DNA from: a virus
DNA: 64,000 nt
Reading direction: 5' to 3' (one strand)
IMG/VR virus record: IMGVR_UViG_3300017987_000001
Location: 124,001-188,000 of that record
How positions within the stretch are numbered: the first letter of the stretch is position 1; each line of letters starts with the position of its first letter. The notes below the pieces were generated by a model. That model saw nothing but the letters and a program-made list of their open reading frames with translations, was not told where the DNA came from and did not search any database. This document shows, piece by piece, positions 1-64,000 of this stretch. The translations under genes and the position numbers were made by a program.

Positions 1-897
1 CTGCGAGATGCGCGTCGAGTAGACCGTCGAGGTCTCGTCATCTCCACGATTGTCGCGCACGACATAGCGATCACGCTGGAGGCGCTCCTTCTCGTCCTCG
101 CTCAGCATCGTGTCATCGAGATCGAGCACGTTCGCACGATCGGCGATCATGATCTGGACGTCGGGAGCCGTGTCCTCGATCATCTTGTCGCCGTCAGCCG
201 CCTTCTTCTCCATGGGTTCGGCGACAAAGGCTTCCTTCGCTGCTTCGAGGATAGCATCCATGTCGTAGATGCTGAGCAGACTGTCGGTGAATGCCGCGTT
301 CTTGCGCATCGTAGCGAGCAGCACACGTGCAGCGCTCCAGCCAGCATCCTTGATGAAGCTTGGGAGATCCCACTTGTCGCGCAGCGCCGCGCGCTTCTCG
401 CCGCCCGGGGGGCTCATGATGACGTGCAGGAAGGGCTTGAAGTCGTCGGCTATCGTGGAGGACAGGTAGTCCGTCAAGCCACGCAGCGACTGATCGCTCG
501 CATACTTCGACCCGGTGTACGGGGGCCGAGCCATCGCGTTGAAGTCGGGCTGCTGGATACCCATCTCGCCCGGCGTCATCTCCTCGGTCTCGCCGAGAAT
601 ATGCGGACGACGGTTGAGGAGGTAGTTGATCCAGTTCTCCTGCAGCGGAACGAAGGCGTCCTGACTCTTCAGGTAGAGCAGGTCGTCGCCCTTCAGCTGA
701 CCGTTGAGGAAGAAGACGGGGGCGTACATCCACTCGTCCCCGACGCTGAAGCCCCACACACCGACGGCGTGCGTGTTGTCTTCGCTCTTATCGAGGAGCT
801 GGAAACCTACCAGATGGTCCAGCAGGCCGGGCGCGCGGTCACGAAGGCGAGCGTGCGCGAGGTCAGCGAATGTTCGTTCGAATTCTGCATCTGGCAT
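1..897 (-). CDS. Probable phage structural protein (3' end outside window)
   Basis: Open reading frame of 299 codons that continues past the left edge, so the C-terminus is missing. I chose the ATG at 897 because an AAGGGGA-like ribosome site lies just upstream. The protein starts MPDAEFERTFADLAHARLRD and contains the segment VGVWGFSVGDEWMYAPVFFL. It is acidic, soluble-looking and has no membrane segment. No catalytic motif is visible. Its place at the downstream end of a run of virion-type genes suggests a structural or virion-associated protein, but that is inference from context. The reading frame is supported by normal amino-acid composition; the other frames here are arginine-rich. Confidence 0.75.
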   Translation of the reverse strand, partial: MPDAEFERTFADLAHARLRDRAPGLLDHLVGFQLLDKSEDNTHAVGVWGFSVGDEWMYAPVFFLNGQLKGDDLLYLKSQDAFVPLQENWINYLLNRRPHILGETEEMTPGEMGIQQPDFNAMARPPYTGSKYASDQSLRGLTDYLSSTIADDFKPFLHVIMSPPGGEKRAALRDKWDLPSFIKDAGWSAARVLLATMRKNAAFTDSLLSIYDMDAILEAAKEAFVAEPMEKKAADGDKMIEDTAPDVQIMIADRANVLDLDDTMLSEDEKERLQRDRYVVRDNRGDDETSTVYSTRISQ

Positions 898-949
898 TTC
901 AGATCCCCTTCGGCCAGCTAGTAGAGCGCGTAGCTACCCGCCAGCGTCC

Positions 950-1447
950 TTACGTGTACATCATCGTGTCTGTCGGCGACTTCCGACCCGGAAGCTGCGG
1001 CATCGGCATCTTCGTCTTCCCGCGTGTGGCTTCAGCGATGACCGACTCAGGCGCTTCATCGTAGCCCTCGTCGGGGAACATCTCCTTGCCCTGAGTGACG
1101 TTGGTCATCATCTTGTCGCGCGCCTTGAGGCCGCGCATCAGCTTCGCCATCGTCGGCATGAACGACATCTCTTCGAGCGGCATCCCCATACGACGACCCT
1201 GCTCCAGCTCGTGCTGCGAGAAGGTCGGCCGCTGCTGCTGACGATAGAGCCACGGGCGCACAGTCTCCGGAGCCTTGGAGAACCACTGCTTCACGGCTTC
1301 TTCTTCAGTCATCTCCGGCTCGGCGGGCTGCTGCGGCTGAGCGGTCTGCTGCGCAGCCTGATCCTTCTTACCGCCCCCGAACAGGCTCGAAATCAGTCCG
1401 AGCAACCATGTGCCGAGGTCGAAGCTTTCCTTTACGAGCGGCTCCAT
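950..1447 (-). CDS. Hypothetical structural-type protein, Gln/Pro-rich
   Basis: 165 residues, not recognised as a family. The ATG follows AAGGAG with ideal spacing, and the upstream gene's TAA stop lies in that ribosome site. An amphipathic/hydrophobic N-terminal stretch (about residues 10-25, LGTWLLGLISSLFGGGKK) is followed by a Gln/Pro-rich linker and a charged helical region. The short glycine-terminated hydrophobic N-terminus could be a membrane-active peptide or a signal for packaging into the particle. Its place in the late operon suggests a minor virion protein. Function unknown. Confidence 0.7.
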   Translation of the reverse strand: MEPLVKESFDLGTWLLGLISSLFGGGKKDQAAQQTAQPQQPAEPEMTEEEAVKQWFSKAPETVRPWLYRQQQRPTFSQHELEQGRRMGMPLEEMSFMPTMAKLMRGLKARDKMMTNVTQGKEMFPDEGYDEAPESVIAEATRGKTKMPMPQLPGRKSPTDTMMYT

Positions 1448-1456
1448 GATCTCTCC

Positions 1457-2347
1457 TTACGAGCTGAACGCCCGACGGGCGTAATCCTCAAACTGGTTGC
1501 GCATCAGTCGTCGCTTATCCGCAACCATCATCGGCTCAAACTTCGACTGAATCTGCTCGGGCGACATGCCGGTCCATTTGCGCCAAAGTGGCGCTTCATA
1601 TGGCGGCGTCTGATCGTACTGCTGCGGCGGCATCATGAACGGCGGCGGTGGTGGCATCGGCCCGGCAGCCATCATCGGACCCGGGTAGCTTGCGAACTGT
1701 ATTCCCGGGCGCGGGCCGCGCGGCATCGACGGGGCCGGTCGACCCTTCGAGAACTCGGCGTAGCTGACCGGCGTGCGCTTCTTGACTTCTGCCTCACGCT
1801 CTTCGTCACGCTTCTTGCGCTCTTGCTCCTGCTGCATTCGCTGACGGAACATCAGCGTCTGCCACGGTGTACCCATCGACGCGAGATAGCGCTCAACCGT
1901 CGGTGTCACCCACGATGGTTTGGCGATCGGCTGGAAGTACGCTGGGTTAATACCGACATCTTTGAAGGTACTGACCAGCTCGGGTGGCAGCGACTTCATT
2001 GCTTCGATATCGCCGCCCGTGCCCACATCTGCAGAACCGCCACCACCGTATGCGGACTGGTAGGCACCATACGCTGCACCGGGAATAGCAGCGAGCAAGC
2101 CCCATGGGCCAAACGCACTAGCACCCATAAGACCTGTCGATAGGCCGGAGCCAAGCGCGGGCAGGATATGGTCGTACCATGCAGCGAGCTTCTCAAGCTT
2201 CGGGCCGGTCTTGCCCTTCGCCCTCAACGCCTTCGCCGCTTTGATGAAGCGGCCAACCTGCGCAGCGGTGTGAATGAACTCATCCTTGCGGCCGGACTTC
2301 TCAATGCCGACGCAGAGGCCAAGTTCATAGGCTTGTAGTCGGTTCAT
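1457..2347 (-). CDS. Hypothetical virion-type protein with AY/F-x-x-G N-terminal tag
   Basis: 296 residues starting MNRLQAYELGLCVGIEKSG at 2347, two bases after the stop of the upstream gene. A longer reading from 2449 adds an arginine-rich segment that is out-of-frame coding of its neighbour, so I rejected it. The first 17 residues resemble those of the next gene upstream and of the gene at 6659-8152. Residues of about 75-105 are glycine/alanine-rich and hydrophobic (a possible membrane segment). The C-terminal third is Pro/Met-rich. No enzyme motif is seen. Probably a minor structural protein, by context and composition only. Confidence 0.72.
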   Translation of the reverse strand: MNRLQAYELGLCVGIEKSGRKDEFIHTAAQVGRFIKAAKALRAKGKTGPKLEKLAAWYDHILPALGSGLSTGLMGASAFGPWGLLAAIPGAAYGAYQSAYGGGGSADVGTGGDIEAMKSLPPELVSTFKDVGINPAYFQPIAKPSWVTPTVERYLASMGTPWQTLMFRQRMQQEQERKKRDEEREAEVKKRTPVSYAEFSKGRPAPSMPRGPRPGIQFASYPGPMMAAGPMPPPPPFMMPPQQYDQTPPYEAPLWRKWTGMSPEQIQSKFEPMMVADKRRLMRNQFEDYARRAFSS

Positions 2348-2349
2348 TC

Positions 2350-3618
2350 TCAGCTCCAGCCGCCCGAGGCGAGCATGCGCTTGACGAGGTTCTCGCGACC
2401 CTGACGACCGGCGATGCGCGAGGCCATCAGCTCCATCGCGCGATCCCACATGTCACGCTCGCCCCAGTTCCCAAAGCCTGCGTCCTGCGCGAACTGATCA
2501 TATGCCGACTGCTGCTGCTCGGGCGTCATCTCACCCGCACCGCGCGGCGCGAACGGCATCATTCCCATCCATGGGTTGCCGCGATTCATAGCAGCCATGT
2601 AGCCCATGAACTGAGGGTTGTATCCCTGATACAGCGGGTTCCACGACATAGGCATGTAGCCGCCTCGGCCTCCGCCGCCACCTGCGCCGGGGAAGATCTC
2701 TTCGAGGCCGGAGAGAACATCGCGCGCCTCTTCGGGAACCTGCTGCTCGGTAGCATACTGGCGAAGGCGGTGTGCAGCGTACGGTCCGTACTTGCGACCG
2801 ATCGCCTTCTCGATGCTTGTCCACTGCTCAGCGGTGTACTCGTTCTGTGCCAGCTCGCGCAAGCGATCGTCGAACGCCTGCATCCGCTGCTGATACGTCA
2901 TCTTGCCTGTGTCGATTGGCTTAGCAGCAGCTGCGGCAGGAGTAGTGGGAGCGGGTTTCGCTACAGGCGCCGGTGCTGCGCGCGGAGTCGGTCGTGGGGT
3001 CGGCTTTCTCGGAGGAAGCGTAATCCCCTTCTCCTTAGCTATCGACTCGACCTGCGACCGACCGGTGGACGGGCCGGATCGCTGCGGTGGTGCCGGTATC
3101 TGTGCTGGTGGTGCCGGTGTCTGTGCCGGTGGTGCCGGTGTCTGCACCGATGACTGTGCCGGTGTCTGTGCCGGTGTCTGTGCCGGTGCAGCACTTTCTG
3201 CATCAGTTGCAAGTCCGGCCGCAGTTGCCTCTCCGCCCGGCTGTGACTTTGTGGGAGGCACGGGCTTATTAGCGGGTTGAGCTAGCGACTCCCGAAGAAC
3301 GTAGTTAGCGGGACGACGCGCATCGGGCTCTACAACCCGCATATTGCGATTCTGTGCTAGCGTTGCTTCGAACTCTTCCGGTGTCGTTGGCTGGGCAGGC
3401 GCATTGTTGAACGTAAACTCTACAGGCGCATACTTCTTATTGAACGCGGCCTGCGAGCGCGCCGAAGCTGCTCTATTGGCTTCAGCCATTCGTCGTCGAC
3501 GCTCTTCAGCTTCCTGCTGCTGCCGTCGTATATCAGACAACGTATCCGAAATGCCTAGGCCAGCCTTCTTATGTAGGCCAAGTCTGCGTCCGAGTTCGAA
3601 AGCCAACTTCTGATCCAT
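2350..3618 (-). CDS. Hypothetical virion-type protein with Pro/Gln/Thr repeats
   Basis: 422 residues. It starts MDQKLAFELGRRLGLHKKAG, sharing the short N-terminal motif of its neighbours. Residues 20-60 are a charged coiled-coil-like stretch. Residues of about 145-185 carry tandem PAQTPA/PPAQTPA units, which appear as a GT-rich repeat in the DNA at 3087-3190. The C-terminal part is Gly/Met/Trp-rich. The ribosome site TAGGAGCG overlaps the TAG stop of the RNA polymerase beta' fragment just upstream, and the two genes are in the same frame with only three codons between. No known family recognised; a structural or scaffold role is likely from composition and location. Confidence 0.72.
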   Translation of the reverse strand: MDQKLAFELGRRLGLHKKAGLGISDTLSDIRRQQQEAEERRRRMAEANRAASARSQAAFNKKYAPVEFTFNNAPAQPTTPEEFEATLAQNRNMRVVEPDARRPANYVLRESLAQPANKPVPPTKSQPGGEATAAGLATDAESAAPAQTPAQTPAQSSVQTPAPPAQTPAPPAQIPAPPQRSGPSTGRSQVESIAKEKGITLPPRKPTPRPTPRAAPAPVAKPAPTTPAAAAAKPIDTGKMTYQQRMQAFDDRLRELAQNEYTAEQWTSIEKAIGRKYGPYAAHRLRQYATEQQVPEEARDVLSGLEEIFPGAGGGGGRGGYMPMSWNPLYQGYNPQFMGYMAAMNRGNPWMGMMPFAPRGAGEMTPEQQQSAYDQFAQDAGFGNWGERDMWDRAMELMASRIAGRQGRENLVKRMLASGGWS

Positions 3619-3627
3619 TTCGCGCTC

Positions 3628-5490
3628 CTAATACTTCGCCCCGGCCATCCCGTCGGGCTTAATCGGAGGCTTCCCGAACTCGGTCGTCTGCGCCAGCGAC
3701 GGAATGAACGATTCGCTGTGCTGCGCAGCTCCGAGGCCACGGTGCACCGATTGTAGCAGATTCTTTTTCAGATGGAAACCACCAAGTCGTACCATCCAAT
3801 CCTCGTTGTACCCCAGCGTCTCCATGGCGCGCACCATCTCCGGGGCGAACATCGGCTCGTCGGAGTGAGCCTTCACGGTCTTGAGTCCGCGCTTGTTGAT
3901 CTCAGCGGCAATGCGCGGCGTGATCTTCGTACCGATGGAGTACTGGAAGATCGGCTCCTCCAAGTACATGCCCACGGCACTCTTCGGTCGCATGGGCTTC
4001 GTACCCGTGCGCGGCTGATACTCGCGTGTGAGCGTGCTGAACTCTACCACATCATCGGGCAGCATGTCGGTGGTTCCGTCGGAGTCGACAATCCGTGCAT
4101 GGTTGATCAATCCGCGCGTCAGCAGCTCGATGTTCCGACGGTTCGCATCGATCTTGGTGGCCTTCAACGTGTTCCGGAAGTTGTTCATGAAGTGCCAGCG
4201 TCCGGCACCGATGCCCTTGTACTTCACAACCTCGGACGGGTTCGGCAAGCCTTCGCTCAATACGTCACCGGCCTCGATCTTGTCGCCGGGCACGACGGTC
4301 GGGTCGAACTCGGGCGCGACGTAGTGCTTCACGCCGCGCACGATAATGAAGTGACCGCCCTGCGGCGCTTTCTCGATGCCCTCGACAGTACCGTCGGTCT
4401 GCGCGATAGCCGCGCCGCCCATGAACGTACGTGGCACCTGAACGAGCTGGTTGATCGCATCGAAGCCGCCAGCGGTAGGACCAGCACCAACGACACCGCC
4501 GGTATGCTTCGAGGAGATAGCTGACTGCGTAATCGGCTCCGAGATAGCCTGTGCCGCTGCAACACCGACGTTGTCACCGATCTCGGGGAGCTTGCCCTTC
4601 TCGCGCACACCGACGCACCGGGCACACACACCATCGCGTGCCTGACACGTGAGCGGGCTGCGCACGATGATCTCTTTACCGTCACGCCCTATGCGCTTGG
4701 CTGCCTTCGTATCGATGATCGTATTCGCTTTGAAGCCCCCAGCGGGAGCTGCAAGGATCGAGCCAACGTTATCCGGGTCATCAGCGTCGACCGGGATGCC
4801 GTTGACCGTACCGCAATCATCCTCAGTGACGAGCAGCCGGTGAGATGCAAGCGCGAGCTGCTTGCCGAGAAAGCCGCCCTTCGGCGTGGCGAACTTGAGG
4901 TCGACCATGCCCTTTCGTGCCCCGTACGAGCCAGCCCAGTACTCGACTGGGTCCAGCCCCTCAGCGTACGAGTTGAGCAACGGGATCGGAACCGGGTTGC
5001 CTTTGTGGTCGGCCACGAGCAGGTCGCCGATGTTCGTCTGACTGAACTGAATCGGGTTGCCGCGTGCGCCGGAGTTGACCTGCATGGCGAGCGCGTTACG
5101 AAGGTCGAGCTGCTCTTGGAAGTTCAGTTTCCTAAGATCGTCGGCGCGCTTGCCGAGAAGTTTTATGACTCGCTCATTCTTTTGCTCATCGGTGAGCGGG
5201 GAGTTCAGAATCCTATTAACGCCACTACGTAGCTCGTCGCGAATCTTCTGTGCCTTCGGCCCTACAGTTAGAGAATCTAGGCTGATGGACGCCTCGCGGC
5301 CGTAGGTGGTAACCACCTCGGCCCCGAGGTCCATCATCTTCTTCGCGATCTCGTTGTACTGCTCCGGGTAGCGCTTCGCCACTTCGCGCAGGACCGTCTT
5401 GATCGTCTTCTTATTGATGGGACGATCGTAGTCCCGCATATCCGGCGGCAGGATGTCGTTGATCAGCAGTTGACCGACTGTAGTCTTCAC
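3628..5490 (-). CDS. DNA-directed RNA polymerase beta' subunit, C-terminal fragment
   Basis: 620 residues homologous to the C-terminal half of bacterial RpoC. Visible landmarks: the SGARG segment (about 140-144); GLDPVEYWAGSYGARKG (178-194), matching the region leading into the bridge helix; a complete second zinc site C226, C282, C289, C292; and AAAQAISEPITQ (311-322), the trigger-loop-adjacent motif. The catalytic NADFDGD is absent here because it lies at the end of the fusion protein at 11427-16925. The start is GTG at 5490, preceded by GGAGG seven bases upstream. It is embedded in structural-type genes, which favours a virion-packaged polymerase. Ends in TAG. The family assignment is very secure; the packaging idea is inference. 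Confidence 0.95.
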   Translation of the reverse strand: MKTTVGQLLINDILPPDMRDYDRPINKKTIKTVLREVAKRYPEQYNEIAKKMMDLGAEVVTTYGREASISLDSLTVGPKAQKIRDELRSGVNRILNSPLTDEQKNERVIKLLGKRADDLRKLNFQEQLDLRNALAMQVNSGARGNPIQFSQTNIGDLLVADHKGNPVPIPLLNSYAEGLDPVEYWAGSYGARKGMVDLKFATPKGGFLGKQLALASHRLLVTEDDCGTVNGIPVDADDPDNVGSILAAPAGGFKANTIIDTKAAKRIGRDGKEIIVRSPLTCQARDGVCARCVGVREKGKLPEIGDNVGVAAAQAISEPITQSAISSKHTGGVVGAGPTAGGFDAINQLVQVPRTFMGGAAIAQTDGTVEGIEKAPQGGHFIIVRGVKHYVAPEFDPTVVPGDKIEAGDVLSEGLPNPSEVVKYKGIGAGRWHFMNNFRNTLKATKIDANRRNIELLTRGLINHARIVDSDGTTDMLPDDVVEFSTLTREYQPRTGTKPMRPKSAVGMYLEEPIFQYSIGTKITPRIAAEINKRGLKTVKAHSDEPMFAPEMVRAMETLGYNEDWMVRLGGFHLKKNLLQSVHRGLGAAQHSESFIPSLAQTTEFGKPPIKPDGMAGAKY

Positions 5491-5494
5491 CGGC

Positions 5495-5881
5495 CTACCT
5501 CCAGTACGACTGCAGCGTAGCCTGCTGCTCCCAACGACGGAAGTCGAGCCACTCGGTCATCTCTCGCACGAAGGCCCGTACGATCTCCAGATCCTTGAAA
5601 ATGTAGTCCCCGCTGAGCAGGTTTTCAATGGCGAAGAGCTTGATTCCTATCTCGCTCTGGTCCGAGACGATACCGGTATCCCGCAGCTTGCGCACGAACC
5701 CAGCTATACGCTCATTGCGATTGCGCTTCGCATCATCCGGCAGCTCCTGCTCGCTCACCAGCGAGTTGATCGCCGACACAAGTGCGCGGTCATTCACTTC
5801 CTGCCGGTTACGAATGTTCGCCATCTTCCGCCGCTCTTCGATCGGAGGGATATCCATGAACGGTTCGTACTTGCGTGGCAT
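5495..5881 (-). CDS. Hypothetical small helical protein
   Basis: 128 residues, rich in charged residues and predicted by eye to be mostly helical (residues 15-120). The ATG at 5881 shares its A with the TGA stop of the upstream gene, so the two are probably translationally coupled. A GTG one codon earlier is an alternative start. The segment IFKDLEIVRAFVREMTEWLD resembles IFKDLEILRELRTVIDELQ in the adjacent upstream gene product, so the two may be related or may interact. No family recognised. Confidence 0.72.
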   Translation of the reverse strand: MPRKYEPFMDIPPIEERRKMANIRNRQEVNDRALVSAINSLVSEQELPDDAKRNRNERIAGFVRKLRDTGIVSDQSEIGIKLFAIENLLSGDYIFKDLEIVRAFVREMTEWLDFRRWEQQATLQSYWR

Positions 5882-6642
5882 CACTCACCCCCGTCCACAG
5901 GCATGTTGAGGTAAGCGTTCCTGTACGCCTCAAGGTTGTCGCGCGTGACCGTGCCATAGCAGTTCCTCGACGGATCCAGTGTCTCCGTTACGCGCTCCAT
6001 GACCTTGTTGCACACGCGGCTGAGCATCCCCTTGCGTACGGTTGCCGGGATGAGGTTTCCGTTCTTGTCGGGTACGTCCATCTGCGGATTGCCGATCGTG
6101 AACTGCACCTGAATCTGCTCGATCGGCATGGCCGGAACGATCTCGACCTCCATCTCGATACGCCCTGTGTGCGCGTCAGTCTTCACCTTCTTGACGGTGT
6201 AGCCCGCCGGGTTGAACTTCTTGAGCTGCAACTCGTCGATGACAGTTCGAAGCTCGCGAAGGATCTCCAGATCCTTGAAGATGAGTCCTTCGCCCTCATA
6301 GAGACGCTCAACGACGAACTGGAACGCGCTGATCTGCACCTGCTCCTTGCCACCGTAGAGCTGAGCAAGCGTAACGATCAGCGAGATCGCGTCTGCGTGC
6401 GCCTCGTCGGGTGTCGTATACTCGTCTTCGAGAAGGCGATCGATTCCCTCACGCGCCTTTGCATACAACTCTACGTCTTGGAGCTGCGAAAGGGTCTCCT
6501 GCGCGCGTGAGCGCAACCGGTTCTCCATGTGCGTCACGAAACCAGCGCCCTGATTCACGCCAAGCCCCTTCGACACTTCCTTCTGAATGTCTATGAACAA
6601 CTGCTGCTTCAGCGACTGCATCGCGTCGAATGGCATTGCCAT
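5881..6642 (-). CDS. Hypothetical virion-type protein
   Basis: 253 residues starting MAMPFDAMQSLKQQLFIDIQ. I chose the ATG at 6642 because AGAGGAG lies five bases upstream; the in-frame extension to 6762 is arginine-rich shadow sequence. The N-terminal half is helical and charged; the C-terminal half has alternating hydrophobic residues typical of beta structure (about 175-205). It overlaps the next gene by one base. The motif IFKDLEI is shared with that downstream gene. No catalytic residues or membrane segments stand out. Probably structural, by neighbourhood only. Confidence 0.72.
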   Translation of the reverse strand: MAMPFDAMQSLKQQLFIDIQKEVSKGLGVNQGAGFVTHMENRLRSRAQETLSQLQDVELYAKAREGIDRLLEDEYTTPDEAHADAISLIVTLAQLYGGKEQVQISAFQFVVERLYEGEGLIFKDLEILRELRTVIDELQLKKFNPAGYTVKKVKTDAHTGRIEMEVEIVPAMPIEQIQVQFTIGNPQMDVPDKNGNLIPATVRKGMLSRVCNKVMERVTETLDPSRNCYGTVTRDNLEAYRNAYLNMPVDGGE

Positions 6643-6658
6643 CGCGACTCCTCTGCCG

Positions 6659-8152
6659 TTATACCGCTGGTGCCTTCTTCTTCGGAGGCTGCCCGGGCAA
6701 CGGCTCAGTCTTGGTTGGAGCAGGAGGCTGTTCGACATTGGCGCTCGCCGTAGCTGTATCACCCTGCGGCGCCTGCTCCGTCTCGGCTACCTGCGGCTTC
6801 TGCGGATCCTGCTGCTGTGTCGTTGGTTGAATCCAGTCAGTGCCTGCGGGCTGATTCACGCCCCACATATGCCCGCCCGGCGACTGGATCTGAATCGAAC
6901 CGCCTTCGGCCATCGTTCGGTTCGCCAAATCTTGGAAGCTGCGCTGGAACTTCTGCTCACGCTGCGCCACGGTCGAAGGCTGTGCAGGCTGTTGCGGCGG
7001 ACGCGCAACCGGCTGACGGCTGATTCCGCGCGTGCCCGCGCCCTGCCGCCCACGTCGAGAGCGCGGGGCGTAGCGTCCAGAGGTGAAGCCACTGTACGTA
7101 TGCCCTGCGGACTGACGCGGACCAACAAGCTCTTCATTCAGTCGACGCTGCTCGGTGGTTACATCGCGCGCGAAGTTGACGAGATCACCCATGCCGCCTT
7201 CGAGCTGGCTCGGGCCGCCCTCAGTCATGCGACGACTCGCTGCAGCGATCTGGCCGGGGCGGAAACGAATGCCTGCGCGAGCGAACAGCTGCTGCAGCGC
7301 ATCGCGGCGCTGGCCGTGCCGGTGCACCGCACGCACGGCCTCTTCACTGAAGCCTAGTCGCTTTGCTTCCTCATTCATGTGCTGAATGGTCTGCTCGCGC
7401 GTCGGAGGCTTCGGGCGAGTATCAGCGAACGGAGCGTCGGTCTTGGTGCGCTCCGTCGTAGTCGGCGCGGGATCACTGACCTGCACCGTCGAGCCCATCT
7501 CGCCGCCCTCGCCACCGCCGGAGAGCTTCTTGGCCTTCGCTTCGGCGGTAGCAACGTCGGTCGGCGCTTCGTCTGCCGCCGGTGTCGTCGTCGGCGGTGC
7601 TTCCGTAGAGTCAAGCGCGCCGTTGTACTGCGACTGGCCAGACTCCTCGTTCAATCGCTTCGCCTCTTCGAGCGAGGGTGCAACCTTGAACGTCTTTCCT
7701 GCCTCACTGGGCATACCATACGAATCGACGAAGCTCTGCGTAACCCAAACGATGTTCTCGGCGTGCGGGTTGATCGATTCGCCGCGCGCCATACGCCCCT
7801 GATTGAGTACTCCAAGGATCTGATCGATCGGAGCAGCTCCTTCTTCTTCAGCGGTCTTCTGGCGCTGCGCGAACCCGGCAGCGGCGTCGCTCTTCTCCTT
7901 GGCAAGCAGATTCTGTGGTGCCCACGAGCCACTCGTCGGTGCGCCATTCTCAGCGCGCTTGCACAGAAACTCACCGGCGGTCTTCACCTGCTGCTCGCGA
8001 TCGTTGAGAACCATCGACGCCACGATCTGCGCACCCGGTACTTCTGGCATAAGTAAGAGGTTGGCGAGCGAGAGCGCATCGTCGGTGTCGTAACCGGCGG
8101 ACTTGCAGAAGCGCAGCACGCCTGCGGTGAATGCCTGCTTACGTTCCATCAT
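6659..8152 (-). CDS. Large low-complexity virion-type protein
   Basis: 497 residues starting MMERKQAFTAGVLRFCKSAG. The ATG at 8152 follows GGAGG by six bases and overlaps the 3' end of the upstream gene by 14 bases. The N-terminal 20 residues share the A-[FY]-x-x-G...K-x-A/S-G pattern of the products at 1457 and 2350. The rest is Ala/Gln/Pro/Gly-rich with Arg-rich patches (residues of about 340-380) and a Pro/Lys tail, so largely disordered. No enzyme motif is seen. Likely a scaffold, internal head or tape-like component; which one cannot be told from sequence alone. Confidence 0.72.
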   Translation of the reverse strand: MMERKQAFTAGVLRFCKSAGYDTDDALSLANLLLMPEVPGAQIVASMVLNDREQQVKTAGEFLCKRAENGAPTSGSWAPQNLLAKEKSDAAAGFAQRQKTAEEEGAAPIDQILGVLNQGRMARGESINPHAENIVWVTQSFVDSYGMPSEAGKTFKVAPSLEEAKRLNEESGQSQYNGALDSTEAPPTTTPAADEAPTDVATAEAKAKKLSGGGEGGEMGSTVQVSDPAPTTTERTKTDAPFADTRPKPPTREQTIQHMNEEAKRLGFSEEAVRAVHRHGQRRDALQQLFARAGIRFRPGQIAAASRRMTEGGPSQLEGGMGDLVNFARDVTTEQRRLNEELVGPRQSAGHTYSGFTSGRYAPRSRRGRQGAGTRGISRQPVARPPQQPAQPSTVAQREQKFQRSFQDLANRTMAEGGSIQIQSPGGHMWGVNQPAGTDWIQPTTQQQDPQKPQVAETEQAPQGDTATASANVEQPPAPTKTEPLPGQPPKKKAPAV

Positions 8153-8369
8153 TGACGACCTCCGTCCGAGCCAGCTTGTCGACGCCATAGCGCTTGATGA
8201 CATCGTGGAACTTCTCATCGGAGCAGGTCGTGACGAGAACGTGGTCGGGGCTGACCTGCTCGATCGCAGCGATCGGCTGTCCGAAATTGTCGCGCACGAT
8301 CAGCCACGTCACGCTGCAGTCGAGCACGCGGCCATTGAGTACGCTGCCAATCTGGTAGGTCACCTGCAT
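8139..8369 (-). CDS. Hypothetical 76-residue protein
   Basis: Small beta-rich protein, no recognised family. Its ATG directly follows the TAG stop of the upstream gene (TAGATG) in the same frame, with AGAGGA seven bases before the ATG. Termination-reinitiation is therefore the simple explanation, although amber readthrough would make a fusion with the upstream product. It contains alternating hydrophobic segments (residues 17-45) and a C-terminal charged tail. The gene overlaps the start of the 6659-8152 gene by 14 bases. Confidence 0.68.
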   Translation of the reverse strand: MQVTYQIGSVLNGRVLDCSVTWLIVRDNFGQPIAAIEQVSPDHVLVTTCSDEKFHDVIKRYGVDKLARTEVVNDGT

Positions 8370-8630
8370 CTACTCGTCCTCTTCGCTCTCACCGTTCGCT
8401 TCCTGCTCTGCCCTGAACGCTGCTTCCTGCCGATGCACATAGTCGGCGCACTTGATCTCGTAGGCGATAAGGTTCGCCGCACCCCGCATCATGGACGGAG
8501 TAGCGAGGAACTCCGTAGCAATCTCGCGAACCTTACTCACGAGGCTCGCGAAGCGTTCGTCCTTCTGCTCCCTCGCCTTCAGGTATCGAAGCGTCTTCGT
8601 CTGCTTCTCCGGTTCGTGGATTGGTCTCAT
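8370..8630 (-). CDS. Hypothetical 86-residue helical protein
   Basis: Highly charged helical protein ending in an acidic tail (GESEEDE). The ATG immediately follows the TAG stop of the upstream gene (TAGATG, same frame); GGAG lies seven bases upstream. No family recognised. With its neighbours on both sides it forms a three-gene series joined only by in-frame amber codons. Probably a small virion or assembly protein, by context. Confidence 0.68.
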   Translation of the reverse strand: MRPIHEPEKQTKTLRYLKAREQKDERFASLVSKVREIATEFLATPSMMRGAANLIAYEIKCADYVHRQEAAFRAEQEANGESEEDE

Positions 8631-9353
8631 CTACTTGCTCCGAAGGCCCGCGATGATGTCACCGATCTTCTTCGCCGACTTCACCTGCCCGAGTACGTCG
8701 CTCGCCGATGCGATCATCGGGTTCGGCATCTCCGGCAGCGGTTCGGTCGGGGAGAACGGAGGAGCGCCTGCGCCCATCTCCGGCATCATCGCAGCTACCT
8801 CGGGCGGGATCTCGGGGGCCGCGCCAACATCGCCCGGCGCAGCGGGACCGGCGCCCGGACCACCGCCGCCAATCGCCTCTTCAATGGCATCGAGACGCTG
8901 GGAGATCTTGTCGAGCGCCTTCGTCACGTCGGGAGAAGGCTCATTCGGAGCGCCCTCGCCACCGCCGCCCGCGCCACCCATCTCCGTCGCCACCTGCTGG
9001 AACAGCATGACGAGATCTTCGAGCGTCACGGTGATCGGCGTGCCGCCCTGCGCCATGGCCGGATCGGCTGGTGCGCCACCCGCCATCGCCGGATCCATCG
9101 GAGCACCCTGCGCCATCGCCGGGTCCATTGGTGCGCCGCCCGCCATAGCGGGATCCATGGGCGGAGCGCCACCCGCCATCGCCGGGTCCATCGGAGCACC
9201 CTGTGCGGGCGGAGCGCCACCCGCCATCGCCGGGTCCATCGGAGCACCCTGTGCGGGCGGAGCGCCCTGCGGAGGCGGCGCGAATGCATCCTTCTGTGTC
9301 ATGCTGGCAAGCGCTGCGAGCGCTTCCTTCGCCATGTTCGCATCGAAGTCCAT
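8631..9353 (-). CDS. Repeat-containing Ala/Pro/Met/Gly-rich protein
   Basis: 240 residues starting MDFDANMAKEALAALASM at 9353, with GAAAGGA upstream; the extension to 9404 has no ribosome site of its own. Residues of about 30-115 are built from degenerate PMDPAMAGGAP units, and the DNA contains two identical 48-bp copies. The C-terminal half has a helical segment and another Gly/Ala/Pro-rich linker. The composition resembles flexible linkers in capsid decoration or scaffold proteins. Stop is TAG, directly abutting the next ATG in frame. No catalytic motif. Confidence 0.7.
   Translation of the reverse strand: MDFDANMAKEALAALASMTQKDAFAPPPQGAPPAQGAPMDPAMAGGAPPAQGAPMDPAMAGGAPPMDPAMAGGAPMDPAMAQGAPMDPAMAGGAPADPAMAQGGTPITVTLEDLVMLFQQVATEMGGAGGGGEGAPNEPSPDVTKALDKISQRLDAIEEAIGGGGPGAGPAAPGDVGAAPEIPPEVAAMMPEMGAGAPPFSPTEPLPEMPNPMIASASDVLGQVKSAKKIGDIIAGLRSK
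9163..9258 (-). repeat. Two tandem 48-bp direct repeats inside the PMDPAM-repeat gene
   Basis: Units 9163-9210 and 9211-9258 are identical and continue into a partial third copy. Each encodes 16 residues of the PMDPAMAGGAP type. More diverged copies extend leftwards to about 9050. This looks like recent expansion by slippage or unequal recombination in a coding repeat. Confidence 0.85.
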
Positions 9354-9366
9354 GTCATGCGTCCTT

Positions 9367-9618
9367 TCATCCACCAACGCTTTGCCGTGCGTTGCGCCGT
9401 GCATCTACAACGCGCGCCCTCGATTTGCTCATCGCAGAAAGAAGCATTTCGATGAACCGTTGTTCTTCGCGCGTGTACTCGTTCGGAGCCTCGTCCGAAC
9501 CATTTGCCGCGAGATCACTTCGGGCGGTCAACGAGCTGAAGGGCACCGTCGGGTACGTCTTCAGCTGCGCCATCTTGCGCAATTGTTGAACGCGTCCAAA
9601 AATCTCGCGAAGCTTCAT
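9367..9618 (-). CDS. Hypothetical 83-residue protein
   Basis: Starts MKLREIFGRVQQLRKMAQLK. The ATG overlaps the TGA of the upstream gene by one base (TGATG). The body is charged and helical with a basic C-terminus. No family recognised. Codons of IFGRVQQL contain one copy of the interspersed ACGCGT palindrome. Confidence 0.68.
   Translation of the reverse strand: MKLREIFGRVQQLRKMAQLKTYPTVPFSSLTARSDLAANGSDEAPNEYTREEQRFIEMLLSAMSKSRARVVDARRNARQSVGG
9583..9602. repeat. Interspersed palindrome, site 1 of 7
   Basis: TTGTTGAACGCGTCCAAAAA, matching the consensus TTGTTGGACGCGTCCAACAA at 17 of 20 positions. It lies within codons 6-12 of the gene starting at 9618. A DNA-binding site is inferred from recurrence, not shown. 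Confidence 0.6.
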
Positions 9619-10304
9619 CAGTATCCGCCACCCTGTGCCGCGAACGGGTTCGGCGGAAGCCCGTAGCCAGCTTCCTGCGTCGCTGCCGCGAGCTGCGCAT
9701 CGTGCCCGCCCGGACCCATCTGCGGACCGGCCCACTGCTGCGGGCCGTAGTCGTACTGTTCGCCGCCCATACCAAGCCACTCAGGCGGCAGGAACATCGA
9801 CGCGAAGCCGAGCGTCTCAGCGCCGCCAAGCGCCGAGCGGCCAATACGCGCGGCCTGCCCGAGATTGCCGACGTTGGCCGGGTTCACGAGCTTGCCACCA
9901 GCGCGCGCCATAGCGCCCGGGTTCTTGAAGGTCTTGAGCAAGCGACTACCGGCACCGCTGAACCCGAGACGATTCAGGAGTCCGCCAAGCCCGCGCCCAC
10001 CGTACTGAACCGTCTTACCGATGTTGGTAGCGAGGCGGGTGGGTGTTCGACTCAGGAACTTGAGACCCAAGCCGCGCCCGAGCTTACCAATACCGCTGAG
10101 AAGCGGGCGTCCGAAGGCGAGAATCATCTGAAGCATCTGCGGATTGATGGCCTTCTTCTCCATCTTCGCCTGCTTCACAAGCCCAGCAAGCGCGACGGCC
10201 TGCGCCTTGACGAGCTTCTTGCGCACCTTCCGCTGACGTTGCTTCTTGTAGTCGCACGCGCGCTTCAGCACGAAGAGTGCCTCTTCTTTGGTCAGGATTG
10301 GCAT
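9618..10304 (-). CDS. Hypothetical basic virion-type protein with glycine-rich hydrophobic core
   Basis: 228 residues. I chose the second ATG (10304) because GGAGG lies six bases before it; the ATG at 10310 touches that site directly. Residues 12-50 are very Lys/Arg-rich (KKQRQRKVRKKLVKAQ). Residues of about 60-150 alternate glycine and hydrophobic residues (LLSGIGKLGRGLGLKFL), like membrane-active or self-assembling segments. The C-terminus is Gly/Gln/Tyr-rich. Could be an internal head or ejection protein; unproven. Confidence 0.7.
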   Translation of the reverse strand: MPILTKEEALFVLKRACDYKKQRQRKVRKKLVKAQAVALAGLVKQAKMEKKAINPQMLQMILAFGRPLLSGIGKLGRGLGLKFLSRTPTRLATNIGKTVQYGGRGLGGLLNRLGFSGAGSRLLKTFKNPGAMARAGGKLVNPANVGNLGQAARIGRSALGGAETLGFASMFLPPEWLGMGGEQYDYGPQQWAGPQMGPGGHDAQLAAATQEAGYGLPPNPFAAQGGGY

Positions 10305-10318
10305 CGGCATCCTCCGAT

Positions 10319-10364
10319 GCGCTGAATAGTTCTGCTCCGCATGAGCAATCTACTTGTTCAGCGC
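10319..10364 (-). promoter_or_regulatory. Inverted repeat in the leader of the 10304 gene
   Basis: An 8-bp perfect inverted repeat (GCGCTGAA / TTCAGCGC, arms 10319-10326 and 10357-10364) with a smaller TGCTC/GAGCA stem inside. It fills most of the 79-bp gap between the stop at 10384 and the start at 10304. No T-run follows, so it is more likely a leader structure or processing site than a terminator. Confidence 0.4.
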
Positions 10365-10383
10365 GAATGGCGCAAGAGTGATC

Positions 10384-11283
10384 TTACTTCTTGACCTTCC
10401 TGCGAGCGTACTTCTTCTTGCTGTGCTTTGGTCCGCACTTCGCGGACTTGTCACTCGACCCCTTGAACAGTTCGCTGCCGCCACCGATACCTGCGCCAGT
10501 GAGTCCGCCAAGCGCGAGCGAGCCAAGCGAAGGAGTCATGGAAATCTGATCGCCGATCCCCGGCATCTTGGCCTTGATAAGCAGCTTCGCGAGTAGTTCA
10601 GTCAGCGCTGCAGCCCCTGCTCCGCCAATCGCGCCACCGCCTGCGCCGCGACCAACGCGTCCCCAGTTCACGCCCTCATCCTTCTTTTCCTTCTTGTCGT
10701 CCTCGTCGGCAGCACGCTTACGGAACGCGAGCTTCTGCGCCATGCTGTCGAGCAGGTCGTGGCGGCCAAGCTCCTTGATCGCCGCCGCGACCTTCTTCAG
10801 TCGCTTGCGTCGACCGAGACCCATGAACGCCTGCTTGGTAGCCTCGTCCCGGAACTCGATCTTCAGTGGCATGGATAGGTTGAGCGCGCCCTGCGCGTCG
10901 ACCTTCGCATCCTCGATCGCTTCGACTAGCTCGTCGCAGAACGCGTTCGTGGCTTCCTTGGTGAGCGAGCCAGCCGTCAGCTTCGACAGCGCCTCGGATA
11001 GGCCGTAATCCTCGACGACAACCTCCTGCGCCTTCTGTGCGGCCGACTTGATCGTGACTGGGTGCTTGAACATGACCCTATTCCCTTCCAACGTTCCTCC
11101 CATGGCGGCGCAGGCAACTGCCGTTTCGAGATGCTCTGCAACCTTCGATAGCTCTATTTCGAGCGGCGGTACTTCTTCCTTCTTCCGTCCGACAAGGCTC
11201 TTCGTGAACTTGTCGGCAAGTACCCCCGCGATCTTGATATGATCGCCGGTAGCCTCAGAGATCACAAGATGGATATCACTCAT
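10384..11283 (-). CDS. Hypothetical virion-type protein with glycine-rich hydrophobic C-terminal region
   Basis: 299 residues starting MSDIHLVISEATGDHIKIAG at 11283, with AGGAG upstream. The N-terminal 200 residues look like a folded alpha/beta and helical domain. Residues of about 215-285 contain two glycine-rich hydrophobic stretches (GGGAIGGAGAAALTELLAKLL and LGSLALGGLTGAGIGGG) compatible with membrane insertion. The extreme C-terminus is Lys-rich. It overlaps the small membrane gene upstream by 8 bases. A virion protein acting during genome delivery is possible, but that is conjecture. Confidence 0.72.
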   Translation of the reverse strand: MSDIHLVISEATGDHIKIAGVLADKFTKSLVGRKKEEVPPLEIELSKVAEHLETAVACAAMGGTLEGNRVMFKHPVTIKSAAQKAQEVVVEDYGLSEALSKLTAGSLTKEATNAFCDELVEAIEDAKVDAQGALNLSMPLKIEFRDEATKQAFMGLGRRKRLKKVAAAIKELGRHDLLDSMAQKLAFRKRAADEDDKKEKKDEGVNWGRVGRGAGGGAIGGAGAAALTELLAKLLIKAKMPGIGDQISMTPSLGSLALGGLTGAGIGGGSELFKGSSDKSAKCGPKHSKKKYARRKVKK

Positions 11284-11425
11284 CGGACTCACTCCTGTTC
11301 TTCCACGCCGCATCAAACTGCCGACGCCATATCCAGTGCCGCACGGTACTCGCGAGCGCCGGTGTTATCGCTACAACCAACAGAACAACTAGAAGAAAGA
11401 TGTTCAGGTTATCGGTATCGCTCAT
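11276..11425 (-). CDS. Small single-span membrane protein (49 aa)
   Basis: Starts MSDTDNLNIFLLVVLLVVA at 11425, one base after the TGA stop of the RNA polymerase fusion gene. One clear transmembrane helix (residues 8-25) with a short acidic N-terminus outside and a charged C-terminal tail. This fits N-out/C-in topology and the general size of small phage lysis or envelope proteins, but no lysis family signature is seen. Confidence 0.65.
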   Translation of the reverse strand: MSDTDNLNIFLLVVLLVVAITPALASTVRHWIWRRQFDAAWKNRSESDE

Positions 11426-11426
11426 A

Positions 11427-14400
11427 TCACTTCCCGAACTGCACGGAGTCGCCCACGCGCAGTTCACCCCTCTTGTAAGCGCGCAGGACGTCGGCCTTCG
11501 ACATGAAGGTCTTCACACGCTTGTCCTTGGCCGTCGATGCGAGGTACAGCCCGTGCAGGAACTCCTGCCTTGGGAAGTAGTGCACGTCGAAGTCGGATGC
11601 CGCGAGGAGGTTCCGACTCGGCATCATCTTGTCGACCGCTTCTTCCACCGCCGCCTTGCTCACCGGCACATGGAAATTCATAGCGTCACCGTCGAAGTCG
11701 GCGTTGAATCCCGGCGTCACGATGGGCGGAATCTGCAGCGTGTTGCCCTTGGTGATGATTGGCCACGCCGCCATCATGCCGTAACGGTGAAGCACCGGCG
11801 CGCGGTTGATGATGACCGGCCGACGACCAGTCTCTTCGAGCAGCGCCTTGTACGCCACCTGATCCTGATTCTCGATCGCCTTGGCCGCAGCCATCGCGCC
11901 CATGCCGCGCCGAACGAGGTTGCGCATCACGAACGGACGGTAAAGCACCCACGCCTTGCTCTCGGGGAGGCCGACCTGATCCATGCCAAGACTGGGGTTC
12001 GGCGTGATCACGCCTCGACCAACGGTGTCGACAGCCGCCCCGAGCACCTTCTGCTGATACATGCCCAGCTTCGGGCTCGATCCGAAGATGTGGCGCAGCA
12101 AACCGCCGACCTGCTTCTCCTGCGTCTTCGCAGCGACCGGATCACCGAGACCCGTGACCGCCTTGTATGCCTTGTAGAGCCGCAGGCGCTCGTCACCAAG
12201 CTCGTCGTCGCCGAGATCGTTGCGCAGCTCGCGCAGGTCGTCGTTGACGCTCATGAGATCCGCGTAGAGGTAGTTCGGATCATCCACGAACGTCGTCTTG
12301 TTGAAGGTGGTGATCGGGCGGAAGTTCGGAGGAAGCACCGGAACCTTCGTCAGCATGAGGTCGGACGGCTTCTGTCCCGCCTGCTTCAGCGTGCGCAGGT
12401 AGCCAAGTACCTTCACGGCGTTATCGCGCTTCGCGCCGGTCGCCTCGCGCACCTGCGAGGAGTAGTGCTCGATCGCGTCGTCGACTTTGATACGCTTGAG
12501 CGCGCTCAGGATCGCCTTCGACCCGCGCTCACCGTTCAAGTCGTCGCGTCCGGCAATGATCCGCTCCAGCTTGTTCTGCGTCAGCCCGAGCATGCGGCGA
12601 ATCGGCTCTTCCATCACAGGATTCGGGATAGGCTCAGCGAGGTCGATGTGAGACCAGCGCGTGCCACCATGGCCGCCGGTGAGGCCGACATCGAAGAGGC
12701 CGCCCTTCACCGGCTCCATGGCGTCTCCCGTGACCGTGTCGTTCTTCTTGATCGGTCCGGCGGACATCTTATCGATGTCCTTATCCGTCATGGCAAACAG
12801 ATGCAGCTGCTCGCCCTTCTTCTTGAGGTTGATCCCCGACGCCTGAAGCATGCTCAGGAACTTGTCGTAGATCATCGGAACCTTCGGGCTTGCAGGCGTG
12901 TACCCGAGTCGGAGCGCACGCCAGAAGTCGTCATTGCGCTGCCCGCGCACGAGCTTGGCGTCGCGGATGACATCGGTCGCACCGTGGCTGATGAGCGCCA
13001 TCATCTCGCCGACGCCGATACGCTTCGAGCCTTCTTGGCCGCCACCTGCGGGCATGCCCTCAGCCGTGTACGAGCCGATGTCGCGGCCGGAGAGCTTCGG
13101 CTCGGCCATGTGGTGAAGCTTCATCATGTACGTGTAGCCCGTGAAGACCTTCGGGATCTTCCGACCGCTCACCGGATCATGGATATCCTCGGTGTCGCTC
13201 ATCCCGTGCTTCTGCAGTTCCTTCTTCGCGAGCGTGACATAGCTCTCGTCCATGAAGCCCGGCAGCTTGTAGGGCACGCCGGTCTTCTTCGCGATCTTGC
13301 CCAACGCGGTCTCGATGAGCTGCGCCGGGTTGATACGGCTCACGATGCCGAGCGACGACAGCGTGATGTCGAACGGCTTGCCGTCCTTGTCGTGCGGCAT
13401 CTGATCGTCGGGGATGATCTTCGAGATGACGCCCTTGCCGCCGTAGCGATTGGAGAGCTTGTCGCCGACGTGCATTGGCGAGTACGCCTTCACGATGACC
13501 TTCCAGCCCTCCTTCGTCTTGTCGACATCCGTGACCACGCCTTCCGACTCGTGATCCCACGTCTCGGACGCGTCGCTGTAGAGCGTCTTGCGTGCGCGCA
13601 GCATTCCGCCGCCAGACGGCTTACGCTTGGAGATCGACAGCACCAGCGGATCACCGAACTTCACCTTCGTGCCGATCTTCACGACGCCATTGTCATCGAT
13701 CGTCGACATCTGCTGCTTGTCAAAGGTGCCCGGATAGATCGACATATACGACTTCTTGCCTGCCTCCTGATTGTCAGACTGCTGGTACTTCGTCGTGTAC
13801 ATGTGCTCGCTGGCGAGACGCTTCGCAGCTGACTCACTGAGTACGAGCGCGTCATCGGCGTTGTACCCACGATATGGCAGGTATGCGACCTTCAGGTTCA
13901 TTCCGGAGGCCACTGCCCCTGTGTCGTCGGTGAAGTTGCTTCGAGCGAGCAGCTGACCGGGAGCGACAGGATCTCCAACTCGTACGACAGGAGTGTTGTG
14001 GAGGTAGGTCTTCCGGTTGAAGGGGAAGTTGTTATAGAGATCGTAAGAGACCTTCTCTCCGTCGGCATAGCGCACGACGACCTTATCCTTAGTGATCTCA
14101 GCAACCGACCCCATACCCTCTGCACGAACCGCACCAGCCCGATCACCATAGATCTCCTCGAAGCTGCGTCCCGAACCATCATCGGCGAGGTTCTGAACGA
14201 GCGGAGCCTCGGCATTGCGAAGCGGCAGCGCCTGCGTCGCCATCTTCGCGCCCATGAGCAGACGGCCACCCTTGATCGCACTGACCATGGGGACCATGTT
14301 CGCCGTCGCCGTGAACATGTGGCTCGTGTGCGGCAGCTCGAAGTCGACATCCTTACGCTTCACGTACGCGAGCTTCTTGCCACGGATCATCGCTCGCACT

Positions 14401-16925
14401 TCTTTGCCCTTGCGCGCAAGCTCGCCGGGGAATGCGATGATGCTCTTGGCCATCTTGCTGGCGCTGATGCGGCGCGGCTTGCCGGTCTTCGCGTCGAGCA
14501 TGTCAACGTAGATGTTCCCGTCCGAACCCTTGTACGTCCGGTGCGTGATGCGGCTGTCAACACCAATCTTCATGCCTTCGGGCGCACGAATGGGGTCGAT
14601 CACGCCGAAGTGCGACGGCTGCACGGCACGCGCTTCGTCGGGAACAGCGTCGAGACCGGGCATTCCGCCCTCACCCATGCGGGTGACGCGCACGAGCTGG
14701 TCGAAGATCTCAAGCGGGTTCACCTCTTCGAGCGGAGCTGCGAGACCGCTCTTGAGCAGCACAAGTCGAAGCTGCGGCGAGAGCGCGCCCGCCGGGAACT
14801 TCGAGACGTTGCCCTTGTTGGTAGCACGCCACAGCAGCTTACGGGACATGCCGCCAGCGTCACGGGCGATACGCTCGGCGAAGAGATCCTCGGGGCCGAA
14901 CACGCGCTGAAATGCGAGCGAGTCGCGATCGTCCGTATCCGCCTTGCGCTGGTTGATGTCGATGAGCTTCTTCGTGACTTCGGCGATCACTTCGGGCGAC
15001 AGCTTGTCGATCTTGCGGCCAAGCGTCATCTCGGTCGTGTCGGGGTCAACTTCCATCTTCTCGAAGACACCACGCATCTGAAGACCCATGTCATCATCCG
15101 CGCGCTTCTCCATCGCTGCGTCACGCCCCACGAACTGCACGAACGCGCGCTTGATCTCGTCGACCGGCAGCATGGCCTTCAGCTCTTCGAGCGTGGTGAA
15201 GCGGCGCGGAAGCGTCTTCTCCTTCTTCACGGCTTTGAGCTGCTTCTCGACCTTCGCCTGATCGGCCGCCGGGTTGCCCTTGATGTCCTGATTGGCCTGC
15301 TGCTGACGCTCGATCAGCTGCATCGGCTCTTCGTTCTCCATCATCTCTTCGGCGGGCATCGACATGTCGACAACATCGGCGAGCTTCGTCGCCATCGCGC
15401 TCTTGACGAGCGTGTCGGAGATCGCTTCCTCAATCGCGTTCGTCACGGCAAGGAACGCGTTGGCCGTCTTCTCCTCGACGCCGTCGAACAGCGCTGCGAT
15501 CTTCGAAGCGCCACGCGGCTGCTTCTTGGGCTTCACGGCGACGGTGATGTGGAACTGGAACTCCTTGCCGCTGTCATCGCCGCGCGGAAGCTCCTCGAAT
15601 CCGAGCGACTTGCGATGAGCACGCAGCTCGGGCGACTTCGCTTCGAGGAACCATACGCGATCCATCTCATCCCAGCCCTCGGGGTCGAGATCGACGATGG
15701 CGTTCTGCAAACTGAAGGGGAACTTGCGGCCATTACCGCATGCGGTCTTCCACTTCTTGCCGTACTTCCCGATCAGCTGCTTCGCTTCCCAGTTGCGCAG
15801 AACGCTGATGTGCGGGAGATCGAAGCGCGACTCGCAGTCGACGTCCTGATCCTTCAGCGCCTGATACGCAGCCTCGGGCAGTCCCTTGTGGATCTTGAGG
15901 TACGCCCACGGCTTGTCCGAATCCGAATCGTCGCATACCAGCTCGCCGACGAACTTCGCGCGGCGGCGGTTACCTTCCTCGTCCTCCTGCGCAGCCTTGG
16001 CGAACTTGAACTCGCTGCCCACCCAGAGCATGCACCAGCCGGTCGGCGCGACGAAGCCCTGCACCCGGCGGCACGCGTTGACGCCGTTGAAGTTCTTGCA
16101 GCTGGAGCACTGCTGGAAGAATCCCGACATCGTGTAGTTCACGTCGCCCTTGGAGGTCTTGCCGTAGCCGACGTGCTCCTCGGAGTAGCCAAAGAACGCT
16201 GCCTTCTCGGTAGCGTCGGTGTCCTGCTGCTCGGGAGGGGTCTCCTCGGGCTTCTTCGAAACAAGCTTGTGATACGCGCGCTGAACGGCACGCGGGTCGG
16301 ACGCAGCAACGTTCGCCTGCAGCAGGTCCGGTCCCCACGTCTCGTTGAGCTTGCGGTCGTCGTAACCCATCGAGCGAAGGATCGGATAGAGCTTGAGGTT
16401 CGCCTGCCCGACGTTCATGCGGAAGACGCCGGTCTCCGGCTCCATGTAGACCCTGAAGCTGCGCCCCGTGCCACCCTTGACGTTAAAGTGGGCCTCGATG
16501 ATGCCGTTGTCCTTAACTCGACTGTAGATGCCGGGGCGCAGCCTCATTTGGGACGCTACGGTATACTCGTTGCCGTTGAAGACGAACGTACCACGATCGG
16601 TGAGATACGGAACCTGAGCGATGAGCCGTTGGTTAGTCTTGTCGACAATCTTGCCGGATGCGTTATCGACAAGTTCCCACCGACCAGCGAGCTTCCATCC
16701 GAGCGTCTGGCCGCGCATGATCGCCCGCTTCTGCTCGGAGTTGGTGTACTGCTTCGGCTTCACGTACTTCACGTCGTTCAGCCGCAGCGTGTAGCGCTGG
16801 TTCGTCATCGGGAAGCGCTCTTCGATCGCCTTCTGCACGTTCGTGAACAGAAGCTGGCGCGTCGAGCGCACGTCGTCGAACTCACGCATCGTAGGTTCGT
16901 TGGGAGCAGCGATTACGTCGGCCAT
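11427..16925 (-). CDS. RNA polymerase beta subunit fused to the N-terminal half of beta', with inserted HiPIP-like and 2H-like domains
   Basis: 1832 residues. Beta occupies about 1-1365: VPYLTDRGTFVFNGNEYTVA (N-terminal beta); VQPSHFGVIDPIRAPEGMKIG (fork/Rif region); YLPYRGYNADDALVLSESA; and GDKLSNRYGGKGVISKI (about 1155-1170), all standard beta landmarks. Beta' begins near 1370 with GLFD and THWSHIDLAEP-like sequence and includes VPVLPPNFRPI, INRAPVLHRYG and the catalytic NADFDGD at 1741-1747 (D1743, D1745, D1747). The protein ends about 85 residues later, and the remainder of beta' is encoded at 3628-5490. Between the beta N-terminus and fork region are a four-cysteine motif (C273, C276, C285, C298) and two H-x-S/T motifs (H372-I-S, H459-I-T). 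A natural beta-beta' fusion occurs in some bacteria; here it is combined with a split beta'. Start and stop overlap neighbours. Confidence 0.95.
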   Translation of the reverse strand: MADVIAAPNEPTMREFDDVRSTRQLLFTNVQKAIEERFPMTNQRYTLRLNDVKYVKPKQYTNSEQKRAIMRGQTLGWKLAGRWELVDNASGKIVDKTNQRLIAQVPYLTDRGTFVFNGNEYTVASQMRLRPGIYSRVKDNGIIEAHFNVKGGTGRSFRVYMEPETGVFRMNVGQANLKLYPILRSMGYDDRKLNETWGPDLLQANVAASDPRAVQRAYHKLVSKKPEETPPEQQDTDATEKAAFFGYSEEHVGYGKTSKGDVNYTMSGFFQQCSSCKNFNGVNACRRVQGFVAPTGWCMLWVGSEFKFAKAAQEDEEGNRRRAKFVGELVCDDSDSDKPWAYLKIHKGLPEAAYQALKDQDVDCESRFDLPHISVLRNWEAKQLIGKYGKKWKTACGNGRKFPFSLQNAIVDLDPEGWDEMDRVWFLEAKSPELRAHRKSLGFEELPRGDDSGKEFQFHITVAVKPKKQPRGASKIAALFDGVEEKTANAFLAVTNAIEEAISDTLVKSAMATKLADVVDMSMPAEEMMENEEPMQLIERQQQANQDIKGNPAADQAKVEKQLKAVKKEKTLPRRFTTLEELKAMLPVDEIKRAFVQFVGRDAAMEKRADDDMGLQMRGVFEKMEVDPDTTEMTLGRKIDKLSPEVIAEVTKKLIDINQRKADTDDRDSLAFQRVFGPEDLFAERIARDAGGMSRKLLWRATNKGNVSKFPAGALSPQLRLVLLKSGLAAPLEEVNPLEIFDQLVRVTRMGEGGMPGLDAVPDEARAVQPSHFGVIDPIRAPEGMKIGVDSRITHRTYKGSDGNIYVDMLDAKTGKPRRISASKMAKSIIAFPGELARKGKEVRAMIRGKKLAYVKRKDVDFELPHTSHMFTATANMVPMVSAIKGGRLLMGAKMATQALPLRNAEAPLVQNLADDGSGRSFEEIYGDRAGAVRAEGMGSVAEITKDKVVVRYADGEKVSYDLYNNFPFNRKTYLHNTPVVRVGDPVAPGQLLARSNFTDDTGAVASGMNLKVAYLPYRGYNADDALVLSESAAKRLASEHMYTTKYQQSDNQEAGKKSYMSIYPGTFDKQQMSTIDDNGVVKIGTKVKFGDPLVLSISKRKPSGGGMLRARKTLYSDASETWDHESEGVVTDVDKTKEGWKVIVKAYSPMHVGDKLSNRYGGKGVISKIIPDDQMPHDKDGKPFDITLSSLGIVSRINPAQLIETALGKIAKKTGVPYKLPGFMDESYVTLAKKELQKHGMSDTEDIHDPVSGRKIPKVFTGYTYMMKLHHMAEPKLSGRDIGSYTAEGMPAGGGQEGSKRIGVGEMMALISHGATDVIRDAKLVRGQRNDDFWRALRLGYTPASPKVPMIYDKFLSMLQASGINLKKKGEQLHLFAMTDKDIDKMSAGPIKKNDTVTGDAMEPVKGGLFDVGLTGGHGGTRWSHIDLAEPIPNPVMEEPIRRMLGLTQNKLERIIAGRDDLNGERGSKAILSALKRIKVDDAIEHYSSQVREATGAKRDNAVKVLGYLRTLKQAGQKPSDLMLTKVPVLPPNFRPITTFNKTTFVDDPNYLYADLMSVNDDLRELRNDLGDDELGDERLRLYKAYKAVTGLGDPVAAKTQEKQVGGLLRHIFGSSPKLGMYQQKVLGAAVDTVGRGVITPNPSLGMDQVGLPESKAWVLYRPFVMRNLVRRGMGAMAAAKAIENQDQVAYKALLEETGRRPVIINRAPVLHRYGMMAAWPIITKGNTLQIPPIVTPGFNADFDGDAMNFHVPVSKAAVEEAVDKMMPSRNLLAASDFDVHYFPRQEFLHGLYLASTAKDKRVKTFMSKADVLRAYKRGELRVGDSVQFGK

Positions 16926-18016
16926 CAGATCGGCTCCTCCGCGATTGTCTCTTTCTCGCCCGGATCTTTACGGTACGCCACAAGCGGCGTCGGTGTGGCA
17001 AGTGCGCGCCGCTTGAGCAGCCGCTCCAGTGTCTGCGAACGCTTGCGTCCTTCGTCATGCTTCTTCGCGTAACGCCACGCGCCTGCACCGGCCGCGCCGG
17101 TCAGCATCATCAGGCTGAGCAGGTAGAGTCCGGCAATCCCGCTTCCGGCTCCGGTCCACGGCCCCGGTGTCGTAGCCTCGACCGGATCACCCCAGCCTTC
17201 GCCATTAGCCTTCTTCTGCATGATCTCGGCAATCTTCGTGAAGTTGCCGCGCGAGAAGATATCGGCGAGATGGTCGACCCGCTCGGCGAGACTCGCGACC
17301 TTCTGGCCACTGTACTCGGATTCGAGCGCTTTCTGGAACTCTTCTTCTGCCTGCGCACGCTCGCGCTCGATGCGCTTCTTGCGTAGTTCGTCGTAGTGCT
17401 TGCCCGCGAAGTGCGACGTGAGTCCAGCTGCAGTGATCGGCAAGCCGACAAGCATCGACGCGCCGAGCGGATGGGTGATCGGATTGTCGGTGGGTTGGAA
17501 GAGATTCCCGAGCGCGCCCTTGAGATCCATGCCGCCGAGCAGGTTCTTGACGTACTTGTAGATCAGCGGCGACATCAGCGCGCCGCCCGCAAGTGCGATC
17601 GGCAAGCCGTAGCCCGCTTCCTTCTCGCTCGCGGCTTTGATGGGTACTTCAAGCTCCTGCTTCGGGAGCTTCAGCTTCGCGCCCGCTCGCTCGGTATCGA
17701 GATACTCGGTCATGAGCTTCTTGCGTCGCTTCTCGGCCTTCTCGAAGCTTCGCTTCTTCAGTGCAGCCACGAGTGCAACCGCCGGTATGCCGAGCAGAGC
17801 ACCGCCGCCGACGGCCTTCAGGAAGCTGCGCCAGCCCACGGGCATTCCACCGATGTCGCCACCGAGCCCCTCGACCTCCTTCGCGAGGTCGCCGCTGGCG
17901 CTGAAGCGGTCAACAACGTCGTCGAGACTGAGTTCGGCCTCCTTCAGCATCTCATCGCTGATAGGGGCACCCTCGGTCTCGGACGCCTGCTTGATTGCGA
18001 GTGCAAGCTGTCCCAT
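16925..18016 (-). CDS. Multi-span membrane or membrane-active virion-type protein
   Basis: 363 residues starting MGQLALAIKQASETEG; the extension to 18184 is out-of-frame shadow. Four hydrophobic segments: about 72-93, 138-160, 190-210 and 293-318, separated by charged coiled-coil-like helices (for example 213-245). It directly precedes the RNA polymerase fusion and overlaps it by one base (TGATG). A role in carrying the polymerase through the host envelope is an attractive guess from position and hydrophobicity, but there is no family evidence. Confidence 0.72.
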   Translation of the reverse strand: MGQLALAIKQASETEGAPISDEMLKEAELSLDDVVDRFSASGDLAKEVEGLGGDIGGMPVGWRSFLKAVGGGALLGIPAVALVAALKKRSFEKAEKRRKKLMTEYLDTERAGAKLKLPKQELEVPIKAASEKEAGYGLPIALAGGALMSPLIYKYVKNLLGGMDLKGALGNLFQPTDNPITHPLGASMLVGLPITAAGLTSHFAGKHYDELRKKRIERERAQAEEEFQKALESEYSGQKVASLAERVDHLADIFSRGNFTKIAEIMQKKANGEGWGDPVEATTPGPWTGAGSGIAGLYLLSLMMLTGAAGAGAWRYAKKHDEGRKRSQTLERLLKRRALATPTPLVAYRKDPGEKETIAEEPI

Positions 18017-18017
18017 A

Positions 18018-18374
18018 TCAGAACCCTCTCTGCGGGTTGTACACATACAGATCGGCCCACCGCAGGAAGACACGCCAGTTCTTCGTCTCCGGATCGTACT
18101 CCCGGTCCTCAGCAGAGATGACTGCATGCCCGTTGGAGTACATCGTGTAGATGTCCGCCATGCGCTTGCGATCCTTCTCGTCACTCATATCGAGAATCTC
18201 GACGTGAGCACGCACGCCCTGCTTGGGCTGCATATGATCGGGATCGTCGTTCTTCAGGTCGGGCACATGGCCACGGAACGGGAGACCGTCCATGCCCGGA
18301 AGAATCGCGGGCATGTCGCGCTGCCCATTGGATGGATCGATCAGCTTGCCGTCGATATCCCAGCGATCAGCCAT
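18018..18374 (-). CDS. Hypothetical 118-residue protein
   Basis: Soluble acidic protein, MADRWDIDGKLIDPSNGQRD at the start. The ATG overlaps the TGA of the upstream gene by one base. It has a predicted beta-rich middle and an aromatic C-terminus (WRVFLRWADLYVYNPQRGF). No family recognised; virion-associated by operon position. Confidence 0.7.
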   Translation of the reverse strand: MADRWDIDGKLIDPSNGQRDMPAILPGMDGLPFRGHVPDLKNDDPDHMQPKQGVRAHVEILDMSDEKDRKRMADIYTMYSNGHAVISAEDREYDPETKNWRVFLRWADLYVYNPQRGF

Positions 18375-19831
18375 CAGATCTCCACCCCTCCTGCGGTCAT
18401 CGGAAGAATCTTGTTGTGCGCGTCGTCGGGCTGCGTCTCACCCTCTGCCTCGCGCTCCTGCGGCTGATTCTTCTTCGCACGGCGTTCAGCCTGCCGCGTG
18501 AGCCGCTTGTAGAGCGCCATGCGCTCAACGTGCCGCAGCTCTTCCGGATCAAGCGTAGGCTCCCGAGAGAGCGAGTATGCGGCGGTCGAAGCACCGGCAC
18601 CTAGGAGCGGAATGCCTGCAGTGGGGATGAGAAACGTGAGTATGGCGAGGTTCTTCGCCAATCCCCCTCCCTGCCGGATGATCTCCGCGAGTGCACTCGT
18701 TTGCGCCGCCTTCTCCAGCGCGCCATCGAGTTCGCTCGGCCGGATACCCGCCTCGGCGAACTTCTCGTAGAAGCCGTACTTGAACGCATTCTTCTTCAGC
18801 TTCTCGACGTCACGATCCTTGCGCTCCTTGTTCTCCGTGTGCTTCTTCGTTCCTTCGCCGACCGCCTCGATCTTCCCCTCGTCGACAGCGTCTTCCATAC
18901 CCTTTTCGAGATCGTCGAGTCGCGGCTCGTAGTAATCGTCTCCCTCTGTGAGGTGATCTTTCGCAATCTCCTGTGCCACTGCCGGATTGCTCGTGTGCTC
19001 AAGCTCTACTTCGGTGCCCTTCTCGATCTGAGCCTTCGGGAACATCGACGTGGGCATACCGGCGGCGAGTCCGCCGGGAATCACGTCGTCCTTGCCACCA
19101 ACGAGCTTGGCGAGGAGGCGATAGATCTCCTCCTCCGCCTCATGCTCGTCGACGCCGAGTGACTCTGCTTGCTGGTGGAAGCCCTCGTCGTCGATACCCT
19201 GTCCCATCTGCGTGATGTAGTTCACGAGCTGCTGTAGGATCTCGGGCGGCAGCGACTCTTCAGCCTCGTGCTCGGGCGATTCGATCTCGCCTTCCTCGTG
19301 CTCTTCGCTTTCATCCCCGTTGGCACTCTTCACGACGTACTCGACGAAGCTCTGCATCTTCGGCATGCCGCTGATGCCCTGCAGCGCCTGTGCGAGCGAC
19401 GGAGCTGGCTGCGACGGCCCATTGAGGCCAAGCAGATTGCTGGGCGCTTCGGGCGTGCCGGGAGCGGCCGGTCCCATAGCCGACGGGTTGCCGCCCTCTT
19501 CGACGACCTTCTCCTCAGGCGTGCGGTGAAGCCCGGGGTAGCGCAGCTCTTCGATCATGCGCCGCCGACGATCGGCCTTCTCGGCCTCGTTCTTCTGAGC
19601 AATAGCCTGCAGAAGCGGAGCTTTCTCCATAACCGTGCGGAAGTCCTGCCCCTTCAGCGCTTCGAGCGCGTCGATGCCGATGCCCTTCTGATCGAGCTTC
19701 CTCATGCGCTCGGTCATCGTAGGCGTGGGCATGCCGCTCATCGGCTGGACGCCGGGTAGCCCCGGCATACCTGCGCCGATGTTCGCCTGCTTGAGGTGAT
19801 TTTTGAACGCGTCCAACAATCTCTGGGGCAT
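18374..19831 (-). CDS. Hypothetical acidic virion-type protein
   Basis: 485 residues; GGGAG eight bases before the ATG. Residues 20-45 are Met/Pro-rich, 65-120 are charged helix, and 175-330 are strongly Glu/Asp-rich with coiled-coil character. Near 375 is FYEKFAEAGIRPSEL, reminiscent of the short tag-like motif at the N-termini of other proteins in this operon. Residues of about 405-430 are hydrophobic and glycine-rich (LAILTFLIPTAGIPLLGAGA), a likely membrane segment. The 5' codons 4-10 contain interspersed palindrome site 2. No enzyme signature. Confidence 0.72.
   Translation of the reverse strand: MPQRLLDAFKNHLKQANIGAGMPGLPGVQPMSGMPTPTMTERMRKLDQKGIGIDALEALKGQDFRTVMEKAPLLQAIAQKNEAEKADRRRRMIEELRYPGLHRTPEEKVVEEGGNPSAMGPAAPGTPEAPSNLLGLNGPSQPAPSLAQALQGISGMPKMQSFVEYVVKSANGDESEEHEEGEIESPEHEAEESLPPEILQQLVNYITQMGQGIDDEGFHQQAESLGVDEHEAEEEIYRLLAKLVGGKDDVIPGGLAAGMPTSMFPKAQIEKGTEVELEHTSNPAVAQEIAKDHLTEGDDYYEPRLDDLEKGMEDAVDEGKIEAVGEGTKKHTENKERKDRDVEKLKKNAFKYGFYEKFAEAGIRPSELDGALEKAAQTSALAEIIRQGGGLAKNLAILTFLIPTAGIPLLGAGASTAAYSLSREPTLDPEELRHVERMALYKRLTRQAERRAKKNQPQEREAEGETQPDDAHNKILPMTAGGVEI
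19800..19819. repeat. Interspersed palindrome, site 2 of 7
   Basis: TTTTTGAACGCGTCCAACAA, 18 of 20 matches to the consensus. It lies within codons 4-10 of the gene starting at 19831 and is read in a different frame (LLDAFKN) from site 1, so protein conservation does not explain it. Confidence 0.6.
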
Positions 19832-19842
19832 GGGGCTGCTCC

Positions 19843-21816
19843 CTATCGCATGAATGGGCTACCGGGGGACTGCGCTGCGGGCGCTCCCCGGAAGTAGCCC
19901 ATGATACTCGAAATCGTGTCGAGAATGTTGCCCGTATCTCGGATTGACTGCGGCTTCGTGCCGAGCAGCATACTCAGCAGATTCTCTCTGAGACCGAACG
20001 GCTTCGCGGGCGCCGGGCCGCCCATCCAATGCGGCTTCGCCGGAGAGCCGCCGCCCATCCACGCAGGCTTCTGTGGTCCGCCACCGCCGAGCAGCCCACC
20101 AAGGAACGCCTGCTTCAGCAGCCCAGCCGATTCGTGGACCTTGTCCCAATCGACCGAAGCTGCATGCTCGAAAATGGATTGTAGTATCGTGATCTTCCCG
20201 GTCTTGGGGTTCATGTAGATGTCCCCAGCCTCTGGGTTCTCTGGGTCAAGCGGTCCCAATCGAATCGAATCTTCTTCATCGTCATCAAAGCGATGCGCTC
20301 CTGCATCGACTGCGCGTTGATCTTCTTTCCACTGCTCTTCATCCTCGTCGGGTTCCTTCTTAGAGAATGGCCAGAGCGCTTCCTTCAACAGGATGCCTGC
20401 GTAGTCGGATGCTTTCCTCATGTCTGGATAGTCCTCGTGAATGGAGATCAGTCCGGGCGCGCGGTACGCCCCACTCGGGAACTGACCCTGTGCCTTGATC
20501 CGAGCAATCCGACCAAGGAACTCCTCCGGGTTCTTCAGCATTGCCCGCCGAAGATCCTCGGAGAATCCCGTTCCTACTTTACCAACTGCGGGGCCGTCAG
20601 GCGAGAGCGAATACTCGAAGCCGCCCGCTCCGACGCCCTCCAACCGCTTCTCGCCGGGGAAGATGTCCTTCACGAACACGTCGTGCTCGTCGTACAGCTT
20701 GACCTTCGCGGGCTTGCCGCCCTTCTTCGGCCACGCTACAATGCCCTCATGAGTAAGCGGATCACGCCCACCCTTGACATCCTCCCACAGAGCACGCTGT
20801 TCTTCCGGGGTCTCGGCCATTCGTGGGAGATGGAACTTGCCTTCAGGCAGATGCTTGAGGATTTCGCGGACCTTATCAAGGCGCTCGGCAATCGGGACGT
20901 CCATGCCGATGGGCTTCTTGCCGTACTTCAGGATATTGAAGATTGCATTGCGGAGCTGAACGCCCTGCTCGCGCTGCTTCTTCAGCGATTTGCGCGTCGA
21001 GGAGTTAAGAATCCCACCCAGTTCTTGGGGAGGGATGGCACGATCATCACGCGTACCGTAGAGTTCCCCACGGAGAATTGATCCCACGAGATGCTTGGGG
21101 ATGTTGAGGCCAGTAGTTCCTCCAACTCGGTAGGTGTGGACAATAGGTCGGCCAGTCGTTGTCGGCCGGTATGAGAGAACATCGATCTTATCCGAGAATA
21201 GCTTGTAGAGGGCTGCTGCTCCATCGATCTTCTCCATGTGGAGGTACTTCTCGTCGAAGAGCTTCTCCACGTCCTCGGCCGGAACCTTGGCGTACCGAAC
21301 CTTCTTGTGCTTGATGACCTCCGTGGGCGTCGTGTTGATCATCAGCCACGAGCCGCCCTGCGTCTTCTTCGTACGCGGCGAGCCGCCGGTGGGCGGTCCG
21401 CTCTTGCGTATCATCGTGTACATCTCTGGGTGCTTCTTGTGCGTGACCACGAAGTTGATCTTGTTCGGCTCGACCTTCGTGACCAGCACCGTGCCTTTGT
21501 CGTGCGTCTTCACCAGCCCCTTGCCGTAGCCCGACGTTATTTCGCCCTCGAAATTCGCGTAGGCTCCGGTGTGAAGCGGTTGTTGGAATGCTAAAACTTT
21601 CTGCCCCGACTCCTCGGGGAGTTTGCGTGATGCCCAACTGAGAAGTGATGGCTTGCCGCCTAGGTTTGGTCCGAACCGAATATCGTAGTGCGGCCCAGCT
21701 CGGTCAGCTAGGTGGCGCTGGATCACATACAGAAGCTCACGGCCCTTCGGGAGATCCGTAACGCTCCCGAAGCGCCGTGGGTCTGGTAGGCCCGGCGCGA
21801 ACTCAGTCTTGGCCAC
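19843..21816 (-). CDS. LigD-like 3'-phosphoesterase plus ATP-dependent DNA ligase, with virion-type C-terminal tail
   Basis: 657 residues, GTG start at 21816 after AGGAG. Residues 28-115 match the LigD phosphoesterase (PE) fold: YVIQRHLADRAGPHYDIRFG, LLSWASRK and NFEGEITSGYGKG, with candidate metal ligands H35, H43, D45 and E90. Residues of about 185-400 are the nucleotidyltransferase: motif I E195-K196-I-D-G (K196 would be adenylated), motif III LRGELYG (248-254), motif IV HEGIV (356-360), motif V KVKLYDEHDVFVKD (371-384). After residue 440 comes a Gly/Pro/Trp-rich tail with GGG-S-P repeats like the surrounding virion-type proteins. LigD ligases normally act in end joining and nick sealing. 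Placement among structural genes suggests use in or from the particle; inference. Confidence 0.88.
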   Translation of the reverse strand: MAKTEFAPGLPDPRRFGSVTDLPKGRELLYVIQRHLADRAGPHYDIRFGPNLGGKPSLLSWASRKLPEESGQKVLAFQQPLHTGAYANFEGEITSGYGKGLVKTHDKGTVLVTKVEPNKINFVVTHKKHPEMYTMIRKSGPPTGGSPRTKKTQGGSWLMINTTPTEVIKHKKVRYAKVPAEDVEKLFDEKYLHMEKIDGAAALYKLFSDKIDVLSYRPTTTGRPIVHTYRVGGTTGLNIPKHLVGSILRGELYGTRDDRAIPPQELGGILNSSTRKSLKKQREQGVQLRNAIFNILKYGKKPIGMDVPIAERLDKVREILKHLPEGKFHLPRMAETPEEQRALWEDVKGGRDPLTHEGIVAWPKKGGKPAKVKLYDEHDVFVKDIFPGEKRLEGVGAGGFEYSLSPDGPAVGKVGTGFSEDLRRAMLKNPEEFLGRIARIKAQGQFPSGAYRAPGLISIHEDYPDMRKASDYAGILLKEALWPFSKKEPDEDEEQWKEDQRAVDAGAHRFDDDEEDSIRLGPLDPENPEAGDIYMNPKTGKITILQSIFEHAASVDWDKVHESAGLLKQAFLGGLLGGGGPQKPAWMGGGSPAKPHWMGGPAPAKPFGLRENLLSMLLGTKPQSIRDTGNILDTISSIMGYFRGAPAAQSPGSPFMR

Positions 21817-21842
21817 TGCAGGCTCCTGTCAAAGCCCGTGCA

Positions 21843-22412
21843 TTATAGACGAGTGCCGCGAATCAGGCAATATACATCGCGGTTCTTGTCGACGTGGTCG
21901 ATGTCGCTCCAGATGGGGTTGCCTATCCCGAGATCGGACAGGAATGACTCCTCTCGGGCCACGGACTCCTTGTTCATCGTGACGATCGTACCTCCGACAG
22001 CCGTCACGCGCGCCAGCTCTCGTGAGACGGTCTCCCGGTCCTTCGCCGCATTGATGCTCTGCATCGTCATGATGTCGACCACGAGATCGAACGTGCCGTC
22101 GTCGAAGGGCAGCTGGAATGTGTTCAGCGTGACGGGCGTCACGGTCTTGCGGTTGTTGGCCGCTCTGCCCACCCAATCGCCGAAGAGATCCGCTGCCCAC
22201 ACGTGCCCGCACTTCGATGCGATCTGCTGCGTGAACCGCCCGTAGCCACAACCGAAGTCGAGACCGTGCGTGTAGAAGCCCGTGAGCACCTTCGTCAGCT
22301 CGGCCCCAATGATGGTGCCCTGCCGCACGTGATCCTCACCCACGTGGCCCACGCACTTGTCGCCGAAGCGCTTCTTGCGATCGGTCCAGTATTTCAGCGT
22401 GTCGGAGAACAT
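21843..22412 (-). CDS. SAM-dependent methyltransferase (class I, Methyltransf_11-like)
   Basis: 189 residues. Motif I is LDFGCGYGRFT (about 50-60), the SAM-binding loop. An acidic post-motif and FDLVVDIMTMQSI follow in the expected order, with an ARVTAVGGTIVTMN segment matching motif III of small-molecule methyltransferases. It is the downstream-most gene of the glycan island, two bases after the nucleotide-sugar reductase gene. Substrate unknown; a sugar or glycan intermediate is likely from context. Confidence 0.85.
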   Translation of the reverse strand: MFSDTLKYWTDRKKRFGDKCVGHVGEDHVRQGTIIGAELTKVLTGFYTHGLDFGCGYGRFTQQIASKCGHVWAADLFGDWVGRAANNRKTVTPVTLNTFQLPFDDGTFDLVVDIMTMQSINAAKDRETVSRELARVTAVGGTIVTMNKESVAREESFLSDLGIGNPIWSDIDHVDKNRDVYCLIRGTRL

Positions 22413-22413
22413 G

Positions 22414-23343
22414 TTAGTCCTCGGAGATCGTAGGATATACGTACCACTGAATGGTCTTGTGCAGCCCTTCGAGCAACTTCATCTTCGGCTCGAACTTGAG
22501 TGCTTCGCGCATCTTCGTCACGTCGAGCACCTTGCGCGCCGCGCCGTTGGGCTTCTCCGTATCCCAGACGACCTCGCCCTTGTATCCGGTCAGCTTGACG
22601 ATCTTCTCCGTCAGTTCCTTGACCGTCGTGCCGATACCGGTGCCGATGTTGATCGTACCCATCGCCAGCTTCTCGTAGGCGAGGAAGATGGCATCGGCAG
22701 CGTCGTCGACGTACATGAACTCACGGATCGGGCTTCCATCTCCCCAGCACTTCACACTGGGCTTGTCCTCCTGTACGGCTTCAATGAAGCGCGCGATGAG
22801 CGCACCGACGACATGCGAGCGGTAGATCGTGAAGTCGTCGTGCGGGCCGTAGAGATTCGTGAGGATGGCCTGCCCGCCCATGATGCCGTGCTGCTTGCGA
22901 TACTGCCGCTGGCAGACCAGATGGATGCGCTTGGTCATGCCATAACCCTCGACGGACTCATGGCACGGCCCAGCTTCGAGATTCTCCTCGACGAGGTCTT
23001 CCCCCACGTCGCCCGGGTAGGCGCACGCTGAGCCGACAGAGAAGACCTTCTTGATCTTCATGCGCGCGGCAGCCTCCCACACGTTCAGCGCCATGATCGA
23101 GTTGATGTGGAACATATCGGCAGGCTGGTACATGTTGATGCCGATGCCGCCGTAATAGGCTGCCGAGTGAAGGATACCGTCGACGTGCTCGTGCCGCTGC
23201 AGGTAGCGGCAGACACTGTTGAGGTCCATCAGATCCATCTCGGTCGAACGCGGCGCAAGAACCTCGATGTGCTTCTCCTGTCTGAAGCGACGCACGAGCT
23301 TCTGTCCCAGAAAGCCTGACCCGCCAGTGATCAGAATAACCAT
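22414..23343 (-). CDS. GDP-L-fucose synthase-like NAD(P)-dependent epimerase/reductase
   Basis: 309 residues, extended SDR fold. Rossmann loop TGGSGFLG (6-13), GGIGIN (65-70) and SACAYP (105-110) are typical of the GDP-4-keto-6-deoxy-mannose epimerase/reductase family; catalytic Y134-G-M-T-K138 is present. Known members convert GDP-4-keto-6-deoxymannose to GDP-fucose or related sugars. No GDP-mannose dehydratase is seen in the window, so its substrate may come from the host or from elsewhere in the genome. TGA overlaps the upstream FkbM gene region by one base. Confidence 0.85.
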   Translation of the reverse strand: MVILITGGSGFLGQKLVRRFRQEKHIEVLAPRSTEMDLMDLNSVCRYLQRHEHVDGILHSAAYYGGIGINMYQPADMFHINSIMALNVWEAAARMKIKKVFSVGSACAYPGDVGEDLVEENLEAGPCHESVEGYGMTKRIHLVCQRQYRKQHGIMGGQAILTNLYGPHDDFTIYRSHVVGALIARFIEAVQEDKPSVKCWGDGSPIREFMYVDDAADAIFLAYEKLAMGTINIGTGIGTTVKELTEKIVKLTGYKGEVVWDTEKPNGAARKVLDVTKMREALKFEPKMKLLEGLHKTIQWYVYPTISED

Positions 23344-23987
23344 CAGTTCCTCCTCGTGAAGATCGCATCACCCCAGAAGTCGGGGGTCGACCCCGGCTGG
23401 AAGTGACGCAGTGTGAATCCCTGCTCGTTCATGTACTTCTCGATCTCGGGCAGCAGCTTCGTGCCTTTGTACAGCGGCTTGAGCCACGCCTCACAGATGA
23501 CCAGCTTGCAGTTCTCCAGCGTCTTGAGCGCTCCAAGCAGCACCTCGTAGTCGTGTCCCTGCACGTCCGTGACCATGACGTCGATAGGCGGCAAATTCAG
23601 CATGTCGATCGCCACTACTGCCACAGGGATCGTCGTATGGGTGCGTATCGACCGAAATCGCTTCTTCGCTATGTCCTTGTCCAGCGGGTGAAGCGACGAG
23701 CATTCGAGCGGGACCGTCGAGTACCACGGCCGAACGCCTGCCCGATCCGACACGATCTTCTGCAGGCATACGACATCCGGGTACTTCTCGCCGATCACCT
23801 CGGCGTTCGACGAGTCGCCCTCGACGCACACGATCTTCGCGTTCCACTGACGGTACGCTTCGATCTCCTGCCCGATACCAGCGCCTACGTGAAGAATCGT
23901 AGGTTCGTCTTCCGGCTGGATCTCTGCCAGCCGCATCCCGATGTCGATCAACGCTGGCACAACTTCCCTTCGATCAGATAGTGCCAT
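23343..23987 (-). CDS. FkbM-family-like methyltransferase
   Basis: 214 residues from the ATG at 23987 (GAAAGG upstream), overlapping the upstream methyltransferase gene by 40 bases; an ATG at 23936 would remove the overlap. ILHVGAGIGQEIEAYRQW followed by VCVEGDSSNAEVIGEKYP is the SAM-binding region as arranged in FkbM proteins; IDVMVTDVQGHDYEVLLGA matches the later conserved D-x-Q/E-G segment. FkbM relatives O-methylate sugars and polyketides. Probably modifies a glycan made by the neighbours. Confidence 0.78.
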   Translation of the reverse strand: MALSDRREVVPALIDIGMRLAEIQPEDEPTILHVGAGIGQEIEAYRQWNAKIVCVEGDSSNAEVIGEKYPDVVCLQKIVSDRAGVRPWYSTVPLECSSLHPLDKDIAKKRFRSIRTHTTIPVAVVAIDMLNLPPIDVMVTDVQGHDYEVLLGALKTLENCKLVICEAWLKPLYKGTKLLPEIEKYMNEQGFTLRHFQPGSTPDFWGDAIFTRRN

Positions 23988-24736
23988 CCGAAGAGCCTTT
24001 CGAGTGCACGGAACAGGTGATGAGGCATCCACCGCCATGGCAATGCCTGCCTGTACTCGTGCCGGACGTACTCCGGGATGCTCCACGAGAAGATATGTTC
24101 CTTGCGTGCGCTCGTCAGCTCGAAGTGCGGTTCGAGCAGCTTGCGTACCCCGCGCTTCGTGTAGGTGTACGCTACAGGAACGCCGGGCTGGGCCTCGCAC
24201 GTTACGCTGCTGATGAGCATCTGCAGCGACTTGATCGAGTACTTGGCGTACAGCATGAGCTTCAGCACGGTGTCAGGACCGGCGAAGTTCGCCAGCTCCT
24301 GCATCGCACGATCCGGACTCGGCGTGTGGTGAATCACTCCGAACGAGTAGATGAGATCGTACGGATACGGATCGACGGTCCGGCTCAGCTCCTCGCAGTT
24401 CGCCTGCTTGAGCACCACACGATCCTCAAGACCGTACGCCTTCACGCGCTTCTCGGTGAGTTTCAGGCTCTCCGTGGAGAGATCGACGGCAGTCACGTAT
24501 GCACCGGCTCGCGCGAAGCTGACGGTGTCAGTGCCAATGCCGCAGCCGATCTCCAGTACGTAGCGATCCTTCCATCTCGGGAATTCGGCGAACGTGGGAA
24601 TGTGCGGCTCGACGAAGTACTTGCGCTTCTCGACCTGATCGAAGTACTCACGCGTCCCGACGGGGGCCGTGCCGTGTCGGATGTTGCACGGGCGCGCGTC
24701 CCAGAACTTCTGGACCTCCTCGATGGTTGCGGTCAT
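23948..24736 (-). CDS. Class I SAM-dependent methyltransferase
   Basis: 262 residues starting MTATIEEVQKFWDARPCNIR. SAM motif VLEIGCGIGTDTVSFARAGA, acidic D in VTAVDLSTESL, and IYSFGVIHHTPSPDRAMQEL (motif IV/post IV) are present in order. The N-terminal FWDARPCNIRHG segment resembles methyltransferases found in sugar biosynthesis clusters. The ATG overlaps the stop of the preceding glycosyltransferase-like gene (ATGA). Sugar or lipid-linked substrate likely; not determined. Confidence 0.85.
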   Translation of the reverse strand: MTATIEEVQKFWDARPCNIRHGTAPVGTREYFDQVEKRKYFVEPHIPTFAEFPRWKDRYVLEIGCGIGTDTVSFARAGAYVTAVDLSTESLKLTEKRVKAYGLEDRVVLKQANCEELSRTVDPYPYDLIYSFGVIHHTPSPDRAMQELANFAGPDTVLKLMLYAKYSIKSLQMLISSVTCEAQPGVPVAYTYTKRGVRKLLEPHFELTSARKEHIFSWSIPEYVRHEYRQALPWRWMPHHLFRALERLFGWHYLIEGKLCQR

Positions 24737-25512
24737 ACGAACTTCCACCTTCCGCCTGTCGCCCCAGCCTTCTGCTTGCTGGGCTTGTAGATGCCCATGT
24801 TGTGCTTCACGGCCGGATGCTCGTAGATCGAGCGCTTTACCTTCGCACCGAGCTGACGATACGTGTGAGCGGGGTGCAGGATCTTCGGGTTCTTCAGCGT
24901 ACAGATCGGCGTGCGCGAGCGGTTGAGCGCTACCCAATGCAGCCAGTTGTCCCACGCCGCCGCACCCATCACGTAGTCGGGCATGTACTCCAGCATCTGG
25001 AGCGCGAACTTCTTGGTGAATGCGAAGTAGTCACTGCCGCCCGTGCGGTGCGCCTTGATGTCCTTACGCTGCCACAGCGCCTTGTAGCTCGGCTCGTCTA
25101 CGGCTGGCCTATCGAGGTTGATGTCGTAGCGAATACCAACGACGAACGGATTGGGGTTCTTGAACAGCAGCGATCCGAGCTTCGGGTGGAACTTCGGGCA
25201 TACGATGATGTCGGAGTTGATGAGGCACATGTACTGCGTCGTCGTGTGCTCCGCAGCGACAGCGATCAGCGAGCGCAGCATCGGATGCGTGGTTTCCAGC
25301 CCCTGATCGCACGCGAGCTTGACCTCGGGGATGTACTTGAAGCCGTGCTTCTCGCAGAACTCCTTCACGCCCTTATCGCGGCCGAGCGCGAGAATCGGGT
25401 TCGTATCCATCTTCTCGCGCTTCCACGAGTAGACGGCACTGCGCTGACCAATGTCGTCGGTCGCATCGCCGATCTCCTTGAAGGTCGTGAAGAAGGTGAC
25501 GTTACTTTCCAT
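24733..25512 (-). CDS. Glycosyltransferase-like protein (GT-A type)
   Basis: 259 residues. The centre contains YMCLINSDIIVCPKFHPKL, with an S-D/N-x-D element equivalent to the metal-binding DxD of GT-A enzymes, and later GGSDYFAFTKKFALQML, a pattern common in family 2-like enzymes. No membrane segment. It is coupled to its neighbours by short overlaps on both sides. Donor and acceptor unknown. Confidence 0.7.
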   Translation of the reverse strand: MESNVTFFTTFKEIGDATDDIGQRSAVYSWKREKMDTNPILALGRDKGVKEFCEKHGFKYIPEVKLACDQGLETTHPMLRSLIAVAAEHTTTQYMCLINSDIIVCPKFHPKLGSLLFKNPNPFVVGIRYDINLDRPAVDEPSYKALWQRKDIKAHRTGGSDYFAFTKKFALQMLEYMPDYVMGAAAWDNWLHWVALNRSRTPICTLKNPKILHPAHTYRQLGAKVKRSIYEHPAVKHNMGIYKPSKQKAGATGGRWKFV

Positions 25513-26419
25513 AGACTTCCCTCAGCCTCTCGTCTGCCAGTCGAAGGTAGCGATTGTTCTGGAGATACTCCGTCAGCTGCTTGCCGAGCTTGTGGCGAGG
25601 GAGCACCTTGATGACGGTGGCGTTCGCGGCGCGAGAGCGCTTCTTCTGCGTGTCGCCGAGAACGTTGGTCTGCTCGAAGAAGAACTTCCACCCATCGGAG
25701 AACCGAATGCCGAGCTTGTTGCACAGGTTCTGCAGGAAGGCATCCGGGTCGCGACAGAAGTGCTCGTAGCGCACGATCGGGATCTTGTGCTGGATGAGCT
25801 TGTCGACGTAGACGAGATACGCCTTCGCGTACCGGTTGGCCTTACTGAACTGACGATCGGACCAGCCGTGGAATTTCGCAAAAGATAGTGCACAGTCGAC
25901 CGCGTTGCGTACATAGGCTACTGTACGCGGACCGTTCCCGAGCAGCACGTGTGTGCGAAGATCCTTGTGGGTTCGCCCACCATTGAAGTCGGTGGTATAG
26001 AAGCTGTTGATCGTCCAGTCGCGTACGACTACCGCGCGGTTCTCTCGCTCCGCCCACACGCGATCGAGATGATCGACGCAGGAGAGCCATGGCGTGCCCT
26101 TGGGGATATCGACATTGAACCAGTTGCGCGCCTGCCAGTGCGCGGAGTGAATGCCTGTGTGGATACTCGGATGAACCTCTGAGAGCACGGCATGACCCAT
26201 CGCAAGCAGGCACCTGTTCAGCACCGTAGCGCCGGTGCGCGCCCACGCGTAGATGAGCGGCACGTTGACACGAATATGCGGTTCGGGAGCCTTGAGAACG
26301 GTAGGCGCTCTCGGCTTGGCCTTTCGCCTGCGCTCGTCGAGCGCACGCTGCCGCGCCCGCGAAATTGCGGCTGCGCGGGGATTCTGGTTTGCTCTATCGC
26401 CTTTGTATGCCCGGCTCAT
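25502..26419 (-). CDS. Sulfotransferase-like protein
   Basis: 305 residues. After a basic N-terminal extension, LIYAWARTGATVLNRCLLAMG (55-75) fits the 5'-phosphosulfate loop of PAPS sulfotransferases, and RTVAYVRNAVDCALSFAK (165-182) fits the 3'-phosphate-binding element with R171 and S179. VRYEHFCRDPDAFLQNLCNKLGI matches the usual C-terminal region. Such enzymes transfer sulfate from PAPS to a sugar or other acceptor. In this island a sulfated glycan is plausible; PAPS would come from the host. Confidence 0.75.
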   Translation of the reverse strand: MSRAYKGDRANQNPRAAAISRARQRALDERRRKAKPRAPTVLKAPEPHIRVNVPLIYAWARTGATVLNRCLLAMGHAVLSEVHPSIHTGIHSAHWQARNWFNVDIPKGTPWLSCVDHLDRVWAERENRAVVVRDWTINSFYTTDFNGGRTHKDLRTHVLLGNGPRTVAYVRNAVDCALSFAKFHGWSDRQFSKANRYAKAYLVYVDKLIQHKIPIVRYEHFCRDPDAFLQNLCNKLGIRFSDGWKFFFEQTNVLGDTQKKRSRAANATVIKVLPRHKLGKQLTEYLQNNRYLRLADERLREVYGK

Positions 26420-26422
26420 GAC

Positions 26423-27073
26423 TCACCGCTTCAGAAGGTAGTTCTCGCCGTCGTAGACCTCGGGGTCAGAATAGCCACGTGCGGCCAACCACTTCAGCGC
26501 ATCCTCGGCACTCTGGCCCCGCTTCCCCAACGCATGATTCAGCTCGACCATGACGTAGGGATTGAGATGCTCCAGTGTCGACTCGGCGCCCTGCAGCACC
26601 TCAAAGTCATATGAATCCACATCGATCTTGATTGCATCAACGTGATGGAGATTCTCGCGATCAATGAAGTCGTCGATCGTGACGAACGTATACTCTTGGA
26701 ACTCGGGCGCCTGTCCCCAGACCTTGAAGATGCCATCCTCGATCTTGCCGCTCTTCGCACCCATCGCGCAGCGCCAGCAGTCGACATTGTCGCCGCACTG
26801 ATCCTTCGTCTGATTGTGCTTCACGTTCTCCATGAGCATAGCGAACGTCTCGGTCGGCTCGATGGCCAGCACGTGACCCTTCGGTGCGAGCTGGGAGAAG
26901 AGGAGCGTGTAGTAGCCGATGTTCGCACCCACATCGATGATGGTCCAGTCTTCCTTCACGTGCTGGACGAACCACTTCTTCGTCTGCATCTCGCAGTTCG
27001 GGTAATAGTTCGCGAACTGTGGATAGAATGCGATCAGCTCGATGGGGTCTCTGCCGGGAATGTTCGTGTGCAT
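26423..27073 (-). CDS. FkbM-family methyltransferase
   Basis: 216 residues from the ATG at 27073, which overlaps the TAA stop of the upstream gene (TAATG). WTIIDVGANIGYYTLLFSQ (SAM loop), LAIEPTETFAMLMENVKHN and VDAIKIDVDSYDFEVLQGA are the three hallmark blocks of FkbM methyltransferases, in order. Full-length for the family. Second FkbM-like gene in the island. Probably O-methylates a sugar. Confidence 0.88.
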   Translation of the reverse strand: MHTNIPGRDPIELIAFYPQFANYYPNCEMQTKKWFVQHVKEDWTIIDVGANIGYYTLLFSQLAPKGHVLAIEPTETFAMLMENVKHNQTKDQCGDNVDCWRCAMGAKSGKIEDGIFKVWGQAPEFQEYTFVTIDDFIDRENLHHVDAIKIDVDSYDFEVLQGAESTLEHLNPYVMVELNHALGKRGQSAEDALKWLAARGYSDPEVYDGENYLLKR

Positions 27074-28116
27074 TATGATGGCCTCGATGGTCCGGGTCGG
27101 AGGGTGCGAGCAATCGGAGGCGGCTGCGTGCGCTGCCTCTTGGGGCTTGGCTTCAATGCACGCTGAGGCGTGGGCGGCTGGATACGCTTGCGCGGCGTCA
27201 CCGCCTTCGAGACCCCCACAGGGGTCGGATGCTTCGGAAGCGGCGGGATCTCGCGCATCTTCGGTGCGGGTACGAGCATGTCGAAGCCCATAACCTTCGT
27301 CGTCTGCACGTGTCCCAGCCCCCAGCGTCGCCGATCGTTGGTATACGGCATCCACAGCTCGGGGTTGTATTCCGGCCCCCACGGTGGATCCTGCGGGAGC
27401 CGCTTGTGATTCACATACGACGACTTATGCCACAGATGGTAGCAGCTGCCCGTCGCTACGATCTTGCCCTTCAGCTTGATCACCTGAGAGCACAGCCGAT
27501 GGTCCTTGTGGATTTTCGCCCAGCGGATCGTCTCATCGTAACCGAGCAACGCCTTCCAGTAGGATACGAGCGCCATCTGGAAGTCCCCCGCGCCCTGCGT
27601 GTACGCAGGAGGCACCGACTTCCAGTTCTTCACGACGATGTCCGGACTGGTCAGCTCCTCCGCGCGCTCGTAGACACGGTCGGACTTGATATCGGTCCGA
27701 TGCACTGTGCGATAGAGCGTGCGAGGCTGGCAGCCCTGCCATCCGGCAAGCAATTCCACGGTATCGGGGCCGAAGAGAATATCAGCGTTCGTGCACAGCG
27801 CAACCTTCGCAGTGCTGCGCCTGAGCGCGACGTTCTTGGCGAAGAACTCCATGATGACCATCTTCGGATTGTCGCACACCATCGAGTGCCACTCGGGGCC
27901 AACGACGTACGCCTTGGAGTTCGGAACCTCGTTGATGTAGCGATGAGCCAGCGTGCCGAGCTTGTCGTGCGGCGAGTTCCACTCGACGAACGTGAACTGG
28001 AAGTCCACGTCCGCCTCAGCGAGTGCTCGCGCATTGAACTGTGAGGCATAGATCAACCGACCGCCGAAGTCACCGGTGTGGTTGTCCGCCCGCCCGACAA
28101 CGATGATCTCAAGCAT
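27073..28116 (-). CDS. Glycosyltransferase-like protein with basic Pro-rich tail
   Basis: 347 residues. The first 270 form a GT-A-like domain with VALCTNADILFGPDTVELL (DxD-type element) and GAGDFQMALVSYWKALLGYDE downstream, as in family 2-like enzymes that use an alpha/beta Rossmann domain. Residues of about 275-347 are Pro/Arg/Lys-rich and look disordered (RKRIQPPTPQRALKPSPKRQ). The 3' end overlaps the start of the FkbM gene. Tail function unknown; it may bind nucleic acid or the membrane. Confidence 0.68.
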   Translation of the reverse strand: MLEIIVVGRADNHTGDFGGRLIYASQFNARALAEADVDFQFTFVEWNSPHDKLGTLAHRYINEVPNSKAYVVGPEWHSMVCDNPKMVIMEFFAKNVALRRSTAKVALCTNADILFGPDTVELLAGWQGCQPRTLYRTVHRTDIKSDRVYERAEELTSPDIVVKNWKSVPPAYTQGAGDFQMALVSYWKALLGYDETIRWAKIHKDHRLCSQVIKLKGKIVATGSCYHLWHKSSYVNHKRLPQDPPWGPEYNPELWMPYTNDRRRWGLGHVQTTKVMGFDMLVPAPKMREIPPLPKHPTPVGVSKAVTPRKRIQPPTPQRALKPSPKRQRTQPPPIARTLRPGPSRPS

Positions 28117-28780
28117 CTTTGTTCAGTACCAGTTCCAGCCACTCCATCTCCGCTTCGGGGAGCGGCATCTGCGTGCCACGGCGCTTCACGAGTGTGATAC
28201 CGGGGATGCTACGCTTCGGCACGTACTTCATCTTCGGCTGATTCCACTGCGTCCCAAACGGATAACGATCAAAGCCCATCACGTCAAACTGATCCGTCGA
28301 GCGAATCTCCTCGACAAGCTTACGTACGCCTGCCATCTGCGTGCTGTCGTGCATGATCCAGAAGTCGGTCAGCTTCTGCGCTCCCAGCCAGTCAGCCTTC
28401 GAGCCTTCGTAGGAGTGATCGCCGTCGATGAAGCACAGTCCGAAGCGGTGGCCATCCTCCGTAAGCTCCTGCAATGCATTCTGACTGTAGTCATTCATGA
28501 TGTGAAGAAACTTCTCCGGGGCGTGCTGAACTTCCCAATTCTTCTTTATGTAGGGAATACACGCCGGATTCTTCTCGATCGTGACGATGTGCACGTTCTT
28601 CGTCGTGTTGGTCGCCGATGCGCCCTTCCAGAGCGACAGCGTGCCCAGCCCCATATTCGCACCGATCTCAAGGATGCGCTTCGGCCGCAGGAGTGCTGCG
28701 ATGCCGTAGAGGAAGTAGTACTCCTCGATGAGGCACGACTCCGAGAACGTCAGTCCTTCACACTTAATGGCTTGCAGCAT
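28109..28780 (-). CDS. Class I SAM methyltransferase (Methyltransf_24-like)
   Basis: 223 residues. ILEIGANMGLGTLSLWKGAS is the SAM-binding loop, and GLCFIDGDHSYEGSKADWLGA is the signature D-G-x-H-x-Y-x-x-x-x-x-D block of the Methyltransf_24/cephalosporin-hydroxylase-like group, followed by DFWIMHDSTQMAGV. Family members act on sugars and natural products. Overlaps both flanking genes by several bases. Confidence 0.85.
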   Translation of the reverse strand: MLQAIKCEGLTFSESCLIEEYYFLYGIAALLRPKRILEIGANMGLGTLSLWKGASATNTTKNVHIVTIEKNPACIPYIKKNWEVQHAPEKFLHIMNDYSQNALQELTEDGHRFGLCFIDGDHSYEGSKADWLGAQKLTDFWIMHDSTQMAGVRKLVEEIRSTDQFDVMGFDRYPFGTQWNQPKMKYVPKRSIPGITLVKRRGTQMPLPEAEMEWLELVLNKDA

Positions 28781-30062
28781 GTGTACGCTCCTTCAGCAGG
28801 CTGTCGACCTCGTCCCAGAAGTGTTGGTACAGCCAGTGATCGCACCGTTGATTGAACCACTGGAGCCCGCGCAGCGCTATCGGCTTGTACTTGTCGAACC
28901 GGCGCACGAGTTCGGTGAGCTGCGGTATCAGTCGCTCCTTGACCGGACGAGCGAGCTGCACGTAGTTGTTGTCGGGTTTCAGCCCAACGAGCTTACACTC
29001 AGGCACCGTGGGAGCCACCATCAGTGAGCATGCACTCGGGATCTCCGAGTACTTGTTCACGAGGTAACCGAACTTGTCCTGCCCGAACACACAGATCTTC
29101 GCTTGCGACAGATGCTTCGACCACAGCAGGAGGGGTGGAGCAGCGTACTTCGATGCGCTGATGTTCTCCTTCCCCACCTTGGGCGCTGGCGTGCCCCACA
29201 GCTTCAGCTTGAACGGTACCTTCGTATTGCGCAGCAGGTTCCAGATTGCCGTGCGCTCGGGGTACACCGGCCCAGCCACGCCGATCACCATCACGTCGTA
29301 CGGTCGCTTCTTGAACGTCGTATTCTGGTTCGCCCAGAACGGATCGGCGAGGAACGGCGTGAAGATGACCCTCGTCTGCTTGGCGATGCTGAACGCGCCG
29401 TTCCAGATCGATGGATAGGGCGTGAGCACGGCCGCAGGCTTCTTGTCGAAGAGCTGCTGCGCGCGCTTCTGGATCGCAGGCGGATGATGATCGTGACAGT
29501 ACAGGAAGATCGGCGGGTTGCCCTTCTGCGTAAGCAGTGGCGTCTGTCCGTGCACCGTCATGATGATGAAGTCGTAGTCCTTCAGATTGTAGCGGTCGAT
29601 GTCGCCGAACCCGCAGAAGGTCGTCTGGTACGGACTCATCCGCTTGCGCCAGAGCATGAGACCGGTCTTCGGACCGTGACGCACGAGCAGATGCGGCGCT
29701 CCGGCCACGAACAGACACTTGCGCCCGGGCAGGTCGGCGTGCTTCCCCAGTGCGAAATTGTAGTTGCGACGGAGATGCAGCCACTCGGGCTTCAGTACGT
29801 TCGCACACTGCTGCTGCATCTGTGCCTTGTGCGCCGGGTGCCCGCATGAATGCGGCTTCCACTGATTCCTCCCCGAGATGCGTGACTGCCACTCCATGAG
29901 CGTACACAGCTCGCAGTTGGTGATCTCGCGCGGTCCGCCGTAGGTCTCCATATGCTCGCGCGTGATAGTGCATAGCGCGAGATCGTTCCCCCATGCGACC
30001 GTGGAGAACTCCTCGCGCTGGAACCACGCCTTGCGAGCAAGCTGAAAGACCCGGGACGCCAT
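28764..30062 (-). CDS. Probable GT-B-type glycosyltransferase
   Basis: 432 residues. No DxD. The C-terminal half has the layout of GT-B enzymes: PYDVMVIGVAGPVYPERTAIWNLL, then FKLKLWGTP, then HLSQAKICVFGQDKFGYLVNKYSEIPSACSLMVAP, the usual place of the nucleotide-sugar binding region (acidic E in YSEIPS). The N-terminal part has several Cys residues (CELC and CGHPAHKAQ), possibly a metal site. Family assignment is tentative. Stop and start overlap neighbours. Confidence 0.62.
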   Translation of the reverse strand: MASRVFQLARKAWFQREEFSTVAWGNDLALCTITREHMETYGGPREITNCELCTLMEWQSRISGRNQWKPHSCGHPAHKAQMQQQCANVLKPEWLHLRRNYNFALGKHADLPGRKCLFVAGAPHLLVRHGPKTGLMLWRKRMSPYQTTFCGFGDIDRYNLKDYDFIIMTVHGQTPLLTQKGNPPIFLYCHDHHPPAIQKRAQQLFDKKPAAVLTPYPSIWNGAFSIAKQTRVIFTPFLADPFWANQNTTFKKRPYDVMVIGVAGPVYPERTAIWNLLRNTKVPFKLKLWGTPAPKVGKENISASKYAAPPLLLWSKHLSQAKICVFGQDKFGYLVNKYSEIPSACSLMVAPTVPECKLVGLKPDNNYVQLARPVKERLIPQLTELVRRFDKYKPIALRGLQWFNQRCDHWLYQHFWDEVDSLLKERTHAASH

Positions 30063-30991
30063 CAGTCAATCCTCCACGGGTTGTGAATGACGATGTTCTT
30101 GGCAATCTGACCCACTTCGAGCACGCCTTGGTTCAGATCGACGAGCGACTTGAATCCGGTGTCCGTGAACTTCGAGTAGTCAACCGCATAGTTGCGGCAG
30201 TCAGCGTCCTTGCCGATCGACGCCTCGTGAATGTACATCGGGAAGAGCTTGTCGATAGCATTCGCAGCTTCACGCTTCGTGAGGTTGAGATGATCCGCTC
30301 CCACGTTGAAGATGTGCCCGCCTACGCTATCGAACTTGTTGATGGCGTGGAGGTAGCTATCCGCAGCGTCACGAACGTGGAGGAACGTGCGCCTGTGGCC
30401 GCCCTCGTAGATCACGAGATAGCGCTTGCGCACGGCGTGGAACACGAAGTTGTTGATCAGCAGGTCGAAGCGCATGCACGGGCTACCGCCGAAGATGGTA
30501 GCGAAGCGAAGGCATGCAGCACCCGCGTCCTGACAGATCTTCTCCGCCTCGGCCTTCGTATGCCCATAGTGGCTGAGCGGGCTGATCGGCGTCGTTTCGT
30601 CACACACGCCATCCACCATGCCGTACGTGCTACCGGTGGAGGCATACACGAAGACCTGATTCTTCGACACGTGCTTGGCCACGTTGCGGCTGCCAACTAC
30701 GTTGGTCTCAGTAGCAAGCTGCGGGTCAGCGGCGCACGCCGGGAAGCCCACAATCGCGGCGAGATGAAGCACGACATCGTTCTGACTGACGAGCTTGCCT
30801 ACCAGCTCCTCGTCACGGACGTCGCCCTTCACGCAGTCGAACACGCGACTGATGGTCGCATGCCCCAGCAGCGAGTGGAATCCATAGTCTAGCTTGTCGA
30901 GTACGGTGACGCGATGTCCCGCATCGAGAAGACGCCCGCAGAGCACTGATCCGACATAGCCTGCTCCACCCGTAACGAGAACGTTAGCCAT
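30062..30991 (-). CDS. NAD-dependent nucleotide-sugar epimerase/dehydratase
   Basis: 309 residues, extended SDR. Rossmann motif VTGGAGYVGS (6-15), D in VKGDVRD, VYASTGSTYG (115-124) and catalytic Y142-G-H-T-K146. Closest in layout to UDP-glucose 4-epimerase/dehydratase-type proteins. Likely acts in the same sugar pathway as the adjacent UDP-sugar dehydrogenase. The stop overlaps the next gene's ATG (TGATG). Confidence 0.88.
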   Translation of the reverse strand: MANVLVTGGAGYVGSVLCGRLLDAGHRVTVLDKLDYGFHSLLGHATISRVFDCVKGDVRDEELVGKLVSQNDVVLHLAAIVGFPACAADPQLATETNVVGSRNVAKHVSKNQVFVYASTGSTYGMVDGVCDETTPISPLSHYGHTKAEAEKICQDAGAACLRFATIFGGSPCMRFDLLINNFVFHAVRKRYLVIYEGGHRRTFLHVRDAADSYLHAINKFDSVGGHIFNVGADHLNLTKREAANAIDKLFPMYIHEASIGKDADCRNYAVDYSKFTDTGFKSLVDLNQGVLEVGQIAKNIVIHNPWRID

Positions 30992-32297
30992 TGGTATGCA
31001 ATCCGTTTCTGTAAAGGTCGACTACACGCTTGCCAGAGAGCTTGTAGTCGAGCACCTTCGCGAAGACCTCGGGCTGCAGCCGCATGTTGACGATGATCGC
31101 ATCCGAGGTCTCAAGTAGATCATCGACATTCGCCGTAAGATTGTGCATCAGTTCCGCAGCTTCTGCATCGCCACGAACCATAAGATCGAGCGTGACGTCG
31201 TCGGTGTCCGAGAAGATCGGATCCCAGAAATGGATCCCCACGTCATCGCCCTCGGCAAGCGCGAAGAACTCCACAGCGAGCGAGTGCCGAGCGTCGGGGT
31301 ATCCGGGGCGATAACCCATGCCGATCATGCCGAGCGTGTTAACGTCATCGTGATCGGCAGCTTCCCGGTAGATGCGCTGGATGCGGTCGCGGTTGTGGAG
31401 ATTCGCCAGTGCGAGCGTCGGGCACCGATGCGAGATGAGGTTCTCCAGCAAGATGCCGCGCAGGATGGCGCTGTCCTTCGGCAAGCACGTGCCACTGAAC
31501 GGAGGACCGGCCTTCATGTGGGAGAGTGTGAGCAGTCGTCCGGCGCTGCTCTCGCAGAATGTCAGATGCGTGACGATCGTGGGGTCGACGCCGAAGTGGT
31601 CGCACAGATCACCCAGTTCGTTGGCGAAGTTGATCTTGAGACACATGTACGTGTTGTGCATCAGCTTGACGAACTCGGCCTCTTCGTAGCTACAACGACT
31701 CTGCTCCGTCTCATTCCATGTCACCGAGCGAATGAACTTGTCGAGCTTGTCGTTCGGCCTGCCGATCTCGCGCTGCCACGACTTCAGCGGTCCCATACCG
31801 AGCACGATCTTGGGCGGATGCAGGAAGTCGGTCACGCCAGCGCCCGCGCGCAGGAACACGGGCTGATACACGAACTGTGCCTCGCAGTCCTTGAGCGCGG
31901 GAAGCACGTGCTTCGCAATCGTGCCCGGAAAGACCGTCGAGCCGAGGATGAGGATCTGCCCCTTCTTCAGGATGGGCGCCAGATCCTTCAGGAGGCCCGT
32001 CAGAGCGCTGAAATCACAGACCTCGTACTCTGACCCCTCGGGAACGATTGAGGGCGTCTGAACGGCTATGAAGATGATCTCCGCATCAGCGACGTACGCG
32101 AGATCATTGGTGATGTAGGCGCGCTTGTAGTCGATGCCATTCCAGCAGCTTTCCTCGCCCTCGAACAGCTTCCCGCTCTCCCACGCTTCGAGCTTCGTGC
32201 GGTCCTTATCGATGACGATCAGGTCATGCCCTGCGAGCAGCGCTGCACCGCCCCAGCTGATTCCCATGTTGCCCGCACCGATGAGTGCTACCTGCAT
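30984..32297 (-). CDS. UDP-glucose/GDP-mannose dehydrogenase family protein
   Basis: 437 residues starting MQVALIGAGNMGISWGGAAL at 32297; an upstream extension to 32396 is out-of-frame shadow. NAD-binding GAGNMG near the N-terminus. EFVKLMHNTYMCLKINFANEL (209-229) with K211 and the catalytic-cysteine block FSGTCLPKD (C271) are the defining motifs of enzymes that oxidise the sugar C6 to a uronic acid. A C-terminal NAD/UDP-binding domain follows. The ATG lies one base after the TAG of the upstream gene. Suggests a uronic-acid-containing glycan. Confidence 0.9.
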   Translation of the reverse strand: MQVALIGAGNMGISWGGAALLAGHDLIVIDKDRTKLEAWESGKLFEGEESCWNGIDYKRAYITNDLAYVADAEIIFIAVQTPSIVPEGSEYEVCDFSALTGLLKDLAPILKKGQILILGSTVFPGTIAKHVLPALKDCEAQFVYQPVFLRAGAGVTDFLHPPKIVLGMGPLKSWQREIGRPNDKLDKFIRSVTWNETEQSRCSYEEAEFVKLMHNTYMCLKINFANELGDLCDHFGVDPTIVTHLTFCESSAGRLLTLSHMKAGPPFSGTCLPKDSAILRGILLENLISHRCPTLALANLHNRDRIQRIYREAADHDDVNTLGMIGMGYRPGYPDARHSLAVEFFALAEGDDVGIHFWDPIFSDTDDVTLDLMVRGDAEAAELMHNLTANVDDLLETSDAIIVNMRLQPEVFAKVLDYKLSGKRVVDLYRNGLHTNG

Positions 32298-32298
32298 G

Positions 32299-32985
32299 CT
32301 ATCTCCTCGCGATCTTGAATGGCTTGCGCTTGCCCTGCAGTACCATGCGCAGGCTCTGCTTGTAGCCGAGATGGGTGGACATATCGAGTACGCCAAGCCA
32401 CGGCCTCGGCTTCATCTTCAGGAACTTCTGATCGTAGTACCAGTCGGACATCGACTTCTGGTCCACGCGCCCGGTGACCTTCGGGATGCCGAACTTCTCA
32501 GCGAAGTCACGTCGAACAACCCAGCACGGGCCGTTCGACGTGTTCTTCAACCGCACCTCATAGTCTCCGATCTGAACGGTGGAGCGCGTGGGGTGCTTGC
32601 GCTCCTGCAGTCGATCGGTATGCATCGCTGCAGCTACCACATCCTCGCGCTCGTCGAGCACGAGCTTGCCCGCCTTCAGCCACTCGGGCTTGAGAATCAT
32701 GTCGTCATCAACCCACGACACGTACTTCGCGTCGCTCGCTTCTACCTGCTTCCACATCTGGCGCAGCGCGTACGACTTCTGCCACTGCGGAACGTTGCGC
32801 TGATTCTTGATGATCTGTTGCACGCGTCCAACAGTCTTCAGCCACTTGTACGTGCCGTCGATCGAGCCGTTGTCGATGACGAGCAGGTGGGCATCTCCGA
32901 TGTCGGATGCGAGCAGCGACTCCACGCACTGCTTCAGGAAGTCGAGTCGATCACGCGTGATCACCGTGATGATTGTGTCGGGCAT
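32299..32985 (-). CDS. Family 2-like glycosyltransferase
   Basis: 228 residues. ITVITRDRLDFLKQCVESLL at the N-terminus and HLLVIDNGSIDGTYKWLK (donor-base-binding D), then YVSWVDDDMILKPEWL with the metal-binding DDD, are typical GT2 features. Short for a GT2 enzyme but with the complete catalytic core. It contains palindrome site 3 at codons 51-57. Overlaps neighbours at both ends. Confidence 0.85.
   Translation of the reverse strand: MPDTIITVITRDRLDFLKQCVESLLASDIGDAHLLVIDNGSIDGTYKWLKTVGRVQQIIKNQRNVPQWQKSYALRQMWKQVEASDAKYVSWVDDDMILKPEWLKAGKLVLDEREDVVAAAMHTDRLQERKHPTRSTVQIGDYEVRLKNTSNGPCWVVRRDFAEKFGIPKVTGRVDQKSMSDWYYDQKFLKMKPRPWLGVLDMSTHLGYKQSLRMVLQGKRKPFKIARR
32815..32834. repeat. Interspersed palindrome, site 3 of 7
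   Basis: CTGTTGCACGCGTCCAACAG, 17 of 20 matches to the consensus and itself symmetric at 18 of 20 positions. Lies in the GT2 gene and encodes GRVQQ, the same residues as site 1. Confidence 0.55.
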
Positions 32986-33866
32986 CAGAGTCGATCCTTT
33001 TTGTAAACGCTGTAGAGCAGCTTAACGATGGTCCCCGTGATCTGTGCAGGCGGGAGCACCACGCCCTTCTTGTGCAGGATCACTTCCACGGGCGTAGCGA
33101 ACGGATTCCAGTCCTTCTCGTACCGAACTTTGTTGCCGCCGCCGATCAGGCTCTGGAAGCGGCTCGTCGCCCACACGACGTGAGGCACGCGGCAGAGCGA
33201 CGCCAGATGCATCGGACCGCTCGACGGGCCGATCACGAGCTGCGAGCTGGCAATGAGGTTCACCAACTCGTTCAGTGGCATGCCGCGCTTGTCCGTCACG
33301 CCTATGGGCAGGAGTGAAGCGTGCTTGGTACCGATCGCCACAATCTCTTCACGCTTTGCGATCTTCTTCGTGACGATCTGCTCGATCAGTCGGTCCCACA
33401 TCTTCTGCGGATAGTTATCCCCGGCGAATGGAGCAGCGCATCGACGATTGCGCGCGTGAATGACGACCTTCCACGGTGTCGGGATCAGGCCGCCATATGG
33501 CACGAATGACTGATCGCGGAGCTTTCGTCGAGGAGGACGGCGTACCCAGCTCTCCAGCCTAATCACTTCGTATCCGAGCTTCTGGTACTTGTGCTCGTAG
33601 GCGCTCAGCTCGCCACGAACGCGCGCGACCTCGGCGGGGTTGTCGACCTTGCCCTTACGTGGACGGTGCCCGTCACGATCGCAGAGGATGACATGGGGAA
33701 TGAAGGTGTGACTGAAGTCACGGTAGAGCGGCCAGAGCCCTTCCGTGCTGCAGATGATTACGTTTCGGGGATCAATACCCTGAGCCTGCTTGCGTACGAA
33801 GCCCTGCCACTCCATCAACTCCCAGCCGAACTCCGATACGCACGGTCCAGCGATAAGCGCCTTCAT
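32985..33866 (-). CDS. Family 9-like glycosyltransferase (heptosyltransferase fold)
   Basis: 293 residues. The C-terminal half contains PLNELVNLIASSQLVIGPSS followed by GPMHLASLCRVPHVVWAT, the conserved donor-binding region of GT9/ADP-heptose transferases (D/S-x-G-x-M-H-x-A). The N-terminal half begins KALIAGPCVSEFGWELMEWQ. This is the first gene of the glycan island after the portal gene, from which it is separated by a 36-bp gap holding a small hairpin (GTCCCT/AGGGAC). Donor sugar unknown. Confidence 0.8.
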   Translation of the reverse strand: MKALIAGPCVSEFGWELMEWQGFVRKQAQGIDPRNVIICSTEGLWPLYRDFSHTFIPHVILCDRDGHRPRKGKVDNPAEVARVRGELSAYEHKYQKLGYEVIRLESWVRRPPRRKLRDQSFVPYGGLIPTPWKVVIHARNRRCAAPFAGDNYPQKMWDRLIEQIVTKKIAKREEIVAIGTKHASLLPIGVTDKRGMPLNELVNLIASSQLVIGPSSGPMHLASLCRVPHVVWATSRFQSLIGGGNKVRYEKDWNPFATPVEVILHKKGVVLPPAQITGTIVKLLYSVYKKDRL

Positions 33867-33902
33867 TGCCCTGCGGTCCCTCCTCGATTAGGGACGGCGG
33901 CG

Positions 33903-36677
33903 TCAGCCAGTCTGTGCGCCGGTCATCTGTTGTAGTGCTTGGAACCCTCCCTCAAGCTTCGCCTGATCCCTTGTCTCGTCCATCTTCTGGATAACGAGCG
34001 CGTGAAGCGTCTGATCGGACTTCTTGAGGTCCGTGAGCTGCGACTTGCGGATCTCGTACGGCATACCAAGCATCTGCATCGCAATCTGCTCAGCCTGCGA
34101 TTGCATATCGTCGGGTGTCGTTCCACCCGCCGGAGAGGGCTGTCCAGCAGGAGCAGCGCCTGCGGGAGCGCCACCAGCAGGAGCGGGCTGACCGGGCATC
34201 TGCGGCTGGTCTGCGGCAGCGAAGATCTGCTCGAACTCCTGCTGCTTCGCCTGATCCTCCTGAAACTTCTTGCTCTCGTCGGCGAACTGCTTCTCTTCCT
34301 CGAACATCCGCCGTATTTCCTCGCGCCAGTCGATTCCATACGGTGCGAAGGCAGTCTGCTTCGAGATCTGCTGCGAGGCGGCGAGCTGAAGCTGGATCTG
34401 CTTCTTCTCGATGTCCTCGGCGAGCGTCGTCGGCTGGAGGCGTCCGCTGATCTTCTCCCAGTTCATCAGGTCGGTAATCGCCTCGAAGAACCAGTTGACC
34501 CACCCGTTCATGGCGGAGACGAAATGCGTCCACGTGCGCTCAAACAGACGCAGCGCCATCGGAGCTGCCTGCACCTGCAGCGTGCCACGGTACATCTCAG
34601 CCGGAACGCCCATAGCATTGAGGAACTCGTCCATGCCTGCATTGATGAGGTCAACGGGAGCGAGATCCTGCCCCTCGCCACCAAGAGCGCGGTAGTCGAT
34701 GGGGAACGGGAGTGCATTCCACTGAGTCGGATCCTTGCGATGCTTGCGAATCATGCCCATCACGCGGCCCATGAACGAACCAGCATTGACGTGATACAGC
34801 GGGTCGACCTCGCCAGTGCCCGAGCCCTTGCCCGGCGTGATGATGCGGAATGGAATGATGTAGTCGAGACCGATGGCCTCGTTGTAGCGCTTGAGCACCT
34901 GCACGTACCACGCCTGCTTGAAGTTGGCGAGGATGCGCGGAATGCCCCATCCGGCATTACGCAAACCGGCGACGCACTCCTCTTTGAAGTGGTAGATGAT
35001 GCCCTTGTTGAACTGGAACCACTTGTCGGTGCGCAAGCACTCGACTATTTCCCACGGCGTCGACTCAAGGTAGAACGGGTTGCCCTTGCGGACCTCTCGC
35101 TTGATGTCCGAAGGCGGGATCCAATAGTACGCAGTCTCGTGAGAAATTGGGTGGTGCTGGAGACGGACCTCGTGGGGCGACCATCGAATGATTCGTGGCT
35201 TATCCTCTTCCACGGAACGGCGATCGACACGTTCGAATACTCCCGTCCACCCACACTGTGGACACGTCGCGTTGAACTGCCAGTTCTCAAAGGAGTATTC
35301 CATCCGACCGAGCGTGCGTTCGTGGAAACACTTACGACAGCGAAGATATCGGCGGAATGGAATGTGTACGGAAGTGAATGAATTACCGTAGCACTGCTTC
35401 GTCAGAATGCCGTTATCGATAACGAACGTATGCGTCTCCATCTCGACACAGCAGAATACCTCGTCAACAATACCTGTTCCGCGTACTTCCTTGACTCCGA
35501 TATACTGACCATAGTTCGTGGGCTTGTAGTTCTCCTCGAACTTGGCTCTATGCGCTGGGATCAGGAAGTCTTGCGGCAACATCGACTGCTTAAGCAACGT
35601 GACGTAATAAATGTCACTGTCGTATACGTCGACGTGTCCGTCATCACGAACAAACTCCGCCGTACGCCGCTGACTTCGGACAGGACCAGCGGACATACCG
35701 ATACGAGGAAGCTGTCGAACAATTGCCTCCAACGTAGCGGAGGATGCCTGCGTCAGCATCGCACAACCGTGCGTGTCCACAGTACCATCAGCAGACAGGA
35801 AGCCGCATACGAAGCCGTACCAATACTCCGCACTCATGTCATTCGACGGGAGCGCCTTGTAGTGCGGCGGCAGACCAAACATCTCGACTTTTCCAGAGTC
35901 CGGCGTGTAGTCGTCTACATCCCAGTACGCCAGCATGACCGCGTCCTTCTCCCCGAAGAACGTAGCCTTTGCCTGCTTGCCCTTGTTGTACAGTGAGCCG
36001 TCACCAAACGTGAAGCCGTGGCGAACGCCTTCCTTGAAGTCATCACCCCGCTCGGGGCGAGGAGCTACGACTCTGGGGATCCTGTATCCCTTCCGCAGTT
36101 CAGCTGTAGAAACTTCAACCTCTTTGTCAGAGCAGTTCTTGGCGATCCACCGATGCTCGGGCGTAGCCAGCACGGTGCGGCCGTCGCTAAACTCAACTTC
36201 GAGAAGTTCTTGATGACCAAAGGACTTGAACTCTGCGGGGCGATACACGCCATCTTTCGATAGCACGTCAACAGTCTTACCCACAAGCTCGCGAAGCTTG
36301 AAGACGCCACCGCGCGTGACCGCTTCAGTGTCGCCGTGGAAACACATGTAATCGTCGCCAATAGTAGCGAGCACGTCGAGGATCTTGATCTGCTTATTTA
36401 GGAAGTCTTCGTACTTCTCCTTCTCGTCATCCGATGCATCCTGCAGTTCGATCTTCGTCAGGAAGTAGCGAACGACACGCTGCGCAGCCATGCGAAACGT
36501 GCCGTTGGTTACCCACAGATACTCACACCAGCGCATGACGTCGTAGAGCGAGCGCGGCATCTGTGTGGATGCGTAGTCAAAGAACGGGTCGGGGAATGCT
36601 TGAGAATACCGGTTCGCCGTACTGTTGGCTGAACCGACACCGGTCGTTGGGAACATCGGGAAGACAGCTTCGGCCAT
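33903..36677 (-). CDS. Phage portal protein, interrupted by an intein
   Basis: 924 codons; the mature protein after splicing would be 607 residues. The N-terminal block (about 25-110) and the segment after the intein (YGNSFTSVHIPF and onward) read as a portal: PYGIDWREEIRRMFEEEK, AEDIEKKQIQLQLAASQQI, MDEFLNAMGVPAEMYRGTLQ. Portal proteins form the dodecameric ring at the capsid vertex through which DNA passes. C447-x2-C450 and C472-x2-C475 form a zinc-ribbon-like insertion just after the intein. The C-terminus is Ala/Pro/Gly-rich and then helical. AGAGG precedes the ATG. The portal call rests on motif-level resemblance. Confidence 0.8.
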   Translation of the reverse strand: MAEAVFPMFPTTGVGSANSTANRYSQAFPDPFFDYASTQMPRSLYDVMRWCEYLWVTNGTFRMAAQRVVRYFLTKIELQDASDDEKEKYEDFLNKQIKILDVLATIGDDYMCFHGDTEAVTRGGVFKLRELVGKTVDVLSKDGVYRPAEFKSFGHQELLEVEFSDGRTVLATPEHRWIAKNCSDKEVEVSTAELRKGYRIPRVVAPRPERGDDFKEGVRHGFTFGDGSLYNKGKQAKATFFGEKDAVMLAYWDVDDYTPDSGKVEMFGLPPHYKALPSNDMSAEYWYGFVCGFLSADGTVDTHGCAMLTQASSATLEAIVRQLPRIGMSAGPVRSQRRTAEFVRDDGHVDVYDSDIYYVTLLKQSMLPQDFLIPAHRAKFEENYKPTNYGQYIGVKEVRGTGIVDEVFCCVEMETHTFVIDNGILTKQCYGNSFTSVHIPFRRYLRCRKCFHERTLGRMEYSFENWQFNATCPQCGWTGVFERVDRRSVEEDKPRIIRWSPHEVRLQHHPISHETAYYWIPPSDIKREVRKGNPFYLESTPWEIVECLRTDKWFQFNKGIIYHFKEECVAGLRNAGWGIPRILANFKQAWYVQVLKRYNEAIGLDYIIPFRIITPGKGSGTGEVDPLYHVNAGSFMGRVMGMIRKHRKDPTQWNALPFPIDYRALGGEGQDLAPVDLINAGMDEFLNAMGVPAEMYRGTLQVQAAPMALRLFERTWTHFVSAMNGWVNWFFEAITDLMNWEKISGRLQPTTLAEDIEKKQIQLQLAASQQISKQTAFAPYGIDWREEIRRMFEEEKQFADESKKFQEDQAKQQEFEQIFAAADQPQMPGQPAPAGGAPAGAAPAGQPSPAGGTTPDDMQSQAEQIAMQMLGMPYEIRKSQLTDLKKSDQTLHALVIQKMDETRDQAKLEGGFQALQQMTGAQTG
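35394..36344 (-). mobile_element. Intein with LAGLIDADG-type homing endonuclease, in the portal gene
   Basis: Residues 112-428 (317 aa). It begins C112-F-H-G-D-T (block A); LATPEHRW gives the block B T-x-x-H. Two LAGLIDADG-like helices, GFTFGDGSLYN and YGFVCGFLSADGT, mark a DOD endonuclease. Block F/G is VEMETHTFVIDNGILTKQ followed by C429 as the +1 residue. The usual penultimate His is Lys and the last residue is Gln instead of Asn, both known natural variants. The extein junction DDYM/CYGNSF reads smoothly across when the intein is removed. Confidence 0.9.
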
Positions 36678-36685
36678 GCCGACCT

Positions 36686-36892
36686 CTACTTCTGTTCGTG
36701 TGCATCTTTCAGGTGAAGCGGTACGGCCTTGAGTGGAACGGTGTCAGCTTCGGATGCGCGCTTGTCCATCTCCTGCTGCGCCTCACGCGCATGACGCAGG
36801 CAGAGCACCTTGTCATCCATGATCGTGTACGAAGGAGCCTGACAGTAGTCGCAGCGCGTCGAGCCGATCACGACCTTGTTTGCTTTATCCAT
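36686..36892 (-). CDS. Small zinc-finger-like protein (68 aa)
   Basis: Starts MDKANKVVIGSTRCDYCQAP. C-x2-C near residue 14 and CLRH about 15 residues later give a C-C-C-H set that could bind zinc. GAGGAG precedes the tandem ATGs. It overlaps the 3' end of the upstream gene and ends in TAG eight bases before the portal. Could assist head assembly or be an unrelated small regulator. Confidence 0.65.
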   Translation of the reverse strand: MDKANKVVIGSTRCDYCQAPSYTIMDDKVLCLRHAREAQQEMDKRASEADTVPLKAVPLHLKDAHEQK

Positions 36893-37592
36893 CATCCTGC
36901 TCCTCTGCGATGAACAGTACCGTAAATGTAACCGAGTCGTCTGGCATTGTAAACTGAATTCCAGCCCACACGCACGTGAGCGTCTTCTTGTTGACCTGTA
37001 CCTCGACGACCATCGCTTCCTCACCCTCGATCTCGGGCAGCTCGTAGGTGGTTCCGAGTTCGGCGTTCCGAGACATGAGCACCAGCTGATTGCCATCGCG
37101 AAACACCGACGAGTACTGCTGGCGCACACGCCCGAATGTCCCCTTGATAGCGACAGGTACCGTGGTGCGCTTCGGGATGGTTACGTTCGGAACGTCGAGC
37201 GTGGCAGGCGGAATCTCGTGCGTCTCGTCGACCTCCACACGTGTGGGGATATCCGTGTCGACAGGAGGAACAGCGCGTCCGGCCGGTGCTTGCTTCGGCG
37301 CTTTGTTGGACGCGTTCAAAAATGTCTGCTCCACATCGGCCTCGTCCGGGCTGGCCTTCTTCTCCGAGCCTTTGGCCAGTGCTCCCGGCTCGACTACAGC
37401 GATGGTACGCATTTCACCACCTTCGCACACCACGATGTTCTGCTCGATCTGAGGGTTCTGCGCGTCGAAGCCCATGCTGCCACCGACCTCTCCGCCCTTC
37501 CGGTGGGAGGGGATGACGGTCGCATGCAGCGCCTCATCACGTGCGTATTCGGTGCGGTTCTCCGGCCCAAAGTCGCCTTCTGTGGGGGTCAT
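36885..37592 (-). CDS. Hypothetical protein at the head of the late operon
   Basis: 235 residues from the ATG at 37592 (GGAG upstream); an upstream in-frame TTG is less convincing. The N-terminal two-thirds is Glu/Pro/Thr-rich and looks disordered; the C-terminal 80 residues (KGTFGRVRQQYSSVFRDGNQ onward) have beta-strand periodicity. It is the first gene after a sigma70-like promoter and precedes the portal, so a head-assembly role is possible. Contains palindrome site 4. Not recognised. Confidence 0.7.
   Translation of the reverse strand: MTPTEGDFGPENRTEYARDEALHATVIPSHRKGGEVGGSMGFDAQNPQIEQNIVVCEGGEMRTIAVVEPGALAKGSEKKASPDEADVEQTFLNASNKAPKQAPAGRAVPPVDTDIPTRVEVDETHEIPPATLDVPNVTIPKRTTVPVAIKGTFGRVRQQYSSVFRDGNQLVLMSRNAELGTTYELPEIEGEEAMVVEVQVNKKTLTCVWAGIQFTMPDDSVTFTVLFIAEEQDDG
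37303..37322. repeat. Interspersed palindrome, site 4 of 7
   Basis: TTGTTGGACGCGTTCAAAAA, 18 of 20 matches to the consensus. Lies inside the first gene of the late operon, about 270 bases from its start, and is read as LNASN, a frame that differs from sites 1 and 3. Confidence 0.6.
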
Positions 37593-37620
37593 ATAGTTTT
37601 GCTCCAAATAATGTGCCTAC

Positions 37621-37649
37621 ATAATAATCCTGCGAAACTACGCGGTCAA
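37621..37649 (-). promoter_or_regulatory. Sigma70-like promoter for the portal/late operon
   Basis: TTGACC (37644-37649) and TATTAT (37621-37626) separated by exactly 17 bases, close to the TTGACA/TATAAT consensus, with a predicted start near 37614 and a 22-base leader to the ATG at 37592. Immediately upstream is a 15-mer, AAGCTGATAGCTAAA on the plus strand, that recurs at 40106. Recognition by host sigma70 polymerase is inferred. Confidence 0.7.
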
Positions 37650-37662
37650 GCTGATAGCTAAA
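37648..37662. repeat. 15-mer AAGCTGATAGCTAAA, copy 1
   Basis: Identical to 40106-40120. Both copies lie between a terminator hairpin and the next leftward gene. In this copy it abuts the -35 box, so an upstream activator or operator site is possible. Confidence 0.5.
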
Positions 37663-37678
37663 GAAAGGGCGAACCCAT

Positions 37679-37702
37679 CCCGCCAGCCTTACGACTGACG
37701 GG
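37679..37702 (-). terminator. Hairpin terminator after the 37717 gene
   Basis: Eight-base-pair stem (arms 37679-37686 and 37695-37702, one G-U pair) with an 8-base loop. On the minus strand it is followed at some distance by TTTCTTT. A moderate intrinsic terminator separating the accessory module from the late operon. Confidence 0.5.
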
Positions 37703-37716
37703 ACGATCCACCCCTC

Positions 37717-37875
37717 CTACCATCCGAGGATTGTAGCCACAGCCGCGAAGATGACGAGCAGTATCACTCCCACACAACCACACGTACAAGCACTCCCGTG
37801 ATCACACTCAGGGCACAGCTGCGGGTATTGCTTGAGCGTAGGCTTGCCGCACATGCGACACGGTCGGTTTGACAT
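37717..37875 (-). CDS. Small Cys-rich single-span membrane protein (52 aa)
   Basis: ATG at 37875 with GGAGG nine bases upstream; TAG stop at 37717. The protein starts MSNRPCRMCGKPTLKQYPQL and continues through CPEC, so the N-terminus has a C-x2-C...C-x2-C zinc-ribbon-like set, followed by three more cysteines and a hydrophobic C-terminus (VGVILLVIFAAVATILGW). This suggests a tail-anchored membrane protein with a cytoplasmic zinc module. No family known to me. Confidence 0.65.
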   Translation of the reverse strand: MSNRPCRMCGKPTLKQYPQLCPECDHGSACTCGCVGVILLVIFAAVATILGW

Positions 37876-37879
37876 ACTA

Positions 37880-38110
37880 CTACGCCTCCTCGCGCATGTA
37901 CTTCTCGTCCATGACGCCCAACGCGTAGCTCATCAGCCTGTCCATCTCGGCCAGCGGCTCACGCACGTAGACCGTATCTGCGTCGTACGGCCCGACCTTG
38001 ATGCACGTCCCAGCCGAGGGCTTCTCCGGCTCCTTCGCCTGATAAGACACGATCTTGTGCGCGTTGAGGCGATAGTCCTCGCCATTCAGCATGTGGAGCA
38101 GAAGAATCAT
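37880..38110 (-). CDS. FlbD-like small protein
   Basis: 76 residues. MILLLHMLNGEDYRLNAHKI resembles the start of FlbD-type proteins (MI-x-L-x-x-LNG-x-x-x-x-LN), a short beta-rich family of unclear function that also occurs in phages. The remainder is acidic and helical. Its ATG overlaps the TGA of the membrane protein gene upstream (ATGA). Confidence 0.6.
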   Translation of the reverse strand: MILLLHMLNGEDYRLNAHKIVSYQAKEPEKPSAGTCIKVGPYDADTVYVREPLAEMDRLMSYALGVMDEKYMREEA

Positions 38111-38598
38111 CGCTTCCTCCCATTGAGCTGTCGTTGCATGTTCAGGATCCTACCGGCCTCGCTAGCCGATCTGGGCACGTGCGTACGTGCTCGCTTGCGT
38201 AGTGCCTCCTCCTGTGCCCACTCCTTGGCCCTGTAGATGAGCAGCATGGTCGTAACCGACGACAGAGCGTACAGGATCGCCAGACTGATCGGAATGAGCC
38301 GCGTCAGGGTCGACACTGCAAGGGCTATCAGGGAGGCCAAGCAGATCGGAGCTGTAGCACGCGCGATATCCTTGACCAGCGGAGGATTGTTCGGGGTGCA
38401 CAGTCTCACGAGGTTGGCCGTCAGGCGGAAGAGCAGATGAGTGAGCAGGAAAGCGACGACCCCCACGTAGAGGGTCGGCGCCTTCCCGGTGCGTACGGAG
38501 AGCAGGAGTTCGAGAATGGCTGGGATGGCAAGCAGGCAGGCGTTGACGAACAGGATGGTCGCCGCGCCCATCAACACGCCGTAGATGTGCCTGCGCAT
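38107..38598 (-). CDS. Four-span integral membrane protein
   Basis: 163 residues. Hydrophobic segments at about 7-32, 43-65, 83-102 and 106-124, then a basic cytoplasmic tail (RAKEWAQEEALRKRARTH). Topology predicts both ends inside. No holin or transporter signature is evident. It overlaps the upstream gene by 28 bases. Confidence 0.7.
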   Translation of the reverse strand: MRRHIYGVLMGAATILFVNACLLAIPAILELLLSVRTGKAPTLYVGVVAFLLTHLLFRLTANLVRLCTPNNPPLVKDIARATAPICLASLIALAVSTLTRLIPISLAILYALSSVTTMLLIYRAKEWAQEEALRKRARTHVPRSASEAGRILNMQRQLNGRKR

Positions 38599-39173
38599 GA
38601 CGCCCTCCTTGGATCGTGCCCGAGCGCCTTGGCGCGATTGATGAACGACATGTTATTCAGCACCCGCTTGCGCGCCTCGTAGAACAGCGGCATCTGCGAG
38701 CGCGCGGCGAACTCCTCACGCAGGCAGAGGTCCGCGATCGCGGCGTCTGCGCTCTTATCACGCACCACCTCGGCGAGTGCTACCTGCAGTTGTCCGTCGT
38801 ACATGGCGTGGTACTTCTCGGCCAGCTCGTCGCCGCGTCGCGGCTTGTCCGAACGCGCAATGCGCACGACCTCGCCGGTCTGCAGGTAGTACGTGCCATC
38901 GTGGTCGAACACGGCCATGATGACCTCCGTGCTCTGGGCGATGACGATCCCGCCGTGGTTGCTGGGCAGGTAGGGCGCGCAGTCCGCCACGGATTCGATC
39001 ATGCCCTTGCCGCCCCGCACCTGTGCGAACGCGCCCCACTTGATCCAGCACGTGTAGCGCTTGCCGAGGTGGAGGAACGGCACATCCTCCTCGTGGCTCG
39101 TGTTGAAGCCCGACACCACCCGTCCGACGAGCGAACCGGACGGCCAGCTCTCGCGTGCTATGTCTACGAGCAT
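38571..39173 (-). CDS. Hypothetical protein carrying a segment shared with the XRE regulator
   Basis: 200 residues, soluble, unrecognised. Residues of about 176-188 (SFINRAKALGHDP) match SFINLAKALGHDP in the HTH protein at 54761-55198, and the DNA is identical over 39 bases except one. The final 14 residues look arbitrary and Cys/Ser/Arg-rich, so the 3' end may have been rearranged. Upstream TAG at 39186 is in frame with this start, 12 bases away, with an AGAAAGAA ribosome-site-like sequence. Confidence 0.65.
   Translation of the reverse strand: MLVDIARESWPSGSLVGRVVSGFNTSHEEDVPFLHLGKRYTCWIKWGAFAQVRGGKGMIESVADCAPYLPSNHGGIVIAQSTEVIMAVFDHDGTYYLQTGEVVRIARSDKPRRGDELAEKYHAMYDGQLQVALAEVVRDKSADAAIADLCLREEFAARSQMPLFYEARKRVLNNMSFINRAKALGHDPRRASCAGTSTAC
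38611..38649. repeat. 39-bp dispersed repeat, copy 1
   Basis: Matches 54924-54962 with a single mismatch. Both copies are in the same reading frame and encode FIN-x-AKALGHDP. Looks like a recent sequence exchange or gene-conversion tract between two genes 16 kb apart. Confidence 0.85.
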
Positions 39174-39185
39174 GACAGATTCTTT

Positions 39186-39620
39186 CTAGCGCAGATGATC
39201 GCGTACCCAGTCGGCGAAGCTCATGCCTTCGGGGCAGCGTGCGCGAATGTGGTCCTCTTCCCCGTACTCCTTGGCGTCCTTCTCCCACTTCGGTGCGCAC
39301 GTGGGGCAGATTGCCCGGCTGTCGAAGAGGATCCCGCCCGACTCCTTGGATTCGGACCAGTCCTCGTTGCAGCCGTCGCAGATCACGAAGTCGCCGGGAT
39401 CGATGACGATGTGCTTCACGGGTCCGAGCATGTGCACATCGAAGCCACGATCCTGCATCAGTCCGGCGAGGGCGGAGGCGAAGCTCTTCCCGGGTGGGAG
39501 CTTCGCCTTTGCCTCCTCGGCCTCGATCGCTTCCAGCCGATCCTCAGCCTTCTTCAGCTCGGCGGCCGTGTAGTGCATGGGGTTCTCGAACATCTTCTGC
39601 AGGCGCTCTTTCTCGGTCAT
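39186..39620 (-). CDS. Hypothetical protein with C-x2-C zinc-ribbon motif
   Basis: 144 residues starting MTEKERLQKMFENPMHYTAA; AGGTG upstream. The N-terminal 50 residues are charged helix. C-D-G-C (about 89-92) and C-P-T-C about 23 residues later form a likely zinc ribbon. The ribbon suggests nucleic-acid or protein binding; function unknown. Confidence 0.68.
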   Translation of the reverse strand: MTEKERLQKMFENPMHYTAAELKKAEDRLEAIEAEEAKAKLPPGKSFASALAGLMQDRGFDVHMLGPVKHIVIDPGDFVICDGCNEDWSESKESGGILFDSRAICPTCAPKWEKDAKEYGEEDHIRARCPEGMSFADWVRDHLR

Positions 39621-39628
39621 GGGAGCAC

Positions 39629-40027
39629 CTAGACGCAGAAGCGGTCGATGTGGATGGCCTTGGTCTCGCGGTCGGCGACCCGGATGACCCGGAAGGGCGT
39701 GTCGTGCAGCGGCTTGTCGAGCTGCGCCGCCATCGCCTGCTTCACCGGCAGCGGGATCAGCACGACGTCGACTTCGCCCTGCTCGGCCAGCTGCGTCCAC
39801 GCGAAGATGAGCGCCGCGCACCCGGTCGACATCTTGAACGTGATGTCGATGTCCGTCGTACCCTTGATCCCCGGCTGCTCGATCTCCTCCACGTCGAGCT
39901 TGCCCAGCACCGCGTCCTCCTGCGAGGCGCGCGGGAGGACCGTCCCATCCACGAAGTTGAACGGATGCGGCGAGCTGAAGTTGCCCACGCGCAGCCCGTT
40001 CGTCAGCGTCACGATACTCTTGTCCAT
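39629..40027 (-). CDS. Hypothetical 132-residue protein
   Basis: Starts MDKSIVTLTNGLRVGNFSSP. Mixed alpha/beta, no membrane segments. The upstream leader carries the CCCGTGGGATGAAAGGA ribosome-site block seen before several genes of this module and an 8-bp perfect inverted repeat. First gene after the strong terminator at 40131-40162. Not recognised. Confidence 0.68.
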   Translation of the reverse strand: MDKSIVTLTNGLRVGNFSSPHPFNFVDGTVLPRASQEDAVLGKLDVEEIEQPGIKGTTDIDITFKMSTGCAALIFAWTQLAEQGEVDVVLIPLPVKQAMAAQLDKPLHDTPFRVIRVADRETKAIHIDRFCV

Positions 40028-40056
40028 GGTCAGTTCCTTTCATCCCACGGGAGCTA

Positions 40057-40076
40057 ATGGGAGAACCATCTCCCAT
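40057..40076 (-). promoter_or_regulatory. Perfect 8-bp inverted repeat in a gene leader
   Basis: Arms ATGGGAGA and TCTCCCAT with a 4-base spacer, 30 bases upstream of the start at 40027. It could be an operator or an RNA hairpin controlling translation. No T-run follows, so it is not a typical terminator. Confidence 0.45.
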
Positions 40077-40105
40077 AGAATGGTGACGCGCTGCTGGGCT
40101 GGTTT

Positions 40106-40120
40106 AAGCTGATAGCTAAA
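40106..40120. repeat. 15-mer AAGCTGATAGCTAAA, copy 2
   Basis: Identical to 37648-37662. Here it overlaps the T-run of the terminator of the 40179 gene. A weak -35/-10 pair may lie downstream on the minus strand, but I do not call a promoter. Confidence 0.5.
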
Positions 40121-40130
40121 AAGGAACACT

Positions 40131-40162
40131 GACCACCGCCGCCCCCCACGGCGGCGGTGGTC
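40131..40162 (-). terminator. Strong hairpin terminator after the ParB/Srx-like gene
   Basis: Perfect 13-bp stem (40131-40143 with 40150-40162) and a 6-base loop, followed on the minus strand by a TTCCTTTTT-type tail eight bases away. The stem is GC-rich and symmetric. It closes the transcript of the gene ending at 40179. Confidence 0.75.
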
Positions 40163-40178
40163 ATTCCGATCGTACCGG

Positions 40179-41462
40179 CTAGCCGGTCTTGCGCTTGCGC
40201 TTCGACTTCGCGGGCTTCACCTCGACCTTCGCAGCTTGCTTGAGGTACTCATCCAAGCGCCGCTTGATCGTGTGCATAGACACTTCGAAGTCTTTGGCAA
40301 TCGCAGCGTACGAACGTCCGGCTTCACGCATCTTCGCCATGCGCTTGAGCTGCTTCTCGGTGAAGTCGATGCGCTTACGCGTGTGTGCCTTCGGCTTCTC
40401 GGCCTTGGACTTCGGCTTCTTGTCAGACATCGACGTCTTCACGTACTTCCCCATTTTCTGTACGCGCTCCTTGAGTCCGTAGTCCTTCATTGCGTCGAGG
40501 AACTTCTCGGACCCAATCGAATACTGGAACGGGGTACCGGCAACGTTGAGCCGCGAGTTTACGGCCAAAGCCTCACCGGGAATCTCGATCGCCGACTTGC
40601 CTTCATAGTACTGCGTCCACGCCCACGCAACTGCATGAGAGAGTGCGCGCGGAGACGGCCGCGCTCGCTGATTGAGCGCGTTCCGCGTACGATCCTGTAC
40701 ATCGATCAGGAACTCACGAAGCGCCTGTCGTGGATCATTCGCCTTCATGATGCCGTTGTGCGCAACACCGTGCCAGAAAAGCTTGGCCTTCCTCGGCTGC
40801 CACTGCATGGTGATCAGCGCGACCGACAGGATCGATTGCTGATAGACTGTCGGACGCCGCAGCGCACCCATCCGCCCTTCGAAGACTCCATTGAGGCTGA
40901 TCATGGAGTCCACGAAATGCTTGGCGAACTGGCAGTACAGTGCAGGGTAATGCGTCTGCACCCTCGCGATGCTCTGCGAGAATGAATCAGCGATGAACGT
41001 CACGGCACTCATCAGCTTACCAACGCCCCGCTTCCCGAGAATCTCGATGATCTTCTTGCCGTAATAGGCCACGAACATATCGGCCTTCGTACGGCTGCCC
41101 ATACCGGTGTCGAATGATATGTACAGACGGTCGACCTGTGCCATATCCTTGCACTTGTACGTGATCATGACGAAGTACATCGGGATTCCTGTTCGTGCGA
41201 TGGTCGTGAGCCTGTGGTAGCCGTCAACGATGAATGTCTTGGCCCCGACCGCCGCAAGCGAGAGTACCGATCCCGGTCGGAAGGCACCCTCGTCCAGCAT
41301 CATCTCCAGCCCGCCGAGTGTGACGTTCCGCATCGGGCGCTGCTTCGGGTACATCATCGTCTTGAGCATCTCGCGCGCCTTGACCGGTGTGATCCGCGTC
41401 AGCTTCACGCGGATGCTCAGGATAAACCTGAACAATCCAAACAACGAAGACAGAAAAGCCAT
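40179..41462 (-). CDS. ParB/sulfiredoxin-like protein with C-terminal helix-turn-helix
   Basis: 427 residues starting MAFLSSLFGLFRFILSIRVK (GAAAGGA upstream). TFIVDGYHRLTTIARTGIPM (75-95) matches the core D-G-x-H/R-R motif of the ParB/Srx-like fold (D80, R84). A long helical middle follows. Near the C-terminus MAKMREAGRSYAAIAKDFEVSMHTIKRRLDEYL (about 378-411) is a clear helix-turn-helix, flanked by Lys-rich segments. Such an arrangement fits a site-specific DNA-binding protein with a possible NTP/nucleic-acid-processing core, for partitioning or regulation. The target site is unknown; the interspersed palindrome is a candidate. Ends at a strong terminator. Confidence 0.72.
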   Translation of the reverse strand: MAFLSSLFGLFRFILSIRVKLTRITPVKAREMLKTMMYPKQRPMRNVTLGGLEMMLDEGAFRPGSVLSLAAVGAKTFIVDGYHRLTTIARTGIPMYFVMITYKCKDMAQVDRLYISFDTGMGSRTKADMFVAYYGKKIIEILGKRGVGKLMSAVTFIADSFSQSIARVQTHYPALYCQFAKHFVDSMISLNGVFEGRMGALRRPTVYQQSILSVALITMQWQPRKAKLFWHGVAHNGIMKANDPRQALREFLIDVQDRTRNALNQRARPSPRALSHAVAWAWTQYYEGKSAIEIPGEALAVNSRLNVAGTPFQYSIGSEKFLDAMKDYGLKERVQKMGKYVKTSMSDKKPKSKAEKPKAHTRKRIDFTEKQLKRMAKMREAGRSYAAIAKDFEVSMHTIKRRLDEYLKQAAKVEVKPAKSKRKRKTG

Positions 41463-41492
41463 TGTGGTATTCCTTTCACCCACGGGCAGTAG

Positions 41493-41732
41493 CTAGTGCT
41501 TCGGGTCGCTCTTGAAGTCGGGCATGAGCGACCGCGCGACGTCGTCGACGATGGTGTTGCGCGACTGCTCGCACTGCTTGATCTCGGCCTCGACGCTCCT
41601 CAACATCTCGCACCACTCCTTGGTGGCGTCGTCGGTCGGATCCTCCAGCAGCGTCTTGTGCGCCTCACGCAGTACGCGGAGGCGTCGCTCGTTGTCGTTG
41701 AACTTGCCCTGCGTCTTGATCTCCAGCGCCAT
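41493..41732 (-). CDS. Hypothetical 79-residue charged helical protein
   Basis: Starts MALEIKTQGKFNDNERRLRV; GAAAGGAGC upstream. Strong heptad-like spacing over residues 15-60 suggests a coiled coil. TAG stop is in frame with the following gene's ATG 30 bases away. No family recognised. Confidence 0.65.
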   Translation of the reverse strand: MALEIKTQGKFNDNERRLRVLREAHKTLLEDPTDDATKEWCEMLRSVEAEIKQCEQSRNTIVDDVARSLMPDFKSDPKH

Positions 41733-41745
41733 GACGGCGCTCCTT

Positions 41746-42096
41746 TCATTTCGGCCACGTGATGTGGCGTTCGATAACTTCGCACTTGCGCCTGATCTCG
41801 CGCTGTGCCTTCTCGTCGCTCTTGATCGCCCGCTCCATGCATTCGGGCACGTTCACGCATAGGTGAATGCGTTGCCGTCCGTCGTAGTAGTACGTCGTGT
41901 CGACGACGTTTGGGAAGCAGACGAACGTGCCGGGTGCCGTCATGCCGCAACGCTGGCAGTACACGGACTTGAGCTTGCGTGTGCACTCGTAGATGCGTGG
42001 CAGATCGTACGGGAACAGCAGGATATGTGCGACGGGAAGGGTGTACCGGTCAGGCAAGATCGTGGCGAGCTTCATCAGCGCGCTCACGTCCGGCAT
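41746..42096 (-). CDS. Hypothetical protein with Cys pairs
   Basis: 116 residues starting MPDVSALMKLATILPDRYTL at 42096, with GAAAGGA upstream; a GTG at 42114 would include the ribosome site and is rejected. C-Q-R-C (about 46-49) and two later cysteines around CVNVPEC may form a zinc site. No recognised family. Confidence 0.66.
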   Translation of the reverse strand: MPDVSALMKLATILPDRYTLPVAHILLFPYDLPRIYECTRKLKSVYCQRCGMTAPGTFVCFPNVVDTTYYYDGRQRIHLCVNVPECMERAIKSDEKAQREIRRKCEVIERHITWPK

Positions 42097-42120
42097 CTCT
42101 ATATTCCTTTCCACCCACGG

Positions 42121-42297
42121 TCACGTCTTGAGCCTCGTGCGCACCTTGTACCCGCTCGGCAGCTTCAGCTCAGCGAGAGACTTGGCGCGCATAGCATCTG
42201 CGAGACCGAGACCTTCGGCGCCGATGAGGTCGACCACCGTGTTCGTCCGGCGGTCGATGATCTCGACGATGTAGCGCAACTGGGTCGGGTCTAGCAT
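42121..42297 (-). CDS. Small orphan, IDRRT mini-family member 1 (58 aa)
   Basis: Starts MLDPTQLRYIVEIIDRRTNT. Shares IDRRT and the pattern of a following V-x-x-x-G and A-x-R helix with the small protein at 42589-42780, so the two are probably paralogues. Overlaps the upstream gene by 7 bases. Function unknown. Confidence 0.6.
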   Translation of the reverse strand: MLDPTQLRYIVEIIDRRTNTVVDLIGAEGLGLADAMRAKSLAELKLPSGYKVRTRLKT

Positions 42298-42560
42298 GGT
42301 GACGTCCACTTCGACACTTCGCAGATCGCACAGTCGAGGTAGCCCGAGCCATCATACAGGTAGTTGAACAGGTAGATCACCTCGCGGACGATGTAGCGCG
42401 TACCGTCTGCGCCACGTCCACCAGCGGTGTCGATTACCCACTCGCCCACGCGCGGCGGCATCGGCAGCTCCATGACGAAGTCTGCGGAATTGGCATCATC
42501 GTCCTTCGTGCGATCGTATGCGAACTGCGACTTCGGGATGATGATGAACTCGATACGCAT
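42291..42560 (-). CDS. Hypothetical 89-residue protein
   Basis: Starts MRIEFIIIPKSQFAYDRTKD; GGAGGG precedes the ATG by four bases. Mixed beta-rich sequence ending CAICEVSKWTSPC. Palindrome site 5 lies just upstream of the ribosome site, which would allow a bound protein to control this gene. No family recognised. Confidence 0.66.
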   Translation of the reverse strand: MRIEFIIIPKSQFAYDRTKDDDANSADFVMELPMPPRVGEWVIDTAGGRGADGTRYIVREVIYLFNYLYDGSGYLDCAICEVSKWTSPC

Positions 42561-42571
42561 GCGCCCTCCAA

Positions 42572-42591
42572 TTGTTGGACGCGTCCAACTA
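42572..42591. repeat. Interspersed palindrome, site 5 of 7 (promoter-proximal)
   Basis: TTGTTGGACGCGTCCAACTA, 18 of 20 matches to the consensus, 11 bases before the start at 42560 and overlapping the TAG stop of the upstream gene (42589-42591). Its position between genes supports an operator-like role. Confidence 0.65.
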
Positions 42592-42780
42592 TGCGACAAC
42601 GCACTCGCATTCGCAATCCATCGCGAGTTCGACCTTGAACGACCGGCGGCTGCGATCCTTCTCCAGAATGGACTTCAGCCGCTGCGCTTCCCGGTACAGC
42701 ATCTTCGGCCCGACGCACTGCACGATCTCCTTCGTGCGTCGATCGATGACGTGAACCATCCACTCTTCGTTCTCGGGCAT
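42589..42780 (-). CDS. Small orphan, IDRRT mini-family member 2 (63 aa)
   Basis: Starts MPENEEWMVHVIDRRTKEIV at 42780, nine bases after GAAAGGA. Resembles the protein at 42121-42297 over about 40 residues. The C-terminus has a CECEC cluster that may bind metal. TAG stop lies in palindrome site 5. Confidence 0.6.
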   Translation of the reverse strand: MPENEEWMVHVIDRRTKEIVQCVGPKMLYREAQRLKSILEKDRSRRSFKVELAMDCECECVVA

Positions 42781-42844
42781 CGCTCCATGTCCTTTCACAG
42801 TTGGCAGGGCTACCCACTGTAGCGCCCTCCAGATTCAAGAAAGT

Positions 42845-42884
42845 GGGCGTGCGCCGACAACCTTCCCGAAGCCGACGCACGCCC
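42845..42884 (-). terminator. Hairpin terminator after the 42906 gene
   Basis: Nine-bp GC stem (42845-42853 with 42876-42884) and a loop of 22 bases, followed on the minus strand by ACTTTCTTG. In the 125-bp gap between 42780 and 42906, which otherwise holds only a gene leader. Confidence 0.5.
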
Positions 42885-42905
42885 GTTCCCGTGGGTGGGG
42901 AACTG

Positions 42906-43433
42906 CTACAGTTGACGACAGTTCAGATTGTGAAGGATGGTCATTGCGTCGCTGACACGATCCCACGCATGCATGTCGTTGCGTGACGAGAATCGACTCC
43001 CGTCGCGTTTGAACGCGCTCTTTGTCAGCGCGTCCTTCACGATCGATATCGGCGCTGCCGAGAACCAGACCGTGATCTTGTTCTTGTCGTGGTGCTCGCG
43101 GAAGATGATGGCCTCGCGAGCGTTCCCGTTCGCCTTGACCACGGCAAGCGCGACTCCCTCACTGTAGTCGAAATCGTCCCACCAGCAGTCCGCGTCGGAC
43201 TCGCCGCTCTTGGCGTACACCTCCGACCAGTTGTGCCGAGCGAGTTCGCGAAGCAGCGGATCGATCGCGTAGGTGGCAATCGGAACCCACCAGTCGCCGG
43301 TGGCACTACTGTACTTGAAGCCGCACGTCTTGAGCACCTCGATGATCGCATTGGCCTTCAGCCAGAAGCGAACGATGATGCGCTCCTTCGTGCGGTAGAT
43401 CCCACAGTAGTTACCGCAGCGATGCAGCAGCAC
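42906..43433 (-). CDS. Hypothetical protein (start uncertain)
   Basis: 175 residues if it begins at the in-frame GTG at 43433; no ATG is available before the upstream stop at 43523 and no good ribosome site precedes this GTG, so the start is a guess. The sequence is soluble and aromatic-rich (TGDWWVPIATYAID, DADCWWDDFDYSEG). Codon and composition patterns are as in neighbouring genes. No family recognised. Confidence 0.55.
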   Translation of the reverse strand: MLLHRCGNYCGIYRTKERIIVRFWLKANAIIEVLKTCGFKYSSATGDWWVPIATYAIDPLLRELARHNWSEVYAKSGESDADCWWDDFDYSEGVALAVVKANGNAREAIIFREHHDKNKITVWFSAAPISIVKDALTKSAFKRDGSRFSSRNDMHAWDRVSDAMTILHNLNCRQL

Positions 43434-43522
43434 CGCATTGCTCTGGTTGATCGCGATGTTCCAGCTGCTGATGACCTCACCGATGTTCGGGGTCTTCGCT
43501 GCAGCCCCAGCCCCGGCTAGGG

Positions 43523-44041
43523 CTAGCGGTCGAAAGGGCGGACGGCGATCTTCTGCTTGTCGGGGTCGAACCCGCCCTCTTCCTTCGATTCGAGGATCGC
43601 CGCGCGGATCACCGCGTCCTCGGGGGTCTTGGCGACGACCTTCTTGGTGGGACCGACGGACGTGATGACGTCCTTCTCGCCGATGGTGCGCACTTCGTAC
43701 TCGAACGTCTGCATGCTCTTCTCCTCCCGCTTTCGCGGAGCGTGGATCTTCGGTGTAACCGCAGGGGCCGGTCGTGCCGGATTGACGCACATCGCAGTGA
43801 CGTCGACTTTGACCTCAATTGGGTAAAGCTTCTTCCCGTCGCTGTACTTCCGCGACGAGATCGACAAGGTCTTGTCGAAGGGGATGAGTTCGTCACTAGA
43901 CAGGTGTTGGTACGGATCTTCCTTCAGGCGGATCATGAAGTCGAACGGATCGTAGCCCGGGAAGAACTTGTGGAATGCCTGAATGAACGTCGTACCCGGC
44001 GGGACCATTTCCACACGCGGTTTCTTCTCGTCATGTGGCAT
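43523..44041 (-). CDS. Hypothetical protein with C-terminal mini-domain
   Basis: 172 residues from the ATG at 44041 (GGAGG four bases upstream). Residues 1-108 are one unrecognised domain. The last 63 residues begin MQTFEYEVRTIGEKDVITSV, preceded by its own strong GGAGGAGAAGAGC site at 43714, so the 3' part may also be made as a separate small protein. That part loosely resembles the IDRRT mini-family. The stop TAG is followed two codons on by a second in-frame TAG. Confidence 0.62.
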   Translation of the reverse strand: MPHDEKKPRVEMVPPGTTFIQAFHKFFPGYDPFDFMIRLKEDPYQHLSSDELIPFDKTLSISSRKYSDGKKLYPIEVKVDVTAMCVNPARPAPAVTPKIHAPRKREEKSMQTFEYEVRTIGEKDVITSVGPTKKVVAKTPEDAVIRAAILESKEEGGFDPDKQKIAVRPFDR

Positions 44042-44119
44042 GAATCCTCCAGCCAAAGTGGGAGCCTCTGCTGGAGCTTCGCTTACCAACCAGCACCGCG
44101 CTGGTTAGGTGGATGGTTT

Positions 44120-45532
44120 TCAGGCGTCGGACGTGCGCTTGGCTTTCTTCCTGCGCTTCGTCGTCGCCTTCTTGTTCGCCGCACTTCTGGCCTTGGCTTT
44201 CGCCGCCTTGCTCTCTTGCTGGCGTTCGACAGCCTGCATGACCAGATGGTGCGCCGCGTCTACGTACAGGTCGATGGCGTAACCGATGCCCTCCTTCTTC
44301 ACCAGATTCCGGACGGGCGTGAGGTTGCGGCCGTAGCGCCCACGCCGGTTCTCCGCAGGACCGGCGATGACGTGGGGGCCAGAATCGACACGTACGCGCA
44401 CTTCCCCGAGCGACTGCGGCACAACGAACTCGATCGGATAACCGAGCTGTTCGCCGATGAGCTGCTTAGCTTGCGTAAGGATGAACCACGACTGCACCTG
44501 AGCCAGTGCAAGTTCGAGGTTCCCTCCCAGCTTCGAGACCATCGCGGGGATGTCATTCGGATTATTGACCCGCTGAACGGGCCAAGGTCCGTAGAGAGCG
44601 GTGCCGGGCATGACCTTCTGCCCGGACCGCACGATGGGTTCGACGTATGGCAGGTCGAACCCCGTCCGCTCGGAAGCGATGCGATTCGCTTCCGCCGGGT
44701 CAAACGTGTACGTCTTCTCCTGATTCCCGTCGGTGACGGTCACGTCGAATCCATCCACTGACGCAACCGTGCCGACCATGTCGGCAGACATGTTCGGCAC
44801 ACCCGGAATCCCCCACCTGCCGGTGGAGGTGGCGCTGCTGATGCCGATCATCAGGCTGCGGCGGGAACGCGCGCAGTCTGCGAAGGTCTCGTCACTCGCG
44901 CGAAGCGTGAGCTTGCGCTTGGTGACGACGATGAAGTCCATAGGAGGCATCTCGGTGGTAGCTTCGACCCCGTTCTCCTTGACTTCTTCGAGCATCGCCA
45001 GCACCTTCCCGGCGAGCCGTCGCTCATCGTCCGTCGAGTCCTCCCCCGTGACGAGGCAGTACTTCCCGGACTCACGATCAGCTCGACGGGACATCCCGAG
45101 GGGCACTGAGTAGGTGATTTCCGACTGTCGCCTATAGTGCCCGTCTACGACGGTCCCCTTGAGACGCCGATCGCTCGACGCGCGAACGATCCAAGCGCCG
45201 CCGTTGTGCATCGTGCCGTTGCACAGTTTCCCGTCAGCTGAAAGGTGCCATGGATCCAGCTTGTGACGGGCGAAGTTCCTTCTCGTGGAGTAGTCGAGGT
45301 CCACAAGAGTGGTGACGGTCTCCATGGTGTCGACGGGGCGGTACTCCTCGTCTCCACGCAAAAGGAACTTGAACACTGCACGGTCTTCGGCCGATAGATC
45401 GTGCAAAACGGAGGGTCGCGGCTGGACGATCTCGTTCCAGAGTCCGCCCATGCGCTGCGATCGATCTCCGCAATTCTCGTCGAGAGGCCCGTGGAGCCTT
45501 TCGACAACCTTCATGAAGTCTGCGTGCTTCAA
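44120..45532 (-). CDS. Hypothetical protein with basic C-terminal tail
   Basis: 470 residues, TTG start at 45532 preceded by GGGGAGAG; an ATG six codons later has no ribosome site. Residues 150-430 are soluble alpha/beta. The final 40 residues are almost entirely Lys/Ala/Arg (KAKARSAANKKATTKRRKKA), typical of DNA-binding or nucleoid-associated tails. No catalytic motif found. Possibly a DNA-binding protein. Confidence 0.62.
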   Translation of the reverse strand: MKHADFMKVVERLHGPLDENCGDRSQRMGGLWNEIVQPRPSVLHDLSAEDRAVFKFLLRGDEEYRPVDTMETVTTLVDLDYSTRRNFARHKLDPWHLSADGKLCNGTMHNGGAWIVRASSDRRLKGTVVDGHYRRQSEITYSVPLGMSRRADRESGKYCLVTGEDSTDDERRLAGKVLAMLEEVKENGVEATTEMPPMDFIVVTKRKLTLRASDETFADCARSRRSLMIGISSATSTGRWGIPGVPNMSADMVGTVASVDGFDVTVTDGNQEKTYTFDPAEANRIASERTGFDLPYVEPIVRSGQKVMPGTALYGPWPVQRVNNPNDIPAMVSKLGGNLELALAQVQSWFILTQAKQLIGEQLGYPIEFVVPQSLGEVRVRVDSGPHVIAGPAENRRGRYGRNLTPVRNLVKKEGIGYAIDLYVDAAHHLVMQAVERQQESKAAKAKARSAANKKATTKRRKKAKRTSDA

Positions 45533-45597
45533 CAGACTCTCCCCTACTATGAAATAGCAGAGGCTCCCATTAATAGTAACGCGCTGGGAACGCGCAT

Positions 45598-45924
45598 TTA
45601 GCCCGTTTTGGGCTTGGGAATGAAGGGTACGAAGTGCCCCGAATCGTTGACCGTCGTGGCGTCAATTCCGACCTGCACAACCTCGCCATCCACCTCGAAT
45701 GACCCCACCGGAGCAAGGTTGCCCAGCCGCACGCGGTGGCCACGGAACGCGAAGGCATGCAGCTCCTCCGTAGCCTCCAGTACGTTGGACTTCAACGCCC
45801 GCTCGAAGGCCGAACGGTCACCGCACTCAAGGCACTGCGGCGGCTTGTCGGCTGCGTCAGGAATGATGATCAGCCAGAACGGTATCGGCTTCGTCTCCGC
45901 CTTCTTATCTGGTTCGTCGCTCAT
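45598..45924 (-). CDS. Hypothetical 108-residue protein
   Basis: Starts MSDEPDKKAETKPIPFWLII. Beta-rich C-terminal half (RVRLGNLAPVGSFEVDGEVV). One C-x2-C pair (PPQCLECG) of possible metal-binding type. Overlaps the upstream gene by four bases (ATGA). Not recognised. Confidence 0.65.
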   Translation of the reverse strand: MSDEPDKKAETKPIPFWLIIIPDAADKPPQCLECGDRSAFERALKSNVLEATEELHAFAFRGHRVRLGNLAPVGSFEVDGEVVQVGIDATTVNDSGHFVPFIPKPKTG

Positions 45925-46184
45925 TGCGGCTTACCCTTCTTCGGCGCATCCAACGCAGGCTGCACGGGACGCGTACGCTGATCGACATCCACGGAGCCGG
46001 TCTTGCCGTTCACCGACAGGATGCCACGGAACACGATCGTGCCGTCGTTGCGTGCCACCTCGACGATGCCGATAGTCGCCTTGCCCTTCGGCTGGTAGAA
46101 CGTGGGTTCCAGCACGATCATGTCCTTCTTGATCTCCACATTCTTCGCCTCGATGCTACTGGGCGGCTTGATCGCCACTTTCAT
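45921..46184 (-). CDS. Hypothetical 87-residue protein
   Basis: Starts MKVAIKPPSSIEAKNVEIKK. Alternating hydrophobic residues over 20-65 suggest a beta barrel or sandwich. The C-terminal 15 residues are Pro/Lys-rich. Overlaps the upstream gene by 29 bases. No family recognised. Confidence 0.62.
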   Translation of the reverse strand: MKVAIKPPSSIEAKNVEIKKDMIVLEPTFYQPKGKATIGIVEVARNDGTIVFRGILSVNGKTGSVDVDQRTRPVQPALDAPKKGKPQ

Positions 46185-46806
46185 TGAGTTCTCCCATCTC
46201 TATCAGTCGTGCGCGCCCGCGAGCGACGATAGTCGGCTCCGGCGGCTGCACGGTCAGCGTAATCATCTCTGGTGCCGTCGTTGGATGCGGCAATCGCTTC
46301 AGGAATTCTTCACGTTCGAGATCTTCAGCCTCTCCCGGCTTGAAGATCGGATACGGCAGCATCTCCCGGTGTGTCTCTGCGACGAGCCGGGCAGACATGG
46401 TTGAGATGGTCCACACATCGATAACCTCGGGCCGAGGGTTCTCGACACCGACCATCCGCATAAACGGATCGCCGATCGGTGCCGCCATACGGCGCGGCAC
46501 ACAGAAGCCGCCATGCTTCGGGTGAACCATCTCAACCGACTCCAGCCAGCTACAGAATGCCGGATATGCCTGATCGTTCATGACATACAGACGAGACCCG
46601 AACGGCTGCGGCAGGTTGATGATCTCGAATCCCTGAAAGTCGTAGTACGTCAGCGTCACGTCCATCTTCGTGTCATTGACGAAGCGGCCAACGACGTCGA
46701 ACGTGATGCCGCCGTAGGTGTAGAGGGCCGCGTGCGTGAACGGCACGAAGCCCTCCTTCCGAGCCTCCAGCAACGAGCCGAGCAGTTCGAGCTTGTCTGT
46801 ACTCAC
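46156..46806 (-). CDS. Hypothetical 216-residue protein
   Basis: GTG start at 46806 sharing its G with the upstream TAG (TAGTG). The sequence is soluble, mixed alpha/beta, with several Pro-rich turns (VHPKHGGFCVPRRMAAPIGD). No recognised motif. Transcribed with the glutaredoxin-like gene immediately upstream. Confidence 0.62.
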   Translation of the reverse strand: MSTDKLELLGSLLEARKEGFVPFTHAALYTYGGITFDVVGRFVNDTKMDVTLTYYDFQGFEIINLPQPFGSRLYVMNDQAYPAFCSWLESVEMVHPKHGGFCVPRRMAAPIGDPFMRMVGVENPRPEVIDVWTISTMSARLVAETHREMLPYPIFKPGEAEDLEREEFLKRLPHPTTAPEMITLTVQPPEPTIVARGRARLIEMGELNESGDQAAQ

Positions 46807-47072
46807 TAGTGATTCTTTCTAGCTGCCTTTATCACCCTCATTGCAGCAGTGTAGCTGTACGGCTTTCCGTCAACGACCAGCATGGGGATCTGCTGGTTTA
46901 TCAAGCAGTGCATCGCCATGACATCAATACTGCGGTCCGTCCGCCACCCCTCGTGCGGCATACCGTAGTACTCGATGTCGTGCTTCTCGTACTCCAGCTT
47001 CATGCGCTTGAGCTTATCCTCAGCCGACGCACAAAGACCACAGTTCTTCTTTCCGTACAGGACGATCTGCAT
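46806..47072 (-). CDS. Glutaredoxin-like protein
   Basis: 88 residues, thioredoxin fold. YGKKNCGLCASAEDKLKRM gives the redox C-x2-C (C11, C14) at the start of helix 1, and NQQIPMLVVDGKPY holds the cis-proline loop. Size and order fit phage glutaredoxins, which commonly reduce ribonucleotide reductase or host proteins. No reductase gene is in the window. AAGGGGAA precedes the ATG, downstream of a large palindrome. Confidence 0.88.
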   Translation of the reverse strand: MQIVLYGKKNCGLCASAEDKLKRMKLEYEKHDIEYYGMPHEGWRTDRSIDVMAMHCLINQQIPMLVVDGKPYSYTAAMRVIKAARKNH

Positions 47073-47114
47073 TTCATTTCCCCTTAACGGCGGAGTCTCA
47101 CCGCCGCAGTAGTT

Positions 47115-47146
47115 TGGCCGGTGCGGTATATATACCGCACCGGCCA
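47115..47146. promoter_or_regulatory. 32-bp perfect palindrome upstream of the glutaredoxin-like gene
   Basis: Every base pairs across the centre at 47130/47131 (GGCCGGTGCGGTATA and its reverse complement, plus one flanking T-A). No spacer and no T-run, so it is not a standard terminator. It lies between the TAG at 47154 and the start at 47072, followed by a smaller CGGCGG/CCGCCG hairpin. Operator, protein-binding site or cruciform. Confidence 0.7.
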
Positions 47147-47153
47147 GTGCCCC

Positions 47154-47780
47154 CTACAGACCGAGACGGGTGCTCAGCGCAAGAGCGAATATGGCCATCT
47201 CTTCCGCGTCGTCCTCGTTCGGCACGGGTAAGCCAAAGCGCTTCGCGATCTTGTCGTATGGGATCTCGGGAACGTGCGGTCCCCGATACCCACAGATCAC
47301 ACGCGCAGGATCGAAGTAAATCGGGACATCAGGCTGCACCGCAGCCGCCGTGTGCCCGAACATCCAGTGGAGCGAGTACGGAAGCGAGCCGTTGGCGATC
47401 ATGTACTCGATGGCCATGATGCGCAGCGTCGCTTCCAGCCTGCAGCCACTGACGATGATCCGTGTCACCTTCGAAGGATCCGTGATGACCCCCGACTTGT
47501 TGAGGATGTAGTCGACGGCCATACGGCCACAGCCTACGCCCCCTTGCGAGAACGAGTTCTCTTCGTCGGGTGTGCCATCACGCTTGAGCGTAAGAACGCA
47601 GGCCGAGGTGATCGTGCCCGCCAGTGGGTGGGTCACGGTCTCGGCCTGCAGTTCAGCTTTGCGCTCGGCGATGTACTGCGCGATCTTCGCCGGATCCTTG
47701 TAGTTCTTGGGTGCCTTTACGTCTATGTACTCCTCCCAGTCGGGGACTGAGCGGAGCACTGCGCCCACGTAGTACCGCAT
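47154..47780 (-). CDS. Hypothetical protein, possible RNase H-like exonuclease relative
   Basis: 208 residues. An N-terminal stretch (VKAPKNYKDPAKIAQYIAER) resembles phage RNase H-like 3'-5' exonucleases, but the acidic catalytic motifs (D-x-E and so on) are not visible, so it may be degenerate or unrelated. Overlaps the upstream gene by 58 bases. Followed by the 32-bp palindrome. Confidence 0.55.
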   Translation of the reverse strand: MRYYVGAVLRSVPDWEEYIDVKAPKNYKDPAKIAQYIAERKAELQAETVTHPLAGTITSACVLTLKRDGTPDEENSFSQGGVGCGRMAVDYILNKSGVITDPSKVTRIIVSGCRLEATLRIMAIEYMIANGSLPYSLHWMFGHTAAAVQPDVPIYFDPARVICGYRGPHVPEIPYDKIAKRFGLPVPNEDDAEEMAIFALALSTRLGL

Positions 47781-48130
47781 GCCTTCTCGAATTCCTCCCT
47801 AGCCTCCTTCATGTAACGGGGCAGGTAGTAATCCCACCCCATTCGCGGCGTATGGCACGGTGCCTTCCCGCGCACCTGCGCATACACATTCAGGTAGGCC
47901 GAAATCTGGAAGCGGCGAACGGCAGCCTCAGACTGAACGTACGTGACGTCGTGCCTGTAGCCGTACTTCGACGGAGAGAGACGATCCACCTCCGCCTGCA
48001 GCCGTTCCCGGTCTTCCTTCGTCTTGCGCGGCATACGAAGCGCACGTTTCGCTTCCCGCTGTATGTCCGCAAGCTCCTTGATCTTCTGCTTCAGCGTCTG
48101 AATCCCACGACGATAGTCATCACGGTCCAT
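47723..48130 (-). CDS. Hypothetical basic helical protein
   Basis: 135 residues. Residues 1-50 are a strongly charged helix, then aromatic-rich (YGYRHDVTYVQSEAAVRRF). The last 20 residues look like run-on sequence in the overlap with the next gene. No family recognised. Start ATG at 48130 follows a 128-bp gap with no clear promoter. Confidence 0.6.
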   Translation of the reverse strand: MDRDDYRRGIQTLKQKIKELADIQREAKRALRMPRKTKEDRERLQAEVDRLSPSKYGYRHDVTYVQSEAAVRRFQISAYLNVYAQVRGKAPCHTPRMGWDYYLPRYMKEAREEFEKACGTTWAQCSAQSPTGRST

Positions 48131-48258
48131 CTTGAGTCTCCAATCGGTAGTACCTAATCAAATGGGTAATGAATTGGGTACTGGCGATCGGCGGACCGCG
48201 AGCCTATGGGGGATGTAGCTAGGTGAACTCCATGGCTTTCCTCCTTCCCGTGCCCCCG

Positions 48259-48927
48259 TTACGACTGATTCTGAACGTCCCCGTCGTCGTCATCCGCGCT
48301 CGACCCGGCCGTCCAGTCGATGGACTGCGCACTCGCGCCGCCACGGTATGCGCCGACATTGCTCGACATGCACTTCACGGCATGCGCGTAGTGATGCGCG
48401 TTGCCAGCACGGTACTTGACGATCCGGTCCATCGCGATACCCATGCCGCGCGCCTCGTCGAACGCTTCAGCACCCGCAGCGAGGAAGACGAACTGCCACT
48501 GGAACTGATTCGTCTGCGTGTCGATCATCTTCATGAGCTGATCGCGCTTGTACTCGTGACTGGAGTTCTCCTGCCCGTCGGTGATGATCGCCATCACAAC
48601 CTTGCTCGGGCGTTCCTCTTCGGGCTTCTCAGCCAGCCGCTTCCCGACCTCGTCGATCGTGCGTCCGACCGCATCCAGCAACGCCGTCATGCCGCCGGGC
48701 GTGTACGTGCTGGTGCTGAGACGCGGAACTTCCTTGATGGGCGCGCACTTGTGAACGATATCATACGCGGTATCGAACAGCGTCAACGTGAGCTGTGCCT
48801 CTCCGGGCAGCTTCTTCTGCTCGTCGAGGAACGTGTTGAACGCACCCATCGCATCGTCGCGAATCGTGGCCATCGATCCGGACTTGTCCATCACTACGAT
48901 GATCTCCGTCAGATTTGGCTTCGTCAC
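48259..48927 (-). CDS. VWA-domain protein with complete MIDAS
   Basis: 222 residues from the GTG at 48927 (GAGGAG six bases upstream). EIIVVMDKSGSMATIRDDAM gives D-x-S-x-S; TPGGMTALLDAVGRTI supplies the MIDAS Thr; AIITDGQENSSHEYK supplies the Asp. A whole von Willebrand factor A domain with intact metal site, with an acidic C-terminal tail (SSADDDDGD). VWA proteins bind partners through Mg2+ and often work with MoxR-type AAA ATPases, none of which is seen nearby. Confidence 0.9.
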   Translation of the reverse strand: MTKPNLTEIIVVMDKSGSMATIRDDAMGAFNTFLDEQKKLPGEAQLTLTLFDTAYDIVHKCAPIKEVPRLSTSTYTPGGMTALLDAVGRTIDEVGKRLAEKPEEERPSKVVMAIITDGQENSSHEYKRDQLMKMIDTQTNQFQWQFVFLAAGAEAFDEARGMGIAMDRIVKYRAGNAHHYAHAVKCMSSNVGAYRGGASAQSIDWTAGSSADDDDGDVQNQS

Positions 48928-48928
48928 G

Positions 48929-49123
48929 TCACTCTCCTCTTGCCTCAGCCTGTATGTCACGAAGCTGCTCTTCGAGGCGATGAATAGCTTCGTCTGGGGT
49001 CACCCCCATTGCAGAATGGAAGCCCCAGTGCGCCTTCCACGCGCGGGCCTCGTACACGAACGTCAGCGACACGTTGTCGCGAAGCTTGTCCGCCAACATC
49101 TCGATAGCTATCACGACATTCAT
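48929..49123 (-). CDS. Hypothetical 64-residue protein
   Basis: Starts MNVVIAIEMLADKLRDNVSL at 49123, just after the tRNA. Helical N- and C-terminal parts around a short aromatic middle (ARAWKAHWGFH). Its stop overlaps the ribosome site of the VWA gene. No family recognised. Confidence 0.62.
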   Translation of the reverse strand: MNVVIAIEMLADKLRDNVSLTFVYEARAWKAHWGFHSAMGVTPDEAIHRLEEQLRDIQAEARGE

Positions 49124-49135
49124 GATTCTCTCCTT

Positions 49136-49210
49136 TGGAACGTCCGGCGGGGGTCGAACCCGCATCTTGCGCCTTTAGAGAGCGCCGCACTCCCATTGTG
49201 CTACGGACGT
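49136..49210 (-). tRNA. tRNA with anticodon CUA (amber suppressor), CCA encoded
   Basis: Folds as a canonical cloverleaf: 7-bp acceptor ACGTCCG/CGGACGT, D-stem GCAC/GTGC, anticodon stem GCGCT/GGCGC, loop CTCTAAA with U33 and anticodon CTA, 5-base variable loop AAGAT, T-stem GCGGG/CCCGC with loop TTCGACC, discriminator T73, then CCA at 49138-49136. Decodes UAG. The short variable loop excludes class II identities. U73 and the A1-U72 pair do not point clearly to one synthetase, so the amino acid is unknown. Lies between two small genes. Confidence 0.9.
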
Positions 49211-49377
49211 TCCTCTTGTTTCTCCTCCATCGCGTCGCGCTTGAGCTTCGCGCCCAGCACAAACGAGCAGGACACGGATCCGAAGACCCCGAGCATGCGC
49301 GCGTAGATGTTGCCGGACAGTATTGCTGCGGTCGCACCCATTAGAATCATCGCAAGCAGCCAGCTCCTGCTATTCAT
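49201..49377 (-). CDS. Small two-span membrane protein overlapping the tRNA 5' end
   Basis: 58 residues from the ATG at 49377, which overlaps the stop of the upstream gene. Starts MNSRSWLLAMILMGATAAIL; hydrophobic segments at 5-24 and about 29-43, then a charged tail. The stop codon TAG is bases 8-10 of the suppressor tRNA gene. Ribosome site weak, so translation is probably coupled to the upstream gene. Confidence 0.58.
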   Translation of the reverse strand: MNSRSWLLAMILMGATAAILSGNIYARMLGVFGSVSCSFVLGAKLKRDAMEEKQEERP

Positions 49378-50446
49378 CATCCAGTACCAGCATCTTGTTG
49401 AGCTGCGTGACCGGGTAGATGTTGCTGTCGATCTGAACGTTCATTGTCCCGCCCGCAAGTTGCGAGGGCTTGAAGTCTGCCCATACGTGCGGCCTATCAG
49501 TCAGGTACGGAGGGTACAGCTCCTCCGGACGCATGCCTTGTGGCTGGTCGTGCTCCGTGTTGATCCCGACTACGGTAGCAATCGGATAGTGGAACTGCAG
49601 CTGCTGCAGCGTGGCCAGCGATCGCACGAGCCGCGCAGGGCGTGGTTCGATCGTCTGCTCCTCGGCGATGAGCTGATCGAGATCTTCAATCACGAGCAGG
49701 CCAGATGGATTGAACTGGTCGGTAACTGAAGAGCGAAGTACCTCAACCAGCTGTCCGACCGTATCACCTTTGCCCCGCCAACCGCTCAGCGCAATCACCT
49801 TGCTCGCATGCACGTCTTCCTCGCCCGCCTTGCCCGTGATGGGGTGTCGGTCGTCTTCGCCAGCATGAAGCACGACGACACGCCCGCCCGCGCGCTCGTA
49901 TACCTTCGTGAAGAGCGCGAGGATAATGGGGAGTGCGGTCGAATGTGAGAAGATGGGGAAGATGTCCTCGTGCGTCATCCCGTTCTCGAACTTCCGATCG
50001 AGATCGAGCGGCAGCGGGACGGCCTTGCTCTTGATGCGCCCCGTGAGCTTCTTCATCCGGGCCTTACGCCCCTCGTCGCGCTCCAAAGCGATCTGAGCCT
50101 GCGCGTTGAGCCATGGCTGGAGCTTCTGGTTGAACTCGGCCAGCATGGGCGGGAAGTCGAACATCTTACCCGCCGCGTGCTGCTGTGCCTCGTACAGAAT
50201 GCCGACCATCATGGCCGATACGTCAGGCATCTCCGACGCGCGCATCGACGCCCAGTTGACGAGCCTATGTCCGAAGAGGGCTAACGCGGCCAGACGGCGG
50301 AGATCCGCGCTTTCCTCCATTGCCTTTTCGAGACGCTCTCCCGCCTCGTCGTGGAGCTTCATCCGCCGCTCCGCTTCCTTCTGCTGCTGCTCCTTCATCG
50401 CTGCCTGCAGCTTCGCGATGTCCACGTTCTGTGGAATCTGGGGCAT
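49370..50446 (-). CDS. Putative P-loop/RecA-fold ATPase-like protein
   Basis: 358 residues from the ATG at 50446; if translation starts further downstream, the overlap with the upstream nuclease-like gene disappears. N-terminal 100 residues form a Gln/Glu-rich helix. The C-terminal half has RVVVLHAGEDDRHP, SGLLVIEDLDQLIAEEQ (Walker B-like) and YPIATVVGINTEHD, giving the strand order of RecA-fold ATPases, but no convincing Walker A. Could be a divergent AAA+/RecA protein or a non-enzymatic relative. Low family confidence. Confidence 0.5.
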   Translation of the reverse strand: MPQIPQNVDIAKLQAAMKEQQQKEAERRMKLHDEAGERLEKAMEESADLRRLAALALFGHRLVNWASMRASEMPDVSAMMVGILYEAQQHAAGKMFDFPPMLAEFNQKLQPWLNAQAQIALERDEGRKARMKKLTGRIKSKAVPLPLDLDRKFENGMTHEDIFPIFSHSTALPIILALFTKVYERAGGRVVVLHAGEDDRHPITGKAGEEDVHASKVIALSGWRGKGDTVGQLVEVLRSSVTDQFNPSGLLVIEDLDQLIAEEQTIEPRPARLVRSLATLQQLQFHYPIATVVGINTEHDQPQGMRPEELYPPYLTDRPHVWADFKPSQLAGGTMNVQIDSNIYPVTQLNKMLVLDDE

Positions 50447-51035
50447 AAAACGCCTCCAATACTCTAGGGTCGACGGTGTCGAGGAACTGGTCGAACCTGA
50501 ACCCGACAACCGAATGCTCCGGCAAATGAATCTTGTGCTTCTTCACCTCAACGACGCGCTCGTCGATGCGGAAGATCATGCTGGGGGATGGGCGGTAGCC
50601 GAACATGGTGAACTCGGCCAGTGTAGCCGTAGTGACCCAGCCAAGCAATAGTCCGCGATTGCGCTTTGTCACGAGAAATGGCCGCCTCGGGACGGCCATC
50701 GCTTCGTCGTAGCATTGCGCCCAAAACTTCATCCAGTCATGATTCGGGTCGACGTTCTGGAGTACGCCAAGCACGTCGTATGTCTTGTACGACTTGAATT
50801 CGAAGCAGAACGCATCCAGCAGCGGCTTGCCAAGCGGGTCGGTATACTTCATGTCACCAAACTCGTTGGCCGTGGACTTCCCGCTCCGTCTGCGTCGGGA
50901 TGTTGCGCGTGAGCCGGACCCGGACGTCCTCCAGTAGATATCGTCACGTTTGCCCTCAGTCCACCACAGGCTCATCTGTACGCAGCGGTCGCGTTCGAAT
51001 TGTCCACCTTTCGCCGCACCGCCGCCGGGTCTCAT
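50265..51035 (-). CDS. Nuclease-like protein (PD-(D/E)XK type)
   Basis: 256 residues from the ATG at 51035; an ATG at 51080 would overlap the upstream gene by 41 bases. GDMKYTDPLGKPLLDAFCFE followed by FKSYKTYDVLGVL holds the acidic residues and the E-x-K of the PD-(D/E)XK nuclease fold. The C-terminal 60 codons overlap the start of the next gene by up to 182 bases and have a run-on composition (Gly/Glu/Arg-rich). Candidate role in recombination or resolution. Active-site assignment is by eye. Confidence 0.6.
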   Translation of the reverse strand: MRPGGGAAKGGQFERDRCVQMSLWWTEGKRDDIYWRTSGSGSRATSRRRRSGKSTANEFGDMKYTDPLGKPLLDAFCFEFKSYKTYDVLGVLQNVDPNHDWMKFWAQCYDEAMAVPRRPFLVTKRNRGLLLGWVTTATLAEFTMFGYRPSPSMIFRIDERVVEVKKHKIHLPEHSVVGFRFDQFLDTVDPRVLEAFYAPDSTERGHREAAGSDEGAAAEGSGAADEAPRRGGRASRKGNGGKRGSPPSGRVSPLRT

Positions 51036-51039
51036 CTTC

Positions 51040-51267
51040 CTACCCTTCTTCTTTCTCTTCGCCACGGTCGTCTTCCTCATTGAGCGGGACAGGCGGCTTG
51101 ATCTTGCGGGAGAAGTACTCCTCCCGCGCCTTCAGCTGCTCGTCTGCGGCCTGCTTCGCCTTCCGCTCCTGATAGGTCCGCGCGTCCCTGCAGCTGGGAC
51201 ACTGGCCGTGATTGCGGCAATGCGGGTCATTCCGCTTGCACTTGTTGATCTTACGCCACCGACTCAC
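51040..51267 (-). CDS. Small Cys/His-rich basic protein (75 aa)
   Basis: Starts MSRWRKINKCKRNDPHCRNH. C10, C17, H20, C23 and C26 form a plausible zinc site, and the rest is a charged helix. Overlaps the exonuclease gene upstream. Probably nucleic-acid binding. Confidence 0.65.
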   Translation of the reverse strand: MSRWRKINKCKRNDPHCRNHGQCPSCRDARTYQERKAKQAADEQLKAREEYFSRKIKPPVPLNEEDDRGEEKEEG

Positions 51268-51946
51268 GGAACCCCTCCAACAGGTAGTGCGTCATGAGAC
51301 AGTCGAACCCTGCGTCGTGCGCAGCATTGAGATCGAGGTTGTACTTCTTGTCCACCTCGTACGTCGTTACTGCGAACTCAAGCCGCCACTTCACGCGACT
51401 TCGCGTGTGGCGTATCCGATTGAAGTAGCTCTCCAGCGATTCGTGCGGTCCGATCATCGACTTCATCTGAGCTGCTTTGAAAATGCAGCCCGTATCGATG
51501 ATCTCACCCGGCTTAAACGCGAAGTCCATTCCCTGCCGCTCGAACTCGCGGGAGATGAAAGGACCATCGAAGGATAGAGCGTTGTGCCCGACATACATAC
51601 AACGACCGCTGCGGTATAGCTGCAGCAGCCTGAGTATGCGGGGGTACAGCTCGTCGGGTTCTTCGCCTTCCTTTTGGAGGATGTCATCCGTGATCCCCGT
51701 CACTTCCATGGCCTGCCCCTTCATCGTCCCACGGGGACGACGAACGTAGTGCGCGGCGTTCGCTACGACCTTACGCTCGCGCACGGCGGCATAACCAAAC
51801 TGCACGATTACGTCCGGCTTCTTGCCTTCCGGCGGGTTGTAGTGAAACCCGCTCGTTTCGATATCGATGACGAGGTAGTCGTCGGGAAGACTGCCGCCCG
51901 GGCAGCGGGCCGCAATCCCAGCAATGATCTTCTGTGTGTCATTCAT
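51251..51946 (-). CDS. DnaQ-like DEDDh 3'-5' exonuclease
   Basis: 231 residues starting MNDTQKIIAGIAARCPGGSL. YLVIDIETSG (D28, E30) is Exo I; YVGHNALSFDGPFISREF is Exo II; NAAHDAGFDCLMTHYLLEG is Exo III with the DEDDh histidine. Epsilon-type proofreading or processing exonucleases act in replication and repair. Its place between nuclease and regulator genes fits the replication module. Ends at 51251 inside a packed operon. Confidence 0.9.
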   Translation of the reverse strand: MNDTQKIIAGIAARCPGGSLPDDYLVIDIETSGFHYNPPEGKKPDVIVQFGYAAVRERKVVANAAHYVRRPRGTMKGQAMEVTGITDDILQKEGEEPDELYPRILRLLQLYRSGRCMYVGHNALSFDGPFISREFERQGMDFAFKPGEIIDTGCIFKAAQMKSMIGPHESLESYFNRIRHTRSRVKWRLEFAVTTYEVDKKYNLDLNAAHDAGFDCLMTHYLLEGFRESVA

Positions 51947-52421
51947 CAGATGATCCTGCTCTACCCAAGCATCGAAGGATCCGGTCGACCTCACTTTGTA
52001 CGTCCTCCAGCGAGGGCGTTTGGCCCTCCTTCTCCGGCTGTACGGATTCGAACCAGATCGGCATCTCGGAGAACATCGCGCACATCAGCAACTCGGAGAT
52101 GAGCGCACGAACTCCTGCGCGTGGACCGTCCTCGAACAAGTCCCTGAACCAACCCTCCGGCTCTCGCCGTACCACTGGATCCTCACGCAGCGCATTCAAG
52201 AAGCGTGCGAGATCCTTGATGAACGACTCCAGCTCTTCGCGAAGTCGCTCGTCAGGTACGTGACAGTCTATGCACCGGTCGATCATCATCCCACGAATGT
52301 GGTCCGTGGTGATGTCCTGCCCCAGCATGTGGAGCGCGTTATGAATCAACCGTGGCATAGCCCAAATGAGATCCCGATCCGGGTTGTAGAGCCGCTTATC
52401 GGCCCCGCGCATTTGAAGCAT
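51939..52421 (-). CDS. Hypothetical 160-residue protein
   Basis: Starts MLQMRGADKRLYNPDRDLIW. Mostly helical with several acidic patches and a CIDCHV pair. Overlaps the exonuclease gene start by 8 bases. TAG of the upstream gene is in frame nine bases before this ATG. No family recognised. Confidence 0.62.
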   Translation of the reverse strand: MLQMRGADKRLYNPDRDLIWAMPRLIHNALHMLGQDITTDHIRGMMIDRCIDCHVPDERLREELESFIKDLARFLNALREDPVVRREPEGWFRDLFEDGPRAGVRALISELLMCAMFSEMPIWFESVQPEKEGQTPSLEDVQSEVDRILRCLGRAGSSDE

Positions 52422-52430
52422 CTGGTTCTC

Positions 52431-53306
52431 CTAGCCCATTCGCTCGCGCGCCCAGTGCGCGCGAACATCCTTTGTCTGACAAGAGATGCACGCCTTCGCG
52501 TTCTTCCGCTCGGGATCGAACGCCGCGTGATCCCTATTACACAGGTCACACCGTTTGATGATCCACGTGTACCGATGTGTGCCGAGCATGCACTCCGAGT
52601 AGCCGACCGGACACGTGTGACAGCGTTGGTTGTAGTGCCGAACGCACGGACCTGCGCGCGCCTTCCGTAGACGCTTGTTGTAGCGCTTGTGCTGATCAAG
52701 GCAGTGCATCTCGTCGATGTCGAGCGTGCCGTCGTCCTTCTGCACTATGTAGGCGAGGAACCACATGCCGACCAGCTCGCTGTGGAGCGGTCTCATATCG
52801 TTCATGTTCCACGCCAGCTCGTTGGCGAGCATCCACATCACGAGCTTGTAGGAAACGGACTTCAGCAACTCACGTCCGGACATCGCGCCCGCACTGATCA
52901 TCACGGTCATGTTGATGCGCGTCCTGTTGTTGATCACCCGACCAAAGCGCATGTCCGTGATCGTCACAGGGTACCAGCCCGGCTCGCCTAGCGTGCCCGT
53001 GATCGGTTTGCCGTCGCGTAGCAATGAGAGACCGCCCGCGAGCTTCGTCGCGATCTGATCACCTACACGACCCGTCAGCTCCTGCCCGATGAATTCGAGC
53101 AGCGATTGGCGCAGCGCAAGCTCATGATCGTCGTCCTCGTCGTCCAGCTTGAGCATGCGCATGAAGAGCGCGACCAGCTCGTCGAGCTGGTCTTCGTCTA
53201 TGATCGTTCCGTAGTAGGACGTGAGTCGCAGCGCGATCTTCTTGCGCCACTGCCTGACACGACCGAGGTCGAATGCAGGCACACGCACCGCTTCTTGGCG
53301 AATCAC
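52431..53306 (-). CDS. Multi-Zn-ribbon protein
   Basis: 291 residues from the GTG at 53306, preceded by GGAGGAAGCG; an upstream TTG at 53387 falls in a terminator and is rejected. The N-terminal 200 residues are helical. The C-terminal 90 carry at least three Cys clusters: RCHTCPVGYSEC, CDLCNRDH and ACISCQTK, each of zinc-ribbon type. Likely binds nucleic acid or protein. Promoter at 53328-53356. Confidence 0.68.
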   Translation of the reverse strand: MIRQEAVRVPAFDLGRVRQWRKKIALRLTSYYGTIIDEDQLDELVALFMRMLKLDDEDDDHELALRQSLLEFIGQELTGRVGDQIATKLAGGLSLLRDGKPITGTLGEPGWYPVTITDMRFGRVINNRTRINMTVMISAGAMSGRELLKSVSYKLVMWMLANELAWNMNDMRPLHSELVGMWFLAYIVQKDDGTLDIDEMHCLDQHKRYNKRLRKARAGPCVRHYNQRCHTCPVGYSECMLGTHRYTWIIKRCDLCNRDHAAFDPERKNAKACISCQTKDVRAHWARERMG

Positions 53307-53327
53307 CGCTTCCTCCTCGACTTTTAC

Positions 53328-53356
53328 GTTGTACCAGCAGTTAGGGTGCTTGACAA
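53328..53356 (-). promoter_or_regulatory. Candidate sigma70-like promoter for the Zn-ribbon gene
   Basis: TTGTCA (53351-53356) and TACAAC (53328-53333), 17 bases apart, just downstream of the terminator at 53394-53424 and 20-30 bases before the GTG. Less perfect than the 37.6-kb promoter. Confidence 0.5.
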
Positions 53357-53393
53357 GATCAAAACTATGGGGCCGCTCTGCGGGCAAAAAGAA

Positions 53394-53424
53394 AGACGGG
53401 GCGGTTGCGGAGGCCGCCCCGTCT
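53394..53424 (-). terminator. Intrinsic terminator after the lipoprotein gene
   Basis: Perfect 11-bp GC-rich stem (53394-53404 with 53414-53424), 9-base loop, and TTTCTTTTTG immediately after on the minus strand. Classic Rho-independent terminator. The 159-bp gap 53307-53465 holds this hairpin and the promoter above. Confidence 0.88.
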
Positions 53425-53465
53425 GCGGAGGAATCGGCGACAGTGGGGGTCGCCTTTTCGGGAAG

Positions 53466-53939
53466 CTAGGTGGGAGGTACGAAGTCAGTCAGCGAGGCTT
53501 TCGCTCCTCGCAGGAATGCCTTGGCGATATCGAGAAGCACCTTGGTCTCCTCACTCGGCTCGACCTTCGGTAGCTTGATGTCTTGGTCCATCTTCATCAA
53601 CAAAATCCGCGACAGGCTCTTCGCGCCCGGAAGGAATGCAGCGTCTTCGCCGGTAAGCCGCTCCTCCAGCTTCGTGTGGACGAGGTCCGTAAGCGAGACG
53701 AATCCGCCGTCACCGGGTGAGCCGGTGATGTTCGCTTCGAGCGTTTCGATCGCAGTGAGATACTTCTGTGCGTTCTTCGCATCGTCCTTGTTCGCTACAA
53801 AGTACGTGAAGACCGCAAGGTTGCCCGCCATCTCGGCATTCGAGACCGCCTGTGCGGGATCGTCGATGTCGATGTTCGGGCAACCAGCTATCGGCAATAG
53901 TAAGACCAACGCCAGCAAGCTGGTTAGTATCGCACGCAA
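53466..53939 (-). CDS. Lipoprotein
   Basis: 157 residues from the TTG at 53939, which follows GGAGG by six bases. Signal peptide MRAILTSLLALVLLLPIAGC with a lipobox I-A-G-C20, so the mature protein would begin at a lipid-modified Cys20. The mature part is helical and acidic. Phage lipoproteins are often superinfection-exclusion or spanin outer subunits; which applies here cannot be told. It has its own terminator, so it may be expressed separately, for example early. Confidence 0.72.
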   Translation of the reverse strand: MRAILTSLLALVLLLPIAGCPNIDIDDPAQAVSNAEMAGNLAVFTYFVANKDDAKNAQKYLTAIETLEANITGSPGDGGFVSLTDLVHTKLEERLTGEDAAFLPGAKSLSRILLMKMDQDIKLPKVEPSEETKVLLDIAKAFLRGAKASLTDFVPPT

Positions 53940-54025
53940 AACTCGCCTCCTTTCGCTTGTAGTGGTACCACGAACCACCACAAGATCAAGTGTATTCTGG
54001 GTCAGAAAACTAAGTCTAGCGGTAG

Positions 54026-54400
54026 CTAGAACCTATGACTTGGCATCGGCGGCAGGTCGTCTTCCTCGACGATCTCGGCCACCATGGATTGTGTCTCTGC
54101 TTCCAGAGCGGCAGCATCCTGCTCTTCCCGCTCGTATTCCCCACTGGCGCGCTTCTCTTTCTCGCGCTTGAGTATCTCCGCTACACGGTGCTGGTAGTTG
54201 GCAAGCTCTTCTTTGGTAGGTGTGAACAGCTTCCCGCCGATCCATACTGCCGCCCGCTCATCGTAGTCCTGAATGTCGAGCAGCAGCGAGAGCGCAGCAC
54301 TCCTGACGGCCTCCGTTCCGCCAGTCATGTACGCCCACAGCACGCGCGCAGCCTTCTCACCGGTATACGCGAACTCGATGAGCACTGCGTCGTCACTCAC
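54026..54400 (-). CDS. Hypothetical 124-residue protein
   Basis: GTG start at 54400 overlapping the upstream gene by 8 bases. Helical throughout, with a strongly charged C-terminal half (KREKEKRASGEYEREEQDAA). Possibly coiled coil. No family recognised. Confidence 0.62.
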   Translation of the reverse strand: MSDDAVLIEFAYTGEKAARVLWAYMTGGTEAVRSAALSLLLDIQDYDERAAVWIGGKLFTPTKEELANYQHRVAEILKREKEKRASGEYEREEQDAAALEAETQSMVAEIVEEDDLPPMPSHRF

Positions 54401-54725
54401 GGGTACCGTTCCCTTTCACAACACGAATCAGCTTCTTCACCGCAGTCAGGATCCTCGGCTCGCCAGCCTGTTCATCGGCTTCGAACGGCCGATTCTCATC
54501 CGACCCGGCGTACTGCACATTGATCTTGTTGGAGGATGGCCACCAGTTCAGGATGTACTCACGCGCCCTGAACTGATGGCCTCCTGAGATATCACGACAC
54601 TCGATCCCGTACTTCTGACAGAGTGCCTGAAGGATTGGCAGCCACTTCTGGAGTCGCTTCTTCCGCTCACGGCGGCGCTCGCGACGCTCCAGCCTCGCTG
54701 TCTTGTATTGATTGGTTGCCTGCAT
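54393..54725 (-). CDS. Hypothetical basic protein (110 aa)
   Basis: Starts MQATNQYKTARLERRERRRE. The first 30 residues are very basic; the middle contains GHQFRAREYILNWWPSSNKI. Could bind nucleic acid. Unrecognised. Confidence 0.62.
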   Translation of the reverse strand: MQATNQYKTARLERRERRRERKKRLQKWLPILQALCQKYGIECRDISGGHQFRAREYILNWWPSSNKINVQYAGSDENRPFEADEQAGEPRILTAVKKLIRVVKGNGTRE

Positions 54726-54760
54726 ATGAGAGTTGTACTGCGTGCAACCAGCGACGTCAA

Positions 54761-55198
54761 CTACTCACGTTGCGAGCGCGGGACGAGCGAGAACTCCGTC
54801 GCTACGAGATCGAACCCCGCAATGAAGTCCTCCACGACGATGTACTTGCGTGGGGTTCCGTTGCTGGAATTCGTCGGGTCGGGTATCGCATCTCCGCGCA
54901 TGAGCTGCTCGTACAGCTTCAGCGGATCGTGCCCGAGCGCCTTGGCGAGATTGATGAACGACTTCGCGCGCATTGCATCCTTGCGCGAGTAGTTCTCGAT
55001 CGTCGACCGGCCGACTCCCGCCTTCTTCGCGAACGCGCCCATCGTCATGCCCTTCTTCGCATTGTGCTGCTTGATGAGCGTAAGAAGTGCGGGCATCAGC
55101 TCGCCCATGTACAGATCCACGCCCCAAGGCTGTCGTCCGTGCAGTACCTCTGCCAGCACGTGTGCCTCGTGAGCGTACGTCTTGTCCTTCGTCGCCAT
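54761..55198 (-). CDS. XRE-type helix-turn-helix regulator
   Basis: 145 residues. MTMGAFAKKAGVGRSTIENYSRKDAMRAKSFINLAKALG (about 50-88) has the spacing of an XRE DNA-binding domain with recognition helix around GRSTIENY. The C-terminal 45 residues may dimerise. Likely repressor or activator of phage genes. Shares a 39-base near-identical segment with the 38571 gene. Confidence 0.82.
   Translation of the reverse strand: MATKDKTYAHEAHVLAEVLHGRQPWGVDLYMGELMPALLTLIKQHNAKKGMTMGAFAKKAGVGRSTIENYSRKDAMRAKSFINLAKALGHDPLKLYEQLMRGDAIPDPTNSSNGTPRKYIVVEDFIAGFDLVATEFSLVPRSQRE
54924..54962. repeat. 39-bp dispersed repeat, copy 2
   Basis: Matches 38611-38649 with one mismatch; within the XRE regulator gene and probably the source copy, since here the encoded residues form part of a normal HTH domain. 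Confidence 0.85.
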
Positions 55199-55223
55199 AC
55201 GTCCTCCTCGTTCTGTTGAGCTG

Positions 55224-55706
55224 CTATGCGACCTTGTACTTCGCGAACGCCTTGGTGATCGCTGCATCGAGATCTTCCAATGCGAGGATCATTCGGCGGT
55301 GCTTCAGAAGCTCGTCCTTCGTAGCATCCGTCTTCAACTGCTTCGAGTTGCGCTTGCTGTAATCGCGGTTACCCATGCCGTTACGCAGCGAGGACTTGGC
55401 GCGACGCAGGCGCTTCTGGATATCGCGACTCACTTCATTGAGCGTCGGCGTCGTCGTGTAGCCGTGCTTCGTGTGCACGACCACGCCGAGAGAGCGACGG
55501 ATATCCGTCAGCACCTTGCCCAGCGGCCTGTCGACACTATCACGCGCGAGCGCAGCGATGAGCGCCGCCTTCTCGTGATACTGTGCCGTGGCCATGTGGT
55601 TTTCGAGCTTCTGGTGCGGCTTGTCCGGGAGTCGGAACGTGCGAGCACGCCCTACGTACGTGATTGCTTCCTTCTTCCGCTTCGGCGCTGTTTTCGTCTT
55701 CACCAT
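55224..55706 (-). CDS. Hypothetical basic protein (160 aa)
   Basis: Starts MVKTKTAPKRKKEAITYVGR. Lys/Arg-rich, helical, with no recognised motif. Ribosome site GGAGAAAGAA lies between the upstream TAG and the ATG, and that TAG is in frame. Possibly DNA-binding. Confidence 0.6.
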   Translation of the reverse strand: MVKTKTAPKRKKEAITYVGRARTFRLPDKPHQKLENHMATAQYHEKAALIAALARDSVDRPLGKVLTDIRRSLGVVVHTKHGYTTTPTLNEVSRDIQKRLRRAKSSLRNGMGNRDYSKRNSKQLKTDATKDELLKHRRMILALEDLDAAITKAFAKYKVA

Positions 55707-55715
55707 TTCTTTCTC

Positions 55716-56450
55716 CTAACGACGGGTGTTCACTTTCGACCCCGCCGGTTTTTCACTCAGCCCGCGTCGCTTGGCTTTGTTCACTGCCACCCCGTAGTTG
55801 AAGGCCGTGAACGGCAGCCCCTGCTGACGGACCGCCTCTCCGAGGAGCGTGTCGCCACCATTGTGACTCAGCCGCACGTCGGGCCAGTCGATCTGCTTCA
55901 TGACATCCGTGCGGAGCCACCAGTAGGCTCCCTGTGCGAATGTGATTCCGGGGGACTTGATACCGGGCGTTCGGGTCGCACACATCTCCGTGGGCTTCCC
56001 TTTGAACCACGTCGCCTGCTTGATGAAGTCCCACTGCCCCGGAAGGTGGTGCACGTACCACGACTGCCCAACATACGAGCAGTTCGGGACGCGCGCGATA
56101 TGTCCTGTTGTCTTCTGCCACCAATCGCTCTTGTCGATATACGAGTCGTCATCGAACCAGAGGATCCATGGGGTTTGCGGCTTCCACGTCTCCATCTCGT
56201 GGAACATCAGCCGCATGGCCTTGTACTTCGGCTTGTTCTCTTCGCTGAAGAGGTACTCGAAGTCCGCGCTGCCGTGCTTCTCCTTGAAGCCCATCACAAG
56301 CTTCTGCGACGGCTTGCCAATGGTATTGCACCACAGCCTGATCACCGCCTGATCGAGCGGCGTGTAAGCGAACAGCGAGCGAAGGAGGCGCGTGTGCAGG
56401 GCAAGATCGTTGCCGTACAGGAGCGCGTAAATTGTCACGAACTCATTCAT
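55716..56450 (-). CDS. Glycosyltransferase-like protein outside the glycan island
   Basis: 244 residues. PWILWFDDDSYIDKSDWWQK has a DDD metal-binding motif followed by GQSWYVHHLPGQW, and the N-terminal YALLYGNDLALHTRLLRSL fits a GT-A Rossmann domain. Full catalytic core visible. It is separated from the other glycosyltransferases by 22 kb, so it may act on a different target, for example nucleic acid or a host factor. Confidence 0.72.
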   Translation of the reverse strand: MNEFVTIYALLYGNDLALHTRLLRSLFAYTPLDQAVIRLWCNTIGKPSQKLVMGFKEKHGSADFEYLFSEENKPKYKAMRLMFHEMETWKPQTPWILWFDDDSYIDKSDWWQKTTGHIARVPNCSYVGQSWYVHHLPGQWDFIKQATWFKGKPTEMCATRTPGIKSPGITFAQGAYWWLRTDVMKQIDWPDVRLSHNGGDTLLGEAVRQQGLPFTAFNYGVAVNKAKRRGLSEKPAGSKVNTRR

Positions 56451-56974
56451 TGGCGTCTCAGATCCTTAGACATCATCCTACTGAAGAGCCGCTGCTTCAC
56501 GTCGAAGATCGCATTCTTGATGCTGTCGATCTTGCGATAGCCCTTCTTCGTGACCGCATCCAGCTCTTCGATGGCTTTGGATATCACTCCCGTGAAGTGC
56601 GATGCCGTCTCGACTACCTGAGGACCGTTCGCTACCTGCTTGAGCGCAACAGCGAGATGGTCCACGAGCGCGGCATTGAACTCCGCAGGCGGCAGCGACT
56701 CGATGCCGGATATCATATCCCAATACTTGAGCGGAATGCGCATATCATGCTGATCATCGTCGTCCGGGTCAACGCGCTTGCGCACGTCACCGTGCCGGAA
56801 GGCAACAGCAACTTCGTTGACGACGATGACCTCGAAGTCACAGCCGGGATACGCAATCACGACGCTAGGCAGTGAGTTCTTCCCGCCCTTCACGACCACT
56901 GACGAGAAATTACTCCGTCGAGATTTCTTCAAAAGTCTGGGATCCAAGCCAGACCACGACTTACGTTTGGCCAT
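56447..56974 (-). CDS. Hypothetical 175-residue protein
   Basis: Starts MAKRKSWSGLDPRLLKKSRR. Basic N-terminus, then alpha/beta, helical C-terminus. No family recognised. First gene leftward of the plus-strand small RNA unit. Confidence 0.65.
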   Translation of the reverse strand: MAKRKSWSGLDPRLLKKSRRSNFSSVVVKGGKNSLPSVVIAYPGCDFEVIVVNEVAVAFRHGDVRKRVDPDDDDQHDMRIPLKYWDMISGIESLPPAEFNAALVDHLAVALKQVANGPQVVETASHFTGVISKAIEELDAVTKKGYRKIDSIKNAIFDVKQRLFSRMMSKDLRRQ

Positions 56975-56989
56975 TTCACCCCCTCATCG

Positions 56990-57017
56990 TTGACTTACAT
57001 CACCCAAGGTGTATCAT
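56990..57017 (+). promoter_or_regulatory. Plus-strand sigma70-like promoter for a small RNA
   Basis: TTGACT (56990-56995) and TATCAT (57012-57017), 16 bases apart, on the strand opposite to every gene in the window. Predicted start near 57024, with a strong terminator 100-130 bases downstream in the same direction. The 197-bp gap 56975-57171 contains this unit and palindrome site 6. Confidence 0.65.
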
Positions 57018-57023
57018 TGCTCT

Positions 57024-57156
57024 GCTTGGCGGAGAGTTCGGGAGGCAGATCACAACTTCAACCCCCCAGCAAGTGATTTCCGATACAGACAGTGGGGCAC
57101 TGCTCTGTCCACCAAGCAACAACGGCGACCCAGCCCGGGTCGCCGTTGCTTTTTTG
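57024..57156 (+). ncRNA. Candidate small RNA, about 130 nt, plus strand
   Basis: Bounded by the promoter at 56990-57017 and the terminator at 57121-57155; no open reading frame with a ribosome site. It can fold: TGCTTGGCGG at 57023-57032 pairs with CCACCAAGCA at 57109-57118 (one C-A mismatch), CAGTG/CACTG with a 3-base loop at 57090-57102, then the terminator stem. It does not match a tRNA and has no match to a family that I know. It is the only plus-strand transcription unit I can support. Target or role unknown. Confidence 0.6.
57121..57155 (+). terminator. Rho-independent terminator of the plus-strand small RNA
   Basis: Perfect 11-bp stem (57121-57131 with 57137-57147), 5-base loop, then GCTTTTTT. 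Clearly oriented for plus-strand transcription. The T-run overlaps palindrome site 6. Confidence 0.85.
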
Positions 57157-57170
57157 GACGCGTCCAACAA
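57151..57170. repeat. Interspersed palindrome, site 6 of 7
   Basis: TTTTTGGACGCGTCCAACAA, 19 of 20 matches to the consensus. Overlaps the T-run of the small-RNA terminator and sits one base from the TAG stop at 57172. Intergenic. Confidence 0.65.
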
Positions 57171-57171
57171 T

Positions 57172-57495
57172 CTACTTGGAGTCGGATGCAGAGCTGGACT
57201 CCTCCTCGTCAGGCTTCGCCTCACCGGTCGCACGCTTCTTCAGCCCGTCTTCGAGCGCGGTGCCGCCGATGAACATCGCCGACACAGTAGCGACAACCAT
57301 GCCGAAGATCTCCGCCATGTTGTTGACGATCTCGGGATCCTCTCCCTCCGGGAGCCGCCCCAACAACATGAAGTAGCTCGCCACGACCGCCAGTATGGCG
57401 AAGACGCCCTTCCGACTCGCGAAGATGTTACCGAGAGACTTGAGTCCTCCGTACTTCGCAAGCTGCTCCACGGCTTTCGCGACATGGTTCTTCAT
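57172..57495 (-). CDS. Small two-span membrane protein, holin-like
   Basis: 107 residues. Hydrophobic segments at about 32-48 (VFAILAVVASYFMLLG) and 61-80 (EIFGMVVATVSAMFIGG), with a charged, Ser-rich C-terminus. Size and layout fit class II holins, but holins are not identifiable by motif, so this is only a candidate. Ends in TAG beside palindrome site 6. Confidence 0.6.
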   Translation of the reverse strand: MKNHVAKAVEQLAKYGGLKSLGNIFASRKGVFAILAVVASYFMLLGRLPEGEDPEIVNNMAEIFGMVVATVSAMFIGGTALEDGLKKRATGEAKPDEEESSSASDSK

Positions 57496-57523
57496 CTCTG
57501 CATCCTCCCATTGCGCCGGGGGC

Positions 57524-58252
57524 CTAGATCCCGGCCGCTTTCAGTGCCTTCTCGACGTCTACCACGAGCTGCTTCGCGATCGGCAGCTGCTCGTGAAGCG
57601 CTTCCGCCACCTCTTCCAGCTTATCATCCGGCGTCTTGTCGCGCTTCGCGAACTCGCGCAGCCGGACCAGCAGGTCGGGCAGCAGCTCGCCGTTGACCTT
57701 GGTCAGGACCGTGGTCGCCGTCTTGATCGGGCGTGAGAGGCCGCTCGGGACGCCCTTGTCGTCGTCCTTCTTCGTCTTCTTCGGATCCTGCTCGCCCTTG
57801 TACTCCTTGACGGCCTCGATGAACTCGTCGGAGTTCTTGAACTTGCCCTTCTCCCACGCCAGCTGGAACTTCGCGCGGTCGTCGGGATCCTCGATCTTGA
57901 CGAGATAGAGCATCGCGCGCCACGGCCAGAGGTCGGCAAGCTTCTTCACTTCCGACTTCTTGAAGAGCCGCGAGAACTTGATCGCCGCGTAGACGAGTGT
58001 CTTCTCCTCGCCGAGATACTTGATGATGTCCTCGACGACGTGGGCACCGTAGGTCTTCTCGTGAAGCTCCTTGCCCTCCTCGTCGGCCATCGTACGAGCG
58101 ACAATGCCGAGATCGTACTTCCAGACGAGGTCGACCTTGGTCATCTCGTGCTTGCGGTTCGCCAGCTCGTTGACGTCGTCGCGGAACTTCGACTCCGCAG
58201 CCTTCAGCATGGACTTCTTCTGCGTCACAGTGATCGTTGCAGCTTCAGCCAT
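57524..58252 (-). CDS. Hypothetical 242-residue protein
   Basis: Starts MAEAATITVTQKKSMLKAAE. Charged helical N-terminus, LWPWRAMLYLVKIEDPDDR in the centre, Lys/Asp-rich linker, then a helical C-terminal domain. No catalytic motif. Possibly DNA-associated. Unrecognised. Confidence 0.62.
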   Translation of the reverse strand: MAEAATITVTQKKSMLKAAESKFRDDVNELANRKHEMTKVDLVWKYDLGIVARTMADEEGKELHEKTYGAHVVEDIIKYLGEEKTLVYAAIKFSRLFKKSEVKKLADLWPWRAMLYLVKIEDPDDRAKFQLAWEKGKFKNSDEFIEAVKEYKGEQDPKKTKKDDDKGVPSGLSRPIKTATTVLTKVNGELLPDLLVRLREFAKRDKTPDDKLEEVAEALHEQLPIAKQLVVDVEKALKAAGI

Positions 58253-58286
58253 TACGTCCTCCAGTTTCCCGATTCCTCCGCAGGAA

Positions 58287-58727
58287 TCACTTGTCGTCCG
58301 CTGAATCCTCAGGGACGAGATACCCTCCGTCTGACATTGCGGCCTGTTTGAACAGCCGCCGCAGTTCCTTCGCCGCACACCACCGCTCGTGCACGTTTAG
58401 AAGGCCGTGCGCAGTTTCGCGCACGGAGAGCGCTACCACGTGGAGGTCAAGCTCCACAAGCGCGGCATGCTCCTCTGGTGTGAGTCCTTCCGTCAGGATG
58501 TTGTACACGGGGCTGTCCTGCATGAGCCGCACGAGCGTCGATAGATTCTCCGCAAGACGCTCGTCCGGTCGCATAACAGCCAGCCGCCCGAACAGTACCT
58601 TCGCCTGCTCGGAGATGTGCGACTCCGTCATCTCCTCGCCGAGCTTCTTCAGATCGTCAGCGCTCGGGTAGGATCGTGACTTGAGCTTCTCCGGCGGGAG
58701 AAGCGGGCGCTCTTTCATGGTTGCCAT
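58287..58727 (-). CDS. Hypothetical 146-residue protein
   Basis: Starts MATMKERPLLPPEKLKSRSY at 58727. Mostly helical and charged, with a single WCAAKELRR element. Overlaps the next gene upstream by 13 bases. No family recognised. Confidence 0.62.
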   Translation of the reverse strand: MATMKERPLLPPEKLKSRSYPSADDLKKLGEEMTESHISEQAKVLFGRLAVMRPDERLAENLSTLVRLMQDSPVYNILTEGLTPEEHAALVELDLHVVALSVRETAHGLLNVHERWCAAKELRRLFKQAAMSDGGYLVPEDSADDK

Positions 58728-59206
58728 TTCTGTCTCAGCCCAGCGGCAAATGCGTCGAACGGCAAAACCGTGAGCCGCGAGCCATCGTGGCCGTTCCGAA
58801 TGATCGCGTTGACGCCCGGGATGACCGAGACGTCGGCATCGTGGATGATCCAGTTGCTCTTGGCGACCAGCGGGAAGACCACTCCTACTTTCAGTCCTTC
58901 TTCGTGCGTCGCGCGGGCTTCGATGAACGCCTGCGCGATCGGATGCTTCATGAAGGATTTCAGCAACAGGTCTCCGATGACCTGCCCCTTCAGTTTGGTA
59001 ACGGTGACATATACGGGTGGGTTGTACGCGTCGTTGAACCACTCGAACCCGAACTCATCACCGGCCTCGTGCGCCAGCTCTCGGGCATCCTCATCATCCA
59101 ACAGGATGGAGAGGAGCCGGTTGAGCATGCGAATGTCATAACGCTGCTCCGATTGCTGCCGCTTGTCGGCTTCGAACTGGTCGAAGCCGGGAAAGAGATT
59201 GTTCAT
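58715..59206 (-). CDS. Hypothetical 163-residue protein
   Basis: Starts MNNLFPGFDQFEADKRQQSE. ATG overlaps the upstream TGA (ATGA). Alpha/beta with a helical N-terminus and a beta-rich middle (YNPPVYVTVTKLKGQVIG). No catalytic motif. Part of the early/replication operon. Confidence 0.62.
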   Translation of the reverse strand: MNNLFPGFDQFEADKRQQSEQRYDIRMLNRLLSILLDDEDARELAHEAGDEFGFEWFNDAYNPPVYVTVTKLKGQVIGDLLLKSFMKHPIAQAFIEARATHEEGLKVGVVFPLVAKSNWIIHDADVSVIPGVNAIIRNGHDGSRLTVLPFDAFAAGLRQKWQP

Positions 59207-59781
59207 ACCGTTCCCTCATCACACAGCGAGTCGGTGAGCTTCCTGATATAGTTGCGCACGCGACGGAGCCACTCGCAGTCACGGAAGTTGACGAAGAACA
59301 TGAAGACGGGGATGTTGAGCACCTGCGCCAGACCACGCACGTACGTACCATTTGGCGCTGTGTCGTTGCGCTCCCAGTACGAGATAGTGGTCTGTGCGAC
59401 TGGGATACCCTTGTCAGTCATGAGCTTCGCGAGGCGCCACTGTGGGACGCTCCGCTCTTCTCTGAACCTCCGTAGATTCTCTCCGAAGTGGTAGTCGTAG
59501 TGCGTGGGTGGTTGGGGGAGCGCGGGCAGATCTAAGATCTGCCCGGGCGGGACAGCTATGTACGCTTCATCCGATAGCTCATTGTTCTCGGTATCGAACT
59601 TCAGGTCTTCGAAGTGGTGCCAGTAGAGCTTGCGACGCCCATTCCACTGTACGGCGACCTTGTTGAAGTTCGACACACGAGTCGTTTGCTTGCGTACCGC
59701 GATACCCTTACGATCCTTCTTCGCGACCAACAGCTTACCGTTGGCCGCATACAGATCCGTACGCGCCCACACAACCCCCAT
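59203..59781 (-). CDS. XRE-type helix-turn-helix regulator 2
   Basis: 192 residues. HFGENLRRFREERSVPQWRL through TISYWERNDTAPNGTYVRGLAQVLNIPV (about 97-160) is a Cro/CI-type HTH: R-x-x-R, helix 2, recognition helix near TTISYWER, and the C-terminal closing helix. Preceded by a domain of unknown type (residues 1-90). GAGGAGG nine bases before the ATG. Probable transcription factor for the replication module. Confidence 0.85.
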   Translation of the reverse strand: MGVVWARTDLYAANGKLLVAKKDRKGIAVRKQTTRVSNFNKVAVQWNGRRKLYWHHFEDLKFDTENNELSDEAYIAVPPGQILDLPALPQPPTHYDYHFGENLRRFREERSVPQWRLAKLMTDKGIPVAQTTISYWERNDTAPNGTYVRGLAQVLNIPVFMFFVNFRDCEWLRRVRNYIRKLTDSLCDEGTV

Positions 59782-59827
59782 GTAGTAGCTCCCTCCTCAA
59801 GCAACCCATATGCTATCTGAAGTGGAA

Positions 59828-61024
59828 CTACGATTCAAGCGGCTCGTCGTCTTCGCACGCAACTTCCGGATCCTGAACCGTGGACTCCGGAATGGGCATA
59901 GCACCCACCCATTCCTTGTAGTCGTTGATGCCCAACCGCTTACGGAGTTCGACCATAAGCTCAGGATTCGACTGAACAGCCAGCCCCACATCCTGCCCGG
60001 AAACCGCCTTCAGCCCGAGCTGTCGACAGTTGAACGAGCGCGTGAGCGCCGTCATATTCTCCGTAGAGGGTGTCACCTCAATGAGATCCTTTACCGCCGC
60101 TTTCTGCTGCGACAGCATTTCGGCGGTAGCGTGATTCCAGTCGAAATGCATTCGTGCGAGCGGGCCAGAATGATCGTAGACGAACAGCGTGTCGATCGAG
60201 CGCTTGTGCTCGCCAAACGAGTTCTTCTCCGATCGGAGCCTGAGCTGCGTCAACGTCTGCTCGGACCCGCGCTGATCCTTGATGCGGCGGATGCTGAGGT
60301 ACACGGTCGCGTAGAAGTCCTGCGCGATACCGCTCGGCTTCGACTTCTCGTGGCCGGTACGCCCATCCATCTTCTGCTTCTCGTGGTTCACGTAGATCAT
60401 CGCCATCGGCCAGCCTGCAAGCTTGCTGGCATACGTCTTCAGCCACTTCGTCCAGAGCAGCGCTTCGGACGAGTAGTCGCGCTTCGCCGAGCCGTCCTTC
60501 GCGATCTGTTCTCCGCGCTCCTCCGTGGCTGCGCCACTCAGGCTGTCCAAACCTACTGCGATGAGGAAGTCGCGACTCGGCTTCTCCTTCTTCATCCACT
60601 CGATAATCCACGTCAACGACTCCTGCGCTGCATCGACGCTGGTAACGGGACGCATGAGGATGCGCTTCGCCATCTCGCCGCATGTTGACTTCAGCATCGG
60701 TGCGCTGATCTTCTCGCCTTCCGTCTCCACGAGCCAGCCGGATCCCGTGAAGCTGCAGATGTGCCGCATGAAATCAAGCAGGAGCGCCGACTTGAACGAC
60801 TCGGGCGGCCCAGCGATGCCATACGACTTCCCGAGGATCAGCTTGTCACTACCGAACAGGTACTCCAACGCCAGCGACTGGAGCGGCAAGCCGACGTGCC
60901 GCTCGTTGATCAGTTCGCTGGCGTAAACGCCCTCCGCGCCGAACTGATTCTGTGCGCCATGCAGCAGCCCAAGGTGGGCGTCGGCAGGCATTGCTGCAGT
61001 GGCTTTCGCTTTTCGCTTTCCCAT
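59828..61024 (-). CDS. RecA/UvsX-like recombinase
   Basis: 398 residues. G72-P-P-E-S-F-K78-S79 is a Walker A, although F replaces the usual G before the lysine. FLIAVGLDSLSGAA is Walker B; MIYVNHEKQK matches the loop region. Middle and C-terminal parts carry helices and a variable tail (TVQDPEVACEDDEPLES). RecA-type filaments pair DNA in recombination-dependent replication. GGAGGAATC before the ATG, following palindrome site 7 and a leader hairpin. Confidence 0.82.
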   Translation of the reverse strand: MGKRKAKATAAMPADAHLGLLHGAQNQFGAEGVYASELINERHVGLPLQSLALEYLFGSDKLILGKSYGIAGPPESFKSALLLDFMRHICSFTGSGWLVETEGEKISAPMLKSTCGEMAKRILMRPVTSVDAAQESLTWIIEWMKKEKPSRDFLIAVGLDSLSGAATEERGEQIAKDGSAKRDYSSEALLWTKWLKTYASKLAGWPMAMIYVNHEKQKMDGRTGHEKSKPSGIAQDFYATVYLSIRRIKDQRGSEQTLTQLRLRSEKNSFGEHKRSIDTLFVYDHSGPLARMHFDWNHATAEMLSQQKAAVKDLIEVTPSTENMTALTRSFNCRQLGLKAVSGQDVGLAVQSNPELMVELRKRLGINDYKEWVGAMPIPESTVQDPEVACEDDEPLES

Positions 61025-61035
61025 GATTCCTCCAA

Positions 61036-61089
61036 GGTGGGCGGCCGTAGGTCATCACGTGGTGCCCCGTTTTAAATGCACCGCCCACC
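61036..61089 (-). promoter_or_regulatory. Leader stem before the RecA-like gene
   Basis: Nine-bp perfect arms (GGTGGGCGG at 61036-61044, CCGCCCACC at 61081-61089) with a 36-base loop. On the minus strand the 61036-61044 arm lies immediately before the ribosome site TTGGAGG, so the structure could affect translation. Weak evidence. Confidence 0.35.
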
Positions 61090-61094
61090 CACGA

Positions 61095-61114
61095 TTGTTG
61101 AACGCGACCAACTA
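61095..61114. repeat. Interspersed palindrome, site 7 of 7
   Basis: TTGTTGAACGCGACCAACTA, 16 of 20 matches to the consensus, overlapping the TAG stop at 61112-61114 and lying upstream of the RecA-like gene. Intergenic, operator-like position. Confidence 0.55.
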
Positions 61115-62506
61115 TTGACCAGCGTTACCCGGAGTCTCTCCCTTGTTCTTCGCATCGTTCAGCATGGTGAGAGCCTGAGCGAGGAGCGCCGGGTCGACCG
61201 CACCGCCCGTCACCGCCGGACCGGGAGTGTGCGGAGCCGCATTGGGCGACTGAGGCGTCTGCTGCGTCTGCGGCTGCTGCCCGGCAGGTGCCGAGAACTC
61301 AGACGGAGTCGCAGGAACTTCCGGACCGGACGGGGTCTCTTCGTCGCCTCCGTCACCGGAACCCCAGCCGTCGTCCGCAGGCGGAGCCTGCTGAGTCTGC
61401 GGGGGAGCCTGTTGCGTCTGCTGAGTCTGCGGAGGCGCCTGCTGCGTCTGAGACTGCTGCAGCTGCTGCTGCGCCGCCCCCTGCAGTCCACCACCGCCAC
61501 CCGTGGCATACGCCTGCCGCACGCCGCCGCGCATGCTGTTCTGCAGCGCCTGCCAACTACCGCACGTGCCCTCGGGGAGCATCCCCTCGTACTCGCTGCG
61601 ACCGAGTGCGAAGTCGAGCAGCTCGACCGGGAACGCCCGCTTCAGGTAGCCGATCTGCTGCTCTGCCGTGTGATACCGGAAGAGCTGGGGCCACGGGGTC
61701 CAGAAGCTGCGCACGCGATTCTGCATCGCCTCGTTGAGCGGCTTCTCGGCGAGCATCTCGATGTCGTAGTGCGCAATCTCCGTCTCCGTCTTCTCGGCCT
61801 GAAAGATCTTCATGATCCGGCCGTGCTCGGGCGAGCACCAGTCCCCGAGCTTGAAGCCGCGAGCACACAGCTCGTCGAACGCGCGACGTCCCTCTTCCGT
61901 ATCCGTCGGCGGAAGCTGCGCAGGGAACTCGAAGCCCTCAACTTGCGCATTGCCCAGTCGCGAGAACGCCATGAGGATCGAGAGCGAACCCATGAAGAGC
62001 ACCGGGAATCGCGGCTCTTCCTTGCCCGTGACGCGGTTCTTGCAGGGCTTACCCTTGATCGCCGTGGCAGCCGCCTGCGCGAACATGTGCGTCTGGACCT
62101 TCGATACCTTCGCACCCCGTCCCGGACCGCTCTGGGTCCAGCCGTACCACTCCTTCGGGATGTCGTGCGGACTGTGCTCTGCCACCGTCAGCAGGGCATT
62201 GGTCAGCTTGGTCGTCGGATCCTCACCATCCAGCTCGGGGATCCGCGTGATGTACGTGAACGACTCGAATGCACCGAGCTTCTTCGCGACAGGCTCGGTC
62301 TCAACAGCCGGGCCGAAGTGGTCAAACTCGATGCTGTTACGCATCGGTTCCCAGCCACCCTCTCGCGGAGCAGGGAAGATGCGGATCTCCGTGAATGTCT
62401 TCCAGTCGGGCAGCTGAGTCGAATGCGGCGTACCGGGCTGCTTGATCATGAACCCCGGAACGCCATCGAGTCCGCCACCGCCACCAGCACGATCTCTGAA
62501 CGCCAT
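61112..62506 (-). CDS. Hypothetical protein with Gln/Pro-rich tail, possibly ssDNA-binding
   Basis: 464 residues starting MAFRDRAGGGGGLDGVPGFM at 62506 (AAGGGAG upstream). Residues 1-310 are folded; 310-464 are Gln/Pro/Gly-rich (QTQQAPPQTQQ repeats). Position between DNA polymerase and RecA genes, plus a flexible C-terminus, suggests a replication accessory or ssDNA-binding protein, but no OB-fold signature could be confirmed by eye. TAG stop is in palindrome site 7. Confidence 0.6.
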   Translation of the reverse strand: MAFRDRAGGGGGLDGVPGFMIKQPGTPHSTQLPDWKTFTEIRIFPAPREGGWEPMRNSIEFDHFGPAVETEPVAKKLGAFESFTYITRIPELDGEDPTTKLTNALLTVAEHSPHDIPKEWYGWTQSGPGRGAKVSKVQTHMFAQAAATAIKGKPCKNRVTGKEEPRFPVLFMGSLSILMAFSRLGNAQVEGFEFPAQLPPTDTEEGRRAFDELCARGFKLGDWCSPEHGRIMKIFQAEKTETEIAHYDIEMLAEKPLNEAMQNRVRSFWTPWPQLFRYHTAEQQIGYLKRAFPVELLDFALGRSEYEGMLPEGTCGSWQALQNSMRGGVRQAYATGGGGGLQGAAQQQLQQSQTQQAPPQTQQTQQAPPQTQQAPPADDGWGSGDGGDEETPSGPEVPATPSEFSAPAGQQPQTQQTPQSPNAAPHTPGPAVTGGAVDPALLAQALTMLNDAKNKGETPGNAGQ

Positions 62507-62507
62507 G

Positions 62508-63110
62508 TTAGTTGCTCCCTTCAAGCAATTGATCGATTATTGGTGTGAACATCTTGATAAGCGCTTTCTTTTCTCTCTGTACCAATTCGAAGAACGGTTC
62601 TCTGTACGTCACCTCACGAAACATATACCGAGGAACGTAGTAGCATGGTTCCGCGTCGTTCGCCGCATCAATACGTCCGTTGCAAATCCGACCTCCACAA
62701 GGATCGTAGCCGACTTTGCTAAGGTCGATATCCGCAACATCGACGACGTGAATTCTGTCATCGCCGAGCGTGCGTACGATGAACAAGCAATGAGGGATGC
62801 TTCCCACATACTTCATCAGTTCATCATACTTATCCACGTCGAGGATATAGGTGGGCCACTTCTCCCATCGTCCGCTTCGGCACTTCACTTCAGAAATGAA
62901 GCATAACGCGAGCGATGAGGTTCCTACCCGGTAGTGCGCGTACCGCCCAGCCAACGGTGGTGGAAGCTGCTGTAGATTAAGCACACTCCACGCATCGAGC
63001 GGATCGAAACGCTCGAAACGGTAGATCTCCGGATTCCCAAAGGCTTTGGACAGGCAATGCAACGCGATGAACTCGTTCTCCATGTGTTCTCTGTTTTCGT
63101 AGGTAGGCAT
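62508..63110 (-). CDS. PD-(D/E)XK-like nuclease candidate
   Basis: 200 residues, ATG after GAGGAGTAGGT. TSSLALCFISEVKCRS contains an E-x-K in a beta-strand context, and ILDVDKYDELMKYVG follows, as in restriction-endonuclease-fold proteins. No other motif is certain. The location beside the DNA polymerase supports DNA processing. Confidence 0.55.
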   Translation of the reverse strand: MPTYENREHMENEFIALHCLSKAFGNPEIYRFERFDPLDAWSVLNLQQLPPPLAGRYAHYRVGTSSLALCFISEVKCRSGRWEKWPTYILDVDKYDELMKYVGSIPHCLFIVRTLGDDRIHVVDVADIDLSKVGYDPCGGRICNGRIDAANDAEPCYYVPRYMFREVTYREPFFELVQREKKALIKMFTPIIDQLLEGSN

Positions 63111-63125
63111 ACCTACTCCTCGATC

Positions 63126-64000
63126 TTACCAGTACTTTTCAGGCACTCCGATTTGCTCTAAGCTCTCTTTCTTTGGCTTCTCACCCCATCTCAGCATGAT
63201 CTCCGGATCGATACCGAAGCTGAAGTTCAGCCGGGGAACCACCGCGTTGTGCACCATGCACAGCGGGAGCACGAACTCCACGACATGTTCGATCTGTTCC
63301 ACCGGCACTTCGAGCATGACTGCATCGTGAATCGCAAGCAGGATCCGATACGCACACCACGGATTCTGCTGCTTATAGAGCCACAGGTTGTACAGCGCCG
63401 TCGACAGCGTGTCGGCGACGACGGACTGAATCGGGAAGTTGACTGCCTCCCGCTCCTGCGCTGCCATCACGGACTCGTCGGGCGACACGAAGAAGTGTCG
63501 TCGCCGTCCGTACGGGTTCTCGATCCAGTGCGGGTGATTGCGTACACAACTCTTGCACCAGTTCACGTAGTCGCGAACCTTGCTATAGCGTTCGTACCAC
63601 GCATCGATAATCCGTTGAGCCTTGTCGGCATCCATGTTGGCCGCGCCCTTGGTTTCACGATTGACTTGACGGGCGATAGCCTTCGCTCCGCGCTGATACG
63701 GGATGCCGAAGTTGATATTCTTCGCAGCGACGTACAGGTGCGGGAAGGCTTTCGATACCTCCTCGTAGCTGCACGGTGCGCGAAGGATGTCAACGGCAAC
63801 CTTAGCGTGGAGCTTAATGGGGCCAAGAGCATCAGCGATGAGATTCTTGTCGCCGCTGATGTAGGCAAGCCCACAGACCTCGGCCGACTTGTAGTCAGCT
63901 TCGATGAGGACGTAGCCATCAGGCGCAATCACACACGATCTGAGCGACTGAACATCCTCGCCCATGATCATCTTGTACTTGCTCTCCTGACGCTTACTCC
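63126..64000 (-). CDS. Family A DNA polymerase, C-terminal part (5' end outside window)
   Basis: 291 codons visible, open to the right edge. Motif A: VLIEADYKSAEVCGLAYISG (D and E present). Motif B: YVAAKNINFGIPYQRG (K..NFG). Motif C: LLAIHDAVMLEVP, with the catalytic Asp but Ala where most family members have Glu (HDE). PIQSVVADTLSTALYN matches the Q helix region. A replicative or repair polymerase of the phage. Confidence 0.93.
   Translation of the reverse strand, partial: SKRQESKYKMIMGEDVQSLRSCVIAPDGYVLIEADYKSAEVCGLAYISGDKNLIADALGPIKLHAKVAVDILRAPCSYEEVSKAFPHLYVAAKNINFGIPYQRGAKAIARQVNRETKGAANMDADKAQRIIDAWYERYSKVRDYVNWCKSCVRNHPHWIENPYGRRRHFFVSPDESVMAAQEREAVNFPIQSVVADTLSTALYNLWLYKQQNPWCAYRILLAIHDAVMLEVPVEQIEHVVEFVLPLCMVHNAVVPRLNFSFGIDPEIMLRWGEKPKKESLEQIGVPEKYW

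Follow-up and report, generated by a model that had tools for sequence, protein, structure and literature searches.

A HiPIP-like domain and a predicted 2H phosphodiesterase inserted in the beta lobe of a giant phage RNA polymerase

Results

A fused RNA polymerase polypeptide in a giant phage genome

The window analysed here is a 64,000-nucleotide stretch of an IMG/VR virus record of 207,857 bases (a phage of ~208 kb). Its minus strand encodes P0001 (11427..16925), an 1832-aa polypeptide that Pfam and PDB comparisons identified as a fusion of RNA polymerase beta with the N-terminal portion of beta'. The Pfam matches were to Rpb2_6 (6e-58), Rpb2_3, Rpb1_1 and Rpb1_2, and matches to RNA polymerases in the PDB reached 3e-69. 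The NADFDGD and VGDKLSNRYGGKG motifs are intact, as is GDK..GGKG, and both the catalytic NADFDGD and the active-site Lys region GDK...GKG are invariant in the alignment with relatives, placing P0001 among these polymerases. The beta' portion stops past the DFDGD region, and the C-terminal part of beta' has its own gene (3628..5490, minus strand; 620 aa; Pfam Rpb1_5, 7.6e-23). The carrier of the features described below is the beta subunit of a multisubunit RNA polymerase of a jumbo, or giant, bacteriophage, and its gene is a single open frame from end to end. A 657-aa phage protein combining a LigD 3'-phosphoesterase domain with an ATP-dependent-DNA-ligase-like region is encoded 2.9 kb upstream of beta (19843-21816, minus strand).

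An inserted block in the beta lobe

A block of ~380 residues (about 235-610; 15096..16223, minus strand) was delimited in a loop of the beta lobe by its absence from relatives, the spacing of the flanking blocks and profile alignment. It is cleanly missing from the polymerases of two related loci, L001 (48% identical) and L002 (46%), and from those of Salmonella phage Arash and Vibrio phage D69 (33-34%). The gap between the flanking beta HMM blocks was 398 aa in the window, 385 aa in the related virus L022, 340 aa in L085 and 108 aa in L084, compared with 13-26 aa in the other loci scanned; the scan gave 80 loci, near-duplicates included, of which 69 distinct rows (~70 distinct relatives) entered the polymerase tree. 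By the same measure Salmonella beta, which has a lobe insertion of its own, gave 149 aa. When a profile of the insert-free relatives was aligned with a cyanobacterial beta (8syi_C), the site corresponded to the loop KLRPGEPPT of the bacterial beta lobe. The four polymerases with an insert group as a single clade (support 98/95); as judged from these sequences, its members have a hot spot for insertions in the lobe loop. The 108-aa insert of L084 (frame from locus base 8992, residues ~260-367) has a zinc-finger-like C-x2-C...H-x-H-x2-C pattern, and no 2H domain was found in that 192-kb phage record.

The sequence-only reading had placed a foreign region at residues 260-475. Its location was right, but its extent was underestimated: the block also includes a helical tail after the 2H domain (about residues 486-615; 15081..15470, minus strand; AlphaFold2 (AF2) helices, pLDDT about 50-72), through which the chain rejoins beta. 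The proposal that these residues are inserted domains largely holds, given the relatives that lack the block, the profile matches to HiPIP-like and 2H families and the 2H-dominated Foldseek matches described below. Relatives of the insert were not found among isolate phages.

A HiPIP-like four-cysteine domain

The first part of the insert (residues 256-310; 15996..16160, minus strand) contains Y264, C273, C276, C285 and C298 and the stretch G-W-C-M-L-W. A script confirmed the C-x2-C-x8-C-x12-C spacing with G-W-C that had been likened to [4Fe-4S] HiPIP proteins, and the domain has the HiPIP four-cysteine pattern C-x2-C...C...G-[WYF]-C together with the conserved Tyr. The whole of P0001 has seven cysteines (273, 276, 285, 298, 331, 364 and 396), every one of them in the insert. 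The signature C-x6-9-[LIVM]-x3-G-[YW]-C-x2-[FYW], which we take to be the PROSITE pattern for HiPIP-like proteins, was found only in the window and L022 when 476 kb were searched in six frames, and in none of 20,000 shuffles of P0001.

Profile searches bore out the proposed HiPIP relationship in part. NCBIfam NF041615 (HiPIP-type iron oxidase Iro) matched the window with an E-value of 1.7e-6, but the score of 28.3 bits is below the equivalog cut-off of 100 bits, and Pfam PF01355 (HIPIP) scored 8.5 bits against a cut-off of 22. A homologous 157-aa protein of phage G004 (L046) scored 25.0 bits, above the PF01355 cut-off. Because the window itself falls below the curated cut-offs, we call the domain HiPIP-like rather than HiPIP. 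When the window, L022 and G004 sequences were combined into a profile, the best PDB match was the HiPIP PioC of Rhodopseudomonas palustris (6xyv; E 6.8e-7), followed by the HiPIPs 3h31 and 1hlq; the window sequence alone matched PioC at 1.2e-4, a level that a collagen fusion reaches solely from summed weak stretches. PioC has the identical C-x2-C-x8-C-x12-C spacing, an aligned Tyr and G-W-C-x-L-[W/Y]. However, PioC is a free electron carrier, whereas the domain described here is a polymerase insert known from sequence. In plasmids, tblastn matched the insert weakly, and most of these matches were to annotated high-potential iron-sulfur proteins. The cysteine region also had a weak match to NRDD (0.03-0.05); the HiPIP matches were far stronger. 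AF2 modelled the HiPIP-like part at pLDDT <50, and at 47 by itself.

Across the phage proteins compared, HiPIP-like modules recur by sequence. A second HiPIP-like stretch of phage G004 lies at the N-terminus of a 580-aa frame (L060:1498-1683, minus strand), with W-W-C replacing G-W-C.

A 2H phosphoesterase-like domain

Residues 321-470 (15516..15965, minus strand) form a 2H phosphoesterase-like domain, recognized by PF22547, AF2 modelling, fold search and alignment. Its two motifs, H372-I-S and H459-I-T, lie 87 residues apart in the contexts RFDLPHIS and FQFHIT, as originally noted, and are the only H-x-S/T within the first 640 residues of P0001; a pair of H-x-[ST] motifs separated by about 80-90 residues characterizes the 2H superfamily. 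The suggested 2H membership was supported by Pfam 2H-SAK (PF22547), which matched the window domain at 25.0 bits (E 2.4e-5; cut-off 27 bits), exceeded its cut-off for the in-beta copy of L085 (30.8 bits) and for L013 (40.1) and L023 (38.2), and matched all 13 aligned homologues. Across those 13 members, neither the His of the first motif nor the F-H of the second varies.

The AF2 model of the 2H stretch had block-mean pLDDT values of 72-97, and its fold agreed with the proposal: the first 17 PDB matches in Foldseek were all 2H enzymes, with weak E-values. The best was Usb1 (E 5.5e-3, prob 0.98), and later matches included drCPDase, a penguinpox (poxvirus) cGAMP PDE, a Burkholderia phage PDE and Acb1 (7t27). 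The weak E-values are probably due in part to disordered flanks in the model. Fold matches in BFVD included annotated Acb1 and 2'-5' RNA ligase family proteins. A search of 84,980 cellular genomes with one peptide pattern, which is not proof of absence, found no relative of this 2H.

By profile, the insert shares its Pfam family (PF22547) with the 2H domains found in polyvalent proteins of phages (PMC5512222), but those are free or fused to MuF or portal domains, whereas the window 2H lies within an RNA polymerase. Acb1 (PMC9117128) is likewise phage-borne, with a 2H fold and paired motifs (HxT in Acb1); unlike the insert it stands alone, and the fold similarity is distant (11-16% identity).

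Conservation and origin of the insert

L022, a 5,242-base contig from an independent virus, has the same insert at the same site and keeps all seven cysteines, H372 and H459, so the motifs are not due to chance. Identity between the window and L022 was 0.76 in the beta N-terminal part, 0.59 in the HiPIP-like domain, 0.79 in the 2H domain, 0.53 in the tail and 0.75 in the beta core; dS was saturated. L085 carries the 2H domain in beta without the HiPIP-like domain, and a different, unassigned domain of ~120 aa precedes it (frame from locus base 8953, residues ~233-572). None of the three in-beta copies has lost either HxS/T motif.

This 2H was found exactly once in 17 of 20 near relatives, as a separate gene in 15 and inside beta in two (the window and the genome of L085). 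Where measured, the separate genes lie roughly 4-19 kb upstream of beta. The other three (G022, G024 and G027) yielded no 2H, some records being incomplete so that absence is not proven. The free 2H of G001 has lost both motifs (N-I-A and H-I-L). With three relatives showing no 2H and the motifs of G001 decayed, 2H activity is not retained by every relative. The single copy per genome suggests, at the level of gene content, that the function is retained while its carrier changes.

Upstream of beta in the window lies a DUF5661-containing protein without a 2H domain (18374..19831, minus strand; PF18905 1.6e-5, just below the cut-off). In several relatives a 2H is followed by a DUF5661-like stretch in one polypeptide, and the window protein matched those of L152, L156, L066 and others in tblastn (35-51% over 53-103 aa). 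We therefore considered that a neighbouring 2H gene may have jumped into beta, a scenario favoured by the single copy per genome and by the DUF5661 neighbour without 2H. In the 2H tree, however, the in-beta copies (L085 and L022, the latter also standing for the window) group with the free 2H of G004 (99/97) and apart from the neighbouring-gene clade (96/96). Because of this placement, acquisition of a horizontally transferred 2H that replaced the resident gene, then lost, appears at least as likely as relocation by a simple jump of the neighbouring gene. The G004 genome has free HiPIP-like genes in addition to its free 2H.

Discussion

The window beta is, on the sequence comparisons, a real, conserved and unusual composite phage RNA polymerase. 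We propose, with a probability of about 0.5, that two phage modules have been transplanted into its lobe loop, namely a HiPIP-like Cys4 domain and a 2H-SAK phosphodiesterase, the latter a predicted signal-degrading enzyme riding on the polymerase. The identity of the two modules is the firmest part and very probably correct; like the insertion at an otherwise short linker, the conservation in a second virus and the occurrence of the 2H once per genome in near relatives, it is read directly from the sequences. Because related phages have the same arrangement, the polymerase may carry a second activity, probably defence-countering or RNA-processing.

In the proposed mechanism, the 2H domain would be a catalytically active, metal-independent phosphodiesterase that cleaves cyclic or 2'-5'/2'-3' nucleotide linkages while riding on the phage polymerase. 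Its target would most likely be defence signals, by analogy with Acb1, a phage enzyme with an HxT/HxT active-site tetrad that defeats CBASS (PMC9117128), or alternatively 2',3'-cyclic RNA ends. The polymerase would act as a carrier, and a good one if it enters with the phage genome or is made early from it. The HiPIP-like domain beside the 2H likely holds a [4Fe-4S] cluster and could be a structural or a redox-sensitive or redox-sensing module. That the 2H serves to degrade defence nucleotide signals is tentative, at somewhat less than even odds, and the fullest version, in which a built-in active phosphodiesterase destroying defence signals (or processing RNA) would be controlled by an adjacent redox-active [4Fe-4S] HiPIP-like domain, is improbable as a whole.

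The insert could instead be an RNA-processing module, its 2H trimming or opening the 3' ends or 2',3'-cyclic phosphates of the transcript or of cleaved host RNA in cis with transcription, in the manner of Usb1 or CPDases. We find this rather doubtful. The top Foldseek match is the 3'-end exonuclease Usb1, with drCPDase next, and the LigD 3'-phosphoesterase and ligase-like gene lies close upstream; however, the insert sits in the lobe, away from the RNA exit, and in most near relatives the 2H is a separate protein. The lobe of an RNA polymerase is on the side of the downstream DNA. No match to an RNA ligase or to KptA was found in the source record. Iyer et al. proposed that the 2H domains of polyvalent proteins, which were not found with RNA ligases, are Usb1-like RNases or degraders of defence nucleotides (PMC5512222), and by the same argument the missing RNA ligase and KptA favour an RNase or signal-degrading role over RNA repair here.

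It is unlikely that the insert is structural only, that is, a degenerate 2H fold with a Zn- or Fe-S-stabilized knob that would catalyse nothing but provide a surface on which DNA or a phage factor docks, or which is used in virion packaging. Unrelated inserts are tolerated at the site, namely the zinc-finger-like insert of L084 and the different N-terminal part of L085, lineage-specific insertions are known in bacterial beta (PMC11515920), and the free 2H of G001 has lost its motifs. Nevertheless, the HxS/T pair is intact in the in-beta copies of the window, L022 and L085, and the 2H is conserved like the polymerase core (0.79 versus 0.75), which the tail (0.53) is not. Although the records are metagenome assemblies, an artificial joining of two genes, through chimeric assembly or a frame artefact, is ruled out by the same insert and site in the independent, 75-79% identical virus L022, and is further contradicted by the 2H at this site in a third virus (L085) and by the one open frame throughout P0001.

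The nearest precedent is the AR9-type virion RNA polymerase, in which an HD phosphohydrolase-type domain, of unknown role, is fused to the beta polypeptide (PMC7598289; PMC7824862); there an HD fold is joined to a split beta, whereas here a 2H and a HiPIP-like domain lie in the lobe of a beta/beta' fusion with a canonical sequence. The BEAN and HABAS insertions of bacterial beta and beta' likewise arose repeatedly at preferred places, but their folds differ from those of the window insert, and the text describing them does not mention phage RNA polymerases, phosphoesterases or iron-sulfur domains (PMC11515920). Among open-licence papers, whose silence is weak evidence, nothing relevant was found on a 2H in a phage RNA polymerase lobe or on HiPIP in phage genomes. 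Few enzymes are as conserved as RNA polymerase, and lobe inserts with enzyme folds were not found described in the literature searched. If active, the 2H would endow a phage transcription enzyme with a counter-defence or RNA-processing activity of its own; the HiPIP-like domain, if correctly read, would be an Fe-S-type module within a phage polymerase. The relatives with separate genes and those with in-polymerase copies offer a natural comparison for why a polymerase would carry the 2H.

2H-SAK domains fused to a SET-domain-like region were observed in phage proteins near the polymerase in L029 (L029:7743-10955; Pfam SET 8e-11) and L155. A 924-aa protein of the window (33903-36677, minus strand) has a weak match to an intein-splicing domain (7.8e-5). 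An intein-like sequence that matches LAGLIDADG interrupts beta in L022 (L022:3836-4900), at VGDKL|C...N|SNRFGGKG, and the beta frames of the relatives G008 and G009 are enlarged to 2343-2511 aa, probably via inteins.

Follow-up and report, generated by a model that had tools for sequence, protein, structure and literature searches.

In E. coli, the suppressor su7 (supU) is a tRNA-Trp in which C35 has been changed to U, and it is charged mainly with glutamine. When suppressor tRNAs are found in phages, the discussion usually treats them as instruments of stop-codon recoding. Xanthomonas phage XacN1 encodes CUA tRNAs for which in silico readthrough gave no target genes, and only 18 amber stops are listed for it (PMC5852040). 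Ralstonia phage RsoM2USA likewise encodes a CUA tRNA, and its authors call UAG abundant (PMC8504454), while Atu_ph07 carries a UCA suppressor alongside abundant UGA (PMC6102473). Here, we describe a CUA tRNA gene in a jumbo phage whose genes often end in UAG. This combination is real and not new, with XacN1 and RsoM2USA as precedents, and the role of such tRNAs in phages that are not recoded is a testable question.

The stretch of DNA analyzed, which we refer to as the window, is 64,000 nucleotides long and corresponds to positions 124001-188000 of a 207,857 bp IMG/VR virus record. As the first 100 bases of the record reappear about 123 bases before its end, it probably represents a complete genome whose assembly ends overlap. 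The record contains genes for terminase, tail sheath, baseplate, tail spike and a multisubunit RNA polymerase, and we thus assign it to a myovirus-like jumbo phage. No close DNA relatives were found in phage records when 24 kb of the window was compared, and viral contigs yielded neither relatives via the genes adjoining the suppressor tRNA nor an exact match to the tRNA core. The window also encodes an 1832-aa RNA-polymerase-like protein (11427-16925, minus strand) that is matched by several PHROG beta-subunit families. Relatives of this protein, at 47-49% identity, occur in two IMG/VR contigs only, and it could represent a subunit fusion in an uncommon lineage of phages. ARAGORN finds 38 tRNAs in the record, 37 of which are grouped in a single cluster that spans the ends of the record (195.3 kb to 2.2 kb), serves nearly all amino acids and includes an ordinary tRNA-Trp (CCA). 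Within this cluster lies a nicotinate phosphoribosyltransferase gene (L012:13656-14894, minus strand), which suggests NAD salvage. The suppressor tRNA is solitary, about 22 kb from the cluster.

This tRNA is encoded on the minus strand at 49136..49210 and is the only one that ARAGORN finds in the window, with the anticodon CTA. Rfam model RF00005 matches positions 49139-49210 over its full length with 63 bits (gathering score 29, E 2.7e-11). Divided by arms and loops, the sequence is ACGTCCG TA GCAC AATGGGA GTGC G GCGCT CTCTAAA GGCGC AAGAT GCGGG TTCGACC CCCGC CGGACGT T CCA. All positions of the stems are paired (acceptor 7 bp, D 4 bp, anticodon 5 bp and T 5 bp), the last pair of the anticodon stem being a U31-G39 wobble. 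The cloverleaf is the minimum-energy fold, with a z-score that is by itself modest (-1.3). The anticodon loop CTCTAAA (standard positions 32-38) occupies 49174..49180, with the anticodon at 49176-49178; the D loop contains GG, and the T loop is TTCGACC. At the 3' end, we observe an A1-U72 pair, the discriminator U73 and an encoded CCA. The preliminary description of this DNA, made from the letters alone, had proposed a cloverleaf with this loop, anticodon and 3' end, with no strand named; ARAGORN, the Rfam tRNA model and the predicted fold agree with it, and the claimed terminal bases are present in the sequence.

Tightly packed minus-strand genes flank the tRNA on both sides. Its 3' end runs directly into the next coding sequence, a small gene at 48929..49123 whose Shine-Dalgarno sequence AAGGAGA starts right after the CCA. 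This gene is followed by a VWA-like gene (48259..48927; PHROG 7371, E 1.5e-55) with VVMDKSGSM near its start, where a MIDAS-like DxSxS motif can be read from the sequence. In theta-ribozyme-flanked suppressor tRNAs, an HDV-like ribozyme begins at the 3' end of the tRNA; here, at Rfam's threshold, only the tRNA and no flanking ribozyme was found. Immediately upstream is a 59-aa hydrophobic ORF (49201..49380, minus strand), the start of which overlaps the end of a TAG-ended gene (49370..50446, minus strand) that probably shares a transcription unit with the tRNA. Neither PHROG nor Pfam gives a match for the longer ORF at this place (49370-50509). The UAG stop of the 59-aa ORF (49201-49203) coincides with nucleotides 8-10 of the tRNA. 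Self-regulation through this codon was considered and rejected, as the arrangement is not enriched among suppressors (5 of 108, versus 27 of 586 other tRNAs). In this phage, 7 of 36 other tRNAs also have an upstream ORF of at least 40 codons that stops at the UAG of tRNA positions 8-10. Elsewhere in the window, a small minus-strand gene at 46806-47072 encodes a CxxC motif (KKNCGLCASAE) and appears glutaredoxin-like when read by eye.

The origin of the suppressor was examined by removing the anticodon loop and comparing the remainder with about 640 phage tRNAs, taking the mean of the top three scores for each isotype. Other phage CTA tRNAs score highest (23.7), followed by Trp (22.0) and then Arg (16.7), where the likeness to other suppressors is in part a product of selection, these having been collected via a Trp-like loop. 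The loop CTCTAAA is one base off CTCCAAA, the loop of phage tRNA-Trp genes, and when the loop is kept, most of the longest blastn matches in the phage collection carry a tRNA-Trp annotation. With the loop masked, blastn returned T-arm matches and no full-length match in that collection, and the phage's own tRNA-Trp (CCA) is no close relative. Within the weak phylogenetic resolution of 75 nucleotides, the sequence points to a likely derivation from a phage tRNA-Trp by C35 to U (CCA to CUA). The identity, previously described as unclear, is narrowed by the isotype scores as far as a tRNA-Trp-like body. Because bacterial tRNA-Trp and E. coli tRNA-Gln both have G73 where this tRNA has U73, the host Trp or Gln synthetase may charge it poorly, though U73 is also found in the tRNA-Gln(UUG) that the phage itself encodes. 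Searches of the record for RF-1, GlnRS/GluRS-type and Trp/TyrRS-type (class Ib/Ic) domains found none, so that charging would have to depend on host enzymes or on some kind of synthetase beyond those searched.

We next consider the use of UAG in the genome itself. A caller that uses codon scores plus start signals identifies 245 genes in the record (92% coding), which end in TAG (96), TGA (87) or TAA (62), making TAG the commonest stop (39%). TAG terminates core genes, including those for the terminase large subunit (606 aa), the tail sheath (971 aa) and the tail spike (1378 aa). Long genes are unbroken under table 11, and ORF coverage drops slightly, from 88.2% to 86.8%, when TAG is read as sense. 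When TAG-ended genes are set beside their homologues in the related contigs G002 (224 kb) and G001 (33 kb), the two ends are at most a few to about 25 residues apart; the single exception is a polymerase gene in G002. That contig has three tRNAs and no CUA tRNA, and TAG ends 37% of its called genes; as this usage is similar, heavy use of UAG is independent of the suppressor. UAG is therefore a genuine stop in this record, which uses the standard code, and genome-wide recoding is rejected. The earlier count of more than 20 TAG-ended genes proves correct and understated, and its view that the tRNA is present without recoding of the whole genome is upheld by the intact genes, the falling coverage and the matching ends.

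Taken together, we consider this tRNA to be probably a functional amber suppressor of a standard-code jumbo phage, probably descended from a tRNA-Trp, charged by the host and giving partial readthrough of UAG. What we show is the gene with its fold and anticodon, the standard code and core genes that stop at UAG; that the tRNA is expressed and charged, which amino acid it carries, and that it suppresses in part and helps the phage are inferred. The tRNA would probably be transcribed within a minus-strand operon and trimmed by host tRNA-processing enzymes, with the CCA already encoded. A host synthetase would then charge it, attaching glutamine and/or tryptophan if E. coli su7 is a guide, and the charged tRNA would compete with host RF1 at UAG to produce partial readthrough. 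Since the phage's own UAG codons stay true stops, such suppression has to be weak or late, or else tolerated.

The alternative that survives best is that the gene is a passenger, a mobile or leftover product of tRNA exchange between phages that is transcribed and has little present function. Its isolation from the tRNA cluster, the lack of a suppressor in G002 and the spread of similar tRNAs across many IMG/VR phages are what one would expect of such a gene. Against this, every stem is intact, as are the positions usually conserved in tRNAs, and useless genes tend to be lost from phage genomes. On balance, we regard a passenger as unlikely, though deserving of some weight.

More doubtful is programmed readthrough, in which the tRNA would serve to lengthen one phage protein, or a few, beyond a UAG. 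The weak candidate that emerges from the sequences is an RNA-polymerase beta'-like gene (3628-5490, minus strand), which ends in TAG and is followed after three codons by an in-frame, Pro/Ala-rich ORF of 422 aa, the two together spanning 2350-5490 of the window. In G002, the reading frame of the homologue stays open for about 300 further residues that are also Pro/Ala-rich. However, the 422-aa ORF has its own Shine-Dalgarno sequence and ATG, the G001 homologue ends in TAA at nearly the same position, and the likeness of the ORF to the G002 extension is of low complexity only. More broadly, 14 TAG junctions open in frame into the next gene, but this rate (14 of 62) is not in excess of that after TGA or TAA (11 of 65; Fisher p 0.5).

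Other searches of the record gave a similar picture. None of the 31 TAG-ended genes with at least 10 free codons has a coding-like extension, as is also the case for TGA and TAA. Backup stops are not enriched after TAG (15% versus 14-20%), and extensions past TAG have no convincing match in relatives. No genuine gene has its homology broken by an in-frame TAG, the stop-containing matches being antisense or marginal. An SbcC-like gene that seemed to be split by TAG (record 5851-2954) was set aside as two genes, because the Walker A motif already lies within the 700-aa part. In silico readthrough thus found no target gene for the tRNA, in tests that are blind to low-level, unselected readthrough. 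The preliminary description had also suggested that the tRNA may work on particular codons, on mRNAs of the host or during a single stage of infection, and this gains no support from the record, in which we find no coding-like or homologous extension, no surplus of in-frame pairs and no code-switch protein of the tested families. We give little credence to a timed variant in which the tRNA would act as a partial readthrough factor, adding C-terminal tails to selected phage proteins (such as the RNA-polymerase beta'-like subunit) or to host proteins with the code unchanged.

With no phage target found in these searches, host targets remain by elimination. The tRNA might then cause readthrough of host UAG stops and so disturb host proteins, or it might suppress host amber alleles. 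However, the phage's own commonest stop would be hit at least as hard, and we consider an action directed at the host to be improbable. Finally, recoding of UAG to an amino acid as in genetic code 15, whether genome-wide or at one stage, is favored by the suppressor's presence alone and can for practical purposes be dismissed, given TAG as the leading stop even in sheath, terminase and spike genes, no rise in coverage with TAG as sense and no genuine homology interrupted by TAG.

We asked how often CUA tRNAs occur in IMG/VR by a pattern scan with the suppressor's loop plus T arm; a few of the loci examined came from phage records. Among the matches listed, ARAGORN confirmed at least 113 CUA tRNAs in at least 104 loci. 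Of the listed loci with a CUA tRNA that are at least 8 kb long (56), 53 show a coding coverage that rises no further when TAG is read as sense than when control codons are, and two show a clear gain. These figures are a rough indication, as they cover the matches listed only, come from loci picked through a Trp-like loop and are noisy where the stretches are short. As neither this phage nor most of the sampled IMG/VR loci listed show a sign of recoding, the presence of a CUA tRNA is by itself no evidence for an alternative code.

When compared to known systems, the suppressor shares its CUA anticodon with pyrrolysine tRNA, and 'tRNA-Pyl' is merely the label that ARAGORN prints for a CTA anticodon. 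The hallmarks of pyrrolysine tRNA are a 6-bp anticodon stem, one base between the acceptor and D stems and a 3-nt variable loop, whereas here we observe a 5-bp anticodon stem, two bases (U8 and A9) and a 5-nt variable loop. This ordinary tRNA architecture speaks against a pyrrolysine identity. The likeness to E. coli su7 consists of the A1-U72 pair, a probably tRNA-Trp-like body and a CUA anticodon that would stem from the same single-base change. Of the su7-like acceptor end (A1-U72 plus G73), only the pair is present, as U73 stands here in place of G73, and the gene is borne by a phage. A phage-encoded CUA tRNA is also a feature of code-15 recoded phages, including crAss-like, Lak and others (PMC11210395, PMC10879173), although in our record TAG is not recoded, no release factor gene was found and no ribozyme beside the tRNA rose to Rfam's threshold. 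On the basis of published descriptions, the system most resembles XacN1 and RsoM2USA, which are likewise jumbo phages with a CUA tRNA in addition to a large ordinary tRNA set; it differs from XacN1, with its 18 amber stops, in that UAG is the commonest stop of the called genes.

Follow-up and report, generated by a model that had tools for sequence, protein, structure and literature searches.

A 197-bp gap between two minus-strand genes of a tailed phage carries a plus-strand segment that is well supported by its sequence as an independent, non-coding transcription unit, and we consider it quite probable that this unit is real and that its transcript is made. In our leading reading, to which we assign a probability of about 0.45, the unit would be transcribed by host sigma70 polymerase into a cis-antisense regulator of ~131 nt in the style of OOP and sar. 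If transcribed, it would represent a compact antisense regulator in the poorly known large phages that encode their own polymerase, and it would bear on whether such phages still use the host RNA polymerase for selected units.

The window is the 64,000-nt stretch at positions 124001-188000 of a 207,857-bp IMG/VR virus record, and coordinates refer to it unless the contig is named. The virus is a tailed phage, as judged by matches to tail sheath, baseplate and tail-fibre proteins, with a GC content of 59.7%. A codon-model gene call places 221 of the 230 predicted genes of the 208-kb contig on the minus strand. The earlier note placed the unit opposite to all genes; the few plus-strand calls within the window are short and low-scoring. 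Of the tRNA matches found, 36 lie elsewhere in the contig and a single one within the window. A tRNA with the anticodon CTA (amber) was observed at 49136-49210 on the minus strand, and TAG is the commonest stop in this phage with an amber tRNA (91/230 predicted genes). In addition, a 924-aa protein encoded at 33903-36677 on the minus strand is possibly an intein-containing portal protein: residues 152-425 are similar, at a score under the Pfam cut-off, to an intein splicing domain, residues 110-430 resemble a Thermobifida phage ribonucleotide reductase record, and residues 431-801 match a protein of phage Arash annotated as portal.

The gap is flanked by the following two genes.

56447..56974, minus strand: 175-aa orphan gene without a family, downstream of the gap on the minus strand; suggested antisense target
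57172..57495, minus strand: 107-aa gene, whose product combines two hydrophobic segments with a charged tail and, on these features, appears holin-like

Neither a minus-strand promoter nor a minus-strand terminator was found in the gap, and the 175-aa gene is therefore probably transcribed as part of a longer message. On the plus strand, the gap contains the following elements.

56990..57017, plus strand: sigma70-type promoter TTGACT-16-TATCAT, 10/12 consensus matches
56999..57014, no strand: palindrome ATCACC-CAA-GGTGTAT in the promoter spacer, a single copy in the window, its count not above chance
57024..57155, plus strand: predicted non-coding RNA of ~131 nt, from G57024, the inferred start, to the end of the T-run
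57024..57117, plus strand: body of the predicted RNA, in which GCUUGG/CCAAGC form the closing stem and the inner stems are weaker
57120..57155, plus strand: intrinsic terminator with a perfect 12-bp GC-rich stem, a 5-nt loop and CTTTTTT

The rightward promoter described in the earlier note is thus present as claimed. Only two plus-strand matches of at least 10/12 occur in the contig; the second is inside a gene, which leaves the match at 56990-57017 as the sole intergenic one in 208 kb. The terminator stem, ~100 bp past the promoter, is formed by CAACGGCGACCC/GGGTCGCCGTTG at 57120-57131/57137-57148 around the loop AGCCC, and T6 follows at 57150-57155. The perfect stem and six Ts reported previously were therefore recovered, while the stem has 12 bp instead of the 11 bp given. 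It is the sole strong plus-strand terminator in 207,857 bp that has no minus-strand T-tailed counterpart: the other strong intergenic one, at 46440, is two-sided, and three weaker plus-strand matches are all inside genes. Moreover, the inferred start G57024 lies 7 nt after the -10 hexamer and coincides with the first base of the closing stem GCTTGG, whose partner CCAAGC sits just before the terminator. Accordingly placed signals predict transcript ends at ~57024 and ~57155. The spacer palindrome at 56999-57014 might, speculatively, serve as an operator, perhaps for the HTH protein at 59203-59781.

At the thresholds used, the combination of promoter and terminator is unique among the 59 intergenic gaps on either strand. 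It was absent from 400 shuffles of all 59 gaps, a figure that overstates the significance because shuffling also destroys the hairpins frequent in the gaps of this phage, so that the true chance level lies above the shuffle estimate.

Between promoter and terminator, codon scores are negative in all three plus-strand frames and there is no ATG. The earlier claim that no protein is encoded is borne out by this lack of any plus-strand frame with coding-like codon use; the RNA is non-coding, as are phage cis-antisense RNAs of the OOP/sar type. A translated small product, considered as a candidate, was ruled out by the codon scores. The complementary end segments noted before were also found, 57023-57036 pairing with 57105-57118 at 86% complementarity. 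Including the terminator, the plus-strand RNA has two near-equal predicted folds, a multibranch structure at -58.1 kcal/mol and a three-way junction at -57.8 kcal/mol. The whole RNA reaches z = -4.3 to -4.6, mostly from the terminator, whereas the body at 57024-57117 alone reaches z = -1.6, which is not significant. Taken by itself, the body folds no better than chance on the plus strand, which weakens the reading of the earlier note.

The opposite strand of the same segment has a predicted structure of its own.

57024..57149, minus strand: mirror fold with a 13-bp hairpin and a well-defined three-way junction

This fold gives rise to a rival reading, which we regard as rather unlikely, that places the functional structure on the minus strand: the gap would serve the 175-aa gene as a 5' leader or intercistronic element, and the promoter and T-run on the plus strand would be secondary or due to coincidence. 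Compared with the plus strand, the minus strand has a predicted fold more stable by 9 kcal/mol (-67.8 vs -59.0 kcal/mol; z -5.9 vs -4.3 with the hairpin), its body alone has z = -3.0 (3/500 shuffles) vs -1.6, and its MFE structure equals the centroid, giving a single well-defined structure. Several of its pairs are G-U on the minus strand only and become A-C mismatches on the plus strand. Furthermore, such a leader would lie along the direction of gene transcription, and other intergenic gaps of the phage also carry strong minus-strand folds. However, when the whole gap is scored, the strands are alike (z -3.3 plus, -2.9 minus), no riboswitch or leader family of Rfam matched the minus strand, and the reading leaves unexplained both the clean T6 after a stem and the correctly placed 10/12 plus-strand promoter. 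Mirror-image folds are frequent in antisense systems. Collectively, the predicted folds favour neither strand decisively, and both structures could be real. If the minus-strand reading were true, the gap would hold a structured leader, possibly of an unclassified type. Among the other gaps, a 313-nt intergenic stretch beyond the window, on the minus strand (L007:1771-2083; contig 81771-82083), has long and very strong predicted hairpins, with an MFE of -147.6 kcal/mol and z = -9.5 for one piece of 113 nt, and may also form a 10-bp pseudoknot, TGCGTGGATG/CATCCACGCA; none of its Rfam matches reaches the gathering score, and it is possibly a new structured RNA.

The remaining rivals concern what a plus-strand RNA would do, or whether there is one. 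Action in trans on phage or host mRNAs, for example through pairing of the C6 stretch with G-rich Shine-Dalgarno sequences, is unlikely: CAACCCCCCAGC is complementary to G-rich ribosome-binding sites and 11-nt perfect matches occur at two phage translation starts, but among 300 shuffled RNAs, 53 have matches of at least 11 nt and 48 give as many starts with 9-nt matches, and in the predicted fold most of the C-run is paired. The target prediction put forward in the earlier note therefore yielded complementarity to phage translation starts no better than that of shuffled RNA. A chance or decayed arrangement, in which a GC-rich hairpin, a T-run and a promoter-like match have come together with no effective transcription, seems very unlikely to us. 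It draws on the strong intergenic hairpins common in this phage, on the weakness of single consensus matches as evidence and on the lack of any conservation found; yet the signals occur together nowhere else in the contig and in none of the shuffles, and the inferred start falls precisely on the first base of the closing stem. That the RNA is a packaging RNA or a 6S-like polymerase mimic appears extremely improbable. Its ends are paired, one near-optimal fold is a three-way junction, and its C6 and G4 runs are mutually complementary in sequence; against this, the predicted folds have the C-run paired and not free in a loop, the large-internal-loop fold typical of 6S RNA is not predicted, and no Rfam family matched at E up to 10 apart from weak terminator-driven matches, neither the covariance model of 6S RNA (RF00013) nor a family of phi29-type packaging RNA. 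Collectively, the roles suggested at the outset (mimic of a host RNA, packaging and regulation in trans) gained no positive support, as Rfam, pattern scans and phage targets all gave null results.

The search for relatives bears on the cis-antisense reading as well as on its rivals. An Rfam search, as proposed in the earlier note, returned at gathering and permissive thresholds (E < 10) only weak matches, driven by the terminator hairpin and far below gathering scores. Nucleotide similarity searches of phage and plasmid records gave only short chance matches, and exact patterns from pieces of the RNA were found neither in IMG/VR nor in 84,980 bacterial and archaeal GTDB genomes. Similarly, a covariance model built from the single sequence, which can find close relatives only, recovered among 37 virus records the window itself and none of the 36 others. 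A scan with the polymerase subunit located 44 related loci, the nearest (G005, 200,903 bp) at 51% identity. G005 shares the neighbourhood of a UvsX-like recombinase and holds the one weak match to a 284-aa neighbour of the unit; its corresponding gaps contain no comparable opposite-strand unit. Searches with the 107-aa and 175-aa proteins found no relatives, those of the 17 related phages included. The element and its flanking genes are thus missing from the relatives searched, in collections from which records very close to the window may be absent, and there is therefore no alignment and no stem covariation to read. The unit seems to lie in a lineage-specific block, and its absence from such distant relatives speaks neither for nor against function.

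The following genes bear on which polymerase would transcribe the unit.

11427-16925, minus strand: RNA polymerase gene whose 1832-aa product unites the beta domains and the front portion of beta-prime in one protein
3628-5490, minus strand: RNA polymerase gene encoding a separate 620-aa protein, another part of beta-prime

The phage therefore encodes a multisubunit RNA polymerase; the 620-aa protein is ~30% identical to those of Salmonella phage Arash and Vibrio phage D181, of which the phage group is a distant relative. The phages phiKZ and AR9, which have their own multisubunit polymerase, are transcribed independently of the host polymerase (PMC7598289), and the presence of a phage polymerase here weakens the host-sigma70 reading for this reason. 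TTGAC-16/18-TANNNT sites number 4 in 16.4 kb of intergenic DNA vs 8 in 191 kb of coding DNA, a density to be read with the caveat that intergenic DNA may be richer in A and T. In G005, they are also denser in intergenic DNA, on the gene strand; sigma70-like promoters are therefore plausible in this phage group. By contrast, TTAGCTAT shows strong enrichment in the intergenic DNA of 5 of the 6 genomes compared, where it lies on the gene strand and usually follows a T-run immediately. The motif TTTTTAGCTAT, usually at the end of a T-run, was observed at 40112-40122 and 37654-37664 on the minus strand of the window and at contig position 45599; it also occurs in the relatives G005, G007, G012 and G020 and is strongly enriched in the gene-strand intergenic DNA of five divergent related phages. 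In jumbo phages with their own polymerase, early operons are preceded by a conserved AT-rich motif (PMC7598289), and the TTAGCTAT/TTTTTAGCTAT motif may be a signal of the phage polymerase (a promoter) or a feature of terminators. The counter-strand unit lacks the TTAGCTAT motif, and transcription by the host enzyme consequently fits, though it is unproven.

According to the cis-antisense reading, the host-sigma70-type promoter would drive a stand-alone non-coding RNA of ~131 nt that ends at the intrinsic terminator. Because of its position, the RNA would be the perfect complement of whatever minus-strand message runs across 57155-57024, and a message reading from the holin-like gene into the 175-aa gene would hold its full complement. 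Pairing with this intercistronic message would probably start at hairpin loops, and the duplex would refold the leader or be cut by RNase III. As a result, expression of the 175-aa gene would be lowered or, less likely, protected, and this effect would come early, as long as the polymerase of the host is active. We infer transcription, the polymerase used, its timing and the effect of pairing as the steps of this reading. The promoter-like and terminator sequences, the non-coding content, the perfect complementarity and the layout are seen directly in the DNA. In favour of a cis-antisense role, both signals lie on the same strand in one gap, the start fits the closing stem, and the complementarity in cis is complete by construction. 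Several observations count against it, namely the non-significant fold of the plus-strand body, the better minus-strand fold, the homologues not found, and the position of the 5' end of the RNA. This end lies 49 nt upstream of the start codon of the 175-aa gene, leaving its ribosome-binding site uncovered, while the T-run stops 16 nt short of the end of the 107-aa gene. Because the RNA misses the ribosome-binding site, it would not block that site directly but would refold the leader, expose the duplex to RNase III or interfere with transcription. The 175-aa gene is not prominent in a ranking of targets by duplex energy (ranks 107 and 31 among 230 when counting starts at 0), a prediction dominated by long-loop artefacts. 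Neither the intercistronic antisense position nor the better minus-strand fold had figured in the earlier note. In an extended version of the cis-antisense reading, which we consider unlikely, the counter-strand RNA made by the host polymerase would time the neighbouring, possibly lysis-related gene pair, and the switch from host to phage polymerase would lift the antisense brake.

The antisense RNAs OOP, sar and aQ are known from phages (PMC12197685; PMC5415839). Like the predicted RNA of the unit, the sar RNA of P22, antisense to ant, is a small phage RNA from the strand opposite to its target. The complement of sar lies between two genes that belong to a single array, and the complement of the unit is likewise intercistronic within one array. 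In contrast to sar, the unit covers a region at least 49 nt upstream of the start codon and not the ribosome-binding site, its target gene is unrelated, and it is known from sequence. OOP overlaps the cII coding sequence, whereas the unit overlaps non-coding sequence only and belongs to a different type of phage. RNAIII of pIP501 has a size of roughly 130 nt. As for the likeness to OOP of lambda, antisense to cII, both are, in the case of the unit by prediction, short counter-strand RNAs with their own promoter that end at a terminator, and an RNase III route has been proposed for OOP, as it is here for the unit (PMC12197685). pIP501 RNAIII and other leader-directed countertranscripts resemble the predicted RNA of the unit as structured RNAs complementary to the leader of a message, and leader refolding or attenuation of the RNAIII type is a plausible mode for the unit (PMC5415839), although no minus-strand attenuator terminator was found after its pairing region. 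Finally, the virulent phage PAK_P3 has short counter-strand transcripts, mostly early; 20 putative antisense RNAs were described, 8 of them small (mean 176 bp), and all but one lie within genes, whereas the unit is intergenic and known from its sequence alone (PMC4933390). Collectively, small antisense RNAs are already established in phages, and the unit, if it functions at all, would most likely join them, as the arrangement of its sequence suggests.
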